From Streptomyces humicola (GTDB lineage: Bacteria > Actinomycetota > Actinomycetes > Streptomycetales > Streptomycetaceae): a stretch of DNA of 64,000 nucleotides. How positions within the stretch are numbered: position 1 is the stretch's first letter; every line of letters begins with the position of its first letter. Shown here one piece after another: positions 1-64,000 of this stretch. The stretch is from assembly GCF_024436035.1 (NCBI RefSeq), contig NZ_JANFNG010000031.1, positions 1-64,000 on the forward strand, in the 5' to 3' direction. The position numbers were made by a program, and so were the translations under genes. The notes below the pieces were generated by a model. The model was given only the letters and a program-made list of their open reading frames with translations. It was not told the origin of the DNA and searched no databases.

Positions 1-109
1 CCTCTCCGCACTCGCGGGCCAGACGGTGACGCTGAAGTTCACCGGAGCCGAGAAGTCCGGCGCGCAGACCTCGTTCGTCGTCGACGACACGGCGCTCGAC
101 ATCAGCTGA
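1..109 (+). CDS. C-terminal fragment of a secreted protein (5' end outside window)
   Basis: Only the last 35 codons are present, read from base 2 to the TGA at 107-109. The peptide is beta-strand-like ([18 protein letters not shown], then [10 protein letters not shown]). It resembles the C-terminal beta-sandwich tails of secreted Streptomyces peptidases of the pro-enzyme-activation (S53-like) type. That assignment rests on resemblance alone, and too little is left to name the enzyme. A strong hairpin follows directly. Confidence 0.45.
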
Positions 110-125
110 CCGCGTAGCGAAGCGG

Positions 126-161
126 CGGGCCCGGACCATCCCGCGGGACGGTCCGGGCCCG
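126..161. terminator. Bidirectional hairpin terminator
   Basis: A perfect 12-bp inverted repeat (CGGGCCCGGACC ... GGTCCGGGCCCG) with a 12-nt loop lies between two convergent genes, 17 bp after the first stop. It has no U-tract, which is usual for Streptomyces terminators. Confidence 0.75.
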
Positions 162-199
162 CGTTGGCGCGTCCCGACGCCGCTCGTCAACGCCGCTGG

Positions 200-1084
200 T
201 CAACGCAGGCCGAGCTGCCAGTACGCGTCCTGGTGGCCGGTGGTCGGCTCGAAGTCGAACTGCATCGGCGTCACGCCCTTGGGCACGTCGAAGGCGAAGA
301 CGACGGTCGCGGAGTGGCCCGGCGCGAGAGTGTCGGGGAAATCCTCGGCGAGCGCGCCGGCGTCCGCGGAGATCTCGTTGAGGTCCTTCTCGTCGGCGCC
401 ACCGGTCCCGTAGTACGTGTAGTCGCCGAGGTTGAGATCGGTCAGACCCGTGTTGCGCACGCTGACGGTGAAGCGATAAGCGCCGTCGCCCGAGGTGTAG
501 CCGCTCACCCCCGACGGCGGGGTGAAGGTCTGCGGCGCGGAGACGGTCACCTTGGTGCCGTCGCCGTAGGAGGCGGTGCCACCGGGCCCCAGCGGGTTGT
601 CGTACGTGCCCCGGCTTGACGTCAGCGACGTGCCCGAGCCGAAGAAGTCCCCCACGACCGAGGTCGCCACGAGGGCGATCATCGCGATCGAGACGAGCAC
701 GGCAATCACCCCGAGGACCGAACCCGCCAGCGCCTGTCCGCCGTTGGTCGCCTCGCCCCTGCGCACCCGGCGGCGCCCGATGATCCCGAAGATCAGCGCC
801 AGCACCCCGAGCGGCAGCCCCAACGGCACCCCGAGGCAGGTAACCGCCGCGATGGTGCCGACGATCCCCAGGACGAGGGCGGCGGTGCCCAGGCCGTTGC
901 GCGGCGCCGGATGCAGCCAGGCGGCATACGGATACCCGTACCCGTAACCGGACGCGTCCGGGGTCGGATACGGCGGCTGAGGCGGGCTGGGCGCGGGAGG
1001 CGGGGGCGGGGGCGGAGGCGGCACGGCGTCCTGAGGCGGCGCCCACAGGTCGCGGCGCTCGGGCGAGTGGGGCGCGTCGGACAT
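200..1084 (-). CDS. DUF4190 membrane protein with DUF4352-like extracytoplasmic domain
   Basis: A 294-aa protein. Residues 1-60 are cytoplasmic and very rich in proline, glycine and tyrosine (a run of prolines, then YGYGYPY). A DUF4190-type pair of transmembrane helices around a GIIGRRRVRRGE loop follows at about 63-145. The rest, about 155-294, is an immunoglobulin-like extracytoplasmic domain of the DUF4352 kind, with conserved phrases such as FTVSVRNTG and ATVVFAFDVP. Proteins of this layout are numerous in Streptomyces and mostly uncharacterised. The ATG at 1084 has AGGAAGG 7 bp upstream. No substrate or partner can be deduced. Confidence 0.8.
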   Translation of the reverse strand: MSDAPHSPERRDLWAPPQDAVPPPPPPPPPAPSPPQPPYPTPDASGYGYGYPYAAWLHPAPRNGLGTAALVLGIVGTIAAVTCLGVPLGLPLGVLALIFGIIGRRRVRRGEATNGGQALAGSVLGVIAVLVSIAMIALVATSVVGDFFGSGTSLTSSRGTYDNPLGPGGTASYGDGTKVTVSAPQTFTPPSGVSGYTSGDGAYRFTVSVRNTGLTDLNLGDYTYYGTGGADEKDLNEISADAGALAEDFPDTLAPGHSATVVFAFDVPKGVTPMQFDFEPTTGHQDAYWQLGLR

Positions 1085-1192
1085 ATGTGCCTTCCTGAGA
1101 TACGTCCCGCAATCCTATGACGTGGAATTACGACATGGCCCGAGGTCCGGGCCATCTACGATGGCCGGACCAGCCACCCGCAGGAGGACCGC

Positions 1193-2236
1193 ATGACCGC
1201 CCGCTCCGCCGCCGACACCGACTCCCTGGCCGCCTTCATCGCCGGAATGCCCAAGGCGGAGCTGCATGTCCACCACGTCGGGTCCGCCTCACCCCGCATC
1301 GTCGCGGAGCTGGCCGCCCGCCATCCCGATTCGACGGTACCGGCTGATCCGGACGCACTCGCCGAATACTTCACCTTCCGCGATTTCGCCCATTTCATCC
1401 AGGTCTATCTCTCGGTGGTCGACCTGATACGCGACGCGGAGGACGTACGGCTGCTGACGTACGAGATCGCCCGGGACATGGCCCGGCAGAACATCCGTTA
1501 CGCGGAGCTGACCATCACCCCCTACAGCTCGGTCAAGCGCGGCATCCCGGCGCCCGCGTTCATGGAGGCGATCGAGGACGCCCGCAAGGCGGCGGAGGCC
1601 GAGTTCGGAACCGTGCTGCGCTGGTGCTTCGACATCCCCGGCGAGGCGGGCCTGGAGTCGGCCGAGGTGACCTGTGACCTCGCCCTGCGGCACGCTCCCG
1701 AGGGGCTGGTCTCCTTCGGACTCGGCGGACCCGAAATCGGCGTGCCGCGGCCCCAGTTCAAGCCCTACTTCGACAAGGCCCGCGCCGCCGGACTGCGCAG
1801 CGTCCCGCACGCGGGCGAGACCACGGGGCCGCGGACCATCTGGGACGCGCTGGACGACCTGGGCGCCGAGCGCATCGGCCACGGTACGAGCGCGGCGCAG
1901 GACCCCGCGCTTCTCGCCCATCTCGCCGATCGGCGCATCCCGTTGGAGGTCTGCCCCACCTCCAACATCGCCACACGCGCCGTCACGACGCTCGAGGAGC
2001 ACCCGATCCGCACCATGATCGACGCCGGGGTCCTCGTCACCGTCAACTCCGACGACCCGCCGATGTTCGGCACGGACCTGAACACCGAATACGCCGTCGC
2101 CGCACGCCTGTTGGAGCTCGACCGACAGGGCGTCGCGGCCCTGGCCAGGAACGCGGTCGAGGCGTCGTTCATGGACGACGCGTCGAAGGCGAAGCTGGCG
2201 GCGGAGATCGACGCGTACGCCCAAGCCAAGGTCTGA
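1193..2236 (+). CDS. Adenosine deaminase family protein, probably 6-aminodeoxyfutalosine deaminase
   Basis: A 347-aa TIM-barrel metal-dependent deaminase of the COG1816 family. Metal and catalytic motifs are visible: HxH at residues 25-27 (KAELHVHHVGSASP), PHAGE for the HAGE motif, IGHG, and VNSDDPP with the paired aspartates. The first motif reads HVHHVGS instead of the HxHLxG of classical adenosine deaminases. Streptomyces proteins of this subgroup have been shown to deaminate 6-aminodeoxyfutalosine in the futalosine route to menaquinone. I infer the same here. A true adenosine deaminase remains the alternative. An AGGAGG site at 1181-1186 sets the ATG start. It is a single gene, convergent with the aldehyde dehydrogenase. 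Confidence 0.85.
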   Translation: MTARSAADTDSLAAFIAGMPKAELHVHHVGSASPRIVAELAARHPDSTVPADPDALAEYFTFRDFAHFIQVYLSVVDLIRDAEDVRLLTYEIARDMARQNIRYAELTITPYSSVKRGIPAPAFMEAIEDARKAAEAEFGTVLRWCFDIPGEAGLESAEVTCDLALRHAPEGLVSFGLGGPEIGVPRPQFKPYFDKARAAGLRSVPHAGETTGPRTIWDALDDLGAERIGHGTSAAQDPALLAHLADRRIPLEVCPTSNIATRAVTTLEEHPIRTMIDAGVLVTVNSDDPPMFGTDLNTEYAVAARLLELDRQGVAALARNAVEASFMDDASKAKLAAEIDAYAQAKV

Positions 2237-2280
2237 GCATTCAGCTTGTGGGGAATTCCTCGGTGGAGAGTGTCAGGGCG

Positions 2281-2319
2281 CCAGGGCCCCGGGTTACGGT
2301 GCGTAACCCGGGGCCCTGG
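2281..2319. terminator. Bidirectional terminator, perfect 18-bp stem
   Basis: CCAGGGCCCCGGGTTACG at 2281-2298 pairs perfectly with 2302-2319 around a 3-nt loop. It sits between the convergent deaminase and aldehyde dehydrogenase genes and can serve both. Confidence 0.85.
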
Positions 2320-2350
2320 GCGGCTCAGGCGAGCTCGGCGCAGCGCCTCG

Positions 2351-3787
2351 TCAGCCGTCGAGCGACGTCATCACGTGCTTGATGCGGGTGTAGTCCTCGA
2401 AGCCGTACGCGGACAGGTCCTTGCCGTAGCCGGACTTCTTGAAGCCGCCGTGCGGCATCTCCGCCACCAGGGGAATGTGAGTGTTGATCCACACGCAGCC
2501 GAAGTCGAGCGCCTTGGACATCCGCATCGCGCGGGCGTGGTCCTTGGTCCACACCGAGGAGGCGAGCGCGTACTCGACGCCGTTCGCCCACTCGACCGCC
2601 TGCTTCTCTTCGGAGAAGGACTGCACCGTGATGACCGGGCCGAAGACCTCCCTCTGGATGATCTCGTCGTCCTGCTTCAGGCCGGAGACGACGGTCGGGG
2701 CGAAGAAGTAGCCCTTCTCGCCGACGCGGTGACCGCCGGTCTCGACCTTGGCGTGGGCGGGCAGCCGCTCGATGAAGCCGGAGACCTGCTTGAGCTGGTT
2801 GGCGTTGTTGAGCGGGCCGAAGAGCACGTCCTCGTCGTCCGGCTGACCGGTCTTGGTGTCGGCGGCGGCCTTGGCCAGGGCGGCCACGAACTCGTCGTGG
2901 ATCGACTCGTGGACGAGGACGCGGGTGGCGGCCGTACAGTCCTGGCCCGCGTTGAAGAAACCGGCGACCGAGATGTCCTCGACCGCCTTGGCGATGTCGA
3001 CGTCCTCGAAGACCACGACGGGGGCCTTGCCGCCGAGCTCCAGGTGGACGCGCTTGAGGTCCTTCGACGCGCTCTCGGCGACCTGCATGCCGGCGCGCAC
3101 CGAGCCGGTGATGGAAGCCATCGCCGGGGTGTCGTGCTCGACCATCAGCCGACCGGTGTCGCGGTCGCCGCAGATGACGTTGAAGACGCCCTTGGGGAGG
3201 ATCTCCCCGATGATCTCGGCGAGCAGCACGGTCGAGGCCGGGGTGGTGTCGGACGGCTTGAGGACGACCGTGTTGCCGGCGGCGATCGCGGGAGCGAACT
3301 TCCACACCGCCATCATCATCGGGTAGTTCCACGGCGCGACCTGCGCGCACACGCCCACCGGCTCGCGCCGGATGATCGAGGTGAACCCGTCCATGTACTC
3401 GCCCGCGGAGCGGCCCTCCAGCATCCGCGCGGCGCCCGCGAAGAAGCGGATCTGGTCGACCATCGGCGGGATCTCCTCCGACGCGGTCAGCCCGATCGGC
3501 TTGCCGGTGTTCTCACTCTCGGCGGCGACCAGCTCGTCCGCACGCGCCTCGACCGCGTCGGCGATCTTCAGCAGCGCCTTCTGCCGCTCGGCCGGGATGG
3601 TGTCACGCCAGGCCGGGAAGGCTGCCGCCGCGGCCGCCATGGCCGCGTCCACATCGGCTGCGCCGGACAACGGCGCGGTGGCGTATGCCTCGCCCGTGGC
3701 CGGATTGACCACGTCAGTGGTGCGTCCGTCGGCTGCGTCGCGGAACTCCCCGTCGATGTAGTTGCGCAAGGTACGGAGCTCGCTCAC
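2351..3787 (-). CDS. Gamma-aminobutyraldehyde dehydrogenase-like NAD(P)-dependent aldehyde dehydrogenase
   Basis: A 478-aa aldehyde dehydrogenase. The catalytic glutamate is seen in HLELGGKAPVVVF and the catalytic cysteine in FFNAGQDCTAATRV. The substrate-loop and C-terminal sequence (WINTHIPLVAEMPHGGFKKS) is typical of the aminobutyraldehyde (PatD/YdcW) branch. It would oxidise 4-aminobutanal to GABA after the aminotransferase encoded just across the divergent promoter removes the first amino group of putrescine. The frame is open to 4411, but GTG at 3787 with AGGAGA just upstream starts the homologous region (SELRTLRNYIDGEF). The order with the AsnC regulator and aminotransferase supports amine catabolism. 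Confidence 0.9.
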   Translation of the reverse strand: MSELRTLRNYIDGEFRDAADGRTTDVVNPATGEAYATAPLSGAADVDAAMAAAAAAFPAWRDTIPAERQKALLKIADAVEARADELVAAESENTGKPIGLTASEEIPPMVDQIRFFAGAARMLEGRSAGEYMDGFTSIIRREPVGVCAQVAPWNYPMMMAVWKFAPAIAAGNTVVLKPSDTTPASTVLLAEIIGEILPKGVFNVICGDRDTGRLMVEHDTPAMASITGSVRAGMQVAESASKDLKRVHLELGGKAPVVVFEDVDIAKAVEDISVAGFFNAGQDCTAATRVLVHESIHDEFVAALAKAAADTKTGQPDDEDVLFGPLNNANQLKQVSGFIERLPAHAKVETGGHRVGEKGYFFAPTVVSGLKQDDEIIQREVFGPVITVQSFSEEKQAVEWANGVEYALASSVWTKDHARAMRMSKALDFGCVWINTHIPLVAEMPHGGFKKSGYGKDLSAYGFEDYTRIKHVMTSLDG

Positions 3788-3842
3788 TGCCTTCTCCTGT
3801 CCTGTGTCCGGTGTGCTGTGTCCGATCGGTGAGACGTCTCCC

Positions 3843-3872
3843 ACCCTAGCCGTAGAACGACCGTATTCGACA
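3843..3872 (-). promoter_or_regulatory. Candidate promoter of the aldehyde dehydrogenase gene
   Basis: On the minus strand TGTCGA (3872-3867) and TAGGGT (3848-3843) are spaced 18 bp, an acceptable vegetative-type promoter 55 bp before the GTG. A perfect palindrome GAGACGTCTC lies just downstream at 3831-3840 and could be an operator. Both are pattern matches only. Confidence 0.35.
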
Positions 3873-3980
3873 TACCCACACCCAGCGAACAATGGAATCA
3901 GTACTTTTTCTCTCTCTTGACAACTGATTTCATCGCAGAGGGGTTGCGCCAACGACGAGCTCTCGTGCACAGTGGGCTGT

Positions 3981-4469
3981 GTGGCCACGCGTACACCTGA
4001 CCCGAAGGACCGGAGCACTGCTCCGGTGATCGACTCCGTCTCCAAGGCGATCATCGAGCAGCTCCAAGAGGACGGGCGCCGCCCGTACGCCGCGATCGGC
4101 AAGGCCGTAGGCCTCTCCGAGGCAGCGGTGCGGCAGAGAGTACAAAAGCTCCTCGACCAAGGCGTCATGCAGATCGTCGCCGTCACGGACCCGCTCACCG
4201 TGGGCTTCCGCCGGCAGGCGATGGTCGGCATCAACGTCGAGGGCGACATCGAACCCGTCGCCGATGCCCTGGCGGAGATGGGAGAGGTCGAGTACGTCGT
4301 CGTGACCGCCGGCTCCTTCGACCTGCTGGTCGAAATCGTCTGCGAGGACGACGACCACCTCCTGGAGATGATCAACAAGCGGATCCGCACGCTGCCCGGC
4401 GTGCGCTCCACCGAGAGCTTCGTCTACCTCAAGCTCCGGAAGCAGACCTACACCTGGGGAACCAGATAG
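3981..4469 (+). CDS. Lrp/AsnC family transcriptional regulator
   Basis: A 162-aa regulator with an N-terminal winged helix-turn-helix (about 18-70, including GKAVGLSEAAVRQRVQKL) and a C-terminal RAM/AsnC ligand-binding domain (about 80-155, ending FVYLKLRKQTYTWGTR). It is divergent from the aldehyde dehydrogenase and sits 2 bp before the aminotransferase, so it probably senses an amine or amino acid and controls both. I chose GTG at 3981 (ATRTPDPKD). GTG at 3972 adds three residues. Neither has a good ribosome site. Confidence 0.85.
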   Translation: MATRTPDPKDRSTAPVIDSVSKAIIEQLQEDGRRPYAAIGKAVGLSEAAVRQRVQKLLDQGVMQIVAVTDPLTVGFRRQAMVGINVEGDIEPVADALAEMGEVEYVVVTAGSFDLLVEIVCEDDDHLLEMINKRIRTLPGVRSTESFVYLKLRKQTYTWGTR

Positions 4470-4471
4470 CC

Positions 4472-5833
4472 ATGAGCGCAGACCTCTCGAAGACTGCGTA
4501 CGACCACCTGTGGATGCACTTCACCCGCATGTCGTCGTACGAGAACGCTCCCGTGCCCACGATTGTGCGCAGCGAGGGCACGTACATCTACGACAGCGAA
4601 GGCAAGAAGTACCTCGACGGCCTCGCCGGCCTGTTCGTCGTCCAGGCGGGCCACGGCCGCCAGGAACTGGCCGAGGTCGCCGCGAAGCAGGCCGCGGAGC
4701 TCGCCTTCTTCCCGGTGTGGTCCTACGCCCACCCCAAGGCGATCGAGCTGGCCGAGCGCCTGGCGAACTACGCCCCAGGCGACCTGAACAAGGTCTTCTT
4801 CACCACCGGCGGCGGCGAGGCCGTCGAGACCGCCTGGAAGCTCGCCAAGCAGTACCACAAGCTCAAGGGCAACCACACCAAGTACAAGGTGATCTCGCGG
4901 GCCGTCGCCTACCACGGCACCCCGCAGGGCGCGCTGTCCATCACCGGCCTGCCCGCGCTGAAGGCCCCCTTCGAGCCGCTGGTGCCCGGCGCCCACAAGG
5001 TCCCCAACACCAACATCTACCGCGCCCCGATCCACGGCGACGACCCGGAGGCCTTCGGCCGCTGGGCAGCCGACCAGATCGAGCAGCAGATCCTCTTCGA
5101 AGGCCCGGAGACCGTCGCCGCCGTCTTCCTGGAGCCGGTGCAGAACGCCGGCGGCTGCTTCCCGCCGCCGCCCGGTTACTTCCAGCGCGTCCGCGAGATC
5201 TGCGACCAGTACGACGTGCTGCTCGTCTCGGACGAGGTCATCTGCGCCTTCGGCCGCCTCGGCACGATGTTTGCGTGCGACAAGTTCGGCTACGTGCCCG
5301 ACATCATCACCTGCGCCAAGGGCATGACGTCCGGCTACTCGCCGATAGGCGCCGCGATCGTCTCCGACCGCATCGCCGAGCCGTTCTACAAGGAGGACAA
5401 CACCTTCCTGCACGGCTACACCTTCGGCGGCCACCCGGTCTCCGCCGCGGTGGCGCTGGCCAACCTCGACATCTTCGAGCGTGAGGGCCTCAACCAGCAC
5501 GTCCTCGACAACGAAGCCGCCTTCCTCAAGACCCTGCAGAAGCTGCACGACCTGCCGATCGTCGGCGATGTGCGCGGCAACGGCTTCTTCTACGGCATCG
5601 AGCTCGTCAAGGACAAGGCCACCAAGGAGACCTTCACCGACGAGGAGTGCGAGCGCCTGCTCTACGGTTTCGTCTCCAAGAAGCTCTACGAGAACGGCCT
5701 TTACTGCCGGGCCGACGACCGTGGCGACCCGGTCGTGCAGCTCTCGCCCCCGCTCATCTCCGACCAGGCGACCTTCGACGAGATCGAGCAGATCCTGCGC
5801 ACGGTGCTCGCCGAGGCGTCGAGCAAGCTGTGA
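4472..5833 (+). CDS. Class III (omega) aminotransferase, putrescine/diamine type
   Basis: A 453-aa PLP enzyme of aminotransferase class III. The phosphate-binding TTGGGEAVETAWKLAKQ, the cofactor-binding Asp254 (LLVSDEVICAFGRLG) and the Schiff-base Lys283 (ITCAKGMTSGYSPIGA) are all present. Length and sequence fit the putrescine-pyruvate aminotransferase (SpuC)-like group often labelled 'aspartate aminotransferase family'. It starts 2 bp after the AsnC stop, so the two are co-transcribed. It should make the aminoaldehyde used by the divergent dehydrogenase. The exact amine donor cannot be fixed from sequence. Confidence 0.9.
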   Translation: MSADLSKTAYDHLWMHFTRMSSYENAPVPTIVRSEGTYIYDSEGKKYLDGLAGLFVVQAGHGRQELAEVAAKQAAELAFFPVWSYAHPKAIELAERLANYAPGDLNKVFFTTGGGEAVETAWKLAKQYHKLKGNHTKYKVISRAVAYHGTPQGALSITGLPALKAPFEPLVPGAHKVPNTNIYRAPIHGDDPEAFGRWAADQIEQQILFEGPETVAAVFLEPVQNAGGCFPPPPGYFQRVREICDQYDVLLVSDEVICAFGRLGTMFACDKFGYVPDIITCAKGMTSGYSPIGAAIVSDRIAEPFYKEDNTFLHGYTFGGHPVSAAVALANLDIFEREGLNQHVLDNEAAFLKTLQKLHDLPIVGDVRGNGFFYGIELVKDKATKETFTDEECERLLYGFVSKKLYENGLYCRADDRGDPVVQLSPPLISDQATFDEIEQILRTVLAEASSKL

Positions 5834-5872
5834 TCCGCTGAGGCCACCGAGGCCGACAGGCCACTGAGGCTC

Positions 5873-5923
5873 GCGGGCCCCGGGCGATCCGTTTCCCTCC
5901 CTTGCGGATCGCTCGGGGCCCGC
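5873..5923 (+). terminator. Hairpin terminator after the aminotransferase
   Basis: A 19-bp stem with one G-U pair (5873-5891 with 5905-5923) around a pyrimidine-rich 13-nt loop. Confidence 0.8.
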
Positions 5924-6009
5924 GCGCACAGTGACCCAAACTCCGTGCGTTCGTTCAACCGGTGAGAGGACACGGACAAGGACGAACAGGACAAGCGGAG
6001 GTAGTCGGC

Positions 6010-6738
6010 ATGGTGGCTCCGCCGGACAACGACGTGCTGTGGGCGCGCGGGCTGCACTACGCCTATCAGGGCTCGCCCGCCCTGCTCGGCGTGTCGCTCG
6101 GCGTGCGGGACGGCGAGATCCTCGGGATCGTCGGTCCGCGCGGCTCCGGAAAGACCACCCTGCTCAAGTGCATGTCCGGGCAGCTGACGCCGGAACAGGG
6201 CGAAGTGTGGTTCAACAGCGCCCCCGTGCACACCCTCCCGGCCGGCGCCCGTGAACGGCTGCGCCGCGACCGGTTCGGATGGGTCGGCAGCTCGCCCGAA
6301 CTCGTCCCCGAACTGACCGCACGTGAGAATGCCGCGCTTCCGCTGCTGTTGTGCGGCATCCCGCACCGCAGCGCCCGCGACACCGCCCAGGAGTGGCTGG
6401 ACCGGCTCGACGTCGGTGACTGCGCCCGGCGGCGCCCCGCCGAGCTGCACCAGGCCCAGCGTCAGCGGGTCGCGGTCGCCCGCGCTCTCGTCTCGCTCCC
6501 CGAGGTGCTCTTCGCTGACGACCCGACGGCCCCCCTCCACCGCCCCGACGCCGCTCAGGTGCTGCGCACCCTGACCACCGCCGCCAGGACGCACCGCATC
6601 ACGGTGCTGCTCGCCACCTCCGATCCCGAGGTCGTGGCGTTCACCGACCGCGCGGTCGGCCTCGTGGACGGCGTGCGCTCGGCCTCGCTGCCGAAGGGAC
6701 CCCAGCCGGAGGGCGCCTCGTGCCCGGCCTCCGCCTGA
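6010..6738 (+). CDS. ABC transporter ATP-binding protein with degenerate motifs
   Basis: A 242-aa ATPase of the LolD/MacB-like type. Walker A is intact (GPRGSGKTT, near residue 40). The signature, normally LSGGQ, reads LHQAQRQ. The Walker B/catalytic pair, normally DE, reads FADDPTAP, so aspartate stands in for the catalytic glutamate. It may hydrolyse ATP poorly or rely on a partner. The ATG at 6010 is preceded by GGAGG at 5999-6003. Its 3' end overlaps the following membrane-protein gene by 19 bp, which marks the pair as one transporter operon. The substrate is unknown. Confidence 0.75.
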   Translation: MVAPPDNDVLWARGLHYAYQGSPALLGVSLGVRDGEILGIVGPRGSGKTTLLKCMSGQLTPEQGEVWFNSAPVHTLPAGARERLRRDRFGWVGSSPELVPELTARENAALPLLLCGIPHRSARDTAQEWLDRLDVGDCARRRPAELHQAQRQRVAVARALVSLPEVLFADDPTAPLHRPDAAQVLRTLTTAARTHRITVLLATSDPEVVAFTDRAVGLVDGVRSASLPKGPQPEGASCPASA

Positions 6739-7835
6739 TCCGCGGCGAGCGGCCGGCCGCGCTGCTGCGCCGCGCACTCGTCCCCGCCGCCTCCGCGGGC
6801 ACCGGATTCCTGCTGCTCACCGCGCTCGGCCACACCATGGCCCGTCCCTGGGACACCAGCGGATCCGTAGTACGGCTCGTCTGGTGCGTCGTGCCGCTCG
6901 CCGCCGCGGTGCACCTGTCGGTCGCCGTCTGCCGTAGCAGGCCGGGCGGACACCAGAGCGCGGGGCTGACCGCGGCCGGCCTCGGGCCGGGCAGGATGAC
7001 GTTGCTGGCGGCCGCCCAGGTCGCCATGGAGTGCCTGCTCGGCAGTGCGGTGGCGCTGCCGGCGTTCGTGTGGTGGTGGGACCGCTTCGCGGTCGCCGGC
7101 GTACCGATGCCGGTCGGGGCGGTGCTCACGCTGCTGCTCGCGGTGCCACTCGCCGGTGGCGCCGTGTGCGCGGTCGTACTGCGCCCGCGGCGGTCGGATG
7201 CGCCCGGTGCGACCGCCGACGGGACGCCGTCGGGGTTGCCGTGGGGTGTGGCGCTGACGGCGGCCGGTCTCGCGATCGAGGTCTACGCGAGCGACCTGAC
7301 GCGACCCGCCGTCGGATCGCTGCTGCCGCTACCCGGCGGCCTCGGCCGGATCGCGCCCGCCGTGCTGCTCGGCTGGCTGCTCACGGCAGCCGGTCTCGTC
7401 CTCACCGGACCCGGCCTCGTCCACCTCAGCGGACGGCTGCTGTCCGCCTGCCGTCCGGGGGCGCTGCGGCTGCTCGCCGGGCGCACGCTCCAGCAGGACG
7501 CCTCCCGGATCGGGCAGCCGCTGGGCGTGCTGTGCGCGGCGGCGTCGGCGGCGCTCGCAGCGCTCCGGCTGTACGCACCGGGTGCGCATCCGCTGGGGCC
7601 GCTCACCGCGCTCGGCGCCGCCCTCGTCCTCGGCTGCCCGGCCGCGACCGTACTCACCACGGCATCGGAGGCGCAGCGTGCGCGCCGGGAGGCGGTCGCG
7701 GTGCTCGGCCCGCTGGGTGCGCCTGCCTCCCTGATGCGCCGCGCGACCCTGCTGCGCGCCGCCGCCCTCCTCCTCGTCCTCGCCCCGGTGACCTCGAGCG
7801 TCGCCTGGCTGGCGTCGCTGCCGTTCGCGGCCTAG
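6720..7835 (+). CDS. ABC transporter permease-like integral membrane protein
   Basis: A 371-aa protein with about eight to ten hydrophobic helices and short GC-rich loops (for example LLAVPLAGGAVCAVVL and AAALLLVLAPVTSSVAWLASL). It begins with GTG inside the end of the ATPase gene. The layout recalls FtsX/MacB-type permeases without a large periplasmic domain, but sequence identity to a named family is not evident. By position it is the membrane partner of the degenerate ATPase. Its stop lies 8 bp before a non-coding inverted-repeat element. Confidence 0.7.
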   Translation: MPGLRLIRGERPAALLRRALVPAASAGTGFLLLTALGHTMARPWDTSGSVVRLVWCVVPLAAAVHLSVAVCRSRPGGHQSAGLTAAGLGPGRMTLLAAAQVAMECLLGSAVALPAFVWWWDRFAVAGVPMPVGAVLTLLLAVPLAGGAVCAVVLRPRRSDAPGATADGTPSGLPWGVALTAAGLAIEVYASDLTRPAVGSLLPLPGGLGRIAPAVLLGWLLTAAGLVLTGPGLVHLSGRLLSACRPGALRLLAGRTLQQDASRIGQPLGVLCAAASAALAALRLYAPGAHPLGPLTALGAALVLGCPAATVLTTASEAQRARREAVAVLGPLGAPASLMRRATLLRAAALLLVLAPVTSSVAWLASLPFAA

Positions 7836-7842
7836 GGCGTAT

Positions 7843-8077
7843 TGCCCGGGCGACCTTCGAGGATCAGCCCCGTGGAGTCCGGTGCAGGGGGTGCCTTCCG
7901 TCGAAGGCAGGGGGAGAATCGCACGGCGGAGGGGCGCGCCCTCGTACCGGGCCATTGCAGGCGATATGCCGCCGGGGCTGCGCGGTGGGCGAGCCCGACA
8001 CCGCAGCGAGGTGCGCCCGCCCCGGCAGCGGCTGACCTCGCTGTAAGCGTCGCGGGCCCGCAAAGATCGCCCGGGCA
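7843..8077. repeat. Non-coding element with terminal inverted repeats (MITE-like or structured intergenic repeat)
   Basis: A 235-bp block bounded by 15-bp inverted ends (TGCCCGGGCGACCTT at 7843-7857; AAGATCGCCCGGGCA at 8063-8077; one mismatch). Inside are a perfect hairpin (TGCCTTC-CGTC-GAAGGCA, 7892-7909) and a nested stem: CCGGGGC 7972-7978 with GCCCCGG 8019-8025, and GCGGTG 7982-7987 with CACCGC 7999-8004. No convincing protein frame is present. The flanks share only AGGGC, so a target-site duplication is weak. It fills the gap between two convergent operons and may also stop transcription. Confidence 0.55.
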
Positions 8078-8116
8078 GGGCCCAGCCGCACGCTCGGCCG
8101 AACTCCGCTGAACACG

Positions 8117-8887
8117 TCAGCTGAACAGGGGCCGGAACGCACCCGATCCGACGCTCGCGCCCACCGCCAGTGCGGCGAGCGCACACGCCCCGGCCACCAG
8201 AGCCGCGTCCGCGCGCACAAACCGTTGTGTGCGGGCGCTCGTACGACGGGCTCCCGAGTCGAAGCCACGTGCGTCCATCGCCGTGGCCAGGCGCGTACCG
8301 CGCCGTATCGCACCCACCAGCAGAGTGAAGGAGGCCGAGGCGAACAGCCTCAGCCGGGCGACCGGGTTGCGGCCCCCTTCAACGCCGCGCGCGCGCCGCG
8401 CGGCGTTGATCAGTCGCCACTCGTCGCCGAGCAGGGGCACCAACCGCCATGCGGCCAGCGTGCCGATGGCGAAGCGCGGCGACACCCTGGCGTTCTGCAC
8501 CAGCGCGTCGGCGAGGTCCGTCGGGTCGGTGGTGGCGAAGACGAGGACGCCGGGGAGGGCCACCGCGAGCAGCCGCAGCCCCAGCGCGAGTGCCGAGGCG
8601 ACGATGTGCTCGCGCTCCGCCGCGAAGAGCAGCAGCGTGACCTCGGCGCCGGCGACGCTGATCAGCAGGGGCCACATCCGGCGCGCCAGCGCACCGTACC
8701 GGATCCCGAAGAACGGTACGGCGAACAGCTCGACGACGAGCGCCACGGCAGGCCCCACCGGGTCGAGGCTGACGACGAGAGCAAGCGCGAGGACCGCCGC
8801 CGCGCCCAGTTTGGCCACCGGATTGCGGCGGGCGAGCGGCGCGTTCCGGTCGGCGATCGGTGCCATACGGCCGGCCACGGCCATCAC
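8117..8887 (-). CDS. ECF transporter T component (EcfT/CbiQ family)
   Basis: A 256-aa transmembrane coupling subunit. Both coupling-helix motifs of the family are recognisable, AARRARG (near residue 165) and AMDARGFDSGARR (near 207), between groups of hydrophobic helices. It links the S component YkoE to the fused ATPase. The GTG start at 8887 overlaps the ATPase stop as GTGA, so the two are translationally coupled. ATG at 8884 is an equally possible start. It is the last gene of the TPP-controlled operon. Confidence 0.85.
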   Translation of the reverse strand: MMAVAGRMAPIADRNAPLARRNPVAKLGAAAVLALALVVSLDPVGPAVALVVELFAVPFFGIRYGALARRMWPLLISVAGAEVTLLLFAAEREHIVASALALGLRLLAVALPGVLVFATTDPTDLADALVQNARVSPRFAIGTLAAWRLVPLLGDEWRLINAARRARGVEGGRNPVARLRLFASASFTLLVGAIRRGTRLATAMDARGFDSGARRTSARTQRFVRADAALVAGACALAALAVGASVGSGAFRPLFS

Positions 8888-10293
8888 ACGGCCGCCAGTC
8901 GCCGTACGCCCAGGCGCAGTTCGCGGGCGCCCAGTGCGGCACAGAAGTCCGGGTCGTGGGTGACGGCGACGACACCGTGCCCCTCATCGCGCAACTGCGC
9001 GAGCAGCACCACCAGTTCGCTCCAGGTCCGGCGGTCCTGCCCGAAGGTGGGCTCGTCGAGGACGAGCAGCCGCGGCGCCGCGGCGAGTGCGGTGGCGACG
9101 GAGAGGCGGCGTTGCTCGCCGCCGGAGAGCGTGTGCGGATTGGCCTCGGCGAGCGCGTCGAGGCGCAGACGGCCGAGGAGTTCGTCGACGCGCGCCGCTT
9201 CCGCTCCGCCGAGCGCGAGCTCGTCCCGTACCTTCGCCGTTACGAACTGGTGCCCCGGGTTCTGGAAGACCGAGCCGATGCGTGCCGCCAGGGCTCGGGC
9301 GCGCCACTTGTGCGGGGGCATGGCGTCGTCCGCGCCCGCCAGTGCACCCGTGGCCTCGACCCGTCCGCCGCCGGGGACGAGCAGCCCGCCGAGCATCAGC
9401 GCGAGTGTCGACTTGCCGACACCGTTGGGTCCGACGACGGCCATTGCCTCGGCCGCCCGTACGGTCACCTCGGGAAGGGCATCCGCGGTGAACACCGGCT
9501 CATGGGTGAGCGACCGGGCGTGCAGCAGTGGCTCGCCGGCCGGCACCCGGGGTGGGTGCGCCGGGACCGGGTGGCCCGGCACCCATACGCCGTCCGCGGC
9601 GAGCCGTTCGCCGTGCTCGGCGAAGATGCGAGCGGGCGGGCCGTCGGCACGGATCCCGCCGCCGGGTTCGAGGACGATCACCCGGTCGAGCTGGGAGGTG
9701 AGTTCGGCGATCCGGTGCTCGACCACGATCTGCGTGGTCCCGTCGATCCCGGCGAGCACCTCGCGGACGAGCGCGGCACCGGCCGGGTCGAGGTTGGCGG
9801 TCGGCTCGTCGAGCAGCAGCAGCCCGGGTCCGGTGACCAGCGCACCGGCGAGCGCGAGCCGTTGCTGCTCGCCGCCGGAGAGCGCGTGGGTGCGCCGCTC
9901 GTACGGGTACGGGAACCGCACGCGCCGCAGCGCGTCCTCGACCAGCGGCCGGATGAGTTCGCCGGGTGTGCCGCGGTTCTCCAGGCCGAAGGCGACGTCG
10001 TCGCCGGCACGCTCCATGACCAGCTGGGACTGTGGGTCCTGGAAGACCATGGCGATCCGGTCGCGGACCGCGCGCGGCTCCTCACCGTCGATCTCGACGG
10101 TTCCCTCACGCTCGCCTGATTCCGGCGGCAGCAGGCCGGCGAGCGCGGCGAGCAGGGTCGACTTGCCCGCTCCCGAGGGGCCGAGCAGAGCCACCCGCTC
10201 GCCGTCCGCGATCTCCAGGTCGACGCCGCGCACCGCCCAGCGGCGGCGCCCGGCGTGCCGGTGGCCGAAACCGCGCAGTCGTACGGTGCTCAT
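8884..10293 (-). CDS. ECF transporter ATPase, two nucleotide-binding domains fused
   Basis: A 469-aa protein carrying both EcfA-type ATPase domains in one chain. The first has GPSGAGKST, Q-loop VFQDP, signature LSGGEQQRL and Walker B LLLLDEPTANLD. The second, from about 250, has GPNGVGKST, VFQNP, LSGGEQRRL and LLVLDEPTFGQD. All catalytic residues look intact. In group I ECF systems these are usually two genes, and the fusion is common in actinobacterial YkoE/YkoD systems. It energises uptake of a thiamine precursor (HMP) or thiamine, as judged from YkoE and the upstream riboswitch. Confidence 0.9.
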   Translation of the reverse strand: MSTVRLRGFGHRHAGRRRWAVRGVDLEIADGERVALLGPSGAGKSTLLAALAGLLPPESGEREGTVEIDGEEPRAVRDRIAMVFQDPQSQLVMERAGDDVAFGLENRGTPGELIRPLVEDALRRVRFPYPYERRTHALSGGEQQRLALAGALVTGPGLLLLDEPTANLDPAGAALVREVLAGIDGTTQIVVEHRIAELTSQLDRVIVLEPGGGIRADGPPARIFAEHGERLAADGVWVPGHPVPAHPPRVPAGEPLLHARSLTHEPVFTADALPEVTVRAAEAMAVVGPNGVGKSTLALMLGGLLVPGGGRVEATGALAGADDAMPPHKWRARALAARIGSVFQNPGHQFVTAKVRDELALGGAEAARVDELLGRLRLDALAEANPHTLSGGEQRRLSVATALAAAPRLLVLDEPTFGQDRRTWSELVVLLAQLRDEGHGVVAVTHDPDFCAALGARELRLGVRRLAAV

Positions 10294-10309
10294 CGTGCGC
10301 GTCGCCGGC

Positions 10310-10909
10310 TCAGACCGCGGCGCGCTCGCGGCCGGACGGGAACGGGTCCAGCGCTCCGGTCTGGGCGAGGGACTTGGTGAGCGCGAGGCTGCCGAGCCCG
10401 GCGACGACGGCGGAGCTGACGACCACGATCGCGGCGTAGATCAGCTGCCAGGCGGTCGAGTTGGAGGCGTAGTAGAGCGCGTTGTCGAGCAGCGAGGCCG
10501 CCACTCCCGCGAGCGCCCCTCCCGCGACGGCGGTCGGCCAGCGCCACACCCGGTAGCCGGTGAAGGCGAAGCCGAACTCGCCCGCCATGCCCTGCAGCAC
10601 CCCGTAGAGCAGGGTGACCAGGCCCCACGGCGAACCGAAGAGGGTGGCGACGGAGGCGGCCACCAGTTCGCAGAAGATGCCGGCTCCCGGCTTGCGTATG
10701 ACGAGGGGGCCGAGGACGGCCGGGATGAGCCAGACACCGTAGATCACGGCGCGCCCGGGCAGCGGGATGACGCTCGCGGCGCCGTCCCACAGGGCGTTCC
10801 ACGCCCAGAAGATGACGCCGAACGCGGCGCCGATGACGGCCGCGACGACGATGTCGACAGTTCTCCACCGGTTGGCGGACGTGGCTGTGCTCTGCGAATT
10901 GGCCTGCAT
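10310..10909 (-). CDS. ykoE: ECF transporter S component, YkoE family (thiamine/HMP)
   Basis: A 199-aa substrate-binding membrane subunit with six predicted helices. It matches the YkoE family in the opening helix (VVAAVIGAAFGVIFWAWNALWD) and in the conserved GLVTLLYGVLQGMAGEFGFAF segment. YkoE proteins bind thiamine or its pyrimidine precursor. The gene begins 7 bp after the TPP aptamer, and its ribosome site GGGAG lies inside the aptamer's 3' strand, so translation should fall when thiamine pyrophosphate is abundant. It is followed after 16 bp by the fused ATPase. Confidence 0.9.
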   Translation of the reverse strand: MQANSQSTATSANRWRTVDIVVAAVIGAAFGVIFWAWNALWDGAASVIPLPGRAVIYGVWLIPAVLGPLVIRKPGAGIFCELVAASVATLFGSPWGLVTLLYGVLQGMAGEFGFAFTGYRVWRWPTAVAGGALAGVAASLLDNALYYASNSTAWQLIYAAIVVVSSAVVAGLGSLALTKSLAQTGALDPFPSGRERAAV

Positions 10910-10915
10910 GGCCGA

Positions 10916-11002
10916 ACTCCCTACGCCGGTACGAGCCGGATCAGGTTCGAGGGTCTGCGGCCCCGGGCCGCACTCTCAGCGCTTCGCGCGCTCCCCTGTC
11001 GG
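10916..11002 (-). promoter_or_regulatory. TPP (thi-box) riboswitch
   Basis: Read on the minus strand, the conserved thi-box parts follow in order: CAGGGGAGC near the 5' end, GCTGAGAGTGCGG, CCGCAGACCCTCGAACCTGA, TCCGGCT and TACCGGCGTAGGGAG at the 3' end. The ribosome site of ykoE (10922-10917) is the last part of the aptamer and there is no terminator hairpin. This fits control of translation initiation rather than of termination. Confidence 0.95.
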
Positions 11003-11060
11003 ACTGTATATTTGTGCGAATCTACGATATCAGCGGGCTGCAAATCCCTGGCGGGCGGTC

Positions 11061-12167
11061 TCAGCTTTCGGACGCGGCGAGTTGGCCGCAGGCCCCGTCG
11101 ATCTCCTGGCCGCGGGTGTCCCGGACGGTAACGGGCACCCCGTGGTGCTCCAGCGCGCGGACGAATGCCTTCTCGTCCTCGGGGCGAGAGGCCGTCCACT
11201 TCGAGCCGGGCGTGGGGTTGAGCGGGATCAGGTTGACGTGCACCCGGTGGCCTTTGAGCAGCCGCCCGAGCAGGTCGGCGCGCCACGCCTGGTCGTTGAT
11301 GTCCTTGATCAGTGCGTACTCGACGGAGATCCGGCGGCCCGACACCTCGGCGTAGTGCCAGGCGGCGTCGAGCACCTCGCGGACCTTCCAGCGGGTGTTG
11401 ACGGGCACGAGGGTGTCGCGCAGCTCGTCGTCGGGCGCGTGGAGGGAGACCGCGAGACGGCACTTGAAGCCCTCGTCGGCGAAGCGCAGCATCGCCGGGA
11501 CGAGGCCGACGGTGGAGACGGTGATACCGCGCTGGGAGAGCCCGAGGCCGTCCGGCTCGGGGTCGGTGAGGCGGCGGATGGCGCCGACGACGCGGTTGTA
11601 GTTGGCGAGCGGCTCGCCCATGCCCATGAAGACGATGTTGTTCAGGCGGGCCGCGCCGCCCGGGATCTCCCCATCCCGGAGGGATCGCATGCCCGCGACG
11701 ATCTGGTGCACGATCTCGGCGGTCGACAGGTTCCGGGTGAGGCCGGCCTGTCCGGTGGCGCAGAACGGGCAGTTCATGCCGCAGCCGGCCTGCGAGCTGA
11801 TGCACATGGTGACCCGGTCCGGGTAGCGCATCAGGACGGACTCCACGAGTGTGCCGTCGAAGAGCCGCCACAGCGTCTTGCGGGTGGTGTCGTTGTCGCA
11901 GGAGATGTGCCGTACCACCGACATCAGCTCGGGCAGCAGGCCGTCGGCGAGCTTCTCGCGCGCCGCGGCCGGGATGTCGGTCCAGCTCGCCGGGTCGTCC
12001 GCGTACCGCGCGAAGTAGTGCTGCGAGAGCTGCTTGGCGCGAAACGGCTTCTCGCCGAGGCCCGCCACGGCGTCGCGGCGCTCGGCGGGGGTGAGGTCGG
12101 CGAGATGCCGCGGGGGCTTCCTGGCTCCGCGCGGCACAGCGAAAGTGAGTTCTCCGGGCTGAGGCAT
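11061..12167 (-). CDS. rlmN: 23S rRNA (adenine-2503-C2)-methyltransferase RlmN
   Basis: A 368-aa radical SAM enzyme that methylates A2503 of 23S rRNA and A37 of some tRNAs. The iron-sulfur motif CX3CX2C reads CGMNCPFC (near residue 132), and the GxGEP-like SAM motif reads [10 protein letters not shown]. The N-terminal accessory domain contains [14 protein letters not shown], and the catalytic C-terminal cysteine lies near the end ([12 protein letters not shown]). Length is normal for the family. It reads leftwards from a start 28 bp after cdsA and probably belongs to the frr-cdsA-rlmN transcript. Confidence 0.95.
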
Positions 12168-12195
12168 GGTCGTACCAGTGTCGCAGACGCCCGGG

Positions 12196-13230
12196 TCAGC
12201 CCGAGCCGACGAAGATCACCAGCAGCAGCCAGACCACGGGTGCGGTGGGCAGCAGCGAGTCGAGGCGGTCCATCAGCCCGCCGTGGCCCGGCAGCAGGGT
12301 GCCCATGTCCTTGATGCCCAGGTCACGCTTGATCATGGATTCGAGCAGGTCGCCCAGGGTCGCGCTGGCCGCGACGCCGAGGCCGAGCAGCAGGCCCTGC
12401 CACCAGGAACCGTGGTGGATCAGGTACTGCATGCACAGCGCACCGGCTGCCATCGCGAAGGTGACCGCGCCGATCAGGCCCTCGCGGGTCTTGCCCGGGC
12501 TGATGCGCGGGGCGAGCTTGTGTCGGCCGAAGCGCCAGCCGACGGCGTAGGCGCCGGTGTCGCTGACGACGGTGAGCAGGAGGAAGACGAAGACCCGCCA
12601 CGGACCGTCGTCCGCGGCGAGCATCATCGACACGAAGGTCGCGAGGAACGGCACGTAGAAGGCGGCGAAGACACCTGCGGTGACATCCCGCAGATAGTTC
12701 TCCGGTGCCTCGGTCATCCGCCACACCATGACCGCCAGCACGGTGAGTGCCATCGCCACCCACGCGCCCTCGGCGTCCCGCAGATATCCGGCGACGACCA
12801 TCGCCGTACCGCCGACGGCCAGAGGCACCAGCGGCACCTTGATCTGCTTGCGCTCCTCCAGACGGCTGGTCAGCTCCCACAGGCCGACGACGACGGCGGC
12901 CGCGACGACCACGACGAACAGGCTCTTCACCACGAAGAGCGAGGCGAGGATGACCACGCCCAGTCCGAGGCCGACGCCTATCGCGGCGCGCAGGTTGCGG
13001 CCCGCCTGCTTCTTGCTCTTGTCCGTCGTCTTCGCGCGGGGGCCGGGCACCGGGGACTCCCCGGGTTTCCCGCCTTCGGCGTCCGGTACTGGTGGCATGC
13101 GTCGAGTCTGCGCCGTCCTGTGGTCGTCGGCCGCCTCGATGCCGTCGTACGCGGGACCGGGGGCAGGCTGCTGCTCGGGGGCTCCCCAATAGCCAGTGCC
13201 CGGCGGAGCCCCCCGCGAAGAGTCGTTCAT
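12196..13230 (-). CDS. cdsA: Phosphatidate cytidylyltransferase CdsA
   Basis: A 344-aa membrane enzyme that makes CDP-diacylglycerol for phospholipid synthesis. The CDP-diacylglycerol synthase signature is seen as [35 protein letters not shown] and [19 protein letters not shown], in the C-terminal half. About eight helices follow a long cytoplasmic N-terminal extension (residues 1-75) rich in proline and charge. The ATG overlaps the frr stop as TGATG, so the two are coupled. The extreme 5' end of the gene contains a GGGGGCTCC/GGAGCCCCC inverted repeat (13177-13213) translated as part of the extension. Confidence 0.93.
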
Positions 13231-13787
13231 CAGACCTCGAGCAGCTCGGCTTCCTTGTGCTTGAGCAGCTCGTCGACCTGGGCCACGTACTTGGCCGTGG
13301 TGTCCTCGAGCTCCTTCTCGGCGCGGCGCACCTCGTCCTCGCCGGTCTCGCCGTCCTTGATGAGCTTGTCCAGGGTCTCCTTGGCCTTGCGGCGCACGCT
13401 GCGGATCGAGACGCGGGCGTCCTCCGCCTTGTGCTTGGCCACCTTGATGTACTCCTTGCGGCGCTCCTCGGTCAGCTGCGGGAACACCACCCGGATGATG
13501 TTGCCGTCGTTCGACGGGTTGACGCCGAGGTCGGAGTCGCGGATCGCGGTCTCGATGGCGCGCAGCGAGCTCTTGTCGAACGGGGTCACGATCGCCATGC
13601 GCGGCTCGGGCACCGAGAACGACGCCATCTGGTTGATGGGCGTCATCGTGCCGTAGTACTCGGCCACGATCTTGTTGAACATCGCCGGGTGGGCACGGCC
13701 CGTACGGATCGCGGCGAAGTCCTCCTTGGCGACCACGACCGCCTTTTCCATCTTCTCCTCGGCCTCGAGGAGGGTCTCTTCGATCAC
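13230..13787 (-). CDS. frr: Ribosome recycling factor
   Basis: A 185-aa protein, the usual RRF length. It splits post-termination ribosomes together with EF-G. Family sequence is clear ([49 protein letters not shown]), ending in the coiled-coil arm. The reading frame is open upstream to 13880. GTG at 13787 is preferred because AGGAG lies 6 bp before it and it gives the standard length. ATG at 13790 is one codon earlier and has a tighter spacing. cdsA follows with overlapping stop and start. Confidence 0.95.
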
Positions 13788-13948
13788 CATGTGCTCCTGC
13801 GTCAATTGAGTTCGCAGAGCCTCGCCCCTGCGCGCGTCTTCCCTGCTTATTACGTCTTGGTGTTGTGCGTCATCCTGCACGGTGTCGAACCGGCAGCGTG
13901 TTGTCCATCCCCGTACCGGGCCCTTCGGCCGGAGCGGAGTTGTCGTTC

Positions 13949-14740
13949 TCAGTCCCGCGTGCCGTGCTCGCTCACCAGCGTGCCGATCTTCTCACCCTTC
14001 ACCGCGCGGGCGATGTTGCCCGGGGTGAGGAGCTCGAAGACCAGGATGGGGAGCTTGTTGTCCCGGCACAGCGTGATCGCGGTGGCGTCCGCGACCTTCA
14101 GGTCGCGGGTGATCACCTCGCCGTATTCGAGGGCGTCGAACTTGACGGCGTCGGGATTGACCTTGGGATCGGAGTCGTAGACTCCGTCGACACCGTTCTT
14201 GCCCATCAGCAGGCCCTGCGCGTGGATTTCGAGGGCGCGCTGCGCGGCGGTGGTGTCGGTGGAGAAGTACGGCATCCCCATGCCGGCGCCGAAGATGACG
14301 ACGCGGCCCTTCTCCAGGTGGCGTACGGCACGCAGCGGGATGTACGGCTCCGCGACCTGGCCCATGGTGATGGCGGTCTGCACCCGCGTTTCGATGCCCT
14401 CCTTCTCCAGGAAGTCCTGGAGGGCGAGGCAGTTCATGACGGTGCCGAGCATGCCCATGTAGTCGGAGCGGGCCCGGTCCATGCCGCGCGTCTGCAGTTC
14501 CGCACCGCGGAAGAAGTTGCCGCCACCGATCACGAGCGCCATCTCGGCGCCGTCCCGGACGACCGCCGCGATCTCGCGGGCCATGGCGTGCACGACGTCG
14601 GGATCGACACCGAGTCCCCCGCCTCCGGCGAACGCCTCACCGGACAGCTTCAGCAGGAACCGCCGTGGGCTTCTGCGGTCGCTGCGGCTGCCGCCTTTGA
14701 CGGCCTGGTCGGCCTTGTCGTTATGGGCGTCCTGATCCAT
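13949..14740 (-). CDS. pyrH: UMP kinase PyrH
   Basis: A 263-aa amino-acid-kinase-fold enzyme phosphorylating UMP to UDP for pyrimidine nucleotide supply. Motifs include LLKLSGEAF near the start, IGGGNFFRG, and the C-terminal [18 protein letters not shown]. It carries a lysine- and asparagine-containing N-terminal extension of about 28 residues, longer than E. coli PyrH. ATG at 14740 is chosen because GAGGAG precedes it by 6 bp. The gene sits between frr and tsf, but a strong hairpin separates it from tsf, so it probably has its own promoter in that gap. Confidence 0.95.
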
Positions 14741-14764
14741 GGGGTTCTCCTCGTGCACGTACGA

Positions 14765-14817
14765 AGGAGGCCATTGCCGTGGGTCCTTGATCGTTCCCTC
14801 TGCGGCAATGGCCTCCT
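14765..14817 (-). terminator. Hairpin between tsf and pyrH
   Basis: A perfect 15-bp stem (AGGAGGCCATTGCCG 14765-14779 with 14803-14817) with a 23-nt loop, located between tsf and pyrH in the direction of transcription. It can end or attenuate the rpsB-tsf transcript. Confidence 0.75.
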
Positions 14818-14894
14818 CGTCACCTCTGCAGCCGACCGGCGCGAGGTCGGCCGCATTCGACCCTATCGGGGTCGACGGTCATTCGCTGCCGTGC

Positions 14895-15746
14895 TCAGAC
14901 ACCGACGCGGAAGCGGGCGAAACGCTTGAGCGTGACACCGGCCTCCTCGAGCACCTTCTGCACGGACTTCTTGTTGTCCTTGGCAAACGGCTGGTCGAGC
15001 AGCACGTTCTCCTTGAAGAAGCCGGTGACCCGGCCCTCCACGATCTTCGGCAGGGCGGCCTCGGGCTTGCCCTCCTCGCGCGCGGTGGCCTCGGCGACGC
15101 GGCGCTCGTTCTCGACCGTCTCGGCCGGGATCTCCTCGCGGGAGAGGAACTTCGGCGCGAAGGCGGCAATGTGCTGCGCGATGTCCTTGGCGACCGCCGC
15201 TGCTGCCTCCTCCGTGGCGGTCCCCTTGTCCAGCTCGACCAGGACGCCCACCTGCGGCGGCAGGTCCGGGCTGGTGCGGTGCAGGTAGGAGGCGACGAAA
15301 CCGTCGGTGAACTGCGCGAAGCGGCTCAGCACGATCTTCTCGCCGAGGGTGGCGTTCGCCTCGTCGACGAAGGCCTGGACGGTCTTGCCGCTCTCGATCT
15401 CGGAGGCGAGCAGCGCATCGAGGTCGGCCGGCTTGGTCGCGGCGACGTGCTTGGCGATGGTCTCGGCGACCTCGACGAACTTGTCGCCCTTGGCGACGAA
15501 GTCGGTCTCGCAGTTGAGCTCGACCAGCACACCGGCCTTGCCGCCCTCGATGAGGGAGACGACCGCGCCGTTGGTGGCGCTGCGGCCCTCGCGCTTGGCG
15601 ACGCCCTTCTGGCCCTTGACGCGCAGGATCTCGACGGCCTTGTCGAGGTCGCCTCCAGCCTCGTCCAGCGCCTTCTTGCAGTCCATCATGCCGGCGCCGG
15701 TGCTCTCGCGGAGCTTCTTGACGTCGGCGGCGGTGAAGTTCGCCAT
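14895..15746 (-). CDS. tsf: Elongation factor Ts
   Basis: A 283-aa nucleotide exchange factor for EF-Tu. The N-terminal UBA-like domain with [19 protein letters not shown] and the core with [14 protein letters not shown] are diagnostic. The C-terminal half contains the dimerisation and coiled-coil region and ends RFARFRVGV. It follows rpsB by about 157 bp, the usual rpsB-tsf pair. That gap holds repeated TACCGG and two adjacent CCGTACGGT units (15879-15896) but no obvious terminator. Confidence 0.96.
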
Positions 15747-15903
15747 GGTCAGTGAATCTCTTCTCGAAAAGTCGGTGGTCGTCTACCGGTGATCTACCGG
15801 CACTACCGCGTTGTACCGCGACCGGCAGCGGGGGCCGGGCTCATCGAGCCGCGAGTCCGTCCCCCGCCGTCTTTCGCCGTACGGTCCGTACGGTGGGTGC
15901 GGT

Positions 15904-16797
15904 TCAGGCCTTGTCGGACTCGTCGGCGGCCGGGGCCTCGGCGGCGGGCGCCTCCGCAGCAGCGGCCTCGCCCTGCTCCTCGGCCTTGTCCTCGGCCTTG
16001 TCCTCGGTCTTCTCCTCGTCCTTGGCCTTCTCGCCCACGAGCAGGTCGCGCTCCCACTCGGCCAGCGGCTCGGCCGGGGCGGCCTTGCCCTCGCCAGCGG
16101 CGGCGCCGGAGCGGGCGATGAGGCCCTCGGCGACGGCGTCGGCAATCACACGGGTGAGGAGGGTGACGGAGCGGATCGCGTCGTCGTTGCCCGGGATCTT
16201 GTAGTCGACCTCGTCCGGGTCGCAGTTGGTGTCGAGGATCGCGACGACCGGGATGCGCAGCTTGCGCGCCTCACCGACGGCGATGTGCTCCTTCTTGGTG
16301 TCCACGATCCAGACGGCGCTGGGCACCTTCTGCATGTCGCGGATACCGCCGAGGGTCTTCTCGAGCTTGGCCTTCTCACGCGAGAGGACCAGGAGCTCCT
16401 TCTTGGTCAGACCGGAGCCGGCCACGTCCTCGAGGTCGATCTCCTCGAGCTCCTTGAGGCGCTGCAGGCGCTTGTAGACGGTCGAGAAGTTGGTGAGCAT
16501 GCCGCCCAGCCAGCGCTGGTTGACGTACGGCATGCCGACCCGGGTGGCCTGCTCGGCGATGGCCTCCTGGGCCTGCTTCTTCGTGCCGACGAAGAGGATG
16601 GAACCGCCGTGCGCGACGGTCTCCTTGACGAACTCGTAGGCGCGGTCGATGTACGACAGCGACTGGAGCAGGTCGATGATGTAGATGCCGTTGCGCTCGG
16701 TGAAGATGAAGCGCTTCATCTTCGGGTTCCAACGGCGGGTCTGGTGTCCGAAGTGGACGCCGCTCTCCAGCAGCTCCCGCATCGTGACGACGGCCAT
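15904..16797 (-). CDS. rpsB: 30S ribosomal protein S2
   Basis: A 297-aa protein starting [20 protein letters not shown]. Conserved S2 blocks include [32 protein letters not shown] and [13 protein letters not shown]. After about residue 235 an acidic, alanine- and glutamate-rich tail ([19 protein letters not shown]) is added, as in other Streptomyces S2 proteins. ATG at 16797 has AGGAG upstream, and the longer open frame to 17037 is not needed. It is the first gene of the rpsB-tsf unit. Confidence 0.97.
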
Positions 16798-17165
16798 GGC
16801 CGTACTCCTTGGGTACTCGGTTCCGTGGCGGCCGGTCGGCCGCCACTCCTGACACCCCGGCGCGTCGTGCCCCAATGGCCTGTGGAACAGCCTTCGAAGG
16901 ACCGAGAGACGCGGCCGCCGTGGCGGTCGTCCGCTGACAGACGTGACGGATGCGACGGTGGCGGGGCGTGCGAAGTCGACCCGGTGGCCCGGATCGCAAG
17001 GGAAAGTGTACGGGACCCCCGCGGGCCCGGGCGACACGGTGCGTTTTGTACGGGATCACGGCGAACGCCACTCGAATGAGTGGCGAGGTTGTCCACAGTG
17101 TGCAGGTTGTCCACCGATCGAGGCCATGATCCCTGCCGCGGGCGAGGGCGCGGGACCGTGGGGTC
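16798..17165. other. Divergent intergenic region between rpsB and the M23 peptidase gene
   Basis: This 368-bp gap must hold the rpsB promoter and leader. On the minus strand TACACT at about 17010-17005 is a possible -10, but no matching -35 is clear. An inverted repeat GGCGGCC/GGCCGCC lies at about 16827-16842. Two DnaA-box-like sequences sit near the right end. I see no coding frame here. Confidence 0.4.
17089..17115 (+). promoter_or_regulatory. Pair of DnaA-box-like sequences
   Basis: TTGTCCACA at 17089-17097 equals the GC-rich Streptomyces DnaA box consensus. TTGTCCACC at 17107-17115 differs at the last base. They are in direct orientation 18 bp apart (start to start), ending 51 bp before the M23 peptidase ATG. 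The role could be DnaA titration or transcriptional control. Binding is not shown by sequence. Confidence 0.45.
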
Positions 17166-18491
17166 ATGACGGTACGAGGGGGTCCGCGGTGGGCGGGCGT
17201 GCTGGTGGCGGTAGTGGGGCTGCTCGTTCTGGGGGCTGCAGGCCGGGCGGCGGCCGCAGGGGATCCGGGGGCTCGGGAGTGGCCGGTGGCGGGCGTCGCT
17301 GGGCGGGCGCGGCCGGTCGTGGTGCGCGGCTTCGAGCCGCCGCCGCAGCCGTGGGCGGCCGGGCATCGCGGGGTGGATCTCGCGGCGGGCCGCGGCCGGC
17401 CGGTGCGGGCGGCGGCCGCGGGGCGTGTGGCCTTCGCGGGGACGGTCGCGGGGCGCGGCGTGGTCGCGATCGAGCTGACGGAGCCACGCGGGCTGCGGAT
17501 CACATATGAGCCGGTGGATGCGGCGGTCGCGGTCGGGGAGCTGGTGGCGGCCGGGCAGCTGGTCGGCACGGTGGGACAGGGGCCGTTCCACTGCGACGGC
17601 GGCTGCCTGCACTGGGGGCTGCTGCGCGGCGGGGAGTATCTCGACCCGCTGTCGTTGATGCCGCCGGGGATGCGCCGAGGCGGCCCGTCCCGGCTGCTGC
17701 CGGTCTTCGGCGTGGCGCCGCCGGATGCGGCTGCTCCGACGGACGGCCCGGTCGGCGCGGCCGCGGCGGGCTACGTCGTCGGGGCGTGCCTGCTAAGGAC
17801 GCGTGCCCTGCAGCGCCATGCGGACGGCGGCCTCGGTGATGCGGGCCGGATCCTCGGCGGCGCCGAGCTCGATGCGCCGGACGGCGGCGTCGACGATCCC
17901 CTGGAGCAGCATCGCGGTGAGCCGCGGCTCGTCGTGCCCGAGCTCGCCGAGGGCCTCCACGACCATGGCGATCAGGCCACCGTGCGCCGCGCGGATCTTC
18001 TCGCGGGCCCCGGCGTCCAGCTCGCCGGCAGAGATCGCGACGACCGCGCGGTGCCGCCGGTCCCCGACGAGGGCGAGTTGCCGGCGCACATACGCCTCGA
18101 TCTTCTCCTCGGGTGTCGCGGCCGCCTCCATCGCGGCCTGCACCTCCGCCGCCCAGACGGGGAAATCGACGGCGCACAGCTCCTCTACGACGGCGGCGCG
18201 GGAGCGGAAGTACTCGTAGACGGAGGACCGCGCCAGGCCGGTGCGCTCTGCGAGGGCCGGGAACGTCAGTGCCTCGGTACCGCCCTCGGTGAGCAGAACG
18301 CGCGCGGCATCCAGCAGTGCGTTGCGCTGCATCGTCCGGTGTTCGGCCACCGAGGCCGCTTTGATCCTTGGCACCCCTCCACTGTACGGACCCCGGCTAC
18401 GCGCGTCCTCAAGCCCGTCCCACGTCCGCCAGTTTCGCCCGCAGCTGCAGGACGGACTTTGTGTGGATCTGGCTCACCCGGCTCTCCGTGA
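17166..18491 (+). CDS. M23 (LytM) family peptidase-like secreted protein; 3' end abnormal
   Basis: The first about 205 residues are the gene proper. A signal peptide (hydrophobic [20 protein letters not shown]) is followed by a LytM domain with [16 protein letters not shown] (HxxxD motif) and a C-terminal [16 protein letters not shown]. In active M23 enzymes that last motif is HxH, so here the first His is Cys and activity is doubtful. The frame has no stop where homologues end. It runs on to 18491, antisense to the whole TetR gene and the end of whiG. A TAA in the +1 frame at 17794-17796 would end it exactly at the tetR stop, so a frameshift is likely. Treat only about 17166-17790 as supported. 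Confidence 0.6.
17793..18374 (-). CDS. TetR/AcrR family transcriptional regulator
   Basis: A 193-aa regulator. The helix-turn-helix is at about 20-65 ([39 protein letters not shown]). The C-terminal ligand/dimer domain is alpha-helical and not assignable. It lies 34 bp downstream of whiG on the same strand, as in S. coelicolor, and is likely read through from whiG. Its target and ligand are unknown. Its 3' end coincides with the expected end of the convergent M23 gene. Confidence 0.85.
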   Translation of the reverse strand: MPRIKAASVAEHRTMQRNALLDAARVLLTEGGTEALTFPALAERTGLARSSVYEYFRSRAAVVEELCAVDFPVWAAEVQAAMEAAATPEEKIEAYVRRQLALVGDRRHRAVVAISAGELDAGAREKIRAAHGGLIAMVVEALGELGHDEPRLTAMLLQGIVDAAVRRIELGAAEDPARITEAAVRMALQGTRP

Positions 18492-19263
18492 CACCGAGCA
18501 CTTGGCCGATCTCGGCGAGGGTGAGGCCCTCGTAGTAGTAGAGGGTGACCACCGTCTTCTCGCGCTCCGGGAGCGTGTTGACGGCTCTGGCGAGCAGCCG
18601 CCGCAGCTCGCGGTCCTCGGCGACCTCGACCGGGTTGTCCGCCGCTCGGTCCTCGAGTGTGTCGACCAGGCTGAGACGGTCGCCGCTCTCCGTGCCGACG
18701 TGCAGCAGCTCTTCGAGCGCCACGACGTTGGCGAGGGAGAGCTGGCTGAAGATGCCGTGCAGCTCGTCGACGCCGATGTCCATCTCCGCCGCGACCTCGG
18801 CCTCGCTCGGAGTGCGGTGGAACCTTGCTTCGAGGGTTGCGTAGGCGCGCTCCACCGCCCGCGCCTTCTGGCGCACCGAGCGGGGAATCCAGTCCAGCGC
18901 CCGCAGCTCGTCGATCATCGCCCCGCGGATCCGGGTGATCGCATAGGTCTCGAACTTGATCGAACGGTCGGGGTCGAACTTCTCGATGGCGTCGATGAGG
19001 CCGAACACCCCGGAGGAGACGAAGTCGGCCTGCTCGACGTTGGAGGGCAGGCCGACGCTCACCCGTCCGGCGACGTACTTGACGAGTGGCGAGTAGTGCA
19101 GGATGAGCTGCTCGCGCAGCCGCGCCTCCCCGGTGGCCTTGTACGACCGCCACAGTTCGTCCAGCGGCGTGGAGGCAGGGGCGGCCGTCCGCGCGCTCAG
19201 GGGGACTGAGTGGTCGTCGGTCGCCGCTGCCGTGCGGTCAGGCCCTGAGGTGTGCTGGGGCAT
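18409..19263 (-). CDS. whiG: RNA polymerase sigma factor WhiG
   Basis: A 284-aa sigma factor of the FliA/SigD class. Region 2 is seen in [16 protein letters not shown] and [20 protein letters not shown], with [19 protein letters not shown] for region 2.4/3.0. Region 4 is [19 protein letters not shown], then [17 protein letters not shown]. WhiG directs the change of aerial hyphae to sporulation, with whiH and whiI among its targets, and is held by the RsiG anti-sigma factor with c-di-GMP. A short low-complexity N-terminal tail precedes the domain. A large inverted repeat lies 63-100 bp upstream. Confidence 0.96.
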
Positions 19264-19325
19264 GCGTCGCCTTGAGCCGTTCTGCCGTGACGTAGGTGAG
19301 GAATCGGGTCTCCGCGAGCGTAGCG

Positions 19326-19363
19326 TGACCCGAGCGTCGCACAGTGCTACGACGTTCGGGTGA
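19326..19363. promoter_or_regulatory. Inverted repeat upstream of whiG (candidate operator)
   Basis: TGACCCGAGCGTCG (19326-19339) and CGACGTTCGGGTGA (19350-19363) are inverted with two mismatches around a 10-bp centre. On the minus strand the first half begins TCACC, one half-site of the BldD consensus (AGTGA...TCACC). whiG is a known BldD target in Streptomyces. It may instead be a leader hairpin. Confidence 0.45.
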
Positions 19364-19549
19364 GCCGACCGCAGATACGTTCCGCCGCAGGGTGATACAC
19401 GGCCGGGGCGTGTTCTCCCTCAGGAGTTGCGGCTGTTGAGCATTAAAGCGGTCCGGACCCAGCCCCCAACCTCGTCACCCCGTCGGCCCAGGTCAACAAC
19501 GCTCCGGTCGCCTGATGGTGTGTTGACCGTCATCGGATCCGGGGCATTG

Positions 19550-20710
19550 TCACCTTCGGGCGACGGGCGTCAGTGCCCAGCTGTCCCCCTCTCGCTCCAC
19601 GAAGCCCAGCGCCCGCAACTCGTGAAGGCGGCCCAGCGTCTCGTCGAGGCCGGTGCCCGACCGCACCGCGACCGTCTCGGCATTGGCACCGCCGTGTGCT
19701 GGCAGCCCGTCCAGCACCCGCGCGGCCTCCGGCTCCAGCAGGTCCCGCCCCACAAGCGGCCCCCGTCTCTCTGGCGCAAGATCGTCCCCCACTCTGCCGA
19801 CCAGTTCGATCACCTCCGCCGCGTCGGTGACCAACAGACCGTCACCGCGCAGCAGTTCGTGCACGCCCTCCGACAGCGCCGAGGTGACCGCGCCGGGCAC
19901 CCCCATCACGATGCGGCCGAGACCGCGTGCCCGGCGGGCGGTGATGAGCGAGCCGCTGCGCAGCTTCGCCTCGACGACGACGGTGCCCCGCGTCAACGCG
20001 GCGATGACGCGGTTGCGCAGGATGAAGCGGCCGCGCGTCGGGTGGTCGCCGGGCGGCAACTCGCCTACGAGAAGGCCCTGCTCGGCCATTCGTGCGATGA
20101 GCCGGGCATGGCTCGGCGGATACGTCACGTCCACGCCGCACGCGAGGACGCCGATGGTGGCGCCGGCGGCGGCGAGCGCACCCCTGTGAGCGGCACCGTC
20201 GATGCCGAAGGCGGCGCCGGAGACGACTGTCCAGCCGCGCTCGGTCAGGTCGGCGGCGAGCGTGGCGGCCACCTGGGTCCCGTAGTCACTGCAGGCCCGG
20301 GCGCCCACGACGGCGACCGACCGCAGCGCCCACGGCCGCAACGACGCGCGTCCGCGCACCCACAGCCCGATGGGGCGCTGGTCCCCCAGATCGTCCAACT
20401 GGGCGGGCCACTCCACATCGCCCGGACAGATGAAGCGCCCGCCGAGCTCCCGGACGGCCGCCAGATCGGCGTCGGGATCGGCCCGCGCGCTGCGCAGCCG
20501 GTACCCCGCCGCCCGCCGTGGCGTCACGCCCGGCAGCTCCTCCTCGCCGGAGAGCGCGCGCAGCACCCGTACCGGCCCCCGCTCGCGCAACCAGCGGCCG
20601 ACCGTCTCGTCCCCCGGCTCGGCGATCCTGGTGAGCGCGGCACGCGCCCGCCGCTCCTCCCCACCGCCTGTACTCACAGCCCCTCCCGTTGGCTTCTCCG
20701 CGCCCCTCAC
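19550..20710 (-). CDS. dprA: DNA-processing protein DprA
   Basis: A 386-aa RecA-loading protein of the DprA/Smf family. The Rossmann core has SVAVVGARACSDYG, WTVVSGAAFGIDGAAHRGAL, GVDVTYPPSH, and FILRNRVIAALTRGTVVVEA with SGSLITARRA. A C-terminal winged-helix (DprA_WH-like) domain starts near 320. In transformable bacteria it protects incoming single strands, but in Streptomyces its role is unclear. The GTG start overlaps the comM stop as GTGA. A perfect 8-bp inverted repeat (GGTCAACA 19491-19498, TGTTGACC 19521-19528) lies downstream. Confidence 0.93.
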   Translation of the reverse strand: MRGAEKPTGGAVSTGGGEERRARAALTRIAEPGDETVGRWLRERGPVRVLRALSGEEELPGVTPRRAAGYRLRSARADPDADLAAVRELGGRFICPGDVEWPAQLDDLGDQRPIGLWVRGRASLRPWALRSVAVVGARACSDYGTQVAATLAADLTERGWTVVSGAAFGIDGAAHRGALAAAGATIGVLACGVDVTYPPSHARLIARMAEQGLLVGELPPGDHPTRGRFILRNRVIAALTRGTVVVEAKLRSGSLITARRARGLGRIVMGVPGAVTSALSEGVHELLRGDGLLVTDAAEVIELVGRVGDDLAPERRGPLVGRDLLEPEAARVLDGLPAHGGANAETVAVRSGTGLDETLGRLHELRALGFVEREGDSWALTPVARR

Positions 20711-22329
20711 ACAATCGACCCGCCCACCGTGGCGGGCACCCCGCGGTGCACTCCCGTGCGCAGCTCCAGCGCCTCGGCGACGTCGCCGAAGTCCGGGCGG
20801 TCGTGGCCCGCCAGGTCCGCAACCGTCCAGGCCACCCGCAGCACCCTGTCCAGGCCGCGCGCGGTGAGCAGGCCGCGTTCCATCTCACGTTCGACATCGC
20901 GCATCGCACCGGTCCGTAGCCGCCAGCGGGTGCGCAGCTCGTGCCCGGGCACCTCGCTGTTGGTCCGCCAGGGCAGCCCCTCGTAGCGGGTCGCGGCACG
21001 CTCGCGCGCCTCCCGCACCCGAGCGGCCACCTTGGCGGTGGGCTCGGCCCCGGCGCCGTGGCGGTGCAGCTCCGATCTGCTGACCGGCTCGACCGCGACC
21101 CGCAGATCGATCCGGTCGAGCAGGGGCCCGGACAGCCTCGCCTGGTACCGCCGCACGATGCTCGGCTGGCACTCACAGCCCCCGCCGAGCGTCGCGTAGC
21201 GTCCGCAAGGGCACGGGTTGGCGGCGAGTACGAGCAGGAAGCGGGCAGGCAGCCGCATCACCCCGGCAGCTCTCGCCACCACGACGTGGCCGGATTCCAG
21301 GGGCTGCCGCAGCGCATCCAGCACGTGGGCGTGGAACTCGGGCGCCTCGTCCAGGAACAGCACCCCGTGGTGGGCGAGGGAGACGGCGCCCGGTCTCGGC
21401 AGGCCGCTGCCGCCGCCGATGATCGACTGCATGGTGGCGGAGTGGTGCGGGGCGCAGTACGGCGGGGCGTCGACCAGGGGTTTGCCGGGCGGCAGAATCC
21501 CGGCGACGGAGTGCACGGCCGTGACTTCGAGCGACTCCTTGGCGGCGAGCGGCGGCAGCAGGCCCGGCAGCCGCTCGGCGAGCATGGTCTTGCCTGCCCC
21601 CGGTGGACCGGACAGGTAGAGGTGGTGGCCTCCGGCGGCCGCGGTCTCCAGCGCCTTGCGTGCGCTGCGCTGTCCTGCGACGTCCGCGAGGTCCGGCTGC
21701 CTGCCCTCGCACCCGAGGCCGAGACCGGGCCCGATGCCGGCGCCGGGCACGGTCAGGCCGGCGCCGAGAGCGTCCGGGCGGCCCTCGCCGTCCTCGGGCG
21801 GCTCCTGCGGCACCGGCTCGTCATTGAGCACGGCGATCAGCTGGCGCAGGCTGCGCACGCCGAGGACGGAGACTCCGGGCACGAGGGACGCCTCGGCCAC
21901 GGTGCGCTCGGCGACCACCACATGCCGGTATCCGGCGTCCGAGGCCGCGAGGACGGCGGGCAGCACCCCGCGCACCGGGCGTACCCGGCCGTCGAGGCCC
22001 AGTTCGCCGATCATCATCAGGTCGGCGATCGCGGCGGGTGCGATGCGCTCGGCAGCGGCAAGCACGGCGCAGGCCACAGCGAGATCGAAGCCGCTGCCGC
22101 TCTTGGGCACGGAGGCCGGGCTCAGGCCGACCGTGAGCTTCTTCTGCGGCCAGGTCTCGCCGCTGTTGACGACGGCTGCCCGTACCCGGTCGCGGCTTTC
22201 GGACAGGCTCTTGTCGGGAAGCCCGACAAGGGTGAAGGCGGCGATGCCCGGTTCCAGGTCGGCCTGGACCTCGACGACCACGCCCTCCACGCCGACCAGC
22301 GCCACCGAGCAGGTGCGGGCGAATCCCAT
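20707..22329 (-). CDS. comM: YifB/ComM family Mg chelatase-like AAA ATPase
   Basis: A 540-aa protein. The N-terminal third is the Lon-like/ChlI domain (LVGLPDKSLSESRDRVRAA, LSPASVPKSGSGFDLAVA). The middle is an AAA ATPase with GPPGAGKTMLAERLPGLLPP, HHSATMQSIIGGG and LFLDEAPEF, followed by NPCPCGRY. The C-terminus is the Mg-chelatase lid (LLTARGLDRVLRVAWTVADL). ComM is a branch-migration helicase in naturally competent bacteria. It is directly preceded by yraN (stop and ATG adjacent) and followed by dprA, a conserved trio in many bacteria. Confidence 0.9.
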   Translation of the reverse strand: MGFARTCSVALVGVEGVVVEVQADLEPGIAAFTLVGLPDKSLSESRDRVRAAVVNSGETWPQKKLTVGLSPASVPKSGSGFDLAVACAVLAAAERIAPAAIADLMMIGELGLDGRVRPVRGVLPAVLAASDAGYRHVVVAERTVAEASLVPGVSVLGVRSLRQLIAVLNDEPVPQEPPEDGEGRPDALGAGLTVPGAGIGPGLGLGCEGRQPDLADVAGQRSARKALETAAAGGHHLYLSGPPGAGKTMLAERLPGLLPPLAAKESLEVTAVHSVAGILPPGKPLVDAPPYCAPHHSATMQSIIGGGSGLPRPGAVSLAHHGVLFLDEAPEFHAHVLDALRQPLESGHVVVARAAGVMRLPARFLLVLAANPCPCGRYATLGGGCECQPSIVRRYQARLSGPLLDRIDLRVAVEPVSRSELHRHGAGAEPTAKVAARVREARERAATRYEGLPWRTNSEVPGHELRTRWRLRTGAMRDVEREMERGLLTARGLDRVLRVAWTVADLAGHDRPDFGDVAEALELRTGVHRGVPATVGGSIV

Positions 22330-22707
22330 TCAGGCCACCCCCCGGACGTGCTCGACGCGGGCGGGCCCGCGGTCGGGCAGGACCACCCCGACGAGATCGA
22401 TGCGGACCCCGCCCGGCGGCGCTCCTCCGTGCTCGGTGAGCCAGCATTCGGCCAGACGCCGAAGCCGTTCGGCCTTGCGCGGCGTCACCGCGGCCATGGG
22501 GTCCTCGTACGGCCCGGCGCGGCGCGACTTGACCTCGCAGATCACCAGCGCGTCGCCCTCGGAGGCGACGATGTCGATCTCGCCGGATCTGCACCGCCAG
22601 TTCCGGGCGAGCACGGTCAGCCCCGCCTCCGTCAGCCGCCGGGCGGCGAGCTCCTCTCCGTAGCGGCCGAGCGCGGACCGTACGTTCGTGGCGTTCGCGG
22701 CGTTCAT
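22330..22707 (-). CDS. YraN family (UPF0102) nuclease-like protein
   Basis: A 125-aa protein with the restriction-endonuclease-like fold of UPF0102. The active-site pattern is visible as [21 protein letters not shown] (D, E-x-K). [12 protein letters not shown] near the start is also typical. ATG at 22707 is preferred because GGAGGTGG precedes it. The open frame extends to 22761. The ATG of the ComM-like ATPase gene follows the stop without a gap. A role in DNA repair or recombination is inferred from neighbours. Confidence 0.88.
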
Positions 22708-22789
22708 CGTCACCACCTCCGGGACCGACTGTGCCGGCCCCGGAGCCCTCCGGATGATCATGGAGGGATTCGGTGGATTACTCGCGGGT

Positions 22790-22798
22790 TGTGGACAA
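22790..22798 (-). promoter_or_regulatory. DnaA-box-like sequence
   Basis: Minus-strand TTGTCCACA, a perfect match to the Streptomyces DnaA box, in the short gap between the DUF2469 and yraN genes. A single site, function unknown. Confidence 0.35.
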
Positions 22799-22839
22799 CC
22801 TTGTCACTCGCCAGGGGGAGACTGGGTGCCGGCGGTTGA

Positions 22840-23166
22840 TCAGCCGCTGAAGCCGGAGTCGTCCGAGGGCAGGTCCAGGTCGCTCTTGTTGAGCTCCTCG
22901 ATGTTCACGTCCTTGAACGTCAGGACGCGCACTTTCTTCACGAAGCGAGCCGGCCGATACATGTCCCACACCCATGCGTCGGCCATGGACACCTCGAAGA
23001 ACACCTCGCCCTGCACCGAGTGCACCTGCATCTCGTAGTCATTGGTGAGGTAGAAGCGCCGCTCCGTCTCGATCACATATTTGAACAGACCGACGACATC
23101 GCGGTACTCCCGGTAGAGCTTCAGCTCCATCTCGGTCTCGTACTTTTCGAGGTCCTCGGCGCTCAT
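22840..23166 (-). CDS. DUF2469 family protein
   Basis: A 108-aa acidic protein starting MSAEDLEKYETEMELKLYRE and containing RFYLTNDYEMQVHSVQGEVF and WVWDMYRPARFVKKVRVLTF. DUF2469 is almost invariant across actinobacteria and lies next to yraN. No biochemical function is known to me. The C-terminus is aspartate-rich. The ATG is preceded by GGGGAACG. Confidence 0.88.
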   Translation of the reverse strand: MSAEDLEKYETEMELKLYREYRDVVGLFKYVIETERRFYLTNDYEMQVHSVQGEVFFEVSMADAWVWDMYRPARFVKKVRVLTFKDVNIEELNKSDLDLPSDDSGFSG

Positions 23167-23305
23167 GGCGTTCCCCTTCAGCCGTGCGTTCCCCCGCGTT
23201 CAGTCGCGCTCCGCTTCCACGCAGCATCTCACGAGCCGGGAGTACTTCTCCGCAAGAGGCCGCAGCGGTGAATCGCCGACCGACTCAGACCCCGGTCACA
23301 GCTGG

Positions 23306-24064
23306 TCACACCGTGGCCGGGACCCGGCGTCGGTTACCGCGCAGGCTGCGGCGCCGCGCGAGCGGGCCGTACGCCGCACCGGCGATGATCAGCACGGCGC
23401 CCGCGGAGACCGCGGAGACCACGAGGACGACAGGACCCGGCTGCGAGACCCCGCCCGGCAGCGCCGCGAAGGAGGCGGGGCGCTGCATCGTCCCGACCCG
23501 CGAGAACGGCCAGGCGATCGCGTCGACCCGGGCCTGGACGTCGCTACGCGGCACCGCGCCGTGGTCCCCGTCGGTCATGTGCGCCCGCGAGTCGTCGGAC
23601 ACGGGCCGATTGTCACCCATCATGAACAGCTGCCCCGCCGGCACAGTGGCGGTGAACCCGACCGGCGAGGCGGGGCCAGTGGTGTGCAGATACGGTTCCT
23701 CGACCGGAGTGCCGTTGATCGTCAGTCGCCCCTGCTTGTCGCAGCACGCGACCTTGTCGCCGCCGACGCCCACGACCCTCTTGACCATCGGGATGTTGCC
23801 CCACGTCGGGTCCTCGAAGACCACCACGTCGCCGCGGTGCACCTCACTGCCGTCGATCCGCTGGGCGAGCACCCGGTCGCCGGGGTTGACGGTCGGCTGC
23901 ATCGAGTCGGTCGGCACGGTGTACGGCTGGTACTCCACGGCACCCCAGGCGAACCCGCCCAGGAACAACACACAGCCGACGGCCACCGCCAACCCGGACA
24001 GAATGGTGCCCAAGCGGCCGTGGCCGCCGTTACCGCGTCGCGCACCCGCGCTCTGGCTGCTCAT
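23306..24064 (-). CDS. sipZ: Type I signal peptidase (fourth of four, SipZ position)
   Basis: A 252-aa membrane serine-lysine protease that removes Sec signal peptides outside the membrane. One N-terminal helix (LSGLAVAVGCVLFLGGFAWG) is followed by box B with the catalytic Ser (TVPTDSMQPTVNPGDRVLA) and box D with the catalytic Lys (MVKRVVGVGGDKV), then MGDNRPVSDDSR. A second helix near the C-terminus anchors it again. ATG at 24064 has the better ribosome site (TAGGG) than GTG at 24073. It follows sipY by 39 bp. In S. lividans sipZ begins a separate transcript. Confidence 0.9.
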   Translation of the reverse strand: MSSQSAGARRGNGGHGRLGTILSGLAVAVGCVLFLGGFAWGAVEYQPYTVPTDSMQPTVNPGDRVLAQRIDGSEVHRGDVVVFEDPTWGNIPMVKRVVGVGGDKVACCDKQGRLTINGTPVEEPYLHTTGPASPVGFTATVPAGQLFMMGDNRPVSDDSRAHMTDGDHGAVPRSDVQARVDAIAWPFSRVGTMQRPASFAALPGGVSQPGPVVLVVSAVSAGAVLIIAGAAYGPLARRRSLRGNRRRVPATV

Positions 24065-24103
24065 GCGCGGCACCCTACCGGGCGGTACCGGCGGCGCCCA
24101 GCA

Positions 24104-25150
24104 CTACTCGGCAGCCTTTTCGATCAGCGACGCCTTCTTCGACATGTTCTTCATCAACCGGCGTCGGCGCACCAGCACCAACGGAACCGCTCCGGCGAGA
24201 CCGAGCGCGGCAGGAGTCGCTCCGAGCGCCGCCGAAGCGGTCGAGTTGATCCCCGGCTGATTGAAGGTGGAGGGCACGGGCAGCGTCGCCCAGCGGTTGA
24301 CCGGCCATGCGATGACGATGGCCCGGCCGACGACCTCCTTGTCGGAGACCGTGCCGCCGCCCGGCAGGTTCTGGTGGTAGCGGGAGTCGAGCGAGTCCTG
24401 CCGGTGGTCACCCATCACCCAGATGTGGTTCGCCGGAACCTTGATCGGGCCGAACGGCTTGTCACTGCACGGAGTGTTCCCCGGGTAGATGTACGGCTCG
24501 TTGAGCGGCTTTCCGTTGACGTAGACCGGCCCGGTGCCGCGGCACTCCACGGTGTCACCGCCGACCGCGATGACCCGCTTGATCAGGTCCTTCTCGTTGG
24601 CCGACGGCATCAGGCCGATGAAGCTCAGCACCGTCTGGATGCCGGAGGCGACCGGGTTGCTGCTGGGGGCCGGGTTCTCGCCGAGCCAGCCGCCAGGGTC
24701 GTGGAAGACCACCACGTCCCCGCGCTCGGGCTTGGAGCCGAACCACGGGGTCAGCTTGTCGACCAGCACCCGGTCACCGATCTGCAGGGTGTCCTGCATG
24801 GAGGCGGACGGGATGGAGAACGCCTGCACCAGGAAGGTCTTGATGATCAGAGCGAGGACGAGAGCGATGCCGATGAGGATCGGCAGCTCCTTCCAGAAGG
24901 AACGAGGCTTCTTCTCGGCCTTGCCCTCCTCGCTCCTGCCGCCCTTGGGGTCGTCCCCGTCCCACTTACCCGACGTGCCGGGGCCCTCGGGCGCCCCGGA
25001 GCTCCCGGGACCTCCGGGGACGGTGCCGTCCTCGTCAGGGGACTTGCCCAGATTCACCGCCGCCGCCTCTTCCTCGACCGCGCTCGCCCGGGCGCCCTGC
25101 CCTTCGGGCTCTCCTGGTCCGGATCGTGCGCCGACTGCCACGTCCCCCAC
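24104..25150 (-). CDS. sipY: Type I signal peptidase (third of four, SipY position)
   Basis: A 348-aa peptidase with an unusually long acidic, glycine- and proline-rich cytoplasmic N-terminus (about 85 residues) before the first helix (LPILIGIALVLALIIKTFLV). The catalytic Ser is in IPSASMQDTLQIGDRVLVDK and the Lys in DLIKRVIAVGGDTVECRG. Box E is VMGDHRQDSLDSRYH. A C-terminal helix precedes a basic tail. In S. lividans SipY is the main processing enzyme. GTG at 25150 lies 5 bp after GAGGAG, and GTG at 25156 is two codons earlier. The start lies inside the extended 3' end of sipX. Confidence 0.88.
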   Translation of the reverse strand: MGDVAVGARSGPGEPEGQGARASAVEEEAAAVNLGKSPDEDGTVPGGPGSSGAPEGPGTSGKWDGDDPKGGRSEEGKAEKKPRSFWKELPILIGIALVLALIIKTFLVQAFSIPSASMQDTLQIGDRVLVDKLTPWFGSKPERGDVVVFHDPGGWLGENPAPSSNPVASGIQTVLSFIGLMPSANEKDLIKRVIAVGGDTVECRGTGPVYVNGKPLNEPYIYPGNTPCSDKPFGPIKVPANHIWVMGDHRQDSLDSRYHQNLPGGGTVSDKEVVGRAIVIAWPVNRWATLPVPSTFNQPGINSTASAALGATPAALGLAGAVPLVLVRRRRLMKNMSKKASLIEKAAE

Positions 25151-26144
25151 ATCCACTCCTCACTCCACGCCATGGCCCGCCGCGAACACGGCGCAGGCCC
25201 ACCACTCCCATAACGAGCGAGAGTTCCGCAGGAGTCGGGAGTTGGATCAATCGTTGCCGATTATTGGCATTGCCCGCGGTCGATGTCCCGGCGGCGCGCG
25301 CGTCCGGCACCGAGGCGAACGTGCTCGGTTCCGGCAGCGTCGCCCAGTGCGACACAGGCCATGCGATCACGACGGCCCGTCCCACCACATCGCTTTCCGG
25401 GACCGTACCCCCTCCGGGATCATTCATGTGGTACCGGGAGTCGGCGGAGTTGGAGCGGTGGTCGCCCATCACCCACAGGCGCCCCGCAGGCACCTTCACC
25501 GAAAAGCGGATCATCGACGGCGGATTGCCGGGCATCACATACGGCTCGTTGAGCGCCTGGCCGTTGACCGTGAGGCGCCCTTGCGGGTCGCAGCACGCCA
25601 CCGTGTCGCCCGGGACACCGATCACACGTTTGATCAGATCCTGCTCGTTCGAGGCGGGCAGCAACCCGATGAAGGTGAAGAAGTCCTTGATCTGCCTGAT
25701 GCCCTCGGGGTCGGGCTTGGGCTGCGGTTCGCCCTCCAGCCAGTGGTCCGGGTCCTGGAAGACCACCACGTCTCCGCGCGACGGCTTCGAGCCGAACCAC
25801 GGGGTGAGCTTGTCGACCAGCACCCGGTCACCGACCTGGATGGTGTTCTCCATCGACCCGGACGGGATCACGAACGCCTGTACCAGGAAGGTCTTGAGCA
25901 CCAGGGCGATCAGCAGGGCGATCCCGACGAGGATCGGGACCTCCTTGATCGCGGAACGGCGCCGTCGGCGCTTGATCCGCTGTGCCGCACGCCGCCGCTC
26001 GGCGCGCCCCTGACCGGTACGAGGTCCCGTCCGCGCGGACTGCTGCGCCTCGCCGGGCCCGGTGCCGCCACCGCTCCCGCCTGGCCGGTCCGGCGGTTCC
26101 TGGGCACGGCGCTGCCCATACCGCGACCGTCCGCGGTTACCCAT
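25035..26144 (-). CDS. sipX: Type I signal peptidase (second of four, SipX position), C-terminus probably frameshifted
   Basis: A 369-aa frame. A basic cytoplasmic N-terminus (RRAAQRIKRRRRRSAIKE) precedes the helix VPILVGIALLIALVLKTFLV. The catalytic Ser is in IPSGSMENTIQVGDRVLVDK and the Lys in DLIKRVIGVPGDTVACC. After the C-terminal helix start (LSLVMGVVGLRR) the frame runs 116 bp into sipY as an arginine- and glycine-rich tail. If one G is removed from the GGCGGG run near 25180 the frame would stop at 25160, just at the sipY ribosome site. A one-base insertion is therefore likely. ATG at 26144 overlaps sipW by 8 bp. Confidence 0.85.
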   Translation of the reverse strand: MGNRGRSRYGQRRAQEPPDRPGGSGGGTGPGEAQQSARTGPRTGQGRAERRRAAQRIKRRRRRSAIKEVPILVGIALLIALVLKTFLVQAFVIPSGSMENTIQVGDRVLVDKLTPWFGSKPSRGDVVVFQDPDHWLEGEPQPKPDPEGIRQIKDFFTFIGLLPASNEQDLIKRVIGVPGDTVACCDPQGRLTVNGQALNEPYVMPGNPPSMIRFSVKVPAGRLWVMGDHRSNSADSRYHMNDPGGGTVPESDVVGRAVVIAWPVSHWATLPEPSTFASVPDARAAGTSTAGNANNRQRLIQLPTPAELSLVMGVVGLRRVRGGPWRGVRSGCGGRGSRRTIRTRRARRAGRPGERGRGRGGGGESGQVP

Positions 26145-26901
26145 GCGCACCGCCCAGCGAACCCATCCGATTGAACGGCCAAATGATCCATTCGGCCCGT
26201 CCGATCACCTTGTCCACCGGCACCGCACCTCCGCCGGGGTCGCCGAGATGATCGCGTGAATCGCTCGAATCGCTGCGGTGATCGCCCATCACCCACAGCT
26301 TCCCCTGCGGCACCACGATGTCGAACCGCACCTGGGACGGGGCGTCACCCGGATACAGATAGCTCCGCTCGTCCACCGGTCGCCCGTTCACCGTGATCCT
26401 GCCCTGCATGTCGCAGCAGGTGACGCGGTCTCCGCCGACGCCCACCACCCGCTTGATGAAATCCGTCTGCTCCGGGGGTGCGAGCCCCACCAGCCTGCCG
26501 ACGTAGCCGATGAGGCGGACCACCGGGTTCTCGGACGGCTCGTCCTGGATGAAGGAGCCCGTGCCGTCGAAGACGACCACGTCGCCGCGGTGCGGCTGGT
26601 TCCCGAAGTGGTAGGCCAGCTTGTTGACCAGTACCCGGTCGCCTATCTGCAGGGTGTTCTCCATCGACCCCGAGGGGATGACGAAGGGCTGTACCAGGAA
26701 CGCGTTGACCAGGCAGAGCACCGCGAGGCATGCGACGGCGAGGAGTCCGGCCTCCTGCCACAGCCCCAGACCGCGCCACCATACGCGTACCGTCTCCGCG
26801 CGCCCGGCTCCTGAGCGTACAACGGAGCGCGACCCCTCCGTCCGTCCTCGGGGGACGGACGAGCGATCGCGCTCCGCCAGTTCTTCCGCCTCGGTTTCCA
26901 T
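26137..26901 (-). CDS. sipW: Type I signal peptidase (first of four, SipW position)
   Basis: A 254-aa peptidase. Its cytoplasmic N-terminus of about 45 residues is charged, followed by the helix AGLLAVACLAVLCLVNAFLV. The catalytic Ser is in IPSGSMENTLQIGDRVLVNK and the Lys in DFIKRVVGVGGDRVTCCD, with MGDHRSDSSDSRDH for box E. It ends soon after WPFNRMGSLGGAHG, so unlike its three neighbours it lacks the C-terminal membrane helix. It is first in the order of transcription and overlaps sipX. Confidence 0.9.
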   Translation of the reverse strand: METEAEELAERDRSSVPRGRTEGSRSVVRSGAGRAETVRVWWRGLGLWQEAGLLAVACLAVLCLVNAFLVQPFVIPSGSMENTLQIGDRVLVNKLAYHFGNQPHRGDVVVFDGTGSFIQDEPSENPVVRLIGYVGRLVGLAPPEQTDFIKRVVGVGGDRVTCCDMQGRITVNGRPVDERSYLYPGDAPSQVRFDIVVPQGKLWVMGDHRSDSSDSRDHLGDPGGGAVPVDKVIGRAEWIIWPFNRMGSLGGAHG

Positions 26902-26964
26902 CGGGCGCAGAGCCTATCCGGCCTGTATACGCGCCCCGTAGCCACCTGGCGGCACGCGACAGCC

Positions 26965-27312
26965 TCAGCTCTCGCGCTTCTCCTTGATCTTGGCGGCCTT
27001 GCCGCGCAGCTCGCGCAGGTAGTAGAGCTTGGCGCGACGGACGTCACCGCGGGTCACGACCTCGATCTTCTCCACGATCGGGGTGTGCACCGGGAAGGTG
27101 CGCTCCACGCCGACGCCGAAGCTGACCTTGCGAGCCGTGAAGGTCTCGCGCACGCCGGAGCCCTGGCGGCGGATGACCACGCCCTTGAATTGCTGGACAC
27201 GGGAGCGGTTGCCCTCGATGACCCGGACGTGGACGTTGACGGTGTCACCCGGACGGAAGGCCGGGATGTCATCGCGCTTGGACTGCGCGTCGACGGCGTC
27301 GAGCAGGTTCAT
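26965..27312 (-). CDS. rplS: 50S ribosomal protein L19
   Basis: A 115-aa protein of standard length with the L19 sequence [37 protein letters not shown] and the lysine-rich end [17 protein letters not shown]. It sits at the interface of the two subunits. The frame is open upstream, but ATG at 27312 begins the family sequence [11 protein letters not shown] 132-bp gap after trmD suggests an independent promoter. The sip genes follow it. Confidence 0.96.
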
Positions 27313-27444
27313 GGTCTCTGCTTTCCTCGCTGATGCCACAGGTCATCAGCGGTATGTCGTGTATCAGATCGGGTGTACCGCTTCACCCGCCGGGCGTCGG
27401 TCCCCCTGTGGCAGGGGCGCCGGGCTGGCGTAAGGCACAGCGGC

Positions 27445-28257
27445 CTATTCTTCCATGGTCGGCGCCGCTCGCCCAAATCGCCCGTCTGCCTGCTCGGTCC
27501 AGCCGAGTTCGGCGAGCAGCGCGCGGTCGTGCTGGTCGAGCGCGGCGGGGTCGCAGCGCTCGACCAGATCCGGGCGGTTGGCGCAGGTACGGCGGAAGGC
27601 CTGGTCGCGGCGCCAGCGCGCGATCTTCCCGTGGTGGCCGCTGAGAAGCACCTCGGGGATCGTCCGGTCCCGCCACACCGGCGGCTTGGTGTAGACGGGG
27701 CCCTCCAGCAGGTCGGCCATCGCACCGGGTGAGAAGGAGTCGTCCCGGTGGGATTCGGCGTTGCCGAGCACACCGGGCAGCAGCCGCGCGACGGCCTCAG
27801 TGATCACCAGCACCGCGGCCTCTCCGCCGGCCAGCACGTAGTCGCCGATGGAGACCTCGTGGACCTCCCAGCGCTCGGCGTACTCGTCGATCACCCGGCG
27901 GTCGATGCCCTCGTACCGGGCGGGCGCGAAGACCAGCCACGGCCGCTGCGACAGCTCGACAGCGAGCTCCTGGGTGAACGGGCGGCCGCTCGGCGTCGGG
28001 ACGACGAGCACGGGTTCGCGGCCGTCGCCCGACGCGCGGACGGCGTCGAGCGCCTCGCCCCACGGCTCCGGCTTCATGACCATGCCGGGGCCGCCGCCGT
28101 ACGGCGTGTCGTCGACGGTCTTGTGCTTGTCGTGGGCCCAGTCGCGCAGGTCGTGGACACGGACGTCCAGCAGGCCACGTGCGCGCGCCTTGCCGACCAG
28201 TGAGACGTTCAGCGGCTCCAGGTACTCGGGGAAGATCGTGACGACGTCGATCCGCAT
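27445..28257 (-). CDS. trmD: tRNA (guanine-37-N1)-methyltransferase TrmD
   Basis: A 270-aa SPOUT methyltransferase that makes m1G37 to prevent frameshifting. The trefoil-knot SAM site is visible in VVPTPSGRPFTQELA, YEGIDRRVIDEYAERWEVHE and SIGDYVLAGGEAAVLVI. The N-terminus is [16 protein letters not shown]. The ATG overlaps the rimM stop (TGATG), showing coupling in the rpsP operon. Confidence 0.96.
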   Translation of the reverse strand: MRIDVVTIFPEYLEPLNVSLVGKARARGLLDVRVHDLRDWAHDKHKTVDDTPYGGGPGMVMKPEPWGEALDAVRASGDGREPVLVVPTPSGRPFTQELAVELSQRPWLVFAPARYEGIDRRVIDEYAERWEVHEVSIGDYVLAGGEAAVLVITEAVARLLPGVLGNAESHRDDSFSPGAMADLLEGPVYTKPPVWRDRTIPEVLLSGHHGKIARWRRDQAFRRTCANRPDLVERCDPAALDQHDRALLAELGWTEQADGRFGRAAPTMEE

Positions 28258-28808
28258 CAGCTCTCGTCCCGCTCCCGAGCACTCGCGACCTGCACCTCTG
28301 CCTCGTCCAGCAGGCCGGGCGGAGGGGTGATTACGGCGCGCTGCAGCTTCAGGTCGATCTCCGGGACGATCTCGGAGACGAACGGCACCATGAGCTCGCT
28401 GCCGTCAGGGCGCCTGACCACCAGGAGGTCCTGGTACGGGAGGTGGGAGATCTCGGCGATCCGTCCCACCTCGGTGCCGTCGGAGGTCACCACGTCCAGG
28501 TCGATGAGCTGATGGTCGTAGTACTCCTCGGGGTCCTCCGGCGTCTCGTCCGGGTCCACCTCGGCGATGAGCAGGGTGTTGCGCAGCGCCTCGGCACCGT
28601 TGCGGTCCATCACTCCCTCGAAGCGCAGCAGCAGGCGGCCGCTGTGCACGCGCCCGGACGCGATGATGAGGGGGCCGGCCGACGCCGGTTCGGTGGCCAG
28701 CACGGCGCCCGGCGCGAGCCGCGACTCCGGCTCGTCCGTGCGGACCTCGACCGTGACTTCGCCCTTGATCCCATGGGCGCGGCCGATGCGGCCGACTACC
28801 AACTGCAC
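28257..28808 (-). CDS. rimM: Ribosome maturation factor RimM
   Basis: A 183-aa 30S assembly factor. The N-terminal beta-barrel has [20 protein letters not shown]. The C-terminal PRC-barrel contains [20 protein letters not shown] and [16 protein letters not shown] at 28808 is preceded by GAGAGGTGG and starts just at the conserved [12 protein letters not shown]. The longer frame to 28940 is not supported. Its stop overlaps the trmD start. Confidence 0.94.
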
Positions 28809-28920
28809 TTGGGCCACCTCTCGGTGCGAGTAAACGGCACGGGCCGGGGCGGCTGGTGCCGTCCCCGCCCCGCGCCGGTGATGAGGGCCGGGGCGGTCGT
28901 GCCCCGGGAAACCCTTGTGT

Positions 28921-29160
28921 TCAGCGGACGTGGTCCACATCGACGAGGTCGACGCGGACGCCGCGGCCGCCGAGAGCGCTCACGACGGTGCGCAGGGCGC
29001 GGGCGGTGCGGCCGTTGCGGCCGATCACCTTGCCGAGGTCGTCGGGGTGGACCCGTACCTCGAGCACACGCCCGCGGCGCAGCGTACGTGAAGCGACCTG
29101 TACGTCATCGGGGTTGTCGACGATGCCCTTCACGAGGTGCTCGAGAGCCTCCTCGAGCAT
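28921..29160 (-). CDS. khpA: KH-domain RNA-binding protein KhpA
   Basis: A 79-aa single KH domain (former YlqC). The GxxG RNA-binding loop reads [14 protein letters not shown]. It starts 2 bp after the rpsP stop and belongs to the rpsP-khpA-rimM-trmD operon. In other Gram-positive bacteria it pairs with KhpB (Jag) to bind small RNAs and mRNAs. Confidence 0.93.
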
Positions 29161-29162
29161 GG

Positions 29163-29621
29163 TCAGGCCTCGGTCGGCTCGGCGGACCCAGCAGCCGCGT
29201 CCGCAGCCGCTGCGTCCCCGGAGTCTGCCTTCTTCTCGGACTTCTTCGCCTTGGGGGTGATCGCCTCGCCCTTGGGCTCGTCCGACACCTCCTTGGCGGC
29301 CGCCTCGAAGAGCGCACGCTTGTCGGCCTTCGGCTCGGCGACGAGCATCGGGGCCGGAGCCGGCAGGCCCTTGAACTTCTGCCAGTCGCCGGTCACCTTG
29401 AGGATCGCCTGCACGGGCTCGGTCGGCTGAGCGCCGACGCCCAGCCAGTACTGGACGCGCTCGCTGTCCACCTTGATGAAGGACGGGTTCTCCATCGGGT
29501 GGTACAGGCCGATCTCCTCGATCGCCCGGCCGTCGCGGCGGGTACGGGAGTCGGCGACGATGATGCGGTAGTGAGGCGAACGGATCTTGCCCAGACGCTT
29601 CAGCTTGATCTTCACTGCCAC
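29163..29621 (-). CDS. rpsP: 30S ribosomal protein S16
   Basis: A 152-aa protein with core [20 protein letters not shown] and [20 protein letters not shown]. The core ends near residue 85. The remaining 65 residues are a lysine-, alanine- and glutamate-rich tail ([18 protein letters not shown]), longer than in E. coli and usual in Streptomyces. GTG at 29621 precedes [14 protein letters not shown] lies 11 bp upstream. Confidence 0.96.
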
Positions 29622-29874
29622 GGGAGTGGGTTCTCCTGGTCTTGACGTGGTTGGGCACACCAGGTCACCACGTGGGGTTGTGGGAGCCGGATGCCCGACG
29701 GACGCGTCAGCCGAAGGAGAGAGGGGTCCTGCACGGCTGCCGAGTGCTCAGCTGACCATTCTGCCATACGGAGCCGGCCGCGCCGCACGCGGGGACCGGC
29801 GCGACCGCCCCGTCGGCTGCCATGGTCTTCTGCCGTCTTCTGCCGTCGTCCGCCGTCAGTGTGATCGGCCGCCG

Positions 29875-30465
29875 TCAGCCGACCCCGACCACTTCCGGAA
29901 TGCGGAACGGCTGCCCGCACGCCCCGCACATGATCGGCGCCTTGGCGAGCACCGACGGGACGACCCGGACGTTCCGCCCGCACTCGCACACCGCCTTGAC
30001 GCGTACGCCGCCGCCCGACGAACCGTGTCGAGCCGCAGGCCCGCGGAAGGAGCGGGCGGAGTCGGAGGCCGTCGCCACGACGTGCGCCTTGAGCGCGCGC
30101 TGGAGGCGTTCGATCGTCGAGCGGTAGCGCCTGCGCGTCTCGGGGCGCATGACGACCAACGAGAACCCGCTGCTCGCATGCGGCTCCTCGGCATGGTCGA
30201 GGCCGAGCTCGTCGGCGATCGCCAGGAAGCGGCGGTTGTGGTAGCGGCCGGCGCGCGAGGTGTCGCGGATGCCGCGTGCGGCGGCGATCCCGTGTACGGC
30301 CTCGTGCAGCAGCCTTTCGAAGGAGAGCTCCGTCCCGCAGGCGGACGAGGACTCCCCGATGAGGGATTCGGGCGCGGCCAGATCCGGCAGTTCCGGGTGG
30401 TGCCGTTGAATGTCGGCCCACGCGACTGCCAGCTCGGCGGCGAGGACTGGTGGTGTCGTGCTCAC
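29875..30465 (-). CDS. SprT-like zinc metalloprotein with C-terminal zinc ribbon
   Basis: A 196-aa protein (GTG start) in a frame open to 30549. The centre carries HEAVHGIAAARGIRD, an HExxH metalloprotease-like motif of the SprT kind (near residue 77). The C-terminus has paired cysteines, CECG and CGACG, spaced like a zinc ribbon. Homologous-looking proteins are described only as SprT-like or hypothetical. The GTG at 30465 lacks a ribosome site. An A/T-rich AAAATAATT just upstream (about 30529-30521 on the minus strand) looks like a -10 region, so the transcript could be short-leadered. Function is unknown. Confidence 0.65.
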   Translation of the reverse strand: MSTTPPVLAAELAVAWADIQRHHPELPDLAAPESLIGESSSACGTELSFERLLHEAVHGIAAARGIRDTSRAGRYHNRRFLAIADELGLDHAEEPHASSGFSLVVMRPETRRRYRSTIERLQRALKAHVVATASDSARSFRGPAARHGSSGGGVRVKAVCECGRNVRVVPSVLAKAPIMCGACGQPFRIPEVVGVG

Positions 30466-30648
30466 GTCGTGACAACGAGGAGAGGGGTCATGGTGTTCCG
30501 ATTCCGGGGCCATCCCAATTATTTTGCACGTACTCGTCAGTTCACCCACAGACGGAGTCTGCTGATGATACAGGCTTAATACGTTCGCGGGAGGACGGGT
30601 GTGGACGTCTATGGATGAGCTGTGCGTCTTCTATCAAGCGGCAATAAG

Positions 30649-30680
30649 ACGGGGCGTACTGCCGTAGCAGTACGCCCCGT
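30649..30680 (-). terminator. Terminator of proS
   Basis: A perfect 14-bp stem (ACGGGGCGTACTGC 30649-30662 with 30667-30680) and CGTA loop, 48 bp after the proS stop. On the minus strand it is followed by CTTATTG. Confidence 0.85.
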
Positions 30681-30728
30681 TCATTCCCAGGTCGTGCGCG
30701 CCCGGGCCCTGCGCGGTCGGTCAGTCCG

Positions 30729-32141
30729 TCAGTAGGCCCGTGCGACGAGAGCGACGTTACCCGGTGCGTCATCCGCGTCCGGCACCGACCCGTCCTCTGC
30801 GACCAAGCACCGCACCGTGATCCCGTGCTCGGCGAGCTTCGCCTCGCCCTCCGGGCCGAGGTCGGCCCAGCGGATCCGCGCCCAGCCGGTGGCGGCGGCC
30901 TCCGAGGCCTCGGCGATCGTGGTGACATCGGCGGTGCGCGACTCGCGCAGTTCCCGCGACTCCTTCAGCAGCAGCGCCTGGTCGTCGTCCAGGACCTTGG
31001 GCAGCAGGGAGGCGAGCGCGTCGATCGCGACCGGCTCCTTGCCCCCAGGGATGCGGCGGGCCAGCATCGCGGTGCCGCTCTCCAGGTCGCGCGGGCCCAC
31101 CTCGATGCGCACCGGTACGCCCTTGAGCTCCCAGTCGACGGCGCGCCGCCCGAACGGGGCGTCGGTGCGGTCGTCCACCCGCACCCGGACGCCGGTGGCC
31201 TTCAGCCGCTCGCCGATCTCGCGCACCTTGGCGAGCACCGCCTCGTCGCCCTTGATCGCCAGCACGACGGCCTGGACCGGCGCCAGGCGCGGCGGCACGC
31301 GCAGGCCGTTGTCGTCGCCGTGCGTCATGATCAGGCCGCCGACCATGCGGGTCGAGGTGCCCCAGGAGGTCTGCCAGACCAGCTCCTGCTTGCCGTCGGC
31401 CGAGAGGTACTGCGTGTTGAAGGCCTTGGCGAAGTTCTGGCCCAGCTCATGGCTGGTGCCCATCTGCAGCGCCTTGCCGTCCCGCATCATCGCTTCGAGG
31501 GTGAGGGTGTTGACCGCTCCGGCGAACCGCTCCTGCGCGGTCTTGCGGCCGAGCACCACGTCGATGGCGAGCACGTCGGTCATGAAGTCGCCGTAGACAT
31601 GGCGGTGGATGCGGGCCGCGTAATCGCGCGCGTCCTCGTAGGTGGCGTGGCAGGTGTGGCCCTCCTGCCACAGGAACTCCGTGGTGCGCAGGAAGACGCG
31701 GGGGCGCAGCTCCCAACGCACCACGTTGGCCCACTGGTTGACCAGCAGCGGCAGGTCACGGTAGCTCTGCACCCACTTGGAGAAGTACTCGTTGACGATC
31801 GTCTCCGAGGTGGGCCGGACGACGACCGGCTCCTCGAGGTCCTTGCCTCCCGCGTGGGTGACGACGGCCAACTCGGGGGCGAAGCCCTCGACGTGCTCAG
31901 CCTCCTTGGTGAGGTAGGACTGCGGGATGAAGAGCGGGAAGTAGGCGTTCTCCGCGCCCGCCTCCTTGATCCGCGCGTCCATCTCCTGCTGCATCCGCTC
32001 CCACAGGCCGTACCCGTACGGTCGGACGACCATGGTGCCGCGCACCGGGCCGTTGTCGGCCAGCTCGGCCTTGTTGATCAGGTCCTGGTACCAGCGCGGG
32101 AAGTCTTCCGCCTGGGGCGTGAGTACGGGTGCCTTTGCCAT
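30729..32141 (-). CDS. proS: Proline--tRNA ligase, short archaeal/eukaryotic-type
   Basis: A 470-aa class II aminoacyl-tRNA synthetase without the bacterial editing insertion. Motif 2 is seen as VVRWELRPRVFLRTTEFLWQ with EGHTCHATYEDA following, and motif 3 region as GGLIMTHGDDNGLRVPPRLA. VVRPTSETIVNEYFSKW is also diagnostic. ATG at 32141 begins MAKAPVLTPQAEDFPRWYQD. There is no Shine-Dalgarno sequence before it. The frame extends 252 bp further upstream without homology. Confidence 0.93.
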   Translation of the reverse strand: MAKAPVLTPQAEDFPRWYQDLINKAELADNGPVRGTMVVRPYGYGLWERMQQEMDARIKEAGAENAYFPLFIPQSYLTKEAEHVEGFAPELAVVTHAGGKDLEEPVVVRPTSETIVNEYFSKWVQSYRDLPLLVNQWANVVRWELRPRVFLRTTEFLWQEGHTCHATYEDARDYAARIHRHVYGDFMTDVLAIDVVLGRKTAQERFAGAVNTLTLEAMMRDGKALQMGTSHELGQNFAKAFNTQYLSADGKQELVWQTSWGTSTRMVGGLIMTHGDDNGLRVPPRLAPVQAVVLAIKGDEAVLAKVREIGERLKATGVRVRVDDRTDAPFGRRAVDWELKGVPVRIEVGPRDLESGTAMLARRIPGGKEPVAIDALASLLPKVLDDDQALLLKESRELRESRTADVTTIAEASEAAATGWARIRWADLGPEGEAKLAEHGITVRCLVAEDGSVPDADDAPGNVALVARAY

Positions 32142-32386
32142 GGCGCAGATCGTACGGTGACCGGGCCGGGGACCGTGAATCGATATCCCCGTCGGGTCCG
32201 TACCGCCGCTGACCTGCTTCCGCAACCCGGCGCCCGGGAGGCAGCGGGAGGCGTCCGCGCCTACTCTCTGGACGAGGGGCCGAACGACCTCTGGACGGGG
32301 GGCCGGAACGGGAGTTGTCTGGCCTTGCGGGACCACCAAGCCATACGGGGGCAAGCAACGGCGACTCGGCGGATTGGGGCTGCTCG

Positions 32387-33214
32387 ATGACACCTACGCT
32401 CGTACCGGGACGCATGGACCGCGCCGACGCCAGGGCGCGGGATTGGGCGGAGATCCAGGAGCGGATGCTCGTACCGCTCTACGAGGCCGTGTACGAACGG
32501 CTCGACGTCGGTCGTCATACGCGTCTGCTGGGCCTCGGCTGCGGCTCCGGACTCGCGCTGCTGATGGCCGCCGCGCGCGGCGCCACCGTCACGGGCGTGG
32601 ATCTCGACGAGCGGCGTCTCGCCCTGGCCCGCGAACGGCTCCTGCCCGAGCCGCAGCGAGGCACCACGGGATGCAGCGCGCAGGCGCAGCTGCTCTGCGG
32701 CGGGCCCGAGCGGGCCTACCAGCACACCGGGAGCCTCTACACGATGGTGACCGCCTTCGAGCCGGCCACGCCCCGTACCGAGCTGGCTCCCGCGCTGATC
32801 GACGCGGCCCGGCTCGCCGGGCGCGGCAGTCCCGTGGTGCTCGCCGGATGGGGTCCGCCGGAACGGTGCGCGACGGCGCGGGTGCTCCGGATGGCGGAAC
32901 GTCTCGCCGAGCCGGGACGGCGGCCTGGCAGCGAGCCCGCGCGGGTGAGCGGGCGGGACGACCTGGAGGAGCTGGCGCGGGCGGCCGGGCTCGGGCTGGA
33001 CGGGTCGGGGCGGGTGGCGTGCCCGTTCGCGTACCCGGACATGGACAGCGCGGTGCGCGGGCTGTTCTCGACGGGCCTGTTCGACCAGGCCGTGGCGGCG
33101 AGCGACCGGACGCAGGTGGAGAAGGAGCTGACGGAGGCGCTACACCCGTACCGGCACCCGGACGGCACGGTGCGCATGGACAACGTCTTCCGCTATCTGA
33201 TCGCCCGGGTCTGA
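32387..33214 (+). CDS. SAM-dependent methyltransferase (class I)
   Basis: A 275-aa protein with the class I SAM motif RLLGLGCGSGLALLMAAARG (near residue 48) followed by VTGVDLDERRLALARERL with the acidic ribose-binding residue. The catalytic half is not diagnostic. It ends with a helical segment and the phrase MDNVFRYLIARV. ATG at 32387 is chosen because it begins the conserved-looking part. The ribosome site is weak (GGGG). It is divergent from proS. Substrate is unknown. Confidence 0.75.
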   Translation: MTPTLVPGRMDRADARARDWAEIQERMLVPLYEAVYERLDVGRHTRLLGLGCGSGLALLMAAARGATVTGVDLDERRLALARERLLPEPQRGTTGCSAQAQLLCGGPERAYQHTGSLYTMVTAFEPATPRTELAPALIDAARLAGRGSPVVLAGWGPPERCATARVLRMAERLAEPGRRPGSEPARVSGRDDLEELARAAGLGLDGSGRVACPFAYPDMDSAVRGLFSTGLFDQAVAASDRTQVEKELTEALHPYRHPDGTVRMDNVFRYLIARV

Positions 33215-33248
33215 GCCTCGCCCGGGCGGGCGTTTCCGGCCTGCGGCT

Positions 33249-33566
33249 TCAGGCCTCCGGCTTGGGGATGAGGGGGATTCCGGCGGTGCGGTAGGCCTCG
33301 TCCTCCTCCAGGGTCTCCTGCTCCAGCAGGGCCGTCGTGAGCGCGTCGAACTTGGGCCGGTGTTCGGTGAGCAGCCGGCAGGCGCGGTCGTAGCACTCGT
33401 CGACGATCCGCCGCATCTCATCGTCCACCGCGTCGAGCGTGGCAGGTGCGGCGGCGAGCCGGTATGCCTGCCTGCGGCGCGGCGGCTGCGGTGGGGACGG
33501 CGGCGGGGCGCCTTCGGACCGCCACGGCTGGTCAGGGCTCTGTCGGGGCGGTACGGAATCGAGCAT
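33249..33566 (-). CDS. Small protein resembling the C-terminal tail of FtsH (M41) proteases
   Basis: A 105-aa protein. The first 40 residues are proline-rich and disordered. The rest is helical: DEMRRIVDECYDRACRLLTE, then ALTTALLEQETLEEDEAY. This matches the pattern of the last helices of FtsH (E-I-R-R-I-I-D-E ... L-L-E-x-E-T-L). No AAA or HEAGH region is present here, so it is either a stand-alone helical-tail protein or the remnant of an ftsH gene. It is followed on the minus strand by nothing until the proS promoter region. Confidence 0.55.
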   Translation of the reverse strand: MLDSVPPRQSPDQPWRSEGAPPPSPPQPPRRRQAYRLAAAPATLDAVDDEMRRIVDECYDRACRLLTEHRPKFDALTTALLEQETLEEDEAYRTAGIPLIPKPEA

Positions 33567-33648
33567 GTCCGGATAATGCTGACATGGCGCCGCGGCAGGC
33601 CCGGCGCGATCTGCCGGACAGGCACCCGCACGGACGCTGCAGACCGGC

Positions 33649-34164
33649 CTACAGCCCCGGCCATTCGTCGGCGGTGATCGCGTAGCGCTCGTGATCGCGC
33701 CATGCGTCGTTGATGTACAGCATGCGCGGCGAGAACCCCTCGTAGCGGAAGCCTAGGCGCTTGGCGAGCGCGATGGAGCGGGTGTTCTCCGGCTGCACGT
33801 TGATCTCCAGGCGGTGCAGCCCGAGCCCGTCCGGCTGCGCGGCGAAGCATGCCTGGACGACCCGGCGCATCCCCTCGGTCATGCGTCCCGTGCCCGCATA
33901 CGGCAGATACGAGTCGTAGCCGAGCACGGCGCAGCGGAAACGCCCCCGCACGATGTTGGCGACGTTGCACTTGCCGACGATGCCGCCATCCTCGTCGTCG
34001 ATGATCAGGAAGGTGCGCAGGCCGGGCCCCTGACGGCGCAGCAGATCGGCGAGCCCGTCGGGTTCGACCGGATTCCAGGCCCCGATGTGCTCGGCGGAAC
34101 GCACGACCGCCTCGGCGTACGCCGGCGCGTCGGATGCCCGGGGTGGTCGGATGTGCACGGTCAT
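33649..34164 (-). CDS. GNAT family N-acetyltransferase (RimJ/RimL type)
   Basis: A 171-aa acetyltransferase. The sequence follows the RimJ/RimL pattern: VHIRPPRASDAPAYAEAV at the start, LPYAGTGRMTEGMRRVVQAC for the acetyl-CoA-binding motif A, HRLEINVQPENTRSIALAKR and LGFRYEGFSPRMLYINDAWR. Such enzymes acetylate N-termini of ribosomal or other proteins, or small amines. It begins 19 bp after ffh on the same strand and is probably co-transcribed. Substrate unknown. Confidence 0.85.
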   Translation of the reverse strand: MTVHIRPPRASDAPAYAEAVVRSAEHIGAWNPVEPDGLADLLRRQGPGLRTFLIIDDEDGGIVGKCNVANIVRGRFRCAVLGYDSYLPYAGTGRMTEGMRRVVQACFAAQPDGLGLHRLEINVQPENTRSIALAKRLGFRYEGFSPRMLYINDAWRDHERYAITADEWPGL

Positions 34165-34183
34165 GCTCGGCTGCTCACCATAC

Positions 34184-35728
34184 TCAGCGCATGAACTTCT
34201 TGAACTCGTCTGGCAGTTCGAAGGAGGACGGGTCCTGCCCCTCCGGCAGTCCGAACGGCGATTCCGCCTGCTGCTCGCGGCGCGCAGCCGCGGCCTGCTC
34301 GGCGGCCTTGCGCTTCATCGGGTTGCCGCTGCGCTGCTTGCCCTTGGCCGGCTTGGACTGCTTCTTCTTCCTGGCGCCCCCGCCGCCCATGCCCGGGATG
34401 CCCGGCATCCCCGGCATGCCGCCGCCCTGCGCCATGCGCGACATCATCTTGCGCGCCTCGAAGAACCGCTCCACGAGGTTCTTGACCGCGCCGACCTCGA
34501 CGCCGGAACCGCGGGCGATACGGACGCGGCGCGAGCCGTTGATGATCGTCGGGTCGGTCCGCTCGGCCGGGGTCATCGACTTGATGATCGCGGCGGTGCG
34601 GTCCACGTCCCGCTCGTCGAGGTTGTTGATCTGGTCCTTGATCTGGCCCATGCCGGGCAGCATGCCGAGCAGCTTGGAGATGGAGCCCATCTTGCGGACC
34701 TGCTCCATCTGGGAGAGGAAGTCGTCGAGCGTGAACTCCTTGGGGCCGCGCTGCAGCTTGGCCGCCATCTTCTCGGCCTCGGCCTGGCTGAAGGTCTGCT
34801 CGGCCTTCTCGATCAGGCTGAGCATGTCGCCCATGCCGAGGATGCGGGAGGCCATGCGGTCCGGGTGGAAGGCGTCGAAGTCGTCGAGCTTCTCACCGTT
34901 GGACGCGAAGATGATCTGCTTGCCGGTGACGTGCGCCACCGACAGCGCGGCGCCGCCCCGCGCGTCGCCGTCCAGCTTGGACAGGACGACGCCGTCGAAA
35001 CCGACGCCGTCGAGGAAGGCCTGGGCGGTGTTGACCGCGTCCTGGCCGATCATCGCGTCGAGGACGAAGAGGATCTCATCCGGGCCGACCGCGTCCCGGA
35101 TGTCGGCGGCCTGCTGCATCATCTCGGCGTCGATGCCGAGGCGGCCCGCGGTGTCGACGATCACCACGTCGTACTGCTTGGTGCGGGCGTGCTCGATCGA
35201 GTCCTTGGCGACCTTCACCGGGTCACCGACGCCGTTACCGGGCTCGGGCGCGAAGACCGCGACGCCGGCGCGCTCGGCGACCACCGACAGCTGGTTGACC
35301 GCGTTGGGACGCTGCAGGTCGGCCGCGACGAGCAGCGGGGTGTGCCCCTGCGTCTTCAGCCAGCGGCCGAGCTTCCCGGCGAGCGTCGTCTTACCGGCAC
35401 CCTGCAGACCGGCCAGCATGATCACCGTCGGCGGCTGCTTGGCGAAGCGCAGCCGCCGGGTCTCGCCGCCGAGGATGCCGATGAGTTCCTCGTTGACGAT
35501 CTTGATGACCTGCTGAGCCGGGTTGAGCGCCTGCGAGACCTCGGCGCCGAGCGCCCGCTCCTTGACCTGCTTGATGAACGCGCGCACGGCGGGCAGCGCG
35601 ACATCCGCCTCCAGCAGGGCGATACGGATCTCGCGCGCCGTGGCGTCGATGTCCGCCTCGGAAAGGCGGCCCTTGCCCCGGAGGTTCTTGAACGTGGCTG
35701 CGAGGCGGTCGGAGAGAGTGTCGAACAC
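34184..35728 (-). CDS. ffh: Signal recognition particle protein Ffh (SRP54)
   Basis: A 514-aa GTPase that binds signal sequences and 4.5S RNA. The N domain is followed by the G domain with GLQGAGKTTLAGKLGRWLK, DTAGRLGIDAEMM and LSKLDGDARGG. The M domain starts near 330 (FTLDDFLSQMEQVRKMGSI) and contains the methionine-rich groove and the RNA-binding SRRVRIARGSG. A glycine/methionine stretch (GGGMPGMPGIPGMGGGG) and a lysine-rich tail follow. GTG at 35728 starts MFDTLSDRLAATFKNL. The partner receptor ftsY is also in this window. Confidence 0.95.
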   Translation of the reverse strand: MFDTLSDRLAATFKNLRGKGRLSEADIDATAREIRIALLEADVALPAVRAFIKQVKERALGAEVSQALNPAQQVIKIVNEELIGILGGETRRLRFAKQPPTVIMLAGLQGAGKTTLAGKLGRWLKTQGHTPLLVAADLQRPNAVNQLSVVAERAGVAVFAPEPGNGVGDPVKVAKDSIEHARTKQYDVVIVDTAGRLGIDAEMMQQAADIRDAVGPDEILFVLDAMIGQDAVNTAQAFLDGVGFDGVVLSKLDGDARGGAALSVAHVTGKQIIFASNGEKLDDFDAFHPDRMASRILGMGDMLSLIEKAEQTFSQAEAEKMAAKLQRGPKEFTLDDFLSQMEQVRKMGSISKLLGMLPGMGQIKDQINNLDERDVDRTAAIIKSMTPAERTDPTIINGSRRVRIARGSGVEVGAVKNLVERFFEARKMMSRMAQGGGMPGMPGIPGMGGGGARKKKQSKPAKGKQRSGNPMKRKAAEQAAAARREQQAESPFGLPEGQDPSSFELPDEFKKFMR

Positions 35729-35939
35729 GGCGGTCGCTGATCCTCGTGTCGGGGGCAGGCGATGAGTCGTCCTCAAGGGTATCCGGACGGCGGCGATGCC
35801 CATACGGCACCGGTGGTATCCGTACCGTTCCGTACGGTTGCGGACCGTCGTCGCCGTCGCGTCGGTTCGGCCGTGCCCGCGGCAGTGCCCGTACCCCGAT
35901 AATGGCCGTATCCCGTCCGCCGCCGGAGAGCGCAGGCCC

Positions 35940-36578
35940 ATGACAGCAACGCACCCGTCCTCCCCTGCCCTGGTCCGCAGCTCGCTGCGGAATCAGATCA
36001 GGCAGGTACTGATCGACGGGCTGGTCTCCGGCCGGTGGCAGCCCGGCGACCGGATCGTGGAGCGCCGCGTGGCCACGGAGCTGGGGGTCAGCCAGGCGCC
36101 GGTGCGCGAGGCGCTGCGCGAGCTGGAGACACTGCGGCTGATCGAGTCGTCGCCGAACCGGGGGGCGCGGGTGCGCGCCTTCACCCCGGACGACCTGGCG
36201 GAGATCTACCCGGTACGGGCCGGCCTCGAACAGGTGGCGGCGGAGCTGGCCTCACCGCGGCTCGCCGGGGACGTCACCGCGCTCGAACACCACCTGGCGC
36301 TGATGCGGGCGGCCGTGAACACGCCTGAGCAGGTGCGCCACGTCTTCGCCTTCCACCGCGAGATCGTACGGGCGTCGGGCAACCGCGTACTGCTGCACTC
36401 GTGGGAATCGCTCGGTCTGGAGGTGTGGACGGCGGTCTCGCTGCGGCTGCGCGGCCTCGGCCTGGACGAGGAGGCGGCGGACCACGAGCCGATCGTGGAG
36501 GCGTTCCGCCGGCAGGAACCGGGCATCGGGGTGCTGGTGCGCGATCACGTGCTGGGCTGCGCGACGATGCGCCGCTGA
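35940..36578 (+). CDS. GntR family (FadR/FCD subfamily) transcriptional regulator
   Basis: A 212-aa repressor. The winged helix is at about 10-75 (LIDGLVSGRWQPGDRIVERR, LGVSQAPVREALRELE). The C-terminal FCD ligand domain is helical with the metal-binding type residues D and H (DDLAEIYPVRAGLEQ, FHREIVRASGN). It is divergent from ffh and 128 bp before pdhA, which makes it the likely regulator of the dehydrogenase operon. The intergenic palindrome at 36620-36634 is a good target candidate. ATG at 35940 fits with GGAGAG upstream. Confidence 0.87.
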   Translation: MTATHPSSPALVRSSLRNQIRQVLIDGLVSGRWQPGDRIVERRVATELGVSQAPVREALRELETLRLIESSPNRGARVRAFTPDDLAEIYPVRAGLEQVAAELASPRLAGDVTALEHHLALMRAAVNTPEQVRHVFAFHREIVRASGNRVLLHSWESLGLEVWTAVSLRLRGLGLDEEAADHEPIVEAFRRQEPGIGVLVRDHVLGCATMRR

Positions 36579-36617
36579 GCGGCGCCCGCTTCGTGCCATG
36601 ACGGCTCTTCTGGGCAA

Positions 36618-36646
36618 TTGATCGATCATCGATCGAACCGTAGAGT
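36618..36646 (+). promoter_or_regulatory. Promoter of the pdh operon with overlapping palindromic operator
   Basis: TTGATC (36618-36623) and TAGAGT (36641-36646) are 17 bp apart, a good housekeeping sigma promoter. A perfect palindrome GATCGAT-C-ATCGATC (36620-36634) overlaps the -35 and spacer. A FadR-type GntR protein encoded upstream could bind it and block polymerase. Confidence 0.55.
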
Positions 36647-36706
36647 GGCGCGACGCACACAGCGCGACTCATCCACAGCGCGACCCGCGACCGAAGGAGG
36701 CCGCAC

Positions 36707-37768
36707 ATGGCCGGCAAGACGACCCGGCGCGCAACCCGCACCGCACCGGCGGTGTCCACGCCTGATGCGGAGGACCTGACCGACCTCTTCCGCCGGATGC
36801 TCCTCGTCCGGCGCTTCGAAGAACGCGCCGCTCAGGCGTACACGCAGGCCAGAGTCGGCGGCTACTGCCATCTCAACCTCGGCGAGGAAGCCACCGTCGT
36901 GGGCCTGACCAGCGCACTCGAACCCGAGGACTACCTGTTCACCAACTACCGCGAACACGGCTACGCGCTGGGCCGCGGCATCCCCGCAGGCCGCGTGATG
37001 GCCGAGCTGTACGGCCGCTCGACCGGCGTCTCCAAGGGCTGGGGCGGCTCCATGCACATGTTCGACGTGCAGGCACGCCTGATGGGCGGCTACGGGATCG
37101 TCGGCGGACAGGTCCCGCTGGCGGCCGGCGCCGCGCTCGCCGTCTCCTACCGCGGCGGCCGCGAGGTGGTCATGTGCCAGATGGGCGACGGCACCACCAA
37201 CATCGGCGCCTTCCACGAATCGCTCAACATCGCGGCCCTGTGGGACCTGCCGGTGGTCTTCGCCGTCGTCAACAACCAGCTGGGCATGGGCACTTCGGTC
37301 CAGGAGTCCTCCGCCGAGCCCGAACTGCACCGGCGGGCCGCCGCGTACCGCATCAAGGGCGTACGCGTGGACGGCACCGATGTGCTCGCCGTACGGGAGG
37401 CGGCGCGCGAAGCAGTGCGCCTCGCGCGCGAGGAGCAGCGTCCGACGCTGCTGGAGACGGTCAGCTACCGACTGCGCGGCCACTCCGTCGTCGACCCCGC
37501 TCGGTACCGCGACCCGGAGGAGGTAGAGCGGGCCAAGGAGGCCGACCCGCTGCCGCTGCTGCGCGACCGGCTGCTGAAGGACGGCGTGCTCGACGAGGAG
37601 CGGCTCGCCGCACTCGAGGACGAGGTACGGCAGGAGATCACCGCGGCCGCGGAGTTCGCCGAGTCGAGCCCGCACCCGGAGGTCTCCACGCTCTTCGACC
37701 ACACCTATGCCACGCCCGTACCCAACACCGAGCCCCGGCTGCCCGCCGACGCGCTCTTCACGGTCTGA
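36707..37768 (+). CDS. pdhA: 2-oxoacid (pyruvate/acetoin-type) dehydrogenase E1 component, alpha subunit
   Basis: A 353-aa thiamine-diphosphate enzyme subunit. The TPP motif is GDGTTNIGAFHESLNIAALW ending in VVNNQLGMGTS. The phosphorylation-loop-like YRLRGHSVVDPARYRDPEEV is also present. GGYCHLNLGEEATVVGL and KGWGGSMHMFD are typical of the pyruvate/acetoin group rather than branched-chain enzymes. ATG at 36707 follows GAAGGAGG. It forms a heterotetramer with the beta subunit encoded 10 bp downstream. Confidence 0.9.
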   Translation: MAGKTTRRATRTAPAVSTPDAEDLTDLFRRMLLVRRFEERAAQAYTQARVGGYCHLNLGEEATVVGLTSALEPEDYLFTNYREHGYALGRGIPAGRVMAELYGRSTGVSKGWGGSMHMFDVQARLMGGYGIVGGQVPLAAGAALAVSYRGGREVVMCQMGDGTTNIGAFHESLNIAALWDLPVVFAVVNNQLGMGTSVQESSAEPELHRRAAAYRIKGVRVDGTDVLAVREAAREAVRLAREEQRPTLLETVSYRLRGHSVVDPARYRDPEEVERAKEADPLPLLRDRLLKDGVLDEERLAALEDEVRQEITAAAEFAESSPHPEVSTLFDHTYATPVPNTEPRLPADALFTV

Positions 37769-37778
37769 GGGGGCTGCC

Positions 37779-38783
37779 ATGTCCGTCATCACCTACCGTC
37801 AGGCGCTCCGCGACACGCTGCGTGCGGAAATGCAGCGCGACGAGAACGTCTTCCTCATCGGCGAGGAGATCGGCCACTTCGAGGGCTCATACAAGATCAC
37901 CGAAGGACTGCTCAAGGAGTTCGGGCCGCGTCGGGTGCGGGACACCCCGATCGCTGAAGAGGGGTTCGTCGGCGCGGCGATCGGCGCGGCGATGCTGGGG
38001 CTGCGCCCGGTGGTCGAGATCATGACCATCAACTTCTCGCTGCTTGCGCTCGACCAGATCGTCAACCACGCGGCCAAGATCTACGGCATGTTCGGCGGCC
38101 AGTGCAGCGTGCCGATGGTCATCCGTACACCGGGCGGCGGCGGCCAGCAGCTGGGCGCGACGCACTCGCAGAACATCGAGCTGTTCTACTCCTTTGTCCC
38201 CGGCCTGAAAGTGCTGGCACCCAGCACACCGGCCGAGGCCGCCTCCATGCTGCGCGCGGCGATACGCGACGACGACCCGGTGCTCTTCCTGGAGAACCTC
38301 GGCCTGTACAACACCAAGGGAGAGGTGCCGGACGAGCCGGACGCGGAGCCGGAGGTCGCTCAGATCGGCCGCGCCGCCGTGGTCCGGCCCGGCACGGACA
38401 TCACGTTGATCGGCTACTCACGGATGGCCGGTGTCGCGCTGCAGGTCGCGGACGAGCTCGCGAAGGACGGCGTCAGCGCCGAGGTCGTCGACCTGCGCAG
38501 CCTGCGGCCGCTGGACCGTACGACGATCGTCGAGTCGGTGCGCAGGACGGGCTCGGCCGTCGTCGCCGAGGACGACTGGCTGACGTACGGCATCGGCGCC
38601 GAGATCGCCGCGACCATCCAGGAGGGGGCCTTCGACTGGCTGGACGCGCCCGTCGCGCGGGTGGCCATGGCCGAAGTGCCGCTCCCCTACGCCAAGTCCC
38701 TGGAGACGGCGGCCCTGCCGTGCGCCGAGTCCCTCGCCGCCGCCGCGCGCCGCACGCTGCGGGCCACCGGCCGCCTTCGCTAG
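37779..38783 (+). CDS. pdhB: 2-oxoacid dehydrogenase E1 component, beta subunit
   Basis: A 334-aa transketolase-like subunit starting MSVITYRQALRDTLRAEMQR. Recognisable parts are VFLIGEEIGHFEGSYKITEG, DTPIAEEGFVGAAIGAAMLG and RTPGGGGQQLGATHSQN. The C-terminal domain ends near VPLPYAKSLETAALP. The frame is open 72 bp upstream within pdhA, but ATG at 37779 begins the family. It decarboxylates the oxoacid with the alpha subunit and passes the acyl group to the E2 lipoyl arm. Confidence 0.9.
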   Translation: MSVITYRQALRDTLRAEMQRDENVFLIGEEIGHFEGSYKITEGLLKEFGPRRVRDTPIAEEGFVGAAIGAAMLGLRPVVEIMTINFSLLALDQIVNHAAKIYGMFGGQCSVPMVIRTPGGGGQQLGATHSQNIELFYSFVPGLKVLAPSTPAEAASMLRAAIRDDDPVLFLENLGLYNTKGEVPDEPDAEPEVAQIGRAAVVRPGTDITLIGYSRMAGVALQVADELAKDGVSAEVVDLRSLRPLDRTTIVESVRRTGSAVVAEDDWLTYGIGAEIAATIQEGAFDWLDAPVARVAMAEVPLPYAKSLETAALPCAESLAAAARRTLRATGRLR

Positions 38784-38803
38784 GAGAGCTAGGAGAACCA
38801 CCG

Positions 38804-40081
38804 ATGACCGAGATCTTTATGCCCCGGCTCTCCGACACGGTGGAGGAGGGCGTGATCGCCGCCTGGCACAAGAAGCCGGGCGACCCCGTAGCTGCCGGTG
38901 ACTCGTTGGTCGACATCGAGACCGACAAGGCCGTGATGGAGCACGAGGCGTACGAGGAGGGAACGCTCGCCGAGATTCTCGTACCGGAGGGGGGTACGGC
39001 GAAGATCGGCGAGCCGATCGCGGTGCTGGTCGCGACGGGCGAGACGCCACCCACAGCGCCCACGCGGCCACCGGCGGCTCCCGAGACCCCGGCACCTGCC
39101 CGGGCCCAGGCCCAGGCTCCTGCCACAGCGACGGCGCCTGCCGTCGCTGCCGCGGCGCAGCCGCAGGACGGGCGCGCGCCCACGTCTCCGCTGGCCCGCC
39201 GGCTGGCCAAGGAGTACGGCCTGGACATCGCGGCGATCACCGGCACCGGTCCCGGCGGCCGGGTGATACGGGCCGACGTCGAGAACGCAGCAAACGCAGC
39301 AAACGCAGGAAACGCCGCGAAACCAGCAGACGCAGCGCAGGCCGCGAGCACGGCAAGCGCCGCGGGCGCGGCACCGGCCGCCGCCACGGACGACGGGAAG
39401 GACTCCGTCGAGGCTCCGCTCAGCCGGCTGCGCAAGGTCGCCGCACGACGGCTCGTCCAGAGCAAGCAGGAGGCGCCGCACATCTATCTGCGGCGCACGG
39501 TCGACGCGGAGGCGCTGCGCGAGTTCCGCTCGGTGGTCAACGACGGGCGCGAGGAGAACAAGGTCAGCCCCAACGACCTGATCCTCAAGGCCTGTGCGAC
39601 CGCGCTCCGCCGCCACCCCGACCTGAACTCCTCGTGGGTGGACGACCGCCTGCTCCACCACCGGCGCGTCCACCTGGGCGTCGCCGTGGCCACCGACGAC
39701 GGCCTGCTGGTGCCGGTGGTCAGGGATGCCGACCGTCTCCAGCTCACCGAACTGGCAGCACGCACCCGCGAGCTGGCGGCGGGTGCCCGCGCCAGGACCC
39801 TGACGCCGCAGGAACTGGGCGGCAGCACTTTCACCGTCAGCAATCTCGGCATGTTCGGGGTCGACGGCTTCCAGGCGGTGATCAATCCTCCGGAGGCCGC
39901 GATCCTCGCGGTCGGCGCCATCAGCAAGCAGCCGATGGTCGTCGGTGACGAGGTGGTCGCCCGGCACACGCTCGAGCTCAATCTCTCCGTCGACCATCGC
40001 GCGTGCGACGGCGCCACGGCGGCGCAGTTCCTCGCCGAGCTCGTCGATCTGCTGGAAGACCCGTTGCGCATCGTCGTCTGA
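38804..40081 (+). CDS. pdhC: Dihydrolipoamide acyltransferase (E2)
   Basis: A 425-aa acyltransferase. One lipoyl domain (1-78) carries the lipoylated Lys in VDIETDKAVMEHEAYEEG. A peripheral-subunit-binding domain at about 125-165 has SPLARRLAKEYGLDIAAITG. The C-terminal catalytic domain has SVDHRACDGATAAQFLAELV with the His-Asp pair. Between the last two is an alanine/asparagine linker made from near-identical short units (AANAANAGNAAKPADAAQAA), with GCA-rich codons unlike its surroundings. AGGAGA precedes the ATG. No E3 gene is next to it, so E3 must be encoded elsewhere. Confidence 0.92.
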   Translation: MTEIFMPRLSDTVEEGVIAAWHKKPGDPVAAGDSLVDIETDKAVMEHEAYEEGTLAEILVPEGGTAKIGEPIAVLVATGETPPTAPTRPPAAPETPAPARAQAQAPATATAPAVAAAAQPQDGRAPTSPLARRLAKEYGLDIAAITGTGPGGRVIRADVENAANAANAGNAAKPADAAQAASTASAAGAAPAAATDDGKDSVEAPLSRLRKVAARRLVQSKQEAPHIYLRRTVDAEALREFRSVVNDGREENKVSPNDLILKACATALRRHPDLNSSWVDDRLLHHRRVHLGVAVATDDGLLVPVVRDADRLQLTELAARTRELAAGARARTLTPQELGGSTFTVSNLGMFGVDGFQAVINPPEAAILAVGAISKQPMVVGDEVVARHTLELNLSVDHRACDGATAAQFLAELVDLLEDPLRIVV

Positions 40082-40094
40082 CGCAGCACGGCAC

Positions 40095-40140
40095 GGGAGC
40101 GAATCGGACCCCCCTTTTGTCCGGTTCGCTCCCTTTTTCT
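40095..40140 (+). terminator. Intrinsic terminator of the pdh operon
   Basis: A 15-bp stem (40095-40109 with 40119-40133, one G-U pair) followed by TTTTTCTTTT. It is one of the few in this window with a clear U-tract. Confidence 0.93.
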
Positions 40141-40290
40141 TTTGCCGTGCAATTCGGACATATAGCGCTTCATGCTACACACGCCGAGCACCGGATACGT
40201 CACCATGTGTCGATTCCATGGGTTTATCCGTGTGACGCCGAACATAGGACCTACATCACTTACGTACCTGCTTAGTAGACTTATGCGGCG

Positions 40291-40410
40291 CTAACAGGCC
40301 CGCCCGGAAGGGCGTTGGCCAGGGGCGGAGGTCCCCCCGCCCAACTAGTCGGGATAGTAAATAGGGCGATTGCCGACGCAATTCCCGGAAGCTAAGAATG
40401 TGCGGGCCGC
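40291..40410 (+). ncRNA. Structured leader RNA upstream of the transglycosylase (possible riboswitch)
   Basis: The 413-bp gap after pdhC (40082-40494) has its right half highly folded. GGCCCGC 40297-40303 pairs with GCGGGCC 40402-40408, enclosing about 98 nt. Inside are GGGCGG/CCGCCC (40323-40328 with 40337-40342) and ATTGC-CGAC-GCAAT. CGCCC-GGAA-GGGCG at 40301-40314 is an alternative hairpin to the outer helix. CGCTAACA near the 5' side and GAAGCTAAG near the 3' side are unpaired blocks resembling, loosely, ydaO/c-di-AMP riboswitch parts. Many Streptomyces cell-wall hydrolase genes carry such a leader. The class is not certain. Confidence 0.45.
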
Positions 40411-40494
40411 AGGGCGCCGCATGGCGAGAATGCAGCGCAATTCGCCGAGGGGGACCGGCACTGCGGGCAAAGCAAATCGGAGAGGTCCGCACCC

Positions 40495-41184
40495 ATGCCC
40501 ATTCCTGCCGTCAACCGCCTGACCCGGACGCACGTGATCACCGCGAGCGGCGCCATCGCCGCCGGTGCCGTCGCCCTGGCCTGCACGGTCGTTCCCGGGT
40601 CGGCACAGGCCTCGAACGCCCCGGCGCGCACGCCGGTCGCGCACACCGTCACCAAGCCCACGCCGTCCACCGCCGCGCCGGCCAAGCCGGCCCCCGCGCA
40701 GCCCGCTGCCGCGAAGGCCGCCCCCGTGAAGGCCGCGCCCGCGAAGCCCCAGGCCCCGGCTGCCAGGCCCGCCCGGCACGACCACCCCAGGGGCGCGGCG
40801 GCCACCAGGCCGACCGACATCAACGTGGCCCCCGTCGCCTACTCGGCCCCGGCCGTCTCCTACCCGGACGACCTGGACGGCTGGATCCGCCACGCGCTCG
40901 CGATCATGCAGCAGAACGGCATCCCGGGCACCTATGACGGCATTTACCGCAACATCATGCGTGAGTCGTCCGGCAACCCGTACGCCGAGAACGACTGGGA
41001 CTCCAACGCCGCAGCCGGCACCCCCTCCAAGGGCCTGCTGCAGGTCATCCAGCCGACGTTCGACGAGTACCACGTCTCCGGCACGGCCTGGGACCTGTTC
41101 GACCCGGTCGCCAACATCACTGCGGCGTGCAACTACGCGTACCACGTGTACGGTTCGATCGACAACGTCTACTCGGCGTACTGA
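40495..41184 (+). CDS. Secreted transglycosylase-SLT domain protein
   Basis: A 229-aa exported protein. A signal peptide (VITASGAIAAGAVALACTVV then GSAQASN) is followed by a low-complexity linker of about 70 residues rich in alanine, proline and lysine. The C-terminal 100 residues are a lysozyme-like SLT domain with the catalytic Glu in NIMRESSGNPYAEND, then SKGLLQVIQPTFDEYHV and CNYAYHVYGSIDNVYSAY. It should cut peptidoglycan glycan strands during growth or spore germination. GGAGAGG lies 10 bp before the ATG. A long structured leader precedes it. Confidence 0.88.
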   Translation: MPIPAVNRLTRTHVITASGAIAAGAVALACTVVPGSAQASNAPARTPVAHTVTKPTPSTAAPAKPAPAQPAAAKAAPVKAAPAKPQAPAARPARHDHPRGAAATRPTDINVAPVAYSAPAVSYPDDLDGWIRHALAIMQQNGIPGTYDGIYRNIMRESSGNPYAENDWDSNAAAGTPSKGLLQVIQPTFDEYHVSGTAWDLFDPVANITAACNYAYHVYGSIDNVYSAY

Positions 41185-41207
41185 CCGGCGAATCGGTCCG
41201 TGAATTG

Positions 41208-41250
41208 AAGGCCGATAGGCCGGGGCCCCTTGCCTCGGCCCATCGGCCTT
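41208..41250 (+). terminator. Terminator after the transglycosylase
   Basis: An 18-bp stem with one mismatch and one G-U pair (41208-41225 with 41233-41250) and TTGCCTC-type loop. Confidence 0.75.
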
Positions 41251-41473
41251 TCCGTTCCCGAATGGCGTGACCCGCATTCGGAATTGACAACCCGCCGACG
41301 AATAACAGCCGGCCCGGCAATCTCCGGCCGTCCGGCCCGCCGACGGAGTCGGCTGATGTCACTGTGCGGTGGACCTCATTTGGGCCGGGTCCATCCACAT
41401 GGCGTCGCCCCGGCGGCCGGCCCGCCCCCTGGGCACCCCGGGCAGCCTCAGCCCCCTTGGCCACGAATGCGCC

Positions 41474-43987
41474 CTAGGCGAGGGCCCGTTCCACCTCATG
41501 GGCGACCTCGCTCGCCCGTACGTCGCTCAGCGGCGCGCCGTCCGCACCAACGACGTAGAAGGCGTCCACCACGTTGGCGCCCAGCGTGCTGATCCGGGCC
41601 GAGCGGACGGCGACGCCCGCGGCGTCCTCCAGCGCGCGGCCGATCCTGTGCAGCAGCCCTGGCGCGTCCTGGGCCCGCACCTCGATGACCGTGGCCAGCT
41701 CCGACGAGCCGCCTGCCACCGTCACCCGCGGCGGCGGCGCCTTCACCCCGCGCCGCCTCGGATAGGCCGCCTCGCGCTCCGCCAGGCGTGCCTCGATGTC
41801 GAGCGAACCCTCGAAGGCGCGGGCGAAGTCGGCGCGCAGCCGCGCCACTTCGGGCAACGAACCGTATTCGGCGGCGACGCGCCACCTCAGCAGAGTCACC
41901 GGTCCCGCGCCGATCGGGTCCGCGGTGCGCAGATCCGCCGCCCGAACCGTCAACCGGTGAAGGGCGAGCACCCCAGCCGCGGCCGGCAGCAGCCCCGGCC
42001 GGTCCGGCACGGCCAGCAGCAGCTCGACACCGACGGGTTCCGTGCCGTCGTCGCCGACCGGCTCGGCCTGTGCGTGCAGGGCGATGGCCGGGCCCCCGGT
42101 GCGCGCGGCCTCGACCGCCAGGCGCTCCTCCTCCGCCGACGGCTCGCGGGCGGGCGGTGTCGGCACGGCCTCCCCCGCGAGCACGCCCGCGACCCGTTTG
42201 ACCAGGTCCGCGACGAGCGAGGCGCGCCAGGCGCTCCATGCGGCAGGGCCGGTGGCCAGCGCATCGGCCTCGGTGAGCGCGTGCAGCAGCTCCAGCGTCT
42301 CGACCGAGCGCACCTCGGCGGCGACCGACTCCACCGTCGCGGGATCGTCAAGATCGCGCCTGGTGGCGGTGCGGATGAGCAGCAGGTGCTGACGGACGAG
42401 CAGGGCGAGGGTGTCGACGTCGGTACGTCCGAAGCCCAGCCGGGCGGCCACGTCCCGCACGATCACCTCGCCCGCCTCCGAGTGGTCGCCGGGCCAGCCC
42501 TTGCCGATGTCGTGCAGCAGCGCGGCGATCAGCAGCAGGTCGGGACGGCTGACGCGGCGGGTCAGCTCGGTGGCGCGGACGGCCGTCTCCACCAGGTGAC
42601 GGTCGACGGTCCAGCGATGGACGGGGTTGCGCTGCGGGCGGCACCGCACCCGTTCCCAGTCCGGCAGCAGCCGCGTGATCAGCCCCTCGGCCTCGAGCGC
42701 CTCCCATACCTCGACGGTGGGCTCTCCCGCGCCGAGCAGCGTCACGAGCTGTTCACGCGCCTCGGCCGGCCAGGGTGCGGGCAGCGGGCGGGCGGTTCCG
42801 GCGAGGTGGCGTACGGCGTGCAGGGAGAGCGGCAGACCCGCCTGGGCGGCGGCCGCGGCGGCGCGCAGCGGCAGCACCGGGTCGCGCTCGGGCCGAGCGG
42901 TGCGCGCGAGCACGGCCTCGCCCTCGTGCTCGACGACGCCCTCGGCGAGCGGGCTGCGTTCCGCCGGGGCCTCGGCGCGGCTGCGCCCGAGCAACCCGCG
43001 CAGCCGCGGCCGGGCGGTGCGGGCGCGCAGCACGCGGCCGACCTCGCGCCAAGTGACGTCGGAGGCGTAGGCGATGGTGCGGGCGGCCTCGTAGATCTGG
43101 CGCAGCAGCGCGTCGGCGTCGAGCAGCCCGAGCCGGGCCGCGACCGCGTCCTGTTCCTGGAGCGCGAGGCGATCGGTGGCGCGCCCGGTGACCAGGTGCA
43201 GCGCGTCGCGGGTGTCGAGCAGCCGGGTGCGGGCCTCGTCCAGGCCCTCGCGGGGTGCGTCGGCGAGCCAGGAGGCGGCGACGGCGCGCAGCACGGTCGC
43301 ATCGCGCAACCCGCCGCGCGCCTCCTTCAGATCGGGTTCGAGGAGGTAGGACAACTCACCCTGGCGATGAGCGCGTTCGGCGCACAGCTCGTGGAGTTCG
43401 GGGAGCCGCTTGGGCGCCTGGGCGCGCCAGTCGGCGAGGACGGCGGTGCGCATCGAGGCGGTGAGGGCGGCATCGCCCGCGATGTGCCGTGCGTCGAGCA
43501 GGCCGAGCTGGACCTTGAGGTCCTCGCGTGCGGTCTCGCGAGCCTGCGCGGCGGTCCGCACGGAGTGGTCGAGGTCGAGGCCGAGGTCCCAGATCGGGTA
43601 CCACAGGCGGTCGGCGAGCGCCGAGACCGCTTTCTCGTCGGCCGGGCCGTCGTGCAGAAGCAGCAGGTCGAGGTCGCTGCGCGGGGAGAGCTCGCCGCGG
43701 CCGTAGCCGCCGACGGCGACGAGGGAGCATCCGCCAGCCACCCCGGCGTCCTGCGCCGCCGCGTCGAAGAGCCGTCCGAGCCACGCGTCGGTGAGTCCGG
43801 CGAGCTCGGAGCGGCGCGACGGCCCGGGCCGGACCTCCCCACCCAGGAGGGCCAGCCGGGCCGCCGCGTAACCGGCGGGCTGCGAGGCCCCGCCGGGCTC
43901 TGATCCGGCATCGGCCGATCGCGTGCTCGGGTCGTGGTGGGGGGCTCCGGAGGCGTTCCCGGTCACCGGGGTGGCACGGTCCGTCAC
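41474..43987 (-). CDS. glnD: [Protein-PII] uridylyltransferase/adenylyltransferase GlnD
   Basis: An 837-aa bifunctional enzyme. The nucleotidyltransferase domain has VAVGGYGRGELSPRSDLDLL. The HD hydrolase domain has LLIAALLHDIGKGWPGDHSE. Two ACT domains close the protein (VELLLAVPDRPGLLPAAAGV and VIEVRAQDAPGLLHRIGRAL). In Streptomyces it adenylylates GlnK at Tyr51 under nitrogen limitation. GTG at 43987 with GGAGA 5 bp upstream is preferred over the longer frame to 44113. It follows glnK by 46 bp in the amtB-glnK-glnD operon. Confidence 0.94.
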   Translation of the reverse strand: MTDRATPVTGNASGAPHHDPSTRSADAGSEPGGASQPAGYAAARLALLGGEVRPGPSRRSELAGLTDAWLGRLFDAAAQDAGVAGGCSLVAVGGYGRGELSPRSDLDLLLLHDGPADEKAVSALADRLWYPIWDLGLDLDHSVRTAAQARETAREDLKVQLGLLDARHIAGDAALTASMRTAVLADWRAQAPKRLPELHELCAERAHRQGELSYLLEPDLKEARGGLRDATVLRAVAASWLADAPREGLDEARTRLLDTRDALHLVTGRATDRLALQEQDAVAARLGLLDADALLRQIYEAARTIAYASDVTWREVGRVLRARTARPRLRGLLGRSRAEAPAERSPLAEGVVEHEGEAVLARTARPERDPVLPLRAAAAAAQAGLPLSLHAVRHLAGTARPLPAPWPAEAREQLVTLLGAGEPTVEVWEALEAEGLITRLLPDWERVRCRPQRNPVHRWTVDRHLVETAVRATELTRRVSRPDLLLIAALLHDIGKGWPGDHSEAGEVIVRDVAARLGFGRTDVDTLALLVRQHLLLIRTATRRDLDDPATVESVAAEVRSVETLELLHALTEADALATGPAAWSAWRASLVADLVKRVAGVLAGEAVPTPPAREPSAEEERLAVEAARTGGPAIALHAQAEPVGDDGTEPVGVELLLAVPDRPGLLPAAAGVLALHRLTVRAADLRTADPIGAGPVTLLRWRVAAEYGSLPEVARLRADFARAFEGSLDIEARLAEREAAYPRRRGVKAPPPRVTVAGGSSELATVIEVRAQDAPGLLHRIGRALEDAAGVAVRSARISTLGANVVDAFYVVGADGAPLSDVRASEVAHEVERALA

Positions 43988-44033
43988 GCGATCTCCAATG
44001 CCGGTCGTCGATCCCATCCTTGCGACCGGACGG

Positions 44034-45764
<1,731 letters not shown>

Positions 45765-45872
45765 TTACGGTCCGTGCTGGCGCAGTGACATCAGCCGCTG
45801 GCGCGGCGCGGGGGTTGGGCCGGCTGTGGCCATGAGATTGACGCAGGCGGGTTTCAACCACCGCCGTTCGAT

Positions 45873-45908
45873 GTTTCACGGCCGTGACGAAGAAGAAGCC
45901 CGTGTTAC
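45873..45908 (-). promoter_or_regulatory. GlnR-binding boxes upstream of amtB
   Basis: On the minus strand GTCAC-GGCCGT-GAAAC (45888-45873) fits the GlnR a-site/b-site arrangement gTnAc-n6-GaAAc. A further GTAAC lies at 45908-45904. The amtB promoter is a known GlnR target in S. coelicolor with such a double site. The distance to the amtB ATG is about 130 bp. Confidence 0.7.
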
Positions 45909-46080
45909 GGACAAGTGAATCGCCGCCTGTCGTACGTGGCCGACATGCCACGCCGTATACCGCCACAGGGGGGCACTGGTACGCAACACGTGACCGGCCG
46001 CGGCGGTTGCCCGTCGACCTGGCGGTGGGGGAGCCTAGTCGGGCTGATCGGGTTGGCCGCCGCGGCCGGGGTCTGTGGGG

Positions 46081-47607
46081 TCAGACCGCCTGCGCGGTCT
46101 CGCAGTCGTCGGGCAGCTCGGCGGCGAGCCGCTCGCCGAGTTGGACCACCTCCGCAACCTCCCCGTAATCCTGCACCGCGGCGTCCGTGGTCTTCCTGAT
46201 CCGCGTGTTGACCCGCTCGGACCGGACCTTCTTCGCCACTTCGAGCGCCCGCACGGTCAGGTCGGCCGCCTGCTCCGGATTCCGCTCCAGCAGATGGACG
46301 GTGGCCATGCCGACGAGGTTGAGCGCATAGGAGCGCTGATGCGTGGAGTCGGTGGAGAACAGCTCGACGGCGCGCGCCATGACCGGATGCGCCAGCGAGG
46401 CGTACGTGGGGCTGCGGCCGGCCACGTACGCCAGGTCCCGGTAGGAGTGGGCGTTCTCCGCGTTCAGCTCGGCCTCGGAGAAGAACCGGATCCAGTCCGG
46501 GTCCTCCTGCAGGCACCTGTCGGTGAACGCGTCCTCGGCCATCCGCACCGCGCGGTGGCACTTCTGCACCTGGCCCATGCTCGCGTAGGCGCGCGCCTCC
46601 ATCGCGTACAGCATCGACTGGGTGGTGGCGGTGGCGCTGTCCCGGCTGCCGTACTGCCCGAGGTGGATGAGCTCCAACGCGTCGTCGGGGCGGCCCAGGT
46701 GGATCATCTGACGGCTCATGTTGGAGAGCACATAGGCGCCGAGCGGGCGGTCACCGGCCTCCTTGGCGGCGTGCAGTGCGAGCACGAAGTATTTCTGCGC
46801 GCTCGGCTGCAGCCCGACGTCGTAGCTCATCCATCCGGCGAGCTCGGCGAGTTCCGCGGCGACCTTGAACAGCCGCTTGGCGACCGGCTCGGGGTGCGAC
46901 TCCTGCAGCAGATCGGTCACCTCGTGGAGCTGGCCGACGACCGCCTTGCGGCGCAGCCCGCCGCCGCACTGCGCGTCCCACTGGCGGAACATCACGGCGG
47001 TCGCCTCAAGGAGCTCGAGCTCGGGGACGGACAGGCTCCTGGGGCGCTCCGGACGGCCCTGGCCGGCGGGGCGTGGCGACGCCTCGCCTCCCCCGGAAGC
47101 GGCGGCCGGGGTGGGCACCAGCCAGCGCTGCATCGGTTCCACGAGGGCGGGTCCGGCGGCGAGCGCCAGCGAGGTCCCGAGGAAGCCGCGGCGCCCGAGC
47201 ATCAGGTCGCTGCGGGAGAACTCGTTCATCAGCTCCACGGTCTGCGGCGCCGCCCAGGGAAGGTCGACACCGGAGACGGCGGGCGGCTGGTGGACGGTGC
47301 GCAGCCCGAGGTCCTCGACGGCGATGACGGAGCCGAAGCGTTCGGAGAACAGTTCGGAGAGAATGCGAGGAATGGGCTCGCGCGGCTGCTCGCCGTCGAG
47401 CCAGCGCCGCACGCGCGAGGTGTCGGTGCTGACGTGGTGCGCGCCGATCTGGCGGGCCCTGCGGTTGACCTGGCGGGCGAGCTCGCCCTTGGACCAGCCG
47501 CTGCGCAGGAACCACGACGCCAGCTGCTCATTGGGCCGCTTCTCCTGCTGGCCCGCCTCGTGCGCGCCGCTCTCCGTGACGCTTCCGCCCACCGGTAACG
47601 CCCCCAT
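46081..47607 (-). CDS. nsdA: Developmental regulator NsdA
   Basis: A 508-aa protein. An N-terminal helix-turn-helix-like region (about 25-90: GWSKGELARQVNRRARQIG, STDTSRVRRWLDGEQPREPI) is followed by a proline-containing linker and then TPR-like helical repeats to the C-terminus (LSNMSRQMIHLGRPDDALEL, YALNLVGMATVHLLERNPEQ). nsdA mutants of S. coelicolor sporulate and make antibiotics more readily, so NsdA is a negative regulator. The position next to amtB fits the S. coelicolor order. Start at 47607. Confidence 0.92.
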   Translation of the reverse strand: MGALPVGGSVTESGAHEAGQQEKRPNEQLASWFLRSGWSKGELARQVNRRARQIGAHHVSTDTSRVRRWLDGEQPREPIPRILSELFSERFGSVIAVEDLGLRTVHQPPAVSGVDLPWAAPQTVELMNEFSRSDLMLGRRGFLGTSLALAAGPALVEPMQRWLVPTPAAASGGGEASPRPAGQGRPERPRSLSVPELELLEATAVMFRQWDAQCGGGLRRKAVVGQLHEVTDLLQESHPEPVAKRLFKVAAELAELAGWMSYDVGLQPSAQKYFVLALHAAKEAGDRPLGAYVLSNMSRQMIHLGRPDDALELIHLGQYGSRDSATATTQSMLYAMEARAYASMGQVQKCHRAVRMAEDAFTDRCLQEDPDWIRFFSEAELNAENAHSYRDLAYVAGRSPTYASLAHPVMARAVELFSTDSTHQRSYALNLVGMATVHLLERNPEQAADLTVRALEVAKKVRSERVNTRIRKTTDAAVQDYGEVAEVVQLGERLAAELPDDCETAQAV

Positions 47608-48101
47608 CCCGCTTGTCCGTTCTGCACTTCCGCGACGAACTGCCGATCCGTCAATCCGTCAATACCTCGAACCGGCAACAGCATGCCGCCGATTGGGGCG
47701 CGCTGTCCCGATCGCATCGCTCCGGTCATCGAATACGTGTGCGTGCATTGCCTCCGGCATACCCGCGAACCACGTGACCGACACCGTTCCGTAAACCGAA
47801 AGTAATCCTACGATCACCCGTCCGGCGAGGGAGGATGCGGAATCGCCACCATTCGCCACCCCTTCGAATGAACTCTTCCGCTGTCCTACGCGATTCACTT
47901 GACACATGACCTTCCGAACGGGGTGGAGCGAAGCACGCGGGGGCGCGTGCGCGTTGCCGTGCCACCGCCCGCGACCCGATGCGCCCTTCACCGGGGCACA
48001 TCCGACGGAGCGTCAGCCAGGGCGCGGGAGACGGGCGGGCGATATGGACGCGTTATGTGCGAGTGCGTAACCAACGTCTTTTGCGGAGTGTTGGAGGTGG
48101 C
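47608..48101. other. Intergenic region between nsdA and the primase-like gene
   Basis: A 494-bp gap holding the nsdA promoter. On the minus strand TAGGAT near 47813-47808 could be a -10. On the plus strand TTGACA at 47898-47903 has no good -10 partner. Near the right end GGAGGTGG is a strong ribosome site for the ATG at 48102. No protein-coding frame is convincing here; the open frame from 47899 is only the upstream extension of the disrupted gene. Confidence 0.4.
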
Positions 48102-48699
48102 ATGGGCTTCACGATCGGCAGCATCCGGGATATCCGGGACATCACGCCCGGCGCACGGCCGTGGCGGCGGAGCCTGCTCCTGCGGCGATGACGAATGCCC
48201 TGCCCCCGGCGCGCATGTCCTGCACTTCGCCGGGGAGATCCCGGCCGGGGCGACGCCCGAGGAGGTCGACGAGGCCTGGTCCCTCACCCCCGGAGCCGCC
48301 GTGATGCTGCCCGTCGGCCGCACCTTCGACGTCCTGGACGTCGCCGAGGAGGCCGGGTGCCGCGCGCTGGTGCGGCTGGAGCGCATGGGCCTGCGGCTCG
48401 GCCCGGTGCTCGCCACCCCGACCGGGCGAGCGCTGTTCTTCGTTGCGCCGGGCGCCGCCGACGAGCTCCCCCAGCTGCTCTACCGGATGGGCTGGGACGA
48501 CACCGGGCTCGACCTGCACTGCCTGGGACTCGGTGAGTACGTCACCGCGCCGCCGTCCGATCTGGGCGGGCTCGGCCCGGTGCGCTGGCTGCGCCCGCCC
48601 ACGGCGACGGCCGCCCAGCCGCCGGAGGCCAGGCTGCTACTGGGGACGCTGGCATACGTCTGCCACCGCCATCGCACCGTGACACTGGCCCGCGCATGA
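48102..48699 (+). pseudogene. Frameshifted bifunctional primase/polymerase (prim-pol)-like gene
   Basis: The ATG at 48102, behind GGAGGTGG, starts MGFTIGSIRDIRDITPGARP, the usual N-terminus of this family, but this frame stops at 48191. The rest of the family sequence (GGGACSCGDDECPAPGAHVL ... ARLLLGTLAYVCHRH) continues in the +1 frame to 48699. Homologues I recall have about 23 more residues (containing a WGWDVVPGAR-like stretch) between these parts. An out-of-frame deletion between the two PGAR-coding spots would explain both. Alternatively, translation might start elsewhere in the +1 frame (e.g. near 48052). As it stands the gene looks broken. Confidence 0.6.
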
Positions 48700-48714
48700 C
48701 GCCATGAACGACAT

Positions 48715-48760
48715 GAGCGTGGAGGGGCGCCCCCTGCCCGGGGGGCGCCCCTCCACGCTC
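48715..48760. terminator. Bidirectional terminator, perfect 20-bp stem
   Basis: 48715-48734 pairs fully with 48741-48760 around a 6-nt loop, between the primase-like gene and the convergent ftsY. Confidence 0.9.
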
Positions 48761-48782
48761 GTTCTCGTACGGCGTCTCGCGG

Positions 48783-50021
48783 TCAGTCGCCGATGAGCGC
48801 GTCGACGAACGCCTCCGGCTCGAACGGGGCCAGGTCGTCCGGTCCCTCCCCGAGGCCGACCAGCTTGACCGGGACGCCCAGCTCGCGCTGGACCGCGACG
48901 ACGATGCCGCCCTTGGCGGTACCGTCCAGCTTGGTGAGCACGATGCCGGTGATGTCGACCACCTCGGCGAAGACGCGCGCCTGCACCAGCCCGTTCTGCC
49001 CGGTGGTGGCGTCGAGCACGAGCAGCACCTCGTCGACCGGGCCGTGCTTCTCCACGACCCGCTTGACCTTGCCGAGCTCGTCCATCAGGCCGGTCTTGGT
49101 GTGCAGCCGGCCCGCGGTATCGATCAGCACGACGTCCGCGCCTTCGGCGATGCCCTCCTTGACCGCGTCGTACGCGACGGAGGCCGGGTCACCCGCCTCC
49201 GGCCCGCGCACGGTGCGCGCCCCTACCCGCTCGCCCCAGGTCTGCAGCTGATCGGCAGCGGCGGCGCGGAAGGTGTCGGCCGCGCCGAGCACCACGCTGC
49301 GGCCGTCGGCCACGAGGACGCGGGCGAGCTTGCCGGTGGTGGTGGTCTTGCCCGTGCCGTTGACGCCCACGACCATCAGCACCGCCGGGGTGTCCTCGGG
49401 GCTCTCGGTGTGGAGCGTGCGGTCCTCGTCCGTGCCGATCAGCGCCAGCAGTTCCTCGCGCAGCAGGGCGCGCAGCTCGGCGGGGGTGCGGGTGCCGAGC
49501 ACCTTGACGCGGGTGCGCAGCCGCTCCACCAGCTCCTGCGTCGGCGCCACGCCGACGTCGGCGGTGAGCAGGGTGTCCTCGATCTCCTCCCAGGTCTCCT
49601 CGTCGAGGTGTTCACGGGAGAGCAGCGAGAGCAGCCCCTGGCCGAGCGAGGTCTGCGAGCGCGAGAGCCGCGAGCGGAGCCGGACGAGACGTCCGGCGGT
49701 GGGCGCCGGGACCTCGATCTCCGGGGCGGCTGCGAGCTCCTGCTCGATACGTTCGAGCTCTTCGGCCTCCACCGGCTCCAGCGTCGCGGCCGGCGCCTCG
49801 GGCAGGTCGACCTCTTCGATGGTGCGGCGCGGCTCGTCCCGCCCCAGCTCGGCCTCGTCGCCGACGTGCGGCTCGGGCGGCGGGGCGGTGACCTCACGCT
49901 CCGCCGACGGGGGGGTGGGCGAAGGCGGCAGCTGCTTCTTGCGGCGGCTGCTGACCACGAGACCGCTGAGTGCGGCGATCGCGACCAAGGCGATGACTAC
50001 GGCAAGGATGACGGTTTCCAT
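48783..50021 (-). CDS. ftsY: Signal recognition particle receptor FtsY
   Basis: A 412-aa SRP GTPase. It starts with a membrane helix (VILAVVIALVAIAALSGLVV), then a basic patch and an acidic A region. The NG domain has GVNGTGKTTTTGKLARVLVA, DTAGRLHTKTGLMDELGKVK and LTKLDGTAKGG, near the C-terminus. ATG at 50021 (METVILAVVIALVAI) follows GGTGG. The TM helix is usual for actinobacteria and lets it anchor without other factors. It acts with Ffh from 34184-35728. Confidence 0.95.
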   Translation of the reverse strand: METVILAVVIALVAIAALSGLVVSSRRKKQLPPSPTPPSAEREVTAPPPEPHVGDEAELGRDEPRRTIEEVDLPEAPAATLEPVEAEELERIEQELAAAPEIEVPAPTAGRLVRLRSRLSRSQTSLGQGLLSLLSREHLDEETWEEIEDTLLTADVGVAPTQELVERLRTRVKVLGTRTPAELRALLREELLALIGTDEDRTLHTESPEDTPAVLMVVGVNGTGKTTTTGKLARVLVADGRSVVLGAADTFRAAAADQLQTWGERVGARTVRGPEAGDPASVAYDAVKEGIAEGADVVLIDTAGRLHTKTGLMDELGKVKRVVEKHGPVDEVLLVLDATTGQNGLVQARVFAEVVDITGIVLTKLDGTAKGGIVVAVQRELGVPVKLVGLGEGPDDLAPFEPEAFVDALIGD

Positions 50022-50294
50022 AACGCCACCCAGTATCGGCCACGGCCACCGCTTCCCGGCCACCGTACAAAGCTCTGATAAAGCCGTGTGGGCGGAGAAT
50101 GGCGCACACCACGCGAATCGCCTCTGGCCAGCGAGATGCAACGCGCGTAGAGTCCCCGTTCGGGTCCGCATCACGCCGGGCAGGCCCGCTTTATTCGTCC
50201 TTTATGCTCACTTCGACCGACTCGTCATTTTTCACTCGTACGTACGAACAGTGCATCGCACGATCGCACCGACATCGCACGGAGAACCCCTCAC

Positions 50295-51755
50295 ATGGAG
50301 CAGACGTCCGCTCTCGATGCCGAAGGCGCGATAGAGACCCGCGGCATCGAACCCGTTCCGGACACCGAGCGGCGCGGACGCGTCCGCGAACTCTTCCCCA
50401 CCTGGGTGGCGGCGAACATCAGCGTTCTGCTGCTCACCATGGGCGCCGGCCTGGTGGTCTCCAACGGACTCAACCTCTACCAGGTCCTGCTCGTCGCGAT
50501 CCTCGCTCCCGTCGTCTCGTACGGGATCGTGGGCGTCCTGAGCATTGCCGGCAAGCGCGGCGGCGCCCCCGGCATGACGCTCTCGCGCGCGGTCTTCGGG
50601 CAGCGCGGCAACCTCTTCCCCGGTGCGGTCACCTGGATCGCACGCTGGGGCTGGGAGACGATCAACGCGGTCACCGGCGCCTACGCGCTGCTGACCATCC
50701 TCGACCTGCTCTTCGGCATCAAGAGCAACACGGTGCTGATCGTGGTCACCCTGCTGCTCTTCGTCGGCTGCACCTTCACCGTGAGCGGCATGGGACGCAA
50801 GGTGCTGCTGGTGTGCAACAAGTGGTCGGCGTATCTCTTCGGCGCCTTCAGCGTCGCCGTGCTCTGCTATCTGATCGCCAACACCGACTGGTCGTCCGTC
50901 TTCTCCCGGCCGGCTGGGAGCAACGCGCTGCTCATCGCGGGTATCGGCACCATCGCCGCCGGAGGGATCAGCTGGGCGCCGTCCGGCGCGGACTTCGCCC
51001 GCTACCTGCCGCGCACCGCCTCCGGCAAGGGCATCGTGGGGAACACGATCGGCGGCGCGGGCATCGTCGTCGTGCCGATGGTGCTGATGGGCGCGGTCAT
51101 GGCGGTCGGCACCCCGGATCTCGCGCACGCCACCGACCCGGTCTCCTTCATCGGCAAGCTGCTGCCGACGTGGCTGTCGGTGCCGTACCTGTTCATCGCG
51201 CTGATCGGCATGCTGCTGATCAACAGCATGTCGATGTACTCGGCCGGATTCACCGCCCAGACACTGGGCTTCCGCATTCCTCGGGCATGGGCGGTGAGCG
51301 TCAATGCGGTGATCAGCCTCGTCTTCGGCTCGCTGCTGATGATCGTGGCCACGAGCTTCATCAGCTCCTTCATCTCCTTCCTGACGCTGCTCGCGGTCTC
51401 CTTCTCCGCGTGGATCGGCGTCTTCGGCGTGGACATGCTGCGCGGGCGCGAGTACGACGCGGAGGCGCTGATGGACACCTCGCGCACCAGCGCGTACTGG
51501 TACCGGGGCGGTTTCTGCTGGCAGGCGATGACCGCGTGGGCCGCCGCGCTGGTGGCAGGGCTGTGCTTCACCTCGGTGTCGTGGTTCGCCGGGCCGCTCG
51601 CGGGGAGCTGGACCGGGCGCAACGGGCTGGGGTGGGCGGCGACGATCGCCTTGGCGGCGGGCGTCTACGCGGTGCTTCCGCGGCCTGCTGCCGCTGTGCG
51701 GCCGGTGCGTTCCCGCGGGACGGAAGAGGCCGCTCCGGTCCGCGTGTCGTCCTGA
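50295..51755 (+). CDS. NCS1 family permease (cytosine/purine-related)
   Basis: A 486-aa transporter with twelve predicted helices. The early region (WVAANISVLLLTMGAGLVVS and MTLSRAVFGQRGNLFPGAVT) is typical of NCS1 nucleobase-cation symporters. It carries WARWGWETIN-like IARWGWETINAV and later GGISWAPSGADFARYLPR. Substrate is probably a nucleobase or related compound, not resolved by sequence. It stands alone and is convergent with natB. Confidence 0.85.
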   Translation: MEQTSALDAEGAIETRGIEPVPDTERRGRVRELFPTWVAANISVLLLTMGAGLVVSNGLNLYQVLLVAILAPVVSYGIVGVLSIAGKRGGAPGMTLSRAVFGQRGNLFPGAVTWIARWGWETINAVTGAYALLTILDLLFGIKSNTVLIVVTLLLFVGCTFTVSGMGRKVLLVCNKWSAYLFGAFSVAVLCYLIANTDWSSVFSRPAGSNALLIAGIGTIAAGGISWAPSGADFARYLPRTASGKGIVGNTIGGAGIVVVPMVLMGAVMAVGTPDLAHATDPVSFIGKLLPTWLSVPYLFIALIGMLLINSMSMYSAGFTAQTLGFRIPRAWAVSVNAVISLVFGSLLMIVATSFISSFISFLTLLAVSFSAWIGVFGVDMLRGREYDAEALMDTSRTSAYWYRGGFCWQAMTAWAAALVAGLCFTSVSWFAGPLAGSWTGRNGLGWAATIALAAGVYAVLPRPAAAVRPVRSRGTEEAAPVRVSS

Positions 51756-51797
51756 TCGGCCGGCGGGTCGCGCGGCCTGAGCTCCGGGACCGGATGC

Positions 51798-52985
51798 TCA
51801 GGCCGCGCGCAGCGCCTCCCGCCAGGTGACGCGGGCTCCGCTGCGCAGCACGGAGTTGCGGTAGATGCGCGAGGCTAGGCGGACCATCAGGAAGGCCAGC
51901 AGCAGTGTGAGGCCGAGGGCGGTGAACGCCTGCCACACCGGCGCGGTCCCCAGCGCGATGCGCATCGGCATGAGGACGGGGGCGAAGAACGGCACCATCG
52001 ACAGCGCCGCGACGAGGCCGCTGTCCGGGTGGCCGGGCAGCGTGGAGATGCCCAGCACCCACGCGATGATGATGGGCGCCAGCACCGGGAACTGCACGCC
52101 GCTGAGGTCTTCCTGACGAGAGACCAACGACCCGGCCGCTGCGAAGAGCAGCGAGAAGAGCGCGAACCCGGCGAGGAACCAGGCCAGTGACCACGCCAGC
52201 GTACCCAGCGAACCGCTCAGCGGCAGGGTGAGCGTCCTGGCGAGGCGGGCGGATATCAGCCCGGCGCCGCCCACCACCACGATCTGGAGCAGGCCGAGCG
52301 CTCCGGTGCCGAGCACCTTGCCCACCATCAACTGCCAGGGCCGGACGGTGGCCAGCAGCAGTTCGACCACCCGGCTGCTCTTCTCCTCCACCACGCCCTG
52401 AGCGATCAGGGGTCCGCAGATCATGAACGTGAGGTAGAGCAGGAGCCGGACGACGATGCCGAAGATCAGGCGCTGCTGGTCACGCGCCGGGGCGGGCGGC
52501 TGGAGCGAGGTGACATGGACGGTCGCCGCGCCCGCGGCGCGCGCCACCAGCACCGGGTCTCCGCCGAGGCGGATGATCTGGGCGGCCAGGGCCCGTTCGC
52601 GGGCCACCGTGGTCAGGGCGCCGCCCAGGGTGGGGTCCAGGGTCTTGGCGACGGTCACCGCGAGCCCGTCGGGGCCGCTTCGGACGAACGCGGCAAGCGT
52701 GCCCTTGCGGACATCGCTCTGCCCGCTCGCCAGGTCCGGCACGGTGACCGCCGCCACGTTCCGGTCTGCGGCCTGCAGCGGCGCGGACAGCGCGGTGTCC
52801 TGCCGCAGCAGCCCGATCCTGATGATGCTCGGGCCGCTGTTGTGGGCCAGGTGGAGCGCGATGTTCATGCCGACCACCATGAGCACCATCAGGACCAACG
52901 TGATCCGGAACGCCCTGCTGCGCAGACGCATCGTCAACTCCCGCTGGGCAATGAGCCCCACGGCCTCGCGCGCGGTGCGGTTCAT
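51798..52985 (-). CDS. ABC-2 type permease (NatB-like)
   Basis: A 395-aa membrane protein. An N-terminal helix (ITLVLMVLMVVGMNIALHLA) is followed by an extracytoplasmic domain of about 130 residues and then five to six helices (LIFGIVVRLLLYLTFMICGP, VVEEKSSRVVELLLATVRPW is the conserved cytoplasmic loop). NatB proteins work with NatA in export of sodium or small compounds. The ATG overlaps the ATPase stop as ATGA. The frame before 52985 belongs to the ATPase gene in another phase. Confidence 0.85.
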   Translation of the reverse strand: MNRTAREAVGLIAQRELTMRLRSRAFRITLVLMVLMVVGMNIALHLAHNSGPSIIRIGLLRQDTALSAPLQAADRNVAAVTVPDLASGQSDVRKGTLAAFVRSGPDGLAVTVAKTLDPTLGGALTTVARERALAAQIIRLGGDPVLVARAAGAATVHVTSLQPPAPARDQQRLIFGIVVRLLLYLTFMICGPLIAQGVVEEKSSRVVELLLATVRPWQLMVGKVLGTGALGLLQIVVVGGAGLISARLARTLTLPLSGSLGTLAWSLAWFLAGFALFSLLFAAAGSLVSRQEDLSGVQFPVLAPIIIAWVLGISTLPGHPDSGLVAALSMVPFFAPVLMPMRIALGTAPVWQAFTALGLTLLLAFLMVRLASRIYRNSVLRSGARVTWREALRAA

Positions 52986-53932
52986 GCCGCCGTCCCCCCG
53001 GTGTCCTCGACGTGCTCGGTGTGCTCGGTGTGCTCGTTGCTGACGACGTGGCGGAACAGGTCGGTCAGGGAGGGCAGTCGCCGGGCGAACTCCCGTACCG
53101 GGCCGGTGGCCAGAGCCGCCCGGAGCACCGCCTGGTCGTCCGCGCCGGGCGCGAGCTCCAGCAGTGTCGGGCCGGTGGCGTCGCCCACGACCGTGACGCC
53201 GGGGAGCCCGGCGGCCCAGCCGGGCGGGGCCTGGGGTGCGTCCACGAGGATCCGTTCGGCACCGCCCGAGCGCAGCTCGCCGACCGCGCCGCAGGCCACC
53301 ATCGCTCCCGAGCGGACGATGCCCACCCGGTCGCAGAGTCGCTCGACCAGCTCCAGTTGATGGCTGGAGAAGATCACCGGAACGCCCGCATCGGCCTTGT
53401 CCCGCAGCACCTGGCTCATCACATCCACGGCGACCGGGTCCAGGCCGGAGAAGGGCTCGTCCAGGACGAGGATCTCCGGGTCGTGCACCAGGGCCGCGGC
53501 GAGCTGGACGCGCTGCTGGTTGCCGAGGCTGAGCTTCTGTACCTCGTCGCCGATCCGGGAGGCGACGCCCAGGCGCTCGGTCCACTGGCGGGTGGCTCGG
53601 CTCGCCTCGGACCGGCTCAGCCCGTGCAGGCGCGCGAGGTACTCCAGCTGCTCGCCTGCCCGCATGCGCGGATACAGACCGCGCTCCTCCGGCATGTAGC
53701 CGATCCGGTTCCGGGTCCGATGCGTCACCGGCGCACCGTCCCAGCGCACTTCGCCGGCGTCGGCGGCGAGCACGCCCAGCGCGATGCGCATGGTCGTGGT
53801 CTTGCCGGCGCCGTTGCTGCCGACGAACCCGAAGATCTCCCCCGCGTGGACGTCGAAGGTCATCGCGTCCAGCGCCACGGTCTCGCCGTAGCGCTTGGAG
53901 ACCCCGTCGACCTCCAGCCGTCTGTGACCCAT
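52982..53932 (-). CDS. ABC transporter ATP-binding protein (NatA-like)
   Basis: A 316-aa ATPase with GSNGAGKTTTMRIALG (Walker A), LSLGNQQRVQLAAAL (signature with LGNQQ in place of SGGQQ) and LVLDEPFSGLDP (Walker B). The DUF4162-type C-terminal extension (to about 290) is typical of NatA-like exporters. It ends with NEHTEHTEHVEDTGG, made from a tandem HTE repeat. GGAGGTGGGG precedes the ATG. It forms one transporter with the permease after it. Confidence 0.9.
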   Translation of the reverse strand: MGHRRLEVDGVSKRYGETVALDAMTFDVHAGEIFGFVGSNGAGKTTTMRIALGVLAADAGEVRWDGAPVTHRTRNRIGYMPEERGLYPRMRAGEQLEYLARLHGLSRSEASRATRQWTERLGVASRIGDEVQKLSLGNQQRVQLAAALVHDPEILVLDEPFSGLDPVAVDVMSQVLRDKADAGVPVIFSSHQLELVERLCDRVGIVRSGAMVACGAVGELRSGGAERILVDAPQAPPGWAAGLPGVTVVGDATGPTLLELAPGADDQAVLRAALATGPVREFARRLPSLTDLFRHVVSNEHTEHTEHVEDTGGTAA

Positions 53933-53970
53933 GGTCCCCCCACCTCCCCTGTTTCCTGCTCCCTAATAAA

Positions 53971-53987
53971 GTGATATCACAATGATA
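53971..53987 (-). promoter_or_regulatory. Palindromic operator-like site upstream of the NatAB operon
   Basis: GTGATATCAC (53971-53980) is a perfect palindrome. It overlaps the inverted repeat TATCA-CAA-TGATA (53975-53987). The block is A/T-rich in a GC-rich genome and lies about 40 bp before the natA ATG, where a promoter is expected. A GntR/YtrA-like regulator often controls such operons but none is adjacent here. Confidence 0.5.
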
Positions 53988-54016
53988 GAGTCGGTGCCAT
54001 GGCCGGAGGCAAAACA

Positions 54017-54052
54017 GCGGTGCCCCAGCTCAGGGATGAGCAGGGGCACCGC
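54017..54052 (-). terminator. Terminator after glcP
   Basis: GCGGTGCCCC (54017-54026) pairs with GGGGCACCGC (54043-54052), and an inner GCTCA-GGGA-TGAGC continues the stem past one A-A mismatch, giving a 15-bp hairpin 32 bp after the glcP stop. Confidence 0.8.
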
Positions 54053-54083
54053 GGAGGACTGGAAGAGACGAGCGGCGGGGGGG

Positions 54084-55508
54084 TTAGCCCATCTCCTCCA
54101 GGGTCTTGCCCTTCGTCTCCTTGACGAAGATCAGCACGAACGGGATCGAGAGCACGGCGAAGAGCGTGTAGATCACGTATGCGCCGGAGAGGTTCCAGTC
54201 CGACAGCGACGGGAAGGTGACGGTGATCGCCCAGTTGGCGATCCACTGCGCGGAGGCGGCGACGCCCAGCGCGGCGGCGCGGATCTTGTTCGGGAACATC
54301 TCGCCGAGCAGGACCCAGACGACCACTCCCCACGACAGCGCGAAGAAGAGCACGAAGCTGTGCGCGGCGACCAGCGCGAGGGTGCCCTGCAGGTGCGGCA
54401 TGGAGATGTTGGCACCGGTGCCGGTCTTGTAGGAGAACGCCCACGCGGCGACGCCGAGCGAGACGGCCATGCCGACGGAGCCGATCAGCGCCAGCGGCTT
54501 GCGGCCGATCCGGTCGACGAAGATCATCGCGATCACGGTGCCGATCACGTTGATGATCGACGTGGTGAACGAGTAGAAGAACGAGCTCGTCGGGTCGATG
54601 CCGACGGACTGCCACAGCGACGCCGAGTAGTAGAAGATCACATTGATGCCGACGAGCTGCTGGAAGACCGACAGGCCGATGCCGATCCAGACGATCGGGA
54701 GCAGTCCGCCCTTGCCGACCAGGTCCCGATACGTGGACTTGTGCTCGCTGCGCATCGCGTTCTCGATCTCCGCGACGCGGGCGTCCAGGTCGCTGCCCTC
54801 GCCCTCGACCTCACCGAGAACCTTCTTCGCCGCGTCGTAGCGGCCCGCCGAGATCAGGAAGCGGGGGGACTCCGGGATCGCGAAGGAGAGCAGACCGTAC
54901 ACGGCGGCCGGGACCACCATCACGCCGAGCATCCACTGCCAGGCCTCCAGGCCGGCGATCGTGCCACGCTGCTGGCCGTGAGCCGCCTGCAGGATGCCGT
55001 AGTTGACGAGCTGCGATATGGCGATGCCGATGACGATCGCGGCCTGCTGGAACGAGCCGAGCCTGCCGCGGTAGGCGGGCGGGGCGACCTCGGCGATGTA
55101 CGCGGGGCCGATCACGGAGGCCATGCCGATGGCGAAGCCGCCGATGATGCGCCAGCCGGCCAGGTCCCAGACGGCGAACGGCAGCGCAGAGCCTATCGCG
55201 CTGACGACGAAGAGGACGGAGGCGATCTGCATGACGCGGATGCGGCCGATCCGGTCGGCGATGCGGCCCGCCGTCGCGGCGCCGAGCGCGCACCCGAGCA
55301 GCGCCGCGGCGACGACCTGGGCGAGCTCGCCCGAGCCGATACCGAACTTGCCCTGGATGCCGTTGACGGCACCGTTGATCACGGAGCTGTCGTAGCCGAA
55401 AAGGAAGCCGCCCATGGCGGCCGCGGCGGTGATGAAGATGACATGGCCGAGATGTTCCGGCGCGGTCTTGCGACCGCCGGTCCCTGTCGCCTGAGCGATG
55501 GTGGTCAA
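54084..55508 (-). CDS. glcP: Glucose permease GlcP (MFS sugar porter)
   Basis: A 474-aa sugar porter with twelve helices. Family marks include AGRIADRIGRIRVMQIASVL, PESPRFLISAGRYDAAKKVL, FQQLVGINVIFYYSASLWQS and VDRIGRKPLALIG, ending with FVKETKGKTLEEMG. The gene is next to smc as glcP1 is in S. coelicolor, where it is the main glucose uptake system and glucose-inducible. The likely start is TTG at 55508, 7 bp after AGGAG, a rare start codon. The frame is open to 55607 without homology. Confidence 0.9.
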   Translation of the reverse strand: MTTIAQATGTGGRKTAPEHLGHVIFITAAAAMGGFLFGYDSSVINGAVNGIQGKFGIGSGELAQVVAAALLGCALGAATAGRIADRIGRIRVMQIASVLFVVSAIGSALPFAVWDLAGWRIIGGFAIGMASVIGPAYIAEVAPPAYRGRLGSFQQAAIVIGIAISQLVNYGILQAAHGQQRGTIAGLEAWQWMLGVMVVPAAVYGLLSFAIPESPRFLISAGRYDAAKKVLGEVEGEGSDLDARVAEIENAMRSEHKSTYRDLVGKGGLLPIVWIGIGLSVFQQLVGINVIFYYSASLWQSVGIDPTSSFFYSFTTSIINVIGTVIAMIFVDRIGRKPLALIGSVGMAVSLGVAAWAFSYKTGTGANISMPHLQGTLALVAAHSFVLFFALSWGVVVWVLLGEMFPNKIRAAALGVAASAQWIANWAITVTFPSLSDWNLSGAYVIYTLFAVLSIPFVLIFVKETKGKTLEEMG

Positions 55509-55615
55509 CGTGATCTCCTGAGGCTCTGCTCTGAGCCGTCCCGGTGGGGCTGGGGCGTTCGAGTGTTCGGCCAACCCCCGACCGCCACCACTCGAATGTA
55601 AAAGCAACGCGTCAG

Positions 55616-55643
55616 AGACTATGCCTTCAAGTTTCTAAGTCAA
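55616..55643 (-). promoter_or_regulatory. Candidate promoter of glcP
   Basis: On the minus strand TTGACT (55643-55638) and TAGTCT (55621-55616) are 16 bp apart in an A/T-rich stretch. The site is about 108 bp before the TTG start. Confidence 0.45.
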
Positions 55644-55721
55644 TAGAGGAAAGTGAAACGATTGGGACACGGCATGCCAGTCCATTCGTTCAGATATTGA
55701 AGGCAGCTGGCGAAGGCCGCG

Positions 55722-58700
55722 TCACCGCAGCCGCTGGCTGATCACCTTGGAGACGCCGTCACCCTGCATCGACACCCCGTAGAGCGCGTCGGCGACCTCC
55801 ATCGTCCGCTTCTGGTGAGTGATCACGATCAGCTGTGAGCTCTCCTGCAGCTCCCGCATGATCCCGATCAGCCGCTGCAGGTTGGTGTCGTCGAGCGCCG
55901 CCTCCACCTCGTCCATGACGTAGAAGGGGCTCGGACGCGCCTTGAAGATCGACACCAGCAGCGCCACGGCGGTCAACGACCGCTCGCCGCCGGACAGGAG
56001 GGACAACCGCTTGACCTTCTTGCCGGGCGGGCGCGCCTCGACATCGACGCCGGTGGCGAGCATGTCGTCCGGGTCGGTGAGCACCAGGCGCCCCTCGCCG
56101 CCCGGGAACAGGCGCGAGAAGACGCCCTCGAACTCGCGCGCGGTGTCCTGGTACGCGGCGGTGAAGACCTGTTCGACGCGCTCGTCGACCTCCTTGACCA
56201 CCTGCAGCAGGTCGGCGCGGGTCTTGCGCAGGTCCTCCAGCTGCTCGCTGAGGAACTTGTGGCGCTCTTCGAGTGCCGCGAACTCCTCCAGCGCCAGCGG
56301 GTTCACCTTGCCGAGCTGCTGGTACGCCTTCTCCGCGGCGCGCAAGCGTTTCTCCTGCTCGGCGCGGACGTACGGGCGCGGCCCGGTGTCGGACGGCTCC
56401 TCGCCCTCGGGCGCCGGCGGCGGCGGGACCAGCTGGTCGGGGCCGTACTCGCCGACGAGGCCGGCCGGCTCGACGCCGTGCTCCTCCAGCGCCTTGGCCT
56501 CCAGCTGTTCGATCCGCAGCCGCTTCTCGGCACCGAGCACCTCGCCGCGGTGGACGGAGTCGGTGAGTGTGTCCAGCTCCGCCTTGAGGGCACGGGACGA
56601 TTCGCGCTGGGCGCTGAGCGCGGACTCGCGTTCGGCCTTCGCCCGCTCGGCGGCAGCCCGTTCCTGCTCGGCGCGGCCGAGGGAGACCGTGACATAGTCG
56701 AGCAGCCCGCGCGCACCGGCGAGCACCGCAGAGGCGACCCGCGCCTCGTGCTCCAGGCGCGCCCTGCGCTGGGCGGCGCGAGCGCGCGCCTCGCGCTCCA
56801 TGCGGGCACTGCGGTCGAGTGCGTCGGCGCGTCCTGCCAGGCCCTTGACCCGCTCCTCGTGGGTCCTGACCTGAAGCCGCGCCTCCATCTCGGTCTGGCG
56901 GGCATTGGCGCCGTCGGCGGCGAGGCGGTCGCGTTCCGAGGTGTCGGGCTCCTCGTCGGCGGGGGCCTCCTCCGCCTCCCGCAGCCGCTCCGTCAGTTCG
57001 ACGAGCTCCTCCGAGGCGCGCGCCAGTGACTCCTCGGCGCGGCCCACGGCCGCCGCGGTGCGCTCCGCCTCCCCCGCGGCGCCGCGCGCCTGCCCGGCGA
57101 GGCGTCCCAGCTGCTGGGCGACGGCGGACTTCTCCTTCTCCGCGGCGCGGCGGCGCGCGGCGAGATCGTCGACGAGGCGGGCGCACTCGGCGCGCCGCTC
57201 CTTGGCGGCGGTCTGCGCTGCGGCGAGCTCCTCGCAGCGCGCGGCGAGGCGCTCGAGCTCCGCCTCCGCCTCGTCCACAGCAGCCTGGACCTCAAGGAGG
57301 CTGGGGGCTCCGGCGGAGCCCCCGTGCGCCATGTGGGCGGCGAGGACGTCGCCTTCGGCAGTGACGGCGGTGAGCGCGGGATGCCGGGTGACGATGGCCT
57401 CGGCGTCGTCGAGCGTGTCGACGATCACCACGTCGCGCAGCAACGTGCGTACGGCGGGCAGCAGTTCACCGGGCCCGCCGACGAGGGGTGCGGCCCAGCG
57501 GGCGCCCTGCGGCGCGCCGGCGCTCTCCGTCGTGCCGCCACGGGGGCCTTCCGGGGCGCCGGCGAGCAGCATCGTGGCCCGCCCCGCATCGTTCTTGCGC
57601 AGCAGCCGCAGCGCCTCGGCCGCCGCGGACGGGCCGCTGACGGCGACGGCGTCGGCGCAGGCGCCCAGCGCCGCGGCGACCGGGACCTCGAACCCCGTGG
57701 CCACGGTGAGCAGTTCGGCGGCGGGCCCGAGCAGGCCGGTGAGGCGGTCGGCGGCGCCGAGCAGTATTCCGGTGCCGTCCTTGCGGCGCAGGCCGAGCGC
57801 GAGCGCGTCATGGCGGGCGGCCAGTGCCGCGCGTTCGCGTTCGGCGGCGGTCGCGGCCTCACGGGCGGCGGCGAACGCCTCCTCGGCCTCCTCCTGCGCG
57901 CGTTTGGCCTCCTCGTAGGCGTCGTCGAGCTCCGCGTCACCCGCTTCGAGCCCGTCGACCTGGGCCTTCAGCTGCTCGTACTCCTCCTGGGCGGCGACCG
58001 CGCGCTCGGCCGCCTCGTCGCGCGCCGCGGTGAGCCGGCCGATCTCGGCCTCGGCCGCACCGGCCCGGCTGCGCGCGGCGTTGACCTGGCCGTGCAGCCG
58101 GGCGAGGCCCTCGCGGCGGTCGGCGATGGCGCGGGCGGCCGCCTTGAGCCGCTGTTCCTCCTGGGCGAGGGCGCGTTCCAGTTCGGCGCGATGGGCGATG
58201 GTGTCATCGAGCGCGTACTGCGCCGCCTCCAGCGCAGCGGTCAGCTCCGCCTCCTGCTCGCGGATGCGGGCCGCCTCCCGCTCCAGGTCCTCCGGGTCAC
58301 GGCCGCGGCGCTCCTCGACCTGCTGGCCGCTGGCGTACTTGACCTTCTGCTCGGCGAGCCCGATCGTGCCGCGGATCCGTTCGGCGAGTTGCGAGAGCTC
58401 GTACCAGGTCTGCTGTGCTGCGGCCAGGCGCGGGCCGAGCTCGCGTACCTGCTCCTCCAGCTGGGCCTCGCGCCGGGCCGCCGCCGTCAGCTCGGCCTCG
58501 ACCGCGTCCCGCCGCTCCTTGAGGGCGGCCTCGTCGGCGACCTCGGTACGCAGCGCCTCCCGCAGCGTCACCAGGTCGTCGGCGAGCAGCCGCAGCCGCG
58601 CGTCGCGCAGGTCGGCCTGGATGACGGCGGCGCGGCGGGCGACCGCGGCCTGGCGGCCGAGCGGCTTGAGCTGGCGGCGCAGTTCGGCGGTGAGGTCCTG

Positions 58701-59273
58701 GACGCGGGCTAGGTTGGCCTGCATCGCGTCCAGCTTGCGCAGCGCCTTCTCCTTGCGCTTGCGGTGCTTGAGGACGCCCGCGGCCTCCTCGATGAAGGCG
58801 CGGCGCCCCATGGGATCGGCGTGCAGGACGGAGTCGAGCTGCCCTTGGCCGACGATGACGTGCATCTCGCGGCCGATACCGGAGTCGGAGAGCAGCTCCT
58901 GGATGTCGAGGAGGCGGCAGGTGTCGCCGTTGATCTGGTACTCGCTGCCGCCGTTGCGGAACATCGTCCGCGTGATGGTGACCTCGGCGTAGTCGATGGG
59001 GAGGGCGCCGTCGCAGTTGTCGATGGTGAGGGAGACCTCGGCGCGGCCCAGCGGCGGGCGCCCCGTGGTGCCCGCGAAGATCACGTCCTCCATCTTGCCG
59101 CCGCGAAGGCTCTTGGCGCCCTGTTCGCCCATCACCCAGGACAGGGCGTCGACGACGTTGGACTTGCCGGAGCCGTTGGGGCCGACGACACACGTGATGC
59201 CCGGTTCGAAGCGCAGGGTGGTCGCGGAGGCGAAGGATTTGAACCCGCGCAGGGTCAGGCTCTTCAGGTGCAC
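55722..59273 (-). CDS. smc: Chromosome segregation protein SMC
   Basis: An 1183-aa SMC protein. The N-terminal ATPase half has Walker A at 31-38 (GPNGSGKS). Two long coiled coils rich in Ala, Arg and Glu enclose a hinge around 510-650. The C-terminal half has LSLLSGGERSLTAVALLVSI (signature) and YVMDEVEAALDD (Walker B). With ScpAB it compacts the chromosomes during sporulation septation. GTG at 59273 follows GGAGGAG. A GGGGGCTCC/GGAGCCCCC inverted repeat (57303-57323) sits within the hinge-to-coil region and is translated as a small glycine/serine/proline insert. Confidence 0.97.
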   Translation of the reverse strand: MHLKSLTLRGFKSFASATTLRFEPGITCVVGPNGSGKSNVVDALSWVMGEQGAKSLRGGKMEDVIFAGTTGRPPLGRAEVSLTIDNCDGALPIDYAEVTITRTMFRNGGSEYQINGDTCRLLDIQELLSDSGIGREMHVIVGQGQLDSVLHADPMGRRAFIEEAAGVLKHRKRKEKALRKLDAMQANLARVQDLTAELRRQLKPLGRQAAVARRAAVIQADLRDARLRLLADDLVTLREALRTEVADEAALKERRDAVEAELTAAARREAQLEEQVRELGPRLAAAQQTWYELSQLAERIRGTIGLAEQKVKYASGQQVEERRGRDPEDLEREAARIREQEAELTAALEAAQYALDDTIAHRAELERALAQEEQRLKAAARAIADRREGLARLHGQVNAARSRAGAAEAEIGRLTAARDEAAERAVAAQEEYEQLKAQVDGLEAGDAELDDAYEEAKRAQEEAEEAFAAAREAATAAERERAALAARHDALALGLRRKDGTGILLGAADRLTGLLGPAAELLTVATGFEVPVAAALGACADAVAVSGPSAAAEALRLLRKNDAGRATMLLAGAPEGPRGGTTESAGAPQGARWAAPLVGGPGELLPAVRTLLRDVVIVDTLDDAEAIVTRHPALTAVTAEGDVLAAHMAHGGSAGAPSLLEVQAAVDEAEAELERLAARCEELAAAQTAAKERRAECARLVDDLAARRRAAEKEKSAVAQQLGRLAGQARGAAGEAERTAAAVGRAEESLARASEELVELTERLREAEEAPADEEPDTSERDRLAADGANARQTEMEARLQVRTHEERVKGLAGRADALDRSARMEREARARAAQRRARLEHEARVASAVLAGARGLLDYVTVSLGRAEQERAAAERAKAERESALSAQRESSRALKAELDTLTDSVHRGEVLGAEKRLRIEQLEAKALEEHGVEPAGLVGEYGPDQLVPPPPAPEGEEPSDTGPRPYVRAEQEKRLRAAEKAYQQLGKVNPLALEEFAALEERHKFLSEQLEDLRKTRADLLQVVKEVDERVEQVFTAAYQDTAREFEGVFSRLFPGGEGRLVLTDPDDMLATGVDVEARPPGKKVKRLSLLSGGERSLTAVALLVSIFKARPSPFYVMDEVEAALDDTNLQRLIGIMRELQESSQLIVITHQKRTMEVADALYGVSMQGDGVSKVISQRLR

Positions 59274-59548
59274 GCTGCCCTCTCCTCCGTCGCTACCGAC
59301 CGCCGGCCCGTTCGGACTCTACCGGTCGCCTCCCGTTTGACCGGGGAACATGCAGGGCACACCAGTGGTAAGCGAACGATGCCAGTGAGCAAACGGGGCA
59401 GGACGAGGCAGGATCGGTCAGCAAGAGCGTCAGCTGGAGCAGGGAAGAGGCGGGGGAAGAGGCGGGGGAGACGACGAAGGGACGCCGAAGCGTCCCTTGC
59501 ACTCTCTTCAAGCGGCGACGGTGCAGCCCGGCCCGGGGGTGGGCCGGA

Positions 59549-59749
59549 TCATGCCGGCACAGGCTCCGCCTGGGGTACGTCGATGCTGCTGAGCAGCGAC
59601 TCTTCACGCGACTGCACCAGAGCGTCGTTCTCGGCCTGGATCCGTACGAGTTCGGATTCCAGGTCCTGGACACGCTGCTGGAGTCGTCGCATCTCGGCGA
59701 GGAGTCGCGGGTCGGGGCCGCCGACGTAACCGAGAAGCGCCTTTGCCAT
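59549..59749 (-). CDS. Small conserved coiled-coil protein
   Basis: A 66-aa protein beginning MAKALLGYVGGPDPRLLAEM and continuing RRLQQRVQDLESELVRIQAE, a regular heptad coiled coil. The end is less ordered (SSIDVPQAEPVPA). GGAGG lies before the ATG at 59749. The MAKALLGYVGG start is familiar from other streptomycetes, always near smc. No function is known to me. It lies upstream of smc in the same direction, 275 bp away. Confidence 0.75.
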   Translation of the reverse strand: MAKALLGYVGGPDPRLLAEMRRLQQRVQDLESELVRIQAENDALVQSREESLLSSIDVPQAEPVPA

Positions 59750-59895
59750 GATGGATGGTCCTCCACGCTGAGTGACCGACCTGAGCGGTGTGGGTCGTGA
59801 GGGGGTGTGGCACCCGCCTTTTGCACCCTCGCCATTGTTGAACACGTAGGGATACGGCTAAGGTGCGCGGGGCTTCCAGCGTCTCACCAAATAGT

Positions 59896-59906
59896 TTGAC
59901 GGTCAA
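59896..59906. promoter_or_regulatory. Palindrome TTGAC-G-GTCAA in the gap before the coiled-coil gene
   Basis: A perfect 11-bp inverted repeat in an A/T-containing stretch (AATAGTTTGACGGTCAACAC), about 150 bp upstream of the 66-aa gene. It could be a promoter/operator. The rest of 59750-60101 shows nothing else clear. Confidence 0.3.
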
Positions 59907-60101
59907 CACGATCACAGCCCAGAGGTCCGGCGTGCCTTGGAAATCACACGGCGCGACGAGCCGCGGGGCACCCGTGGGGCTTGGAGATCATCCTTGCTGC
60001 GGCAGCCTGGCACGGCAACCACGATTTGGCAAGGGTCTGGCGGATACTGCCCGTGGCGATTGCCGCGCGTGACCACTGCTGCGGACGCGGTGTGCGGGAC
60101 C

Positions 60102-60410
60102 TCAGCGGATCTCGAAGCCGTCGTAGCCGCCTCGCGGCTCGCTCCAGATCTCGGTGACGCCGTCCACGCGGCCCGGCGCGGCCCCCTTGTGAAGCCAGTC
60201 CAGCAGCCGGTCGCAGCGGTCCCGCGCGCCCTCGGCGACGACCTGGACCCTGCCGTCGGAGAGGTTGGAGGCGTAGCCCGACAGACCGCCGATCTCCAGT
60301 GCGGTGGCCCGCGTCCACCAGCGGAAACCGACGCCCTGCACCCGGCCCCTGACCCATGCAGTCAGCCGGACGTCGCCTGCATCCGGGGCCGTGCCGGCCG
60401 TGTCGCTCAT
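60102..60410 (-). CDS. acyP: Acylphosphatase
   Basis: A 102-aa enzyme hydrolysing acyl phosphates. The signature is [20 protein letters not shown] with catalytic Arg in GVGFR and later [17 protein letters not shown] with the catalytic Asn. A short N-terminal extension ([12 protein letters not shown]) precedes it. It lies between mutM and the small coiled-coil gene, all on the minus strand. Confidence 0.93.
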
Positions 60411-60459
60411 GGGAGCACGCTACCGTGGCGGCCTGCGACGGTCCGCCTTTGACGGTCGT

Positions 60460-61332
60460 TCAGGACGTCCGGGGCCCGCGCTGGCAGCGCGGGCAGAAGT
60501 AGCTGGAACGGTTCATCCAGGGACTGCGCCTGATCGGCGTCCCGCAGCGTCGGCACGGCTCGCCCTCCCGCCCGTAGGCGTCGAGCGACCGGTCGAAGTA
60601 GCCGGACTCGCCGTTGACGTTGACGTAGAGGCTGTCGAAGCTCGTGCCGCCGGCCGCCAGCGCGTCGCCCATCACCGCCCGGATATGAGCGATCAGCTCC
60701 TCGGTGCGTGGCCGGGTGAGCGTGGCGGTCGGCCGGTCGTAGTGGAGGCGGCTGCGCCACAGCGCCTCGTCCGCATAGATGTTGCCGACCCCGCTGATCA
60801 GTGACTGGTCGAGCAGCGCCCGCTTGATGGTGGTACGGCGGCGGCGCAGGGCCGCGTGGAAGGCGTCCGGGTCGAAGGCCTTCTCCAGCGGATCCGGGGC
60901 GATGTGGGCAAGCGGCTGCGGAAGGTCGATGGCGGCATCCGGGCCGTCGGGTACGCAGTCGTGCACCGACAGGCCGCCGAAGGTGCGCTGGTCGACGAAG
61001 CGCAGTTCCGTACCGAGCGCGTCGGTGAAGCGGATGCGGATCCGCAGATGCTTCTCGTCGGGCGCCTCGTGCGGCTGGACGAGGAGCTGGCCGCTCATGC
61101 CGAGGTGGCAGAGGAGCGCGAGGCCGTCGCCGAGCGGCAGCCACAGGTACTTGCCCCGGCGGTGGGCGGGGCCGAGGGTGCGGCCGCGCAGCCGGGCGGC
61201 GAAGTCCTCGGGGCCCGCGAGGTGGCGGCGGACCGCGCGCGGGTGCAGCACCTCGACGTCGGCGACAGTGCGGCCGCTCACCCAGCGCTCCAGGCCGCGG
61301 CGCACCACCTCGACCTCGGGCAGCTCCGGCAT
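60460..61332 (-). CDS. mutM: Bifunctional DNA-formamidopyrimidine glycosylase/AP lyase MutM (Fpg)
   Basis: A 290-aa repair enzyme removing 8-oxoguanine. It starts [18 protein letters not shown] with the catalytic Pro and Glu just after Met. The H2TH region contains [20 protein letters not shown]. The C-terminal zinc finger has [11 protein letters not shown] and FCPRC. The ATG follows the rnc stop after one base, so they are coupled. A longer frame to 61494 lies inside rnc and is not real. Confidence 0.95.
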
Positions 61333-61333
61333 C

Positions 61334-62119
61334 TCAGTGAGCGCCGGGTCCGGAGCCCGCTCCGGCCCCGTCCGCGGCCCCGCCCTCGCCGTCGGTGCCG
61401 GATCCGTCGCGGATCGCACGCCAGGCGGCCTCGGCGGCCTGCTGCTCGGCTTCCTTCTTGCTGCGGCCGGTGCCGGTGCCGTACGCGACACCACCGACGC
61501 GGGCGGCAGCCGTGAAGGTCTTCTCGTGGTCGGGACCGGACTCGGTGACCACGTACTCGGGGACGCCGAGCGACTCGGTGGCGGTGAGCTCCTGGAGGCT
61601 GGTCTTCCAGTCCAGGCCCGCCCCGAGGTTCGAGGACTTCTCGATCAGCGGGTCGAAGAGCCGGTGCACGAGCTCGGACGCGGCGCCGAGCCCCTGGTCC
61701 AGGTAGACCGCTCCGATCACCGCTTCGAGGGTGTCGGCGAGGATCGAGGCCTTGTCCCGGCCTCCGGTGCCCTCCTCCCCGCGTCCGAGGCGGATGAAGG
61801 AGCCCAGGTCGAGGGCGCGGGCGACCTCCGCGAGCGCCCGGGAGTTGACCACCGCGGCGCGCAGCTTGGCCAGCTGCCCCTCGGGCAGGTCGGGGTGGGC
61901 GCGGTAGAGGGTGTCGGTGACGACGAGGCCGAGCACGGAGTCCCCCAGGAACTCCAGGCGCTCGTTCGTCGGCAGGCCGCCGTTCTCGTACGCGAAGGAC
62001 CGGTGTGTCAGCGCACGCACCAGAAGGGCGGGCTCGAGGCTGTACCCGAGCCGCCCTTCCAGAAGCGTGTGGGACGAGGCTGCCTTGGAGGCGTCTGCCG
62101 ACGACTTGGCGTCTGACAT
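61334..62119 (-). CDS. rnc: Ribonuclease III (AbsB)
   Basis: A 261-aa double-strand-specific RNase. The signature [18 protein letters not shown] and the second acidic block [15 protein letters not shown] mark the catalytic domain. A dsRNA-binding domain follows ([33 protein letters not shown]), then a glycine/alanine tail. In S. coelicolor this gene is absB, needed for antibiotic production and rRNA maturation. ATG at 62119 is taken as start; GTG at 62131 is the alternative. It follows rpmF by 19 bp. Confidence 0.95.
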
Positions 62120-62138
62120 GGAGCCTGTCACCTGCCGA

Positions 62139-62312
62139 TCAGACCTCGATGACCTGACGGCCGTTGTAGGTGCCGCAGCTCGGGCACGCGATGTGCTGCA
62201 GCTTCGGCTCGTGGCAGCGCTCGCACGCCACGAGGGTGGGGACCGCAGCCTTCCACTGCGACCGGCGGTGGCGCGTGTTGCTGCGCGACATCTTCCGCTT
62301 CGGAACAGCCAC
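62139..62312 (-). CDS. rpmF: 50S ribosomal protein L32
   Basis: A 57-aa protein of exact family length with a GTG start ([20 protein letters not shown]). Four cysteines (CERC, CPSC) form a zinc ribbon, so this is the zinc-dependent version. It begins 2 bp after the YceD (DUF177) gene. Confidence 0.96.
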
Positions 62313-62314
62313 GG

Positions 62315-62974
62315 CTATTTCTCCTGCTTCTCGTCGGCACCGGGCTCGGCGCCGCTCTCGTAGTCCTTCTCGCCGGCCTTGAGGCTGTCGGCGAGTCCCT
62401 GCAGTGCCGCCCAACGGATGTCGGGAGCATCGTGACGGTGGTCCGGATCGTCCGCGAGCCGCGCCCCGCATTCGGAGCACAGGCCCGGGCAGTCCTCCCG
62501 GCACACCGGCTGAAGCGGCAGTTCCAGCACTACCGCGTCCCGCAGCACGATCTCGAGGTCGAACATGTCGTCCTCGAGGACGAGCTCCGCCTCCTCATCG
62601 TCGGCCGTGTCGTCGGCGGGCTCGCCGCCGTACCGCTCACCGGCGTCGGGGTAGGAGAACAACTCCTGGAAGTCCGTGTCGAGCTCGCGCTCGATCGGCT
62701 CCAGACACCTTACGCACTCGCCCGCGACCGATGCGTGGGCGGTACCCGTGACGAGTACCCCCTCCATCACCGACTCCAGTCGCAGGTCGAGCTCGATCGG
62801 TGACCCCTGCGGGACCCCGATCACATCGGCGACGCCGAAGTCCTCCGGCGCGGACACCGTGCGGGAGATCTTCTTCATCGCGCCAGGACGACGGCCGAGC
62901 TCGCGTGTGTCGAACACGAGTGGGTCGCGGTGGTCGAGGCGGGCGTTGATGACTTCCTGCTTTCGTCGGTGCAT
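62315..62974 (-). CDS. YceD family (DUF177) protein
   Basis: A 219-aa protein. The DUF177 core has [40 protein letters not shown] and the cysteine pair region [16 protein letters not shown]. The tail is acidic. In E. coli and plants the homologue helps 23S rRNA accumulation. The gene is always near rpmF, as here. ATG at 62974 has no ribosome site upstream. Confidence 0.92.
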
Positions 62975-63089
62975 GTGCCGTAACGGTACGGCGGGCCGCC
63001 CCGGATGTGGGCAGCCGGAAAGGGCGCACTACGGGGCCGGAGTGGACAGGATACTGGACGCGCCGCTCAGGCCCAACTCAGCGGGCCCG

Positions 63090-64000
63090 TCAGCGACCCT
63101 GGTCGAGCTCGCGCAGGTGGTTGAGGTCGATCAGACTGGTGTCGAAGAAGCTCGTCTCGTCCAGGCCCTGCTGCGGCTGGTGCTGCTGCGGGATCTGGCC
63201 GAGCCCCTCGGCGTGCGGCAGGCCCTCGTACCCCTGGTGCCAGCCGTAGCCGGAGGAGTCTGCGTAGCCGCCCTGCTGCGGGATCTGTCCCTGGGCGTAC
63301 TCGGGGTAGCCCTCCTGGTACACCCCGTCCTGGTAGCCGCCTCCATAGCCGCCGCCGTTCTGGTAGGCGTAGGCCGACGACTGGTCGTATCCGCCCTGCT
63401 CGTAGCCGGCGTGCTGGTATCCCGTCGCTGCGGCCATCGCCGCCGGGTCGTACACGGGCTGCTGTGTGTAGTCGCCGTAGTCACCCTCGCCGTACGCGAG
63501 GGCCGCGGCGGGCTCGTCCTGCGCGCCGGTTCCGGCACCGGTTCCGGCACCGGCGCCGGCGCCGGCCAGCTCCGCAAGGTACTCGGCGTCGGTCTGCCGG
63601 CTCTGCTGGTCTCCTGCCGCCGCGCCGTCCTGGGCGGCCAGGTGCTCGCCCAGCTCGTCGATCGGCCGGTGGCCGGTGAGCTTCTGCCGACCGCGGCCGA
63701 CGGCCTCCAGGGTCTTGGCCAGCACCGCCTCGAAGGCGCCGAGCTTGGTGTCGACGTACGCGTCCGCCCTGCGGCGCAGCTCCGCCGGGTCGCTGCTGCG
63801 CTCGGGCGCCTCGTCGTCCACCTCGCCGTAGCCGTCGCCGTACCCGTCGGCGTCGGAGTCGCGGCCGAGCAGCTTGGCTCGGCCGCGGTCGACCGAGCCG
63901 AGGGTCTTGGTGAGTACGACCTCGAAGTTGGCGAGCTTGCTGTCGACGTACTCGTCGGCCTCGGCGCGGATCTCCTCCGCCTCCCGGCGCGCCTCGGCGA
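63090..64000 (-). CDS. DivIVA/ATP-synthase-b-like cell-division protein, N-terminus outside window
   Basis: The 3' 303 codons of a gene on the minus strand; its start lies beyond 64000. The visible N-terminal part is a long helical region with two copies of one unit, DEYVDSKLANFEVVLTKTLG (near 63970-63900) and DAYVDTKLGAFEAVLAKTLE (near 63760-63700), each followed by RGR-KL. The C-terminal 150 residues are low complexity, rich in Gly, Tyr and Gln (YGGGYQDGVYQEGYPEYA). Such proteins are listed as 'cell division initiation protein' or 'ATP synthase F0 subunit B' in Streptomyces. It probably acts in polar growth scaffolds. Confidence 0.8.
   Translation of the reverse strand, partial: AEARREAEEIRAEADEYVDSKLANFEVVLTKTLGSVDRGRAKLLGRDSDADGYGDGYGEVDDEAPERSSDPAELRRRADAYVDTKLGAFEAVLAKTLEAVGRGRQKLTGHRPIDELGEHLAAQDGAAAGDQQSRQTDAEYLAELAGAGAGAGTGAGTGAQDEPAAALAYGEGDYGDYTQQPVYDPAAMAAATGYQHAGYEQGGYDQSSAYAYQNGGGYGGGYQDGVYQEGYPEYAQGQIPQQGGYADSSGYGWHQGYEGLPHAEGLGQIPQQHQPQQGLDETSFFDTSLIDLNHLRELDQGR

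Follow-up and report, generated by a model that had tools for sequence, protein, structure and literature searches.

A predicted three-way-junction leader RNA, covarying and apparently undescribed, before SLT-type wall hydrolase genes of Streptomycetaceae

In Streptomyces humicola, a gene encoding an SLT-domain (lytic transglycosylase) wall hydrolase is preceded by a short structured RNA which, as comparison with its relatives establishes, belongs to a family whose stems covary, whose copies can be several to a genome, and which is tied to SLT-type genes. The gene lies at positions 40495 to 41184 (+ strand) of the window, by which we mean the whole 64,000-nt stretch of contig NZ_JANFNG010000031.1 that was analyzed, and its product of 229 amino acids matches Pfam PF01464 (E = 1.1e-8) and has a signal-peptide-like N terminus, as expected of a secreted enzyme. 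We lean toward reading positions 40406 to 40494 as the 5′ untranslated region (UTR) of this gene and as an apparently undescribed Streptomycetaceae RNA family that would regulate the hydrolase in cis once transcription has started. An initial annotation had drawn a folded leader over positions 40245 to 40494. A folded leader is indeed present before the gene, with strong covariation over ~40406 to 40494, but the fold drawn over the longer span was unsupported.

Predicted structure and covariation of the leader RNA

The putative 5′ UTR of ~89 nt (~40406 to 40494) is predicted to form a three-way junction with its core at 40407 to 40466 (+ strand, as for all elements of the leader). The outer stem, P1, pairs 40407 to 40412 (CCGCAG) with 40461 to 40466 (CTGCGG). 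Within it, P2 pairs 40414 to 40420 (GCGCCGC) with 40432 to 40438 (GCAGCGC), with one C-A mismatch and a loop at 40421 to 40431, and P3 pairs 40444 to 40447 (GCCG) with 40456 to 40459 (CGGC) around the loop AGGGGGAC. The junction is followed by a Shine-Dalgarno sequence, GGAGAGG (40479 to 40485; consensus GGAAGAGG), which lies 9 nt 5′ of the ATG and is conserved in the alignment.

An alignment of ten sequences (A2) was too conserved for covariation to show, and the search for relatives was therefore widened. The resulting alignment of 61 distinct sequences has 87.4% of its cells paired, with changes on both sides in 12 of the 17 pairs. Cells with both-sided changes number 83, versus 30 in shuffles, and every version of the slid controls drops to ~27 to 53% paired. 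Since kinship can mimic covariation, we also used a tree-based null, in which the substitutions of each column were simulated along the inferred tree at that column's own rate. This test returned 12 compensatory double-change events, compared with a mean of 1.07 and a maximum of 5 under the null (0/1,000). The earlier set of 47 sequences gave 10 events versus 0.96 in the same test (0/1,000), and an alignment of 47 distinct sequences made by MAFFT from sequence only gave 5 versus 0.64 (1/1,000). Only 2 of the 17 pairs pass singly in an R-scape-like per-pair test because each pair changes rarely; given its low power, the whole-structure tree test was used instead.

P1 occurs as the independent pairs CCGCAG/CTGCGG, CGTTGC/GCAACG (L053), GTCGCAC/GTGCGAC (L055), GAGTCGCA/TGCGACTC (L047), and GTCGCC/GGCGAC (L083), P2 as CCGC/GCGG, GCGCCGCG/CGCGGCGC, and GCACC/GGTGC, and P3 as GCCG/CGGC and TCACC/GGTGA. 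P1 is broken in two members, L043 and L044. Few unpaired positions are strictly conserved, and those that stand out are limited to the P2 loop (CGARA-like) and the Shine-Dalgarno sequence. Some members are open up to the start codon, and we considered whether the conserved UTR might be coding sequence; this was rejected, since length differences are not multiples of three and the stems covary.

In the window copy, seven contiguous pairs between TGCGGGC (40462 to 40468) and GTCCGCA (40485 to 40491) can form an alternative helix, here called helix C. It takes most of the 3′ strand of P1, and thus excludes P1, and it encloses the Shine-Dalgarno sequence directly before the AUG. Of the 25 window-type members, 12 have helix C with at least 6 contiguous pairs, a pairing absent from all 38 others, and alignment A2 holds one double change within the helix. 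As a family-wide switch it was rejected, being confined to the window-type clade, and the switching step is therefore no trait of the family. ViennaRNA assigns the window copy a pair probability of ~0.007 for P1 and ~0.22 for helix C, and the minimum free energy structure is a third fold. Since P1 of the window copy is not favored in this prediction, the stem, if formed at all, may depend on a partner or on folding during transcription. Alternatively, this copy, in which P2 carries a C-A mismatch, may be one of the weak members of the family.

Predicted promoter and DNA boxes upstream of the RNA

Searches with the leader DNA found paralogous leaders within the window's own genome, and searches with the protein added orthologs from records of Streptantibioticus, Actinacidiphila, and Streptomyces. 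Once aligned, these relatives split the stretch of the initial annotation into upstream DNA elements and downstream RNA, and positions 40245 to 40400 are evidently promoter/operator DNA. The first DNA box (40231 to 40278, + strand), TGTGA-N7-CATAGGACC ... TCACTTACGTACCTGCTTAGTAG, lies far upstream in nearly all members, with the consensus TGTGA-N7-CATAGGAC...TCACTTACGAAGCNNNNTAGTGG among relatives. The second (40344 to 40359, + strand), ACTAGTCGGGATAGTA, is an imperfect palindrome with the consensus ACKAAGCNGCTTAGTA, ~10 bp 5′ of the −35 element in the alignments. Both boxes share ACGAAGC-NNNN-TAGT and occur upstream of nearly all family members. Allowing up to 3 mismatches, the box 1 pattern has five sites in the window's own genome, and four of them, including 40256 to 40278, neighbor SLT genes on their contigs. 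The genes that carry the boxes look like a small dedicated regulon.

Downstream of the boxes, the element at 40370 to 40399 reads as a vegetative sigma-70-type promoter. Its −35 hexamer, TTGCCG (40370 to 40375, + strand), is conserved as TTGNCN, with a 17-bp spacer in 47 of 52 aligned members, and its −10 element, TAAGAAT (40393 to 40399, + strand), is conserved as TANNAAT. The full pattern, TTGNCN-N17-TANNAAT, is present in 50 of the 52, 2 to 5 nt 5′ of the RNA model. From promoter spacing, transcription is predicted to start at ~40406, and the fixed spacing places P1 at the predicted 5′ end of the mRNA. Since this promoter lies inside the stretch that had been folded, transcripts from it probably lack the first ~160 nt, and with the predicted start at ~40406, only just short of the position (40410) beyond which a start would by the initial annotation's own criterion refute it, the 5′ half of the original fold would be lost.

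Other features of that fold fared no better. At 250 nt it was barely more stable than chance (z = −1.46; 15 of 200 shuffles equally good). Its closing long-range helix of 7 bp, AGGACCT (40246 to 40252) with AGGTCC (40484 to 40489), can be drawn, but just two of the 48 relatives have its 6-bp register; over all of them, the longest match between the two strands averages 4.23 bp, versus 4.17 bp with swapped partners. We rejected this helix, as its true strands had no advantage over swapped ones. Of two blocks regarded as unpaired, GAAGCTAAG (40388 to 40396) overlaps the −10 element, and CGCTAACA (40290 to 40297) falls within a nonconserved stretch of variable length between the two promoter boxes.

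Boxes and promoter are also kept in three orthologs that lack the three-way junction (L013, L018, and L024, SLT genes of Actinacidiphila and Streptomyces), and the promoter of these orthologs has a better −35 element, TTGACC. Two of the three have a short UTR in which the strand after the promoter is complementary to the strand before the AUG, leaving the Shine-Dalgarno sequence in a hairpin loop; in L013, this hairpin is CTCGGGT...ACCCGAG. On the far side of the boxes, a long inverted repeat that is rich in G and C and has T-runs after it (40095 to 40145) lies 3′ of the preceding dehydrogenase E2 gene. It was missed by a simple terminator scan because of its 9-nt loop and is a probable terminator insulating the SLT gene, whose mRNA is best explained as a single-gene transcript.

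Distribution and association with SLT-type genes

We searched 298 Streptomycetaceae genomes for the element with covariance models built from increasing numbers of members. R1, built from 10 sequences with three helices, detected it in 23 genomes from 6 of 17 genera, R2, from 27 sequences, in 30 genomes from 7 genera, and R3, from 49 sequences, in 36 genomes. In an order-wide sample, matches of R3 were confined to two genera, the window's own and g9, which we take to be Streptomyces given how many of the sampled genomes it accounts for, and in a class-wide sample of 247 genomes, R2 gave no match beyond the window's genome. By R3, the window's genome has five copies, as does one genome of genus g9, and another reaches the maximum of eight.

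Association with SLT-type genes is nearly complete. Of the 63 copies used, 62 adjoin the start of such a gene, and the single exception (L071) is ended by a contig edge. Of the additional R3 matches, 14 from outside the training set were retrieved, and all 14 end exactly at an SLT-type start codon, as the training matches do apart from L071; in 11 of them the gene product is strongly related to the window protein by BLAST, and the other 3 precede genes of the L061 type (PF01464). In two genomes the element and its SLT gene have expanded locally: L063, L064, and L065 belong to the five-copy genome of genus g9, and L066 to L069 and L080 to L082 belong to the eight-copy genome. Some copies in these expansions are in tandem, 1.7 kb apart, and one is at a contig end. 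Judged from sequence, the expansions are recent joint duplications of leader and gene.

Candidate functions and relation to known RNAs

The leader combines conserved, covarying structure with a constant position before one gene class, both general traits of structured cis-regulatory 5′ UTRs. P1 begins at or beside the predicted first transcribed base, and the 3′ side of the RNA runs into the ribosome-binding site. Such a leader would set hydrolase expression in cis, acting at the 5′ terminus or on the initiation of translation, while transcription would be controlled separately through the upstream boxes. In the window clade, the choice would be between P1, which closes the 5′ end and leaves the region before the AUG free, and helix C, which encloses the Shine-Dalgarno sequence, and a ligand, a protein, or a condition would tip this balance. 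A closed stem at the 5′ terminus would also shield the mRNA from 5′-dependent decay. Control of translation through the P1/helix C choice is likely in the window's clade, for which we favor it, rather than across the whole family.

The leader may, more doubtfully than the general reading above, be a riboswitch of a new class, in which a small molecule, such as a metabolite of the wall or a nucleotide messenger, would bind the junction and decide between P1 and a form that occludes the ribosome-binding site or terminates transcription. Its position, size, and three-way junction would suit such a role, as would the mutually exclusive pairing in one clade and a wall hydrolase regulon that resembles that of the c-di-AMP riboswitch. 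However, invariant unpaired bases are fewer than a ligand aptamer usually has, the alternative pairings vary among clades, and the element is found at SLT-type genes only, whereas a riboswitch often governs several gene types. We hold a similarly tentative view of the broader proposal that Streptomycetaceae have here a new riboswitch class (or a protein-sensed switch), a minimal three-way junction at the 5′ end that would sense a cell-wall or nucleotide signal and control SLT transglycosylases alongside the c-di-AMP riboswitch of the same genomes.

A serious rival, although one to which we likewise give the smaller share of belief, is that the leader senses nothing and acts as a 5′ stabilizer of the mRNA or as an element of translation geometry, with the closed 5′ stem blocking 5′-dependent RNases and the ribosome-binding site left open. 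P1 starts where transcription is predicted to start, pairing in the stems is conserved while the loops are little conserved, and the alternative pairings are not conserved, all of which would fit a stabilizer. On the other hand, a simple hairpin would be sufficient for this purpose and a covarying three-way junction exceeds the need; moreover, the orthologs L013, L018, and L024 manage without the junction.

Attenuation of transcription is unlikely. P2 and a U-run would here form an intrinsic terminator, with P1/P3 or a downstream GCGCC strand as antiterminator. Several Streptomyces members do read GCGCCG...CGGCGC-UUUUUU, at least four U's fall within the 6 nt after P2 in 27 of 63 members, and in the U-run members a downstream GCGCC offers the 3′ arm of P2 a second partner. 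The window copy instead has AAUUC at this place, most members have no U-run, and a simple terminator scan of the window was negative at the element. P2 plus U-run was consequently rejected as a general terminator, since the combination is not conserved.

The proposal that the whole of 40245 to 40494 is a divergent c-di-AMP riboswitch (ydaO-yuaA, RF00379) occupies the same functional niche, and a paralogous SLT gene in the same genome has a true RF00379 leader, but we regard it as very improbable, since RF00379 has no match at the leader or in 19 relatives of the element, a promoter lies within the stretch, and the long-range helix is not conserved. The search with the RF00379 model, which the initial annotation had called for, left the leader unmatched at the gathering score and at E ≤ 10 with permissive filters, and the 19 relatives unmatched at E ≤ 1. 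As a positive control, the same model found five copies above its cutoff elsewhere in the window's genome and one weaker copy; the genes that follow these copies, among those scanned with Pfam, encode an M23 peptidase, an NlpC/P60 protein, an Rpf-like transglycosylase with LysM, and an SLT protein. The last is the paralog (L002, C15), in which a true c-di-AMP riboswitch lies directly 5′ of the start codon and the SLT domain is 81% identical to that of the window protein. Two paralogous hydrolases of one genome therefore have unrelated RNA leaders. The two RNAs are alike in being 5′ leaders of secreted wall hydrolase genes in Streptomycetaceae, but the architecture is not common to both: the RNA described here is a three-way junction of ~60 nt and RF00379 is a model of 134 positions, with no similarity in sequence or model.

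The fallback offered by the initial annotation, another RNA class, has held up in the form of a shorter and different RNA beginning at ~40406. Rfam 15 scans of the window, the leader, and the 19 relatives returned no family at the element, and the weak matches were due to chance or lay elsewhere. In the passages covered from a survey of motifs in 50 genomes, Streptomyces is the source of the dauA, livJ, pntA, and asfR motifs and Streptococcus that of a YjbJ motif, and none of those described there is at a Streptomyces SLT gene (PMC11109978). The dauA motif, described there as a riboswitch candidate, is a three-stem junction that includes the Shine-Dalgarno sequence (PMC11109978); it is like our element in having a three-stem junction next to that sequence and in its narrow distribution in Streptomyces, but its gene encodes a STAS protein and not a wall enzyme, a distinction drawn from its description. 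The YjbJ motif likewise precedes a predicted lytic transglycosylase gene, but it is described there from Streptococcus only, as a pair of hairpins lying ~30 nt 5′ of the Shine-Dalgarno sequence (PMC11109978). Transglycosylases are not mentioned in a survey of 104 RNAs (PMC2864571). A search of the literature, which covered subscription journals in part, found no description of such an element. We therefore file the element, apparently undescribed, as a new family of cis-regulatory structured leaders and not as a riboswitch.

Streptomycetes must meter their wall-cutting enzymes in germination, branching, and sporulation. In the literature covered, the c-di-AMP riboswitch was the sole RNA control found described for these enzymes; it controls rpfA in S. 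coelicolor and S. venezuelae and is also present at other hydrolases (PMC10117811). A second, unrelated leader dedicated to SLT genes, present in as many as eight copies in one genome and in genomes that have the first as well, would mean that paralogous hydrolases respond to distinct RNA signals, and the covariance model makes the question of control testable at once.

Two other riboswitch matches were observed in the course of these scans. In L042, a sub-threshold cobalamin riboswitch match (2447 to 2626, − strand; 26.1 bits versus a cutoff of 31.5) lies just 3′ of the SLT gene on the opposite strand. Within the window itself, the Rfam scan identified a TPP riboswitch (RF00059) at 10900 to 11007 (− strand; 63.5 bits), an ordinary member of its family.
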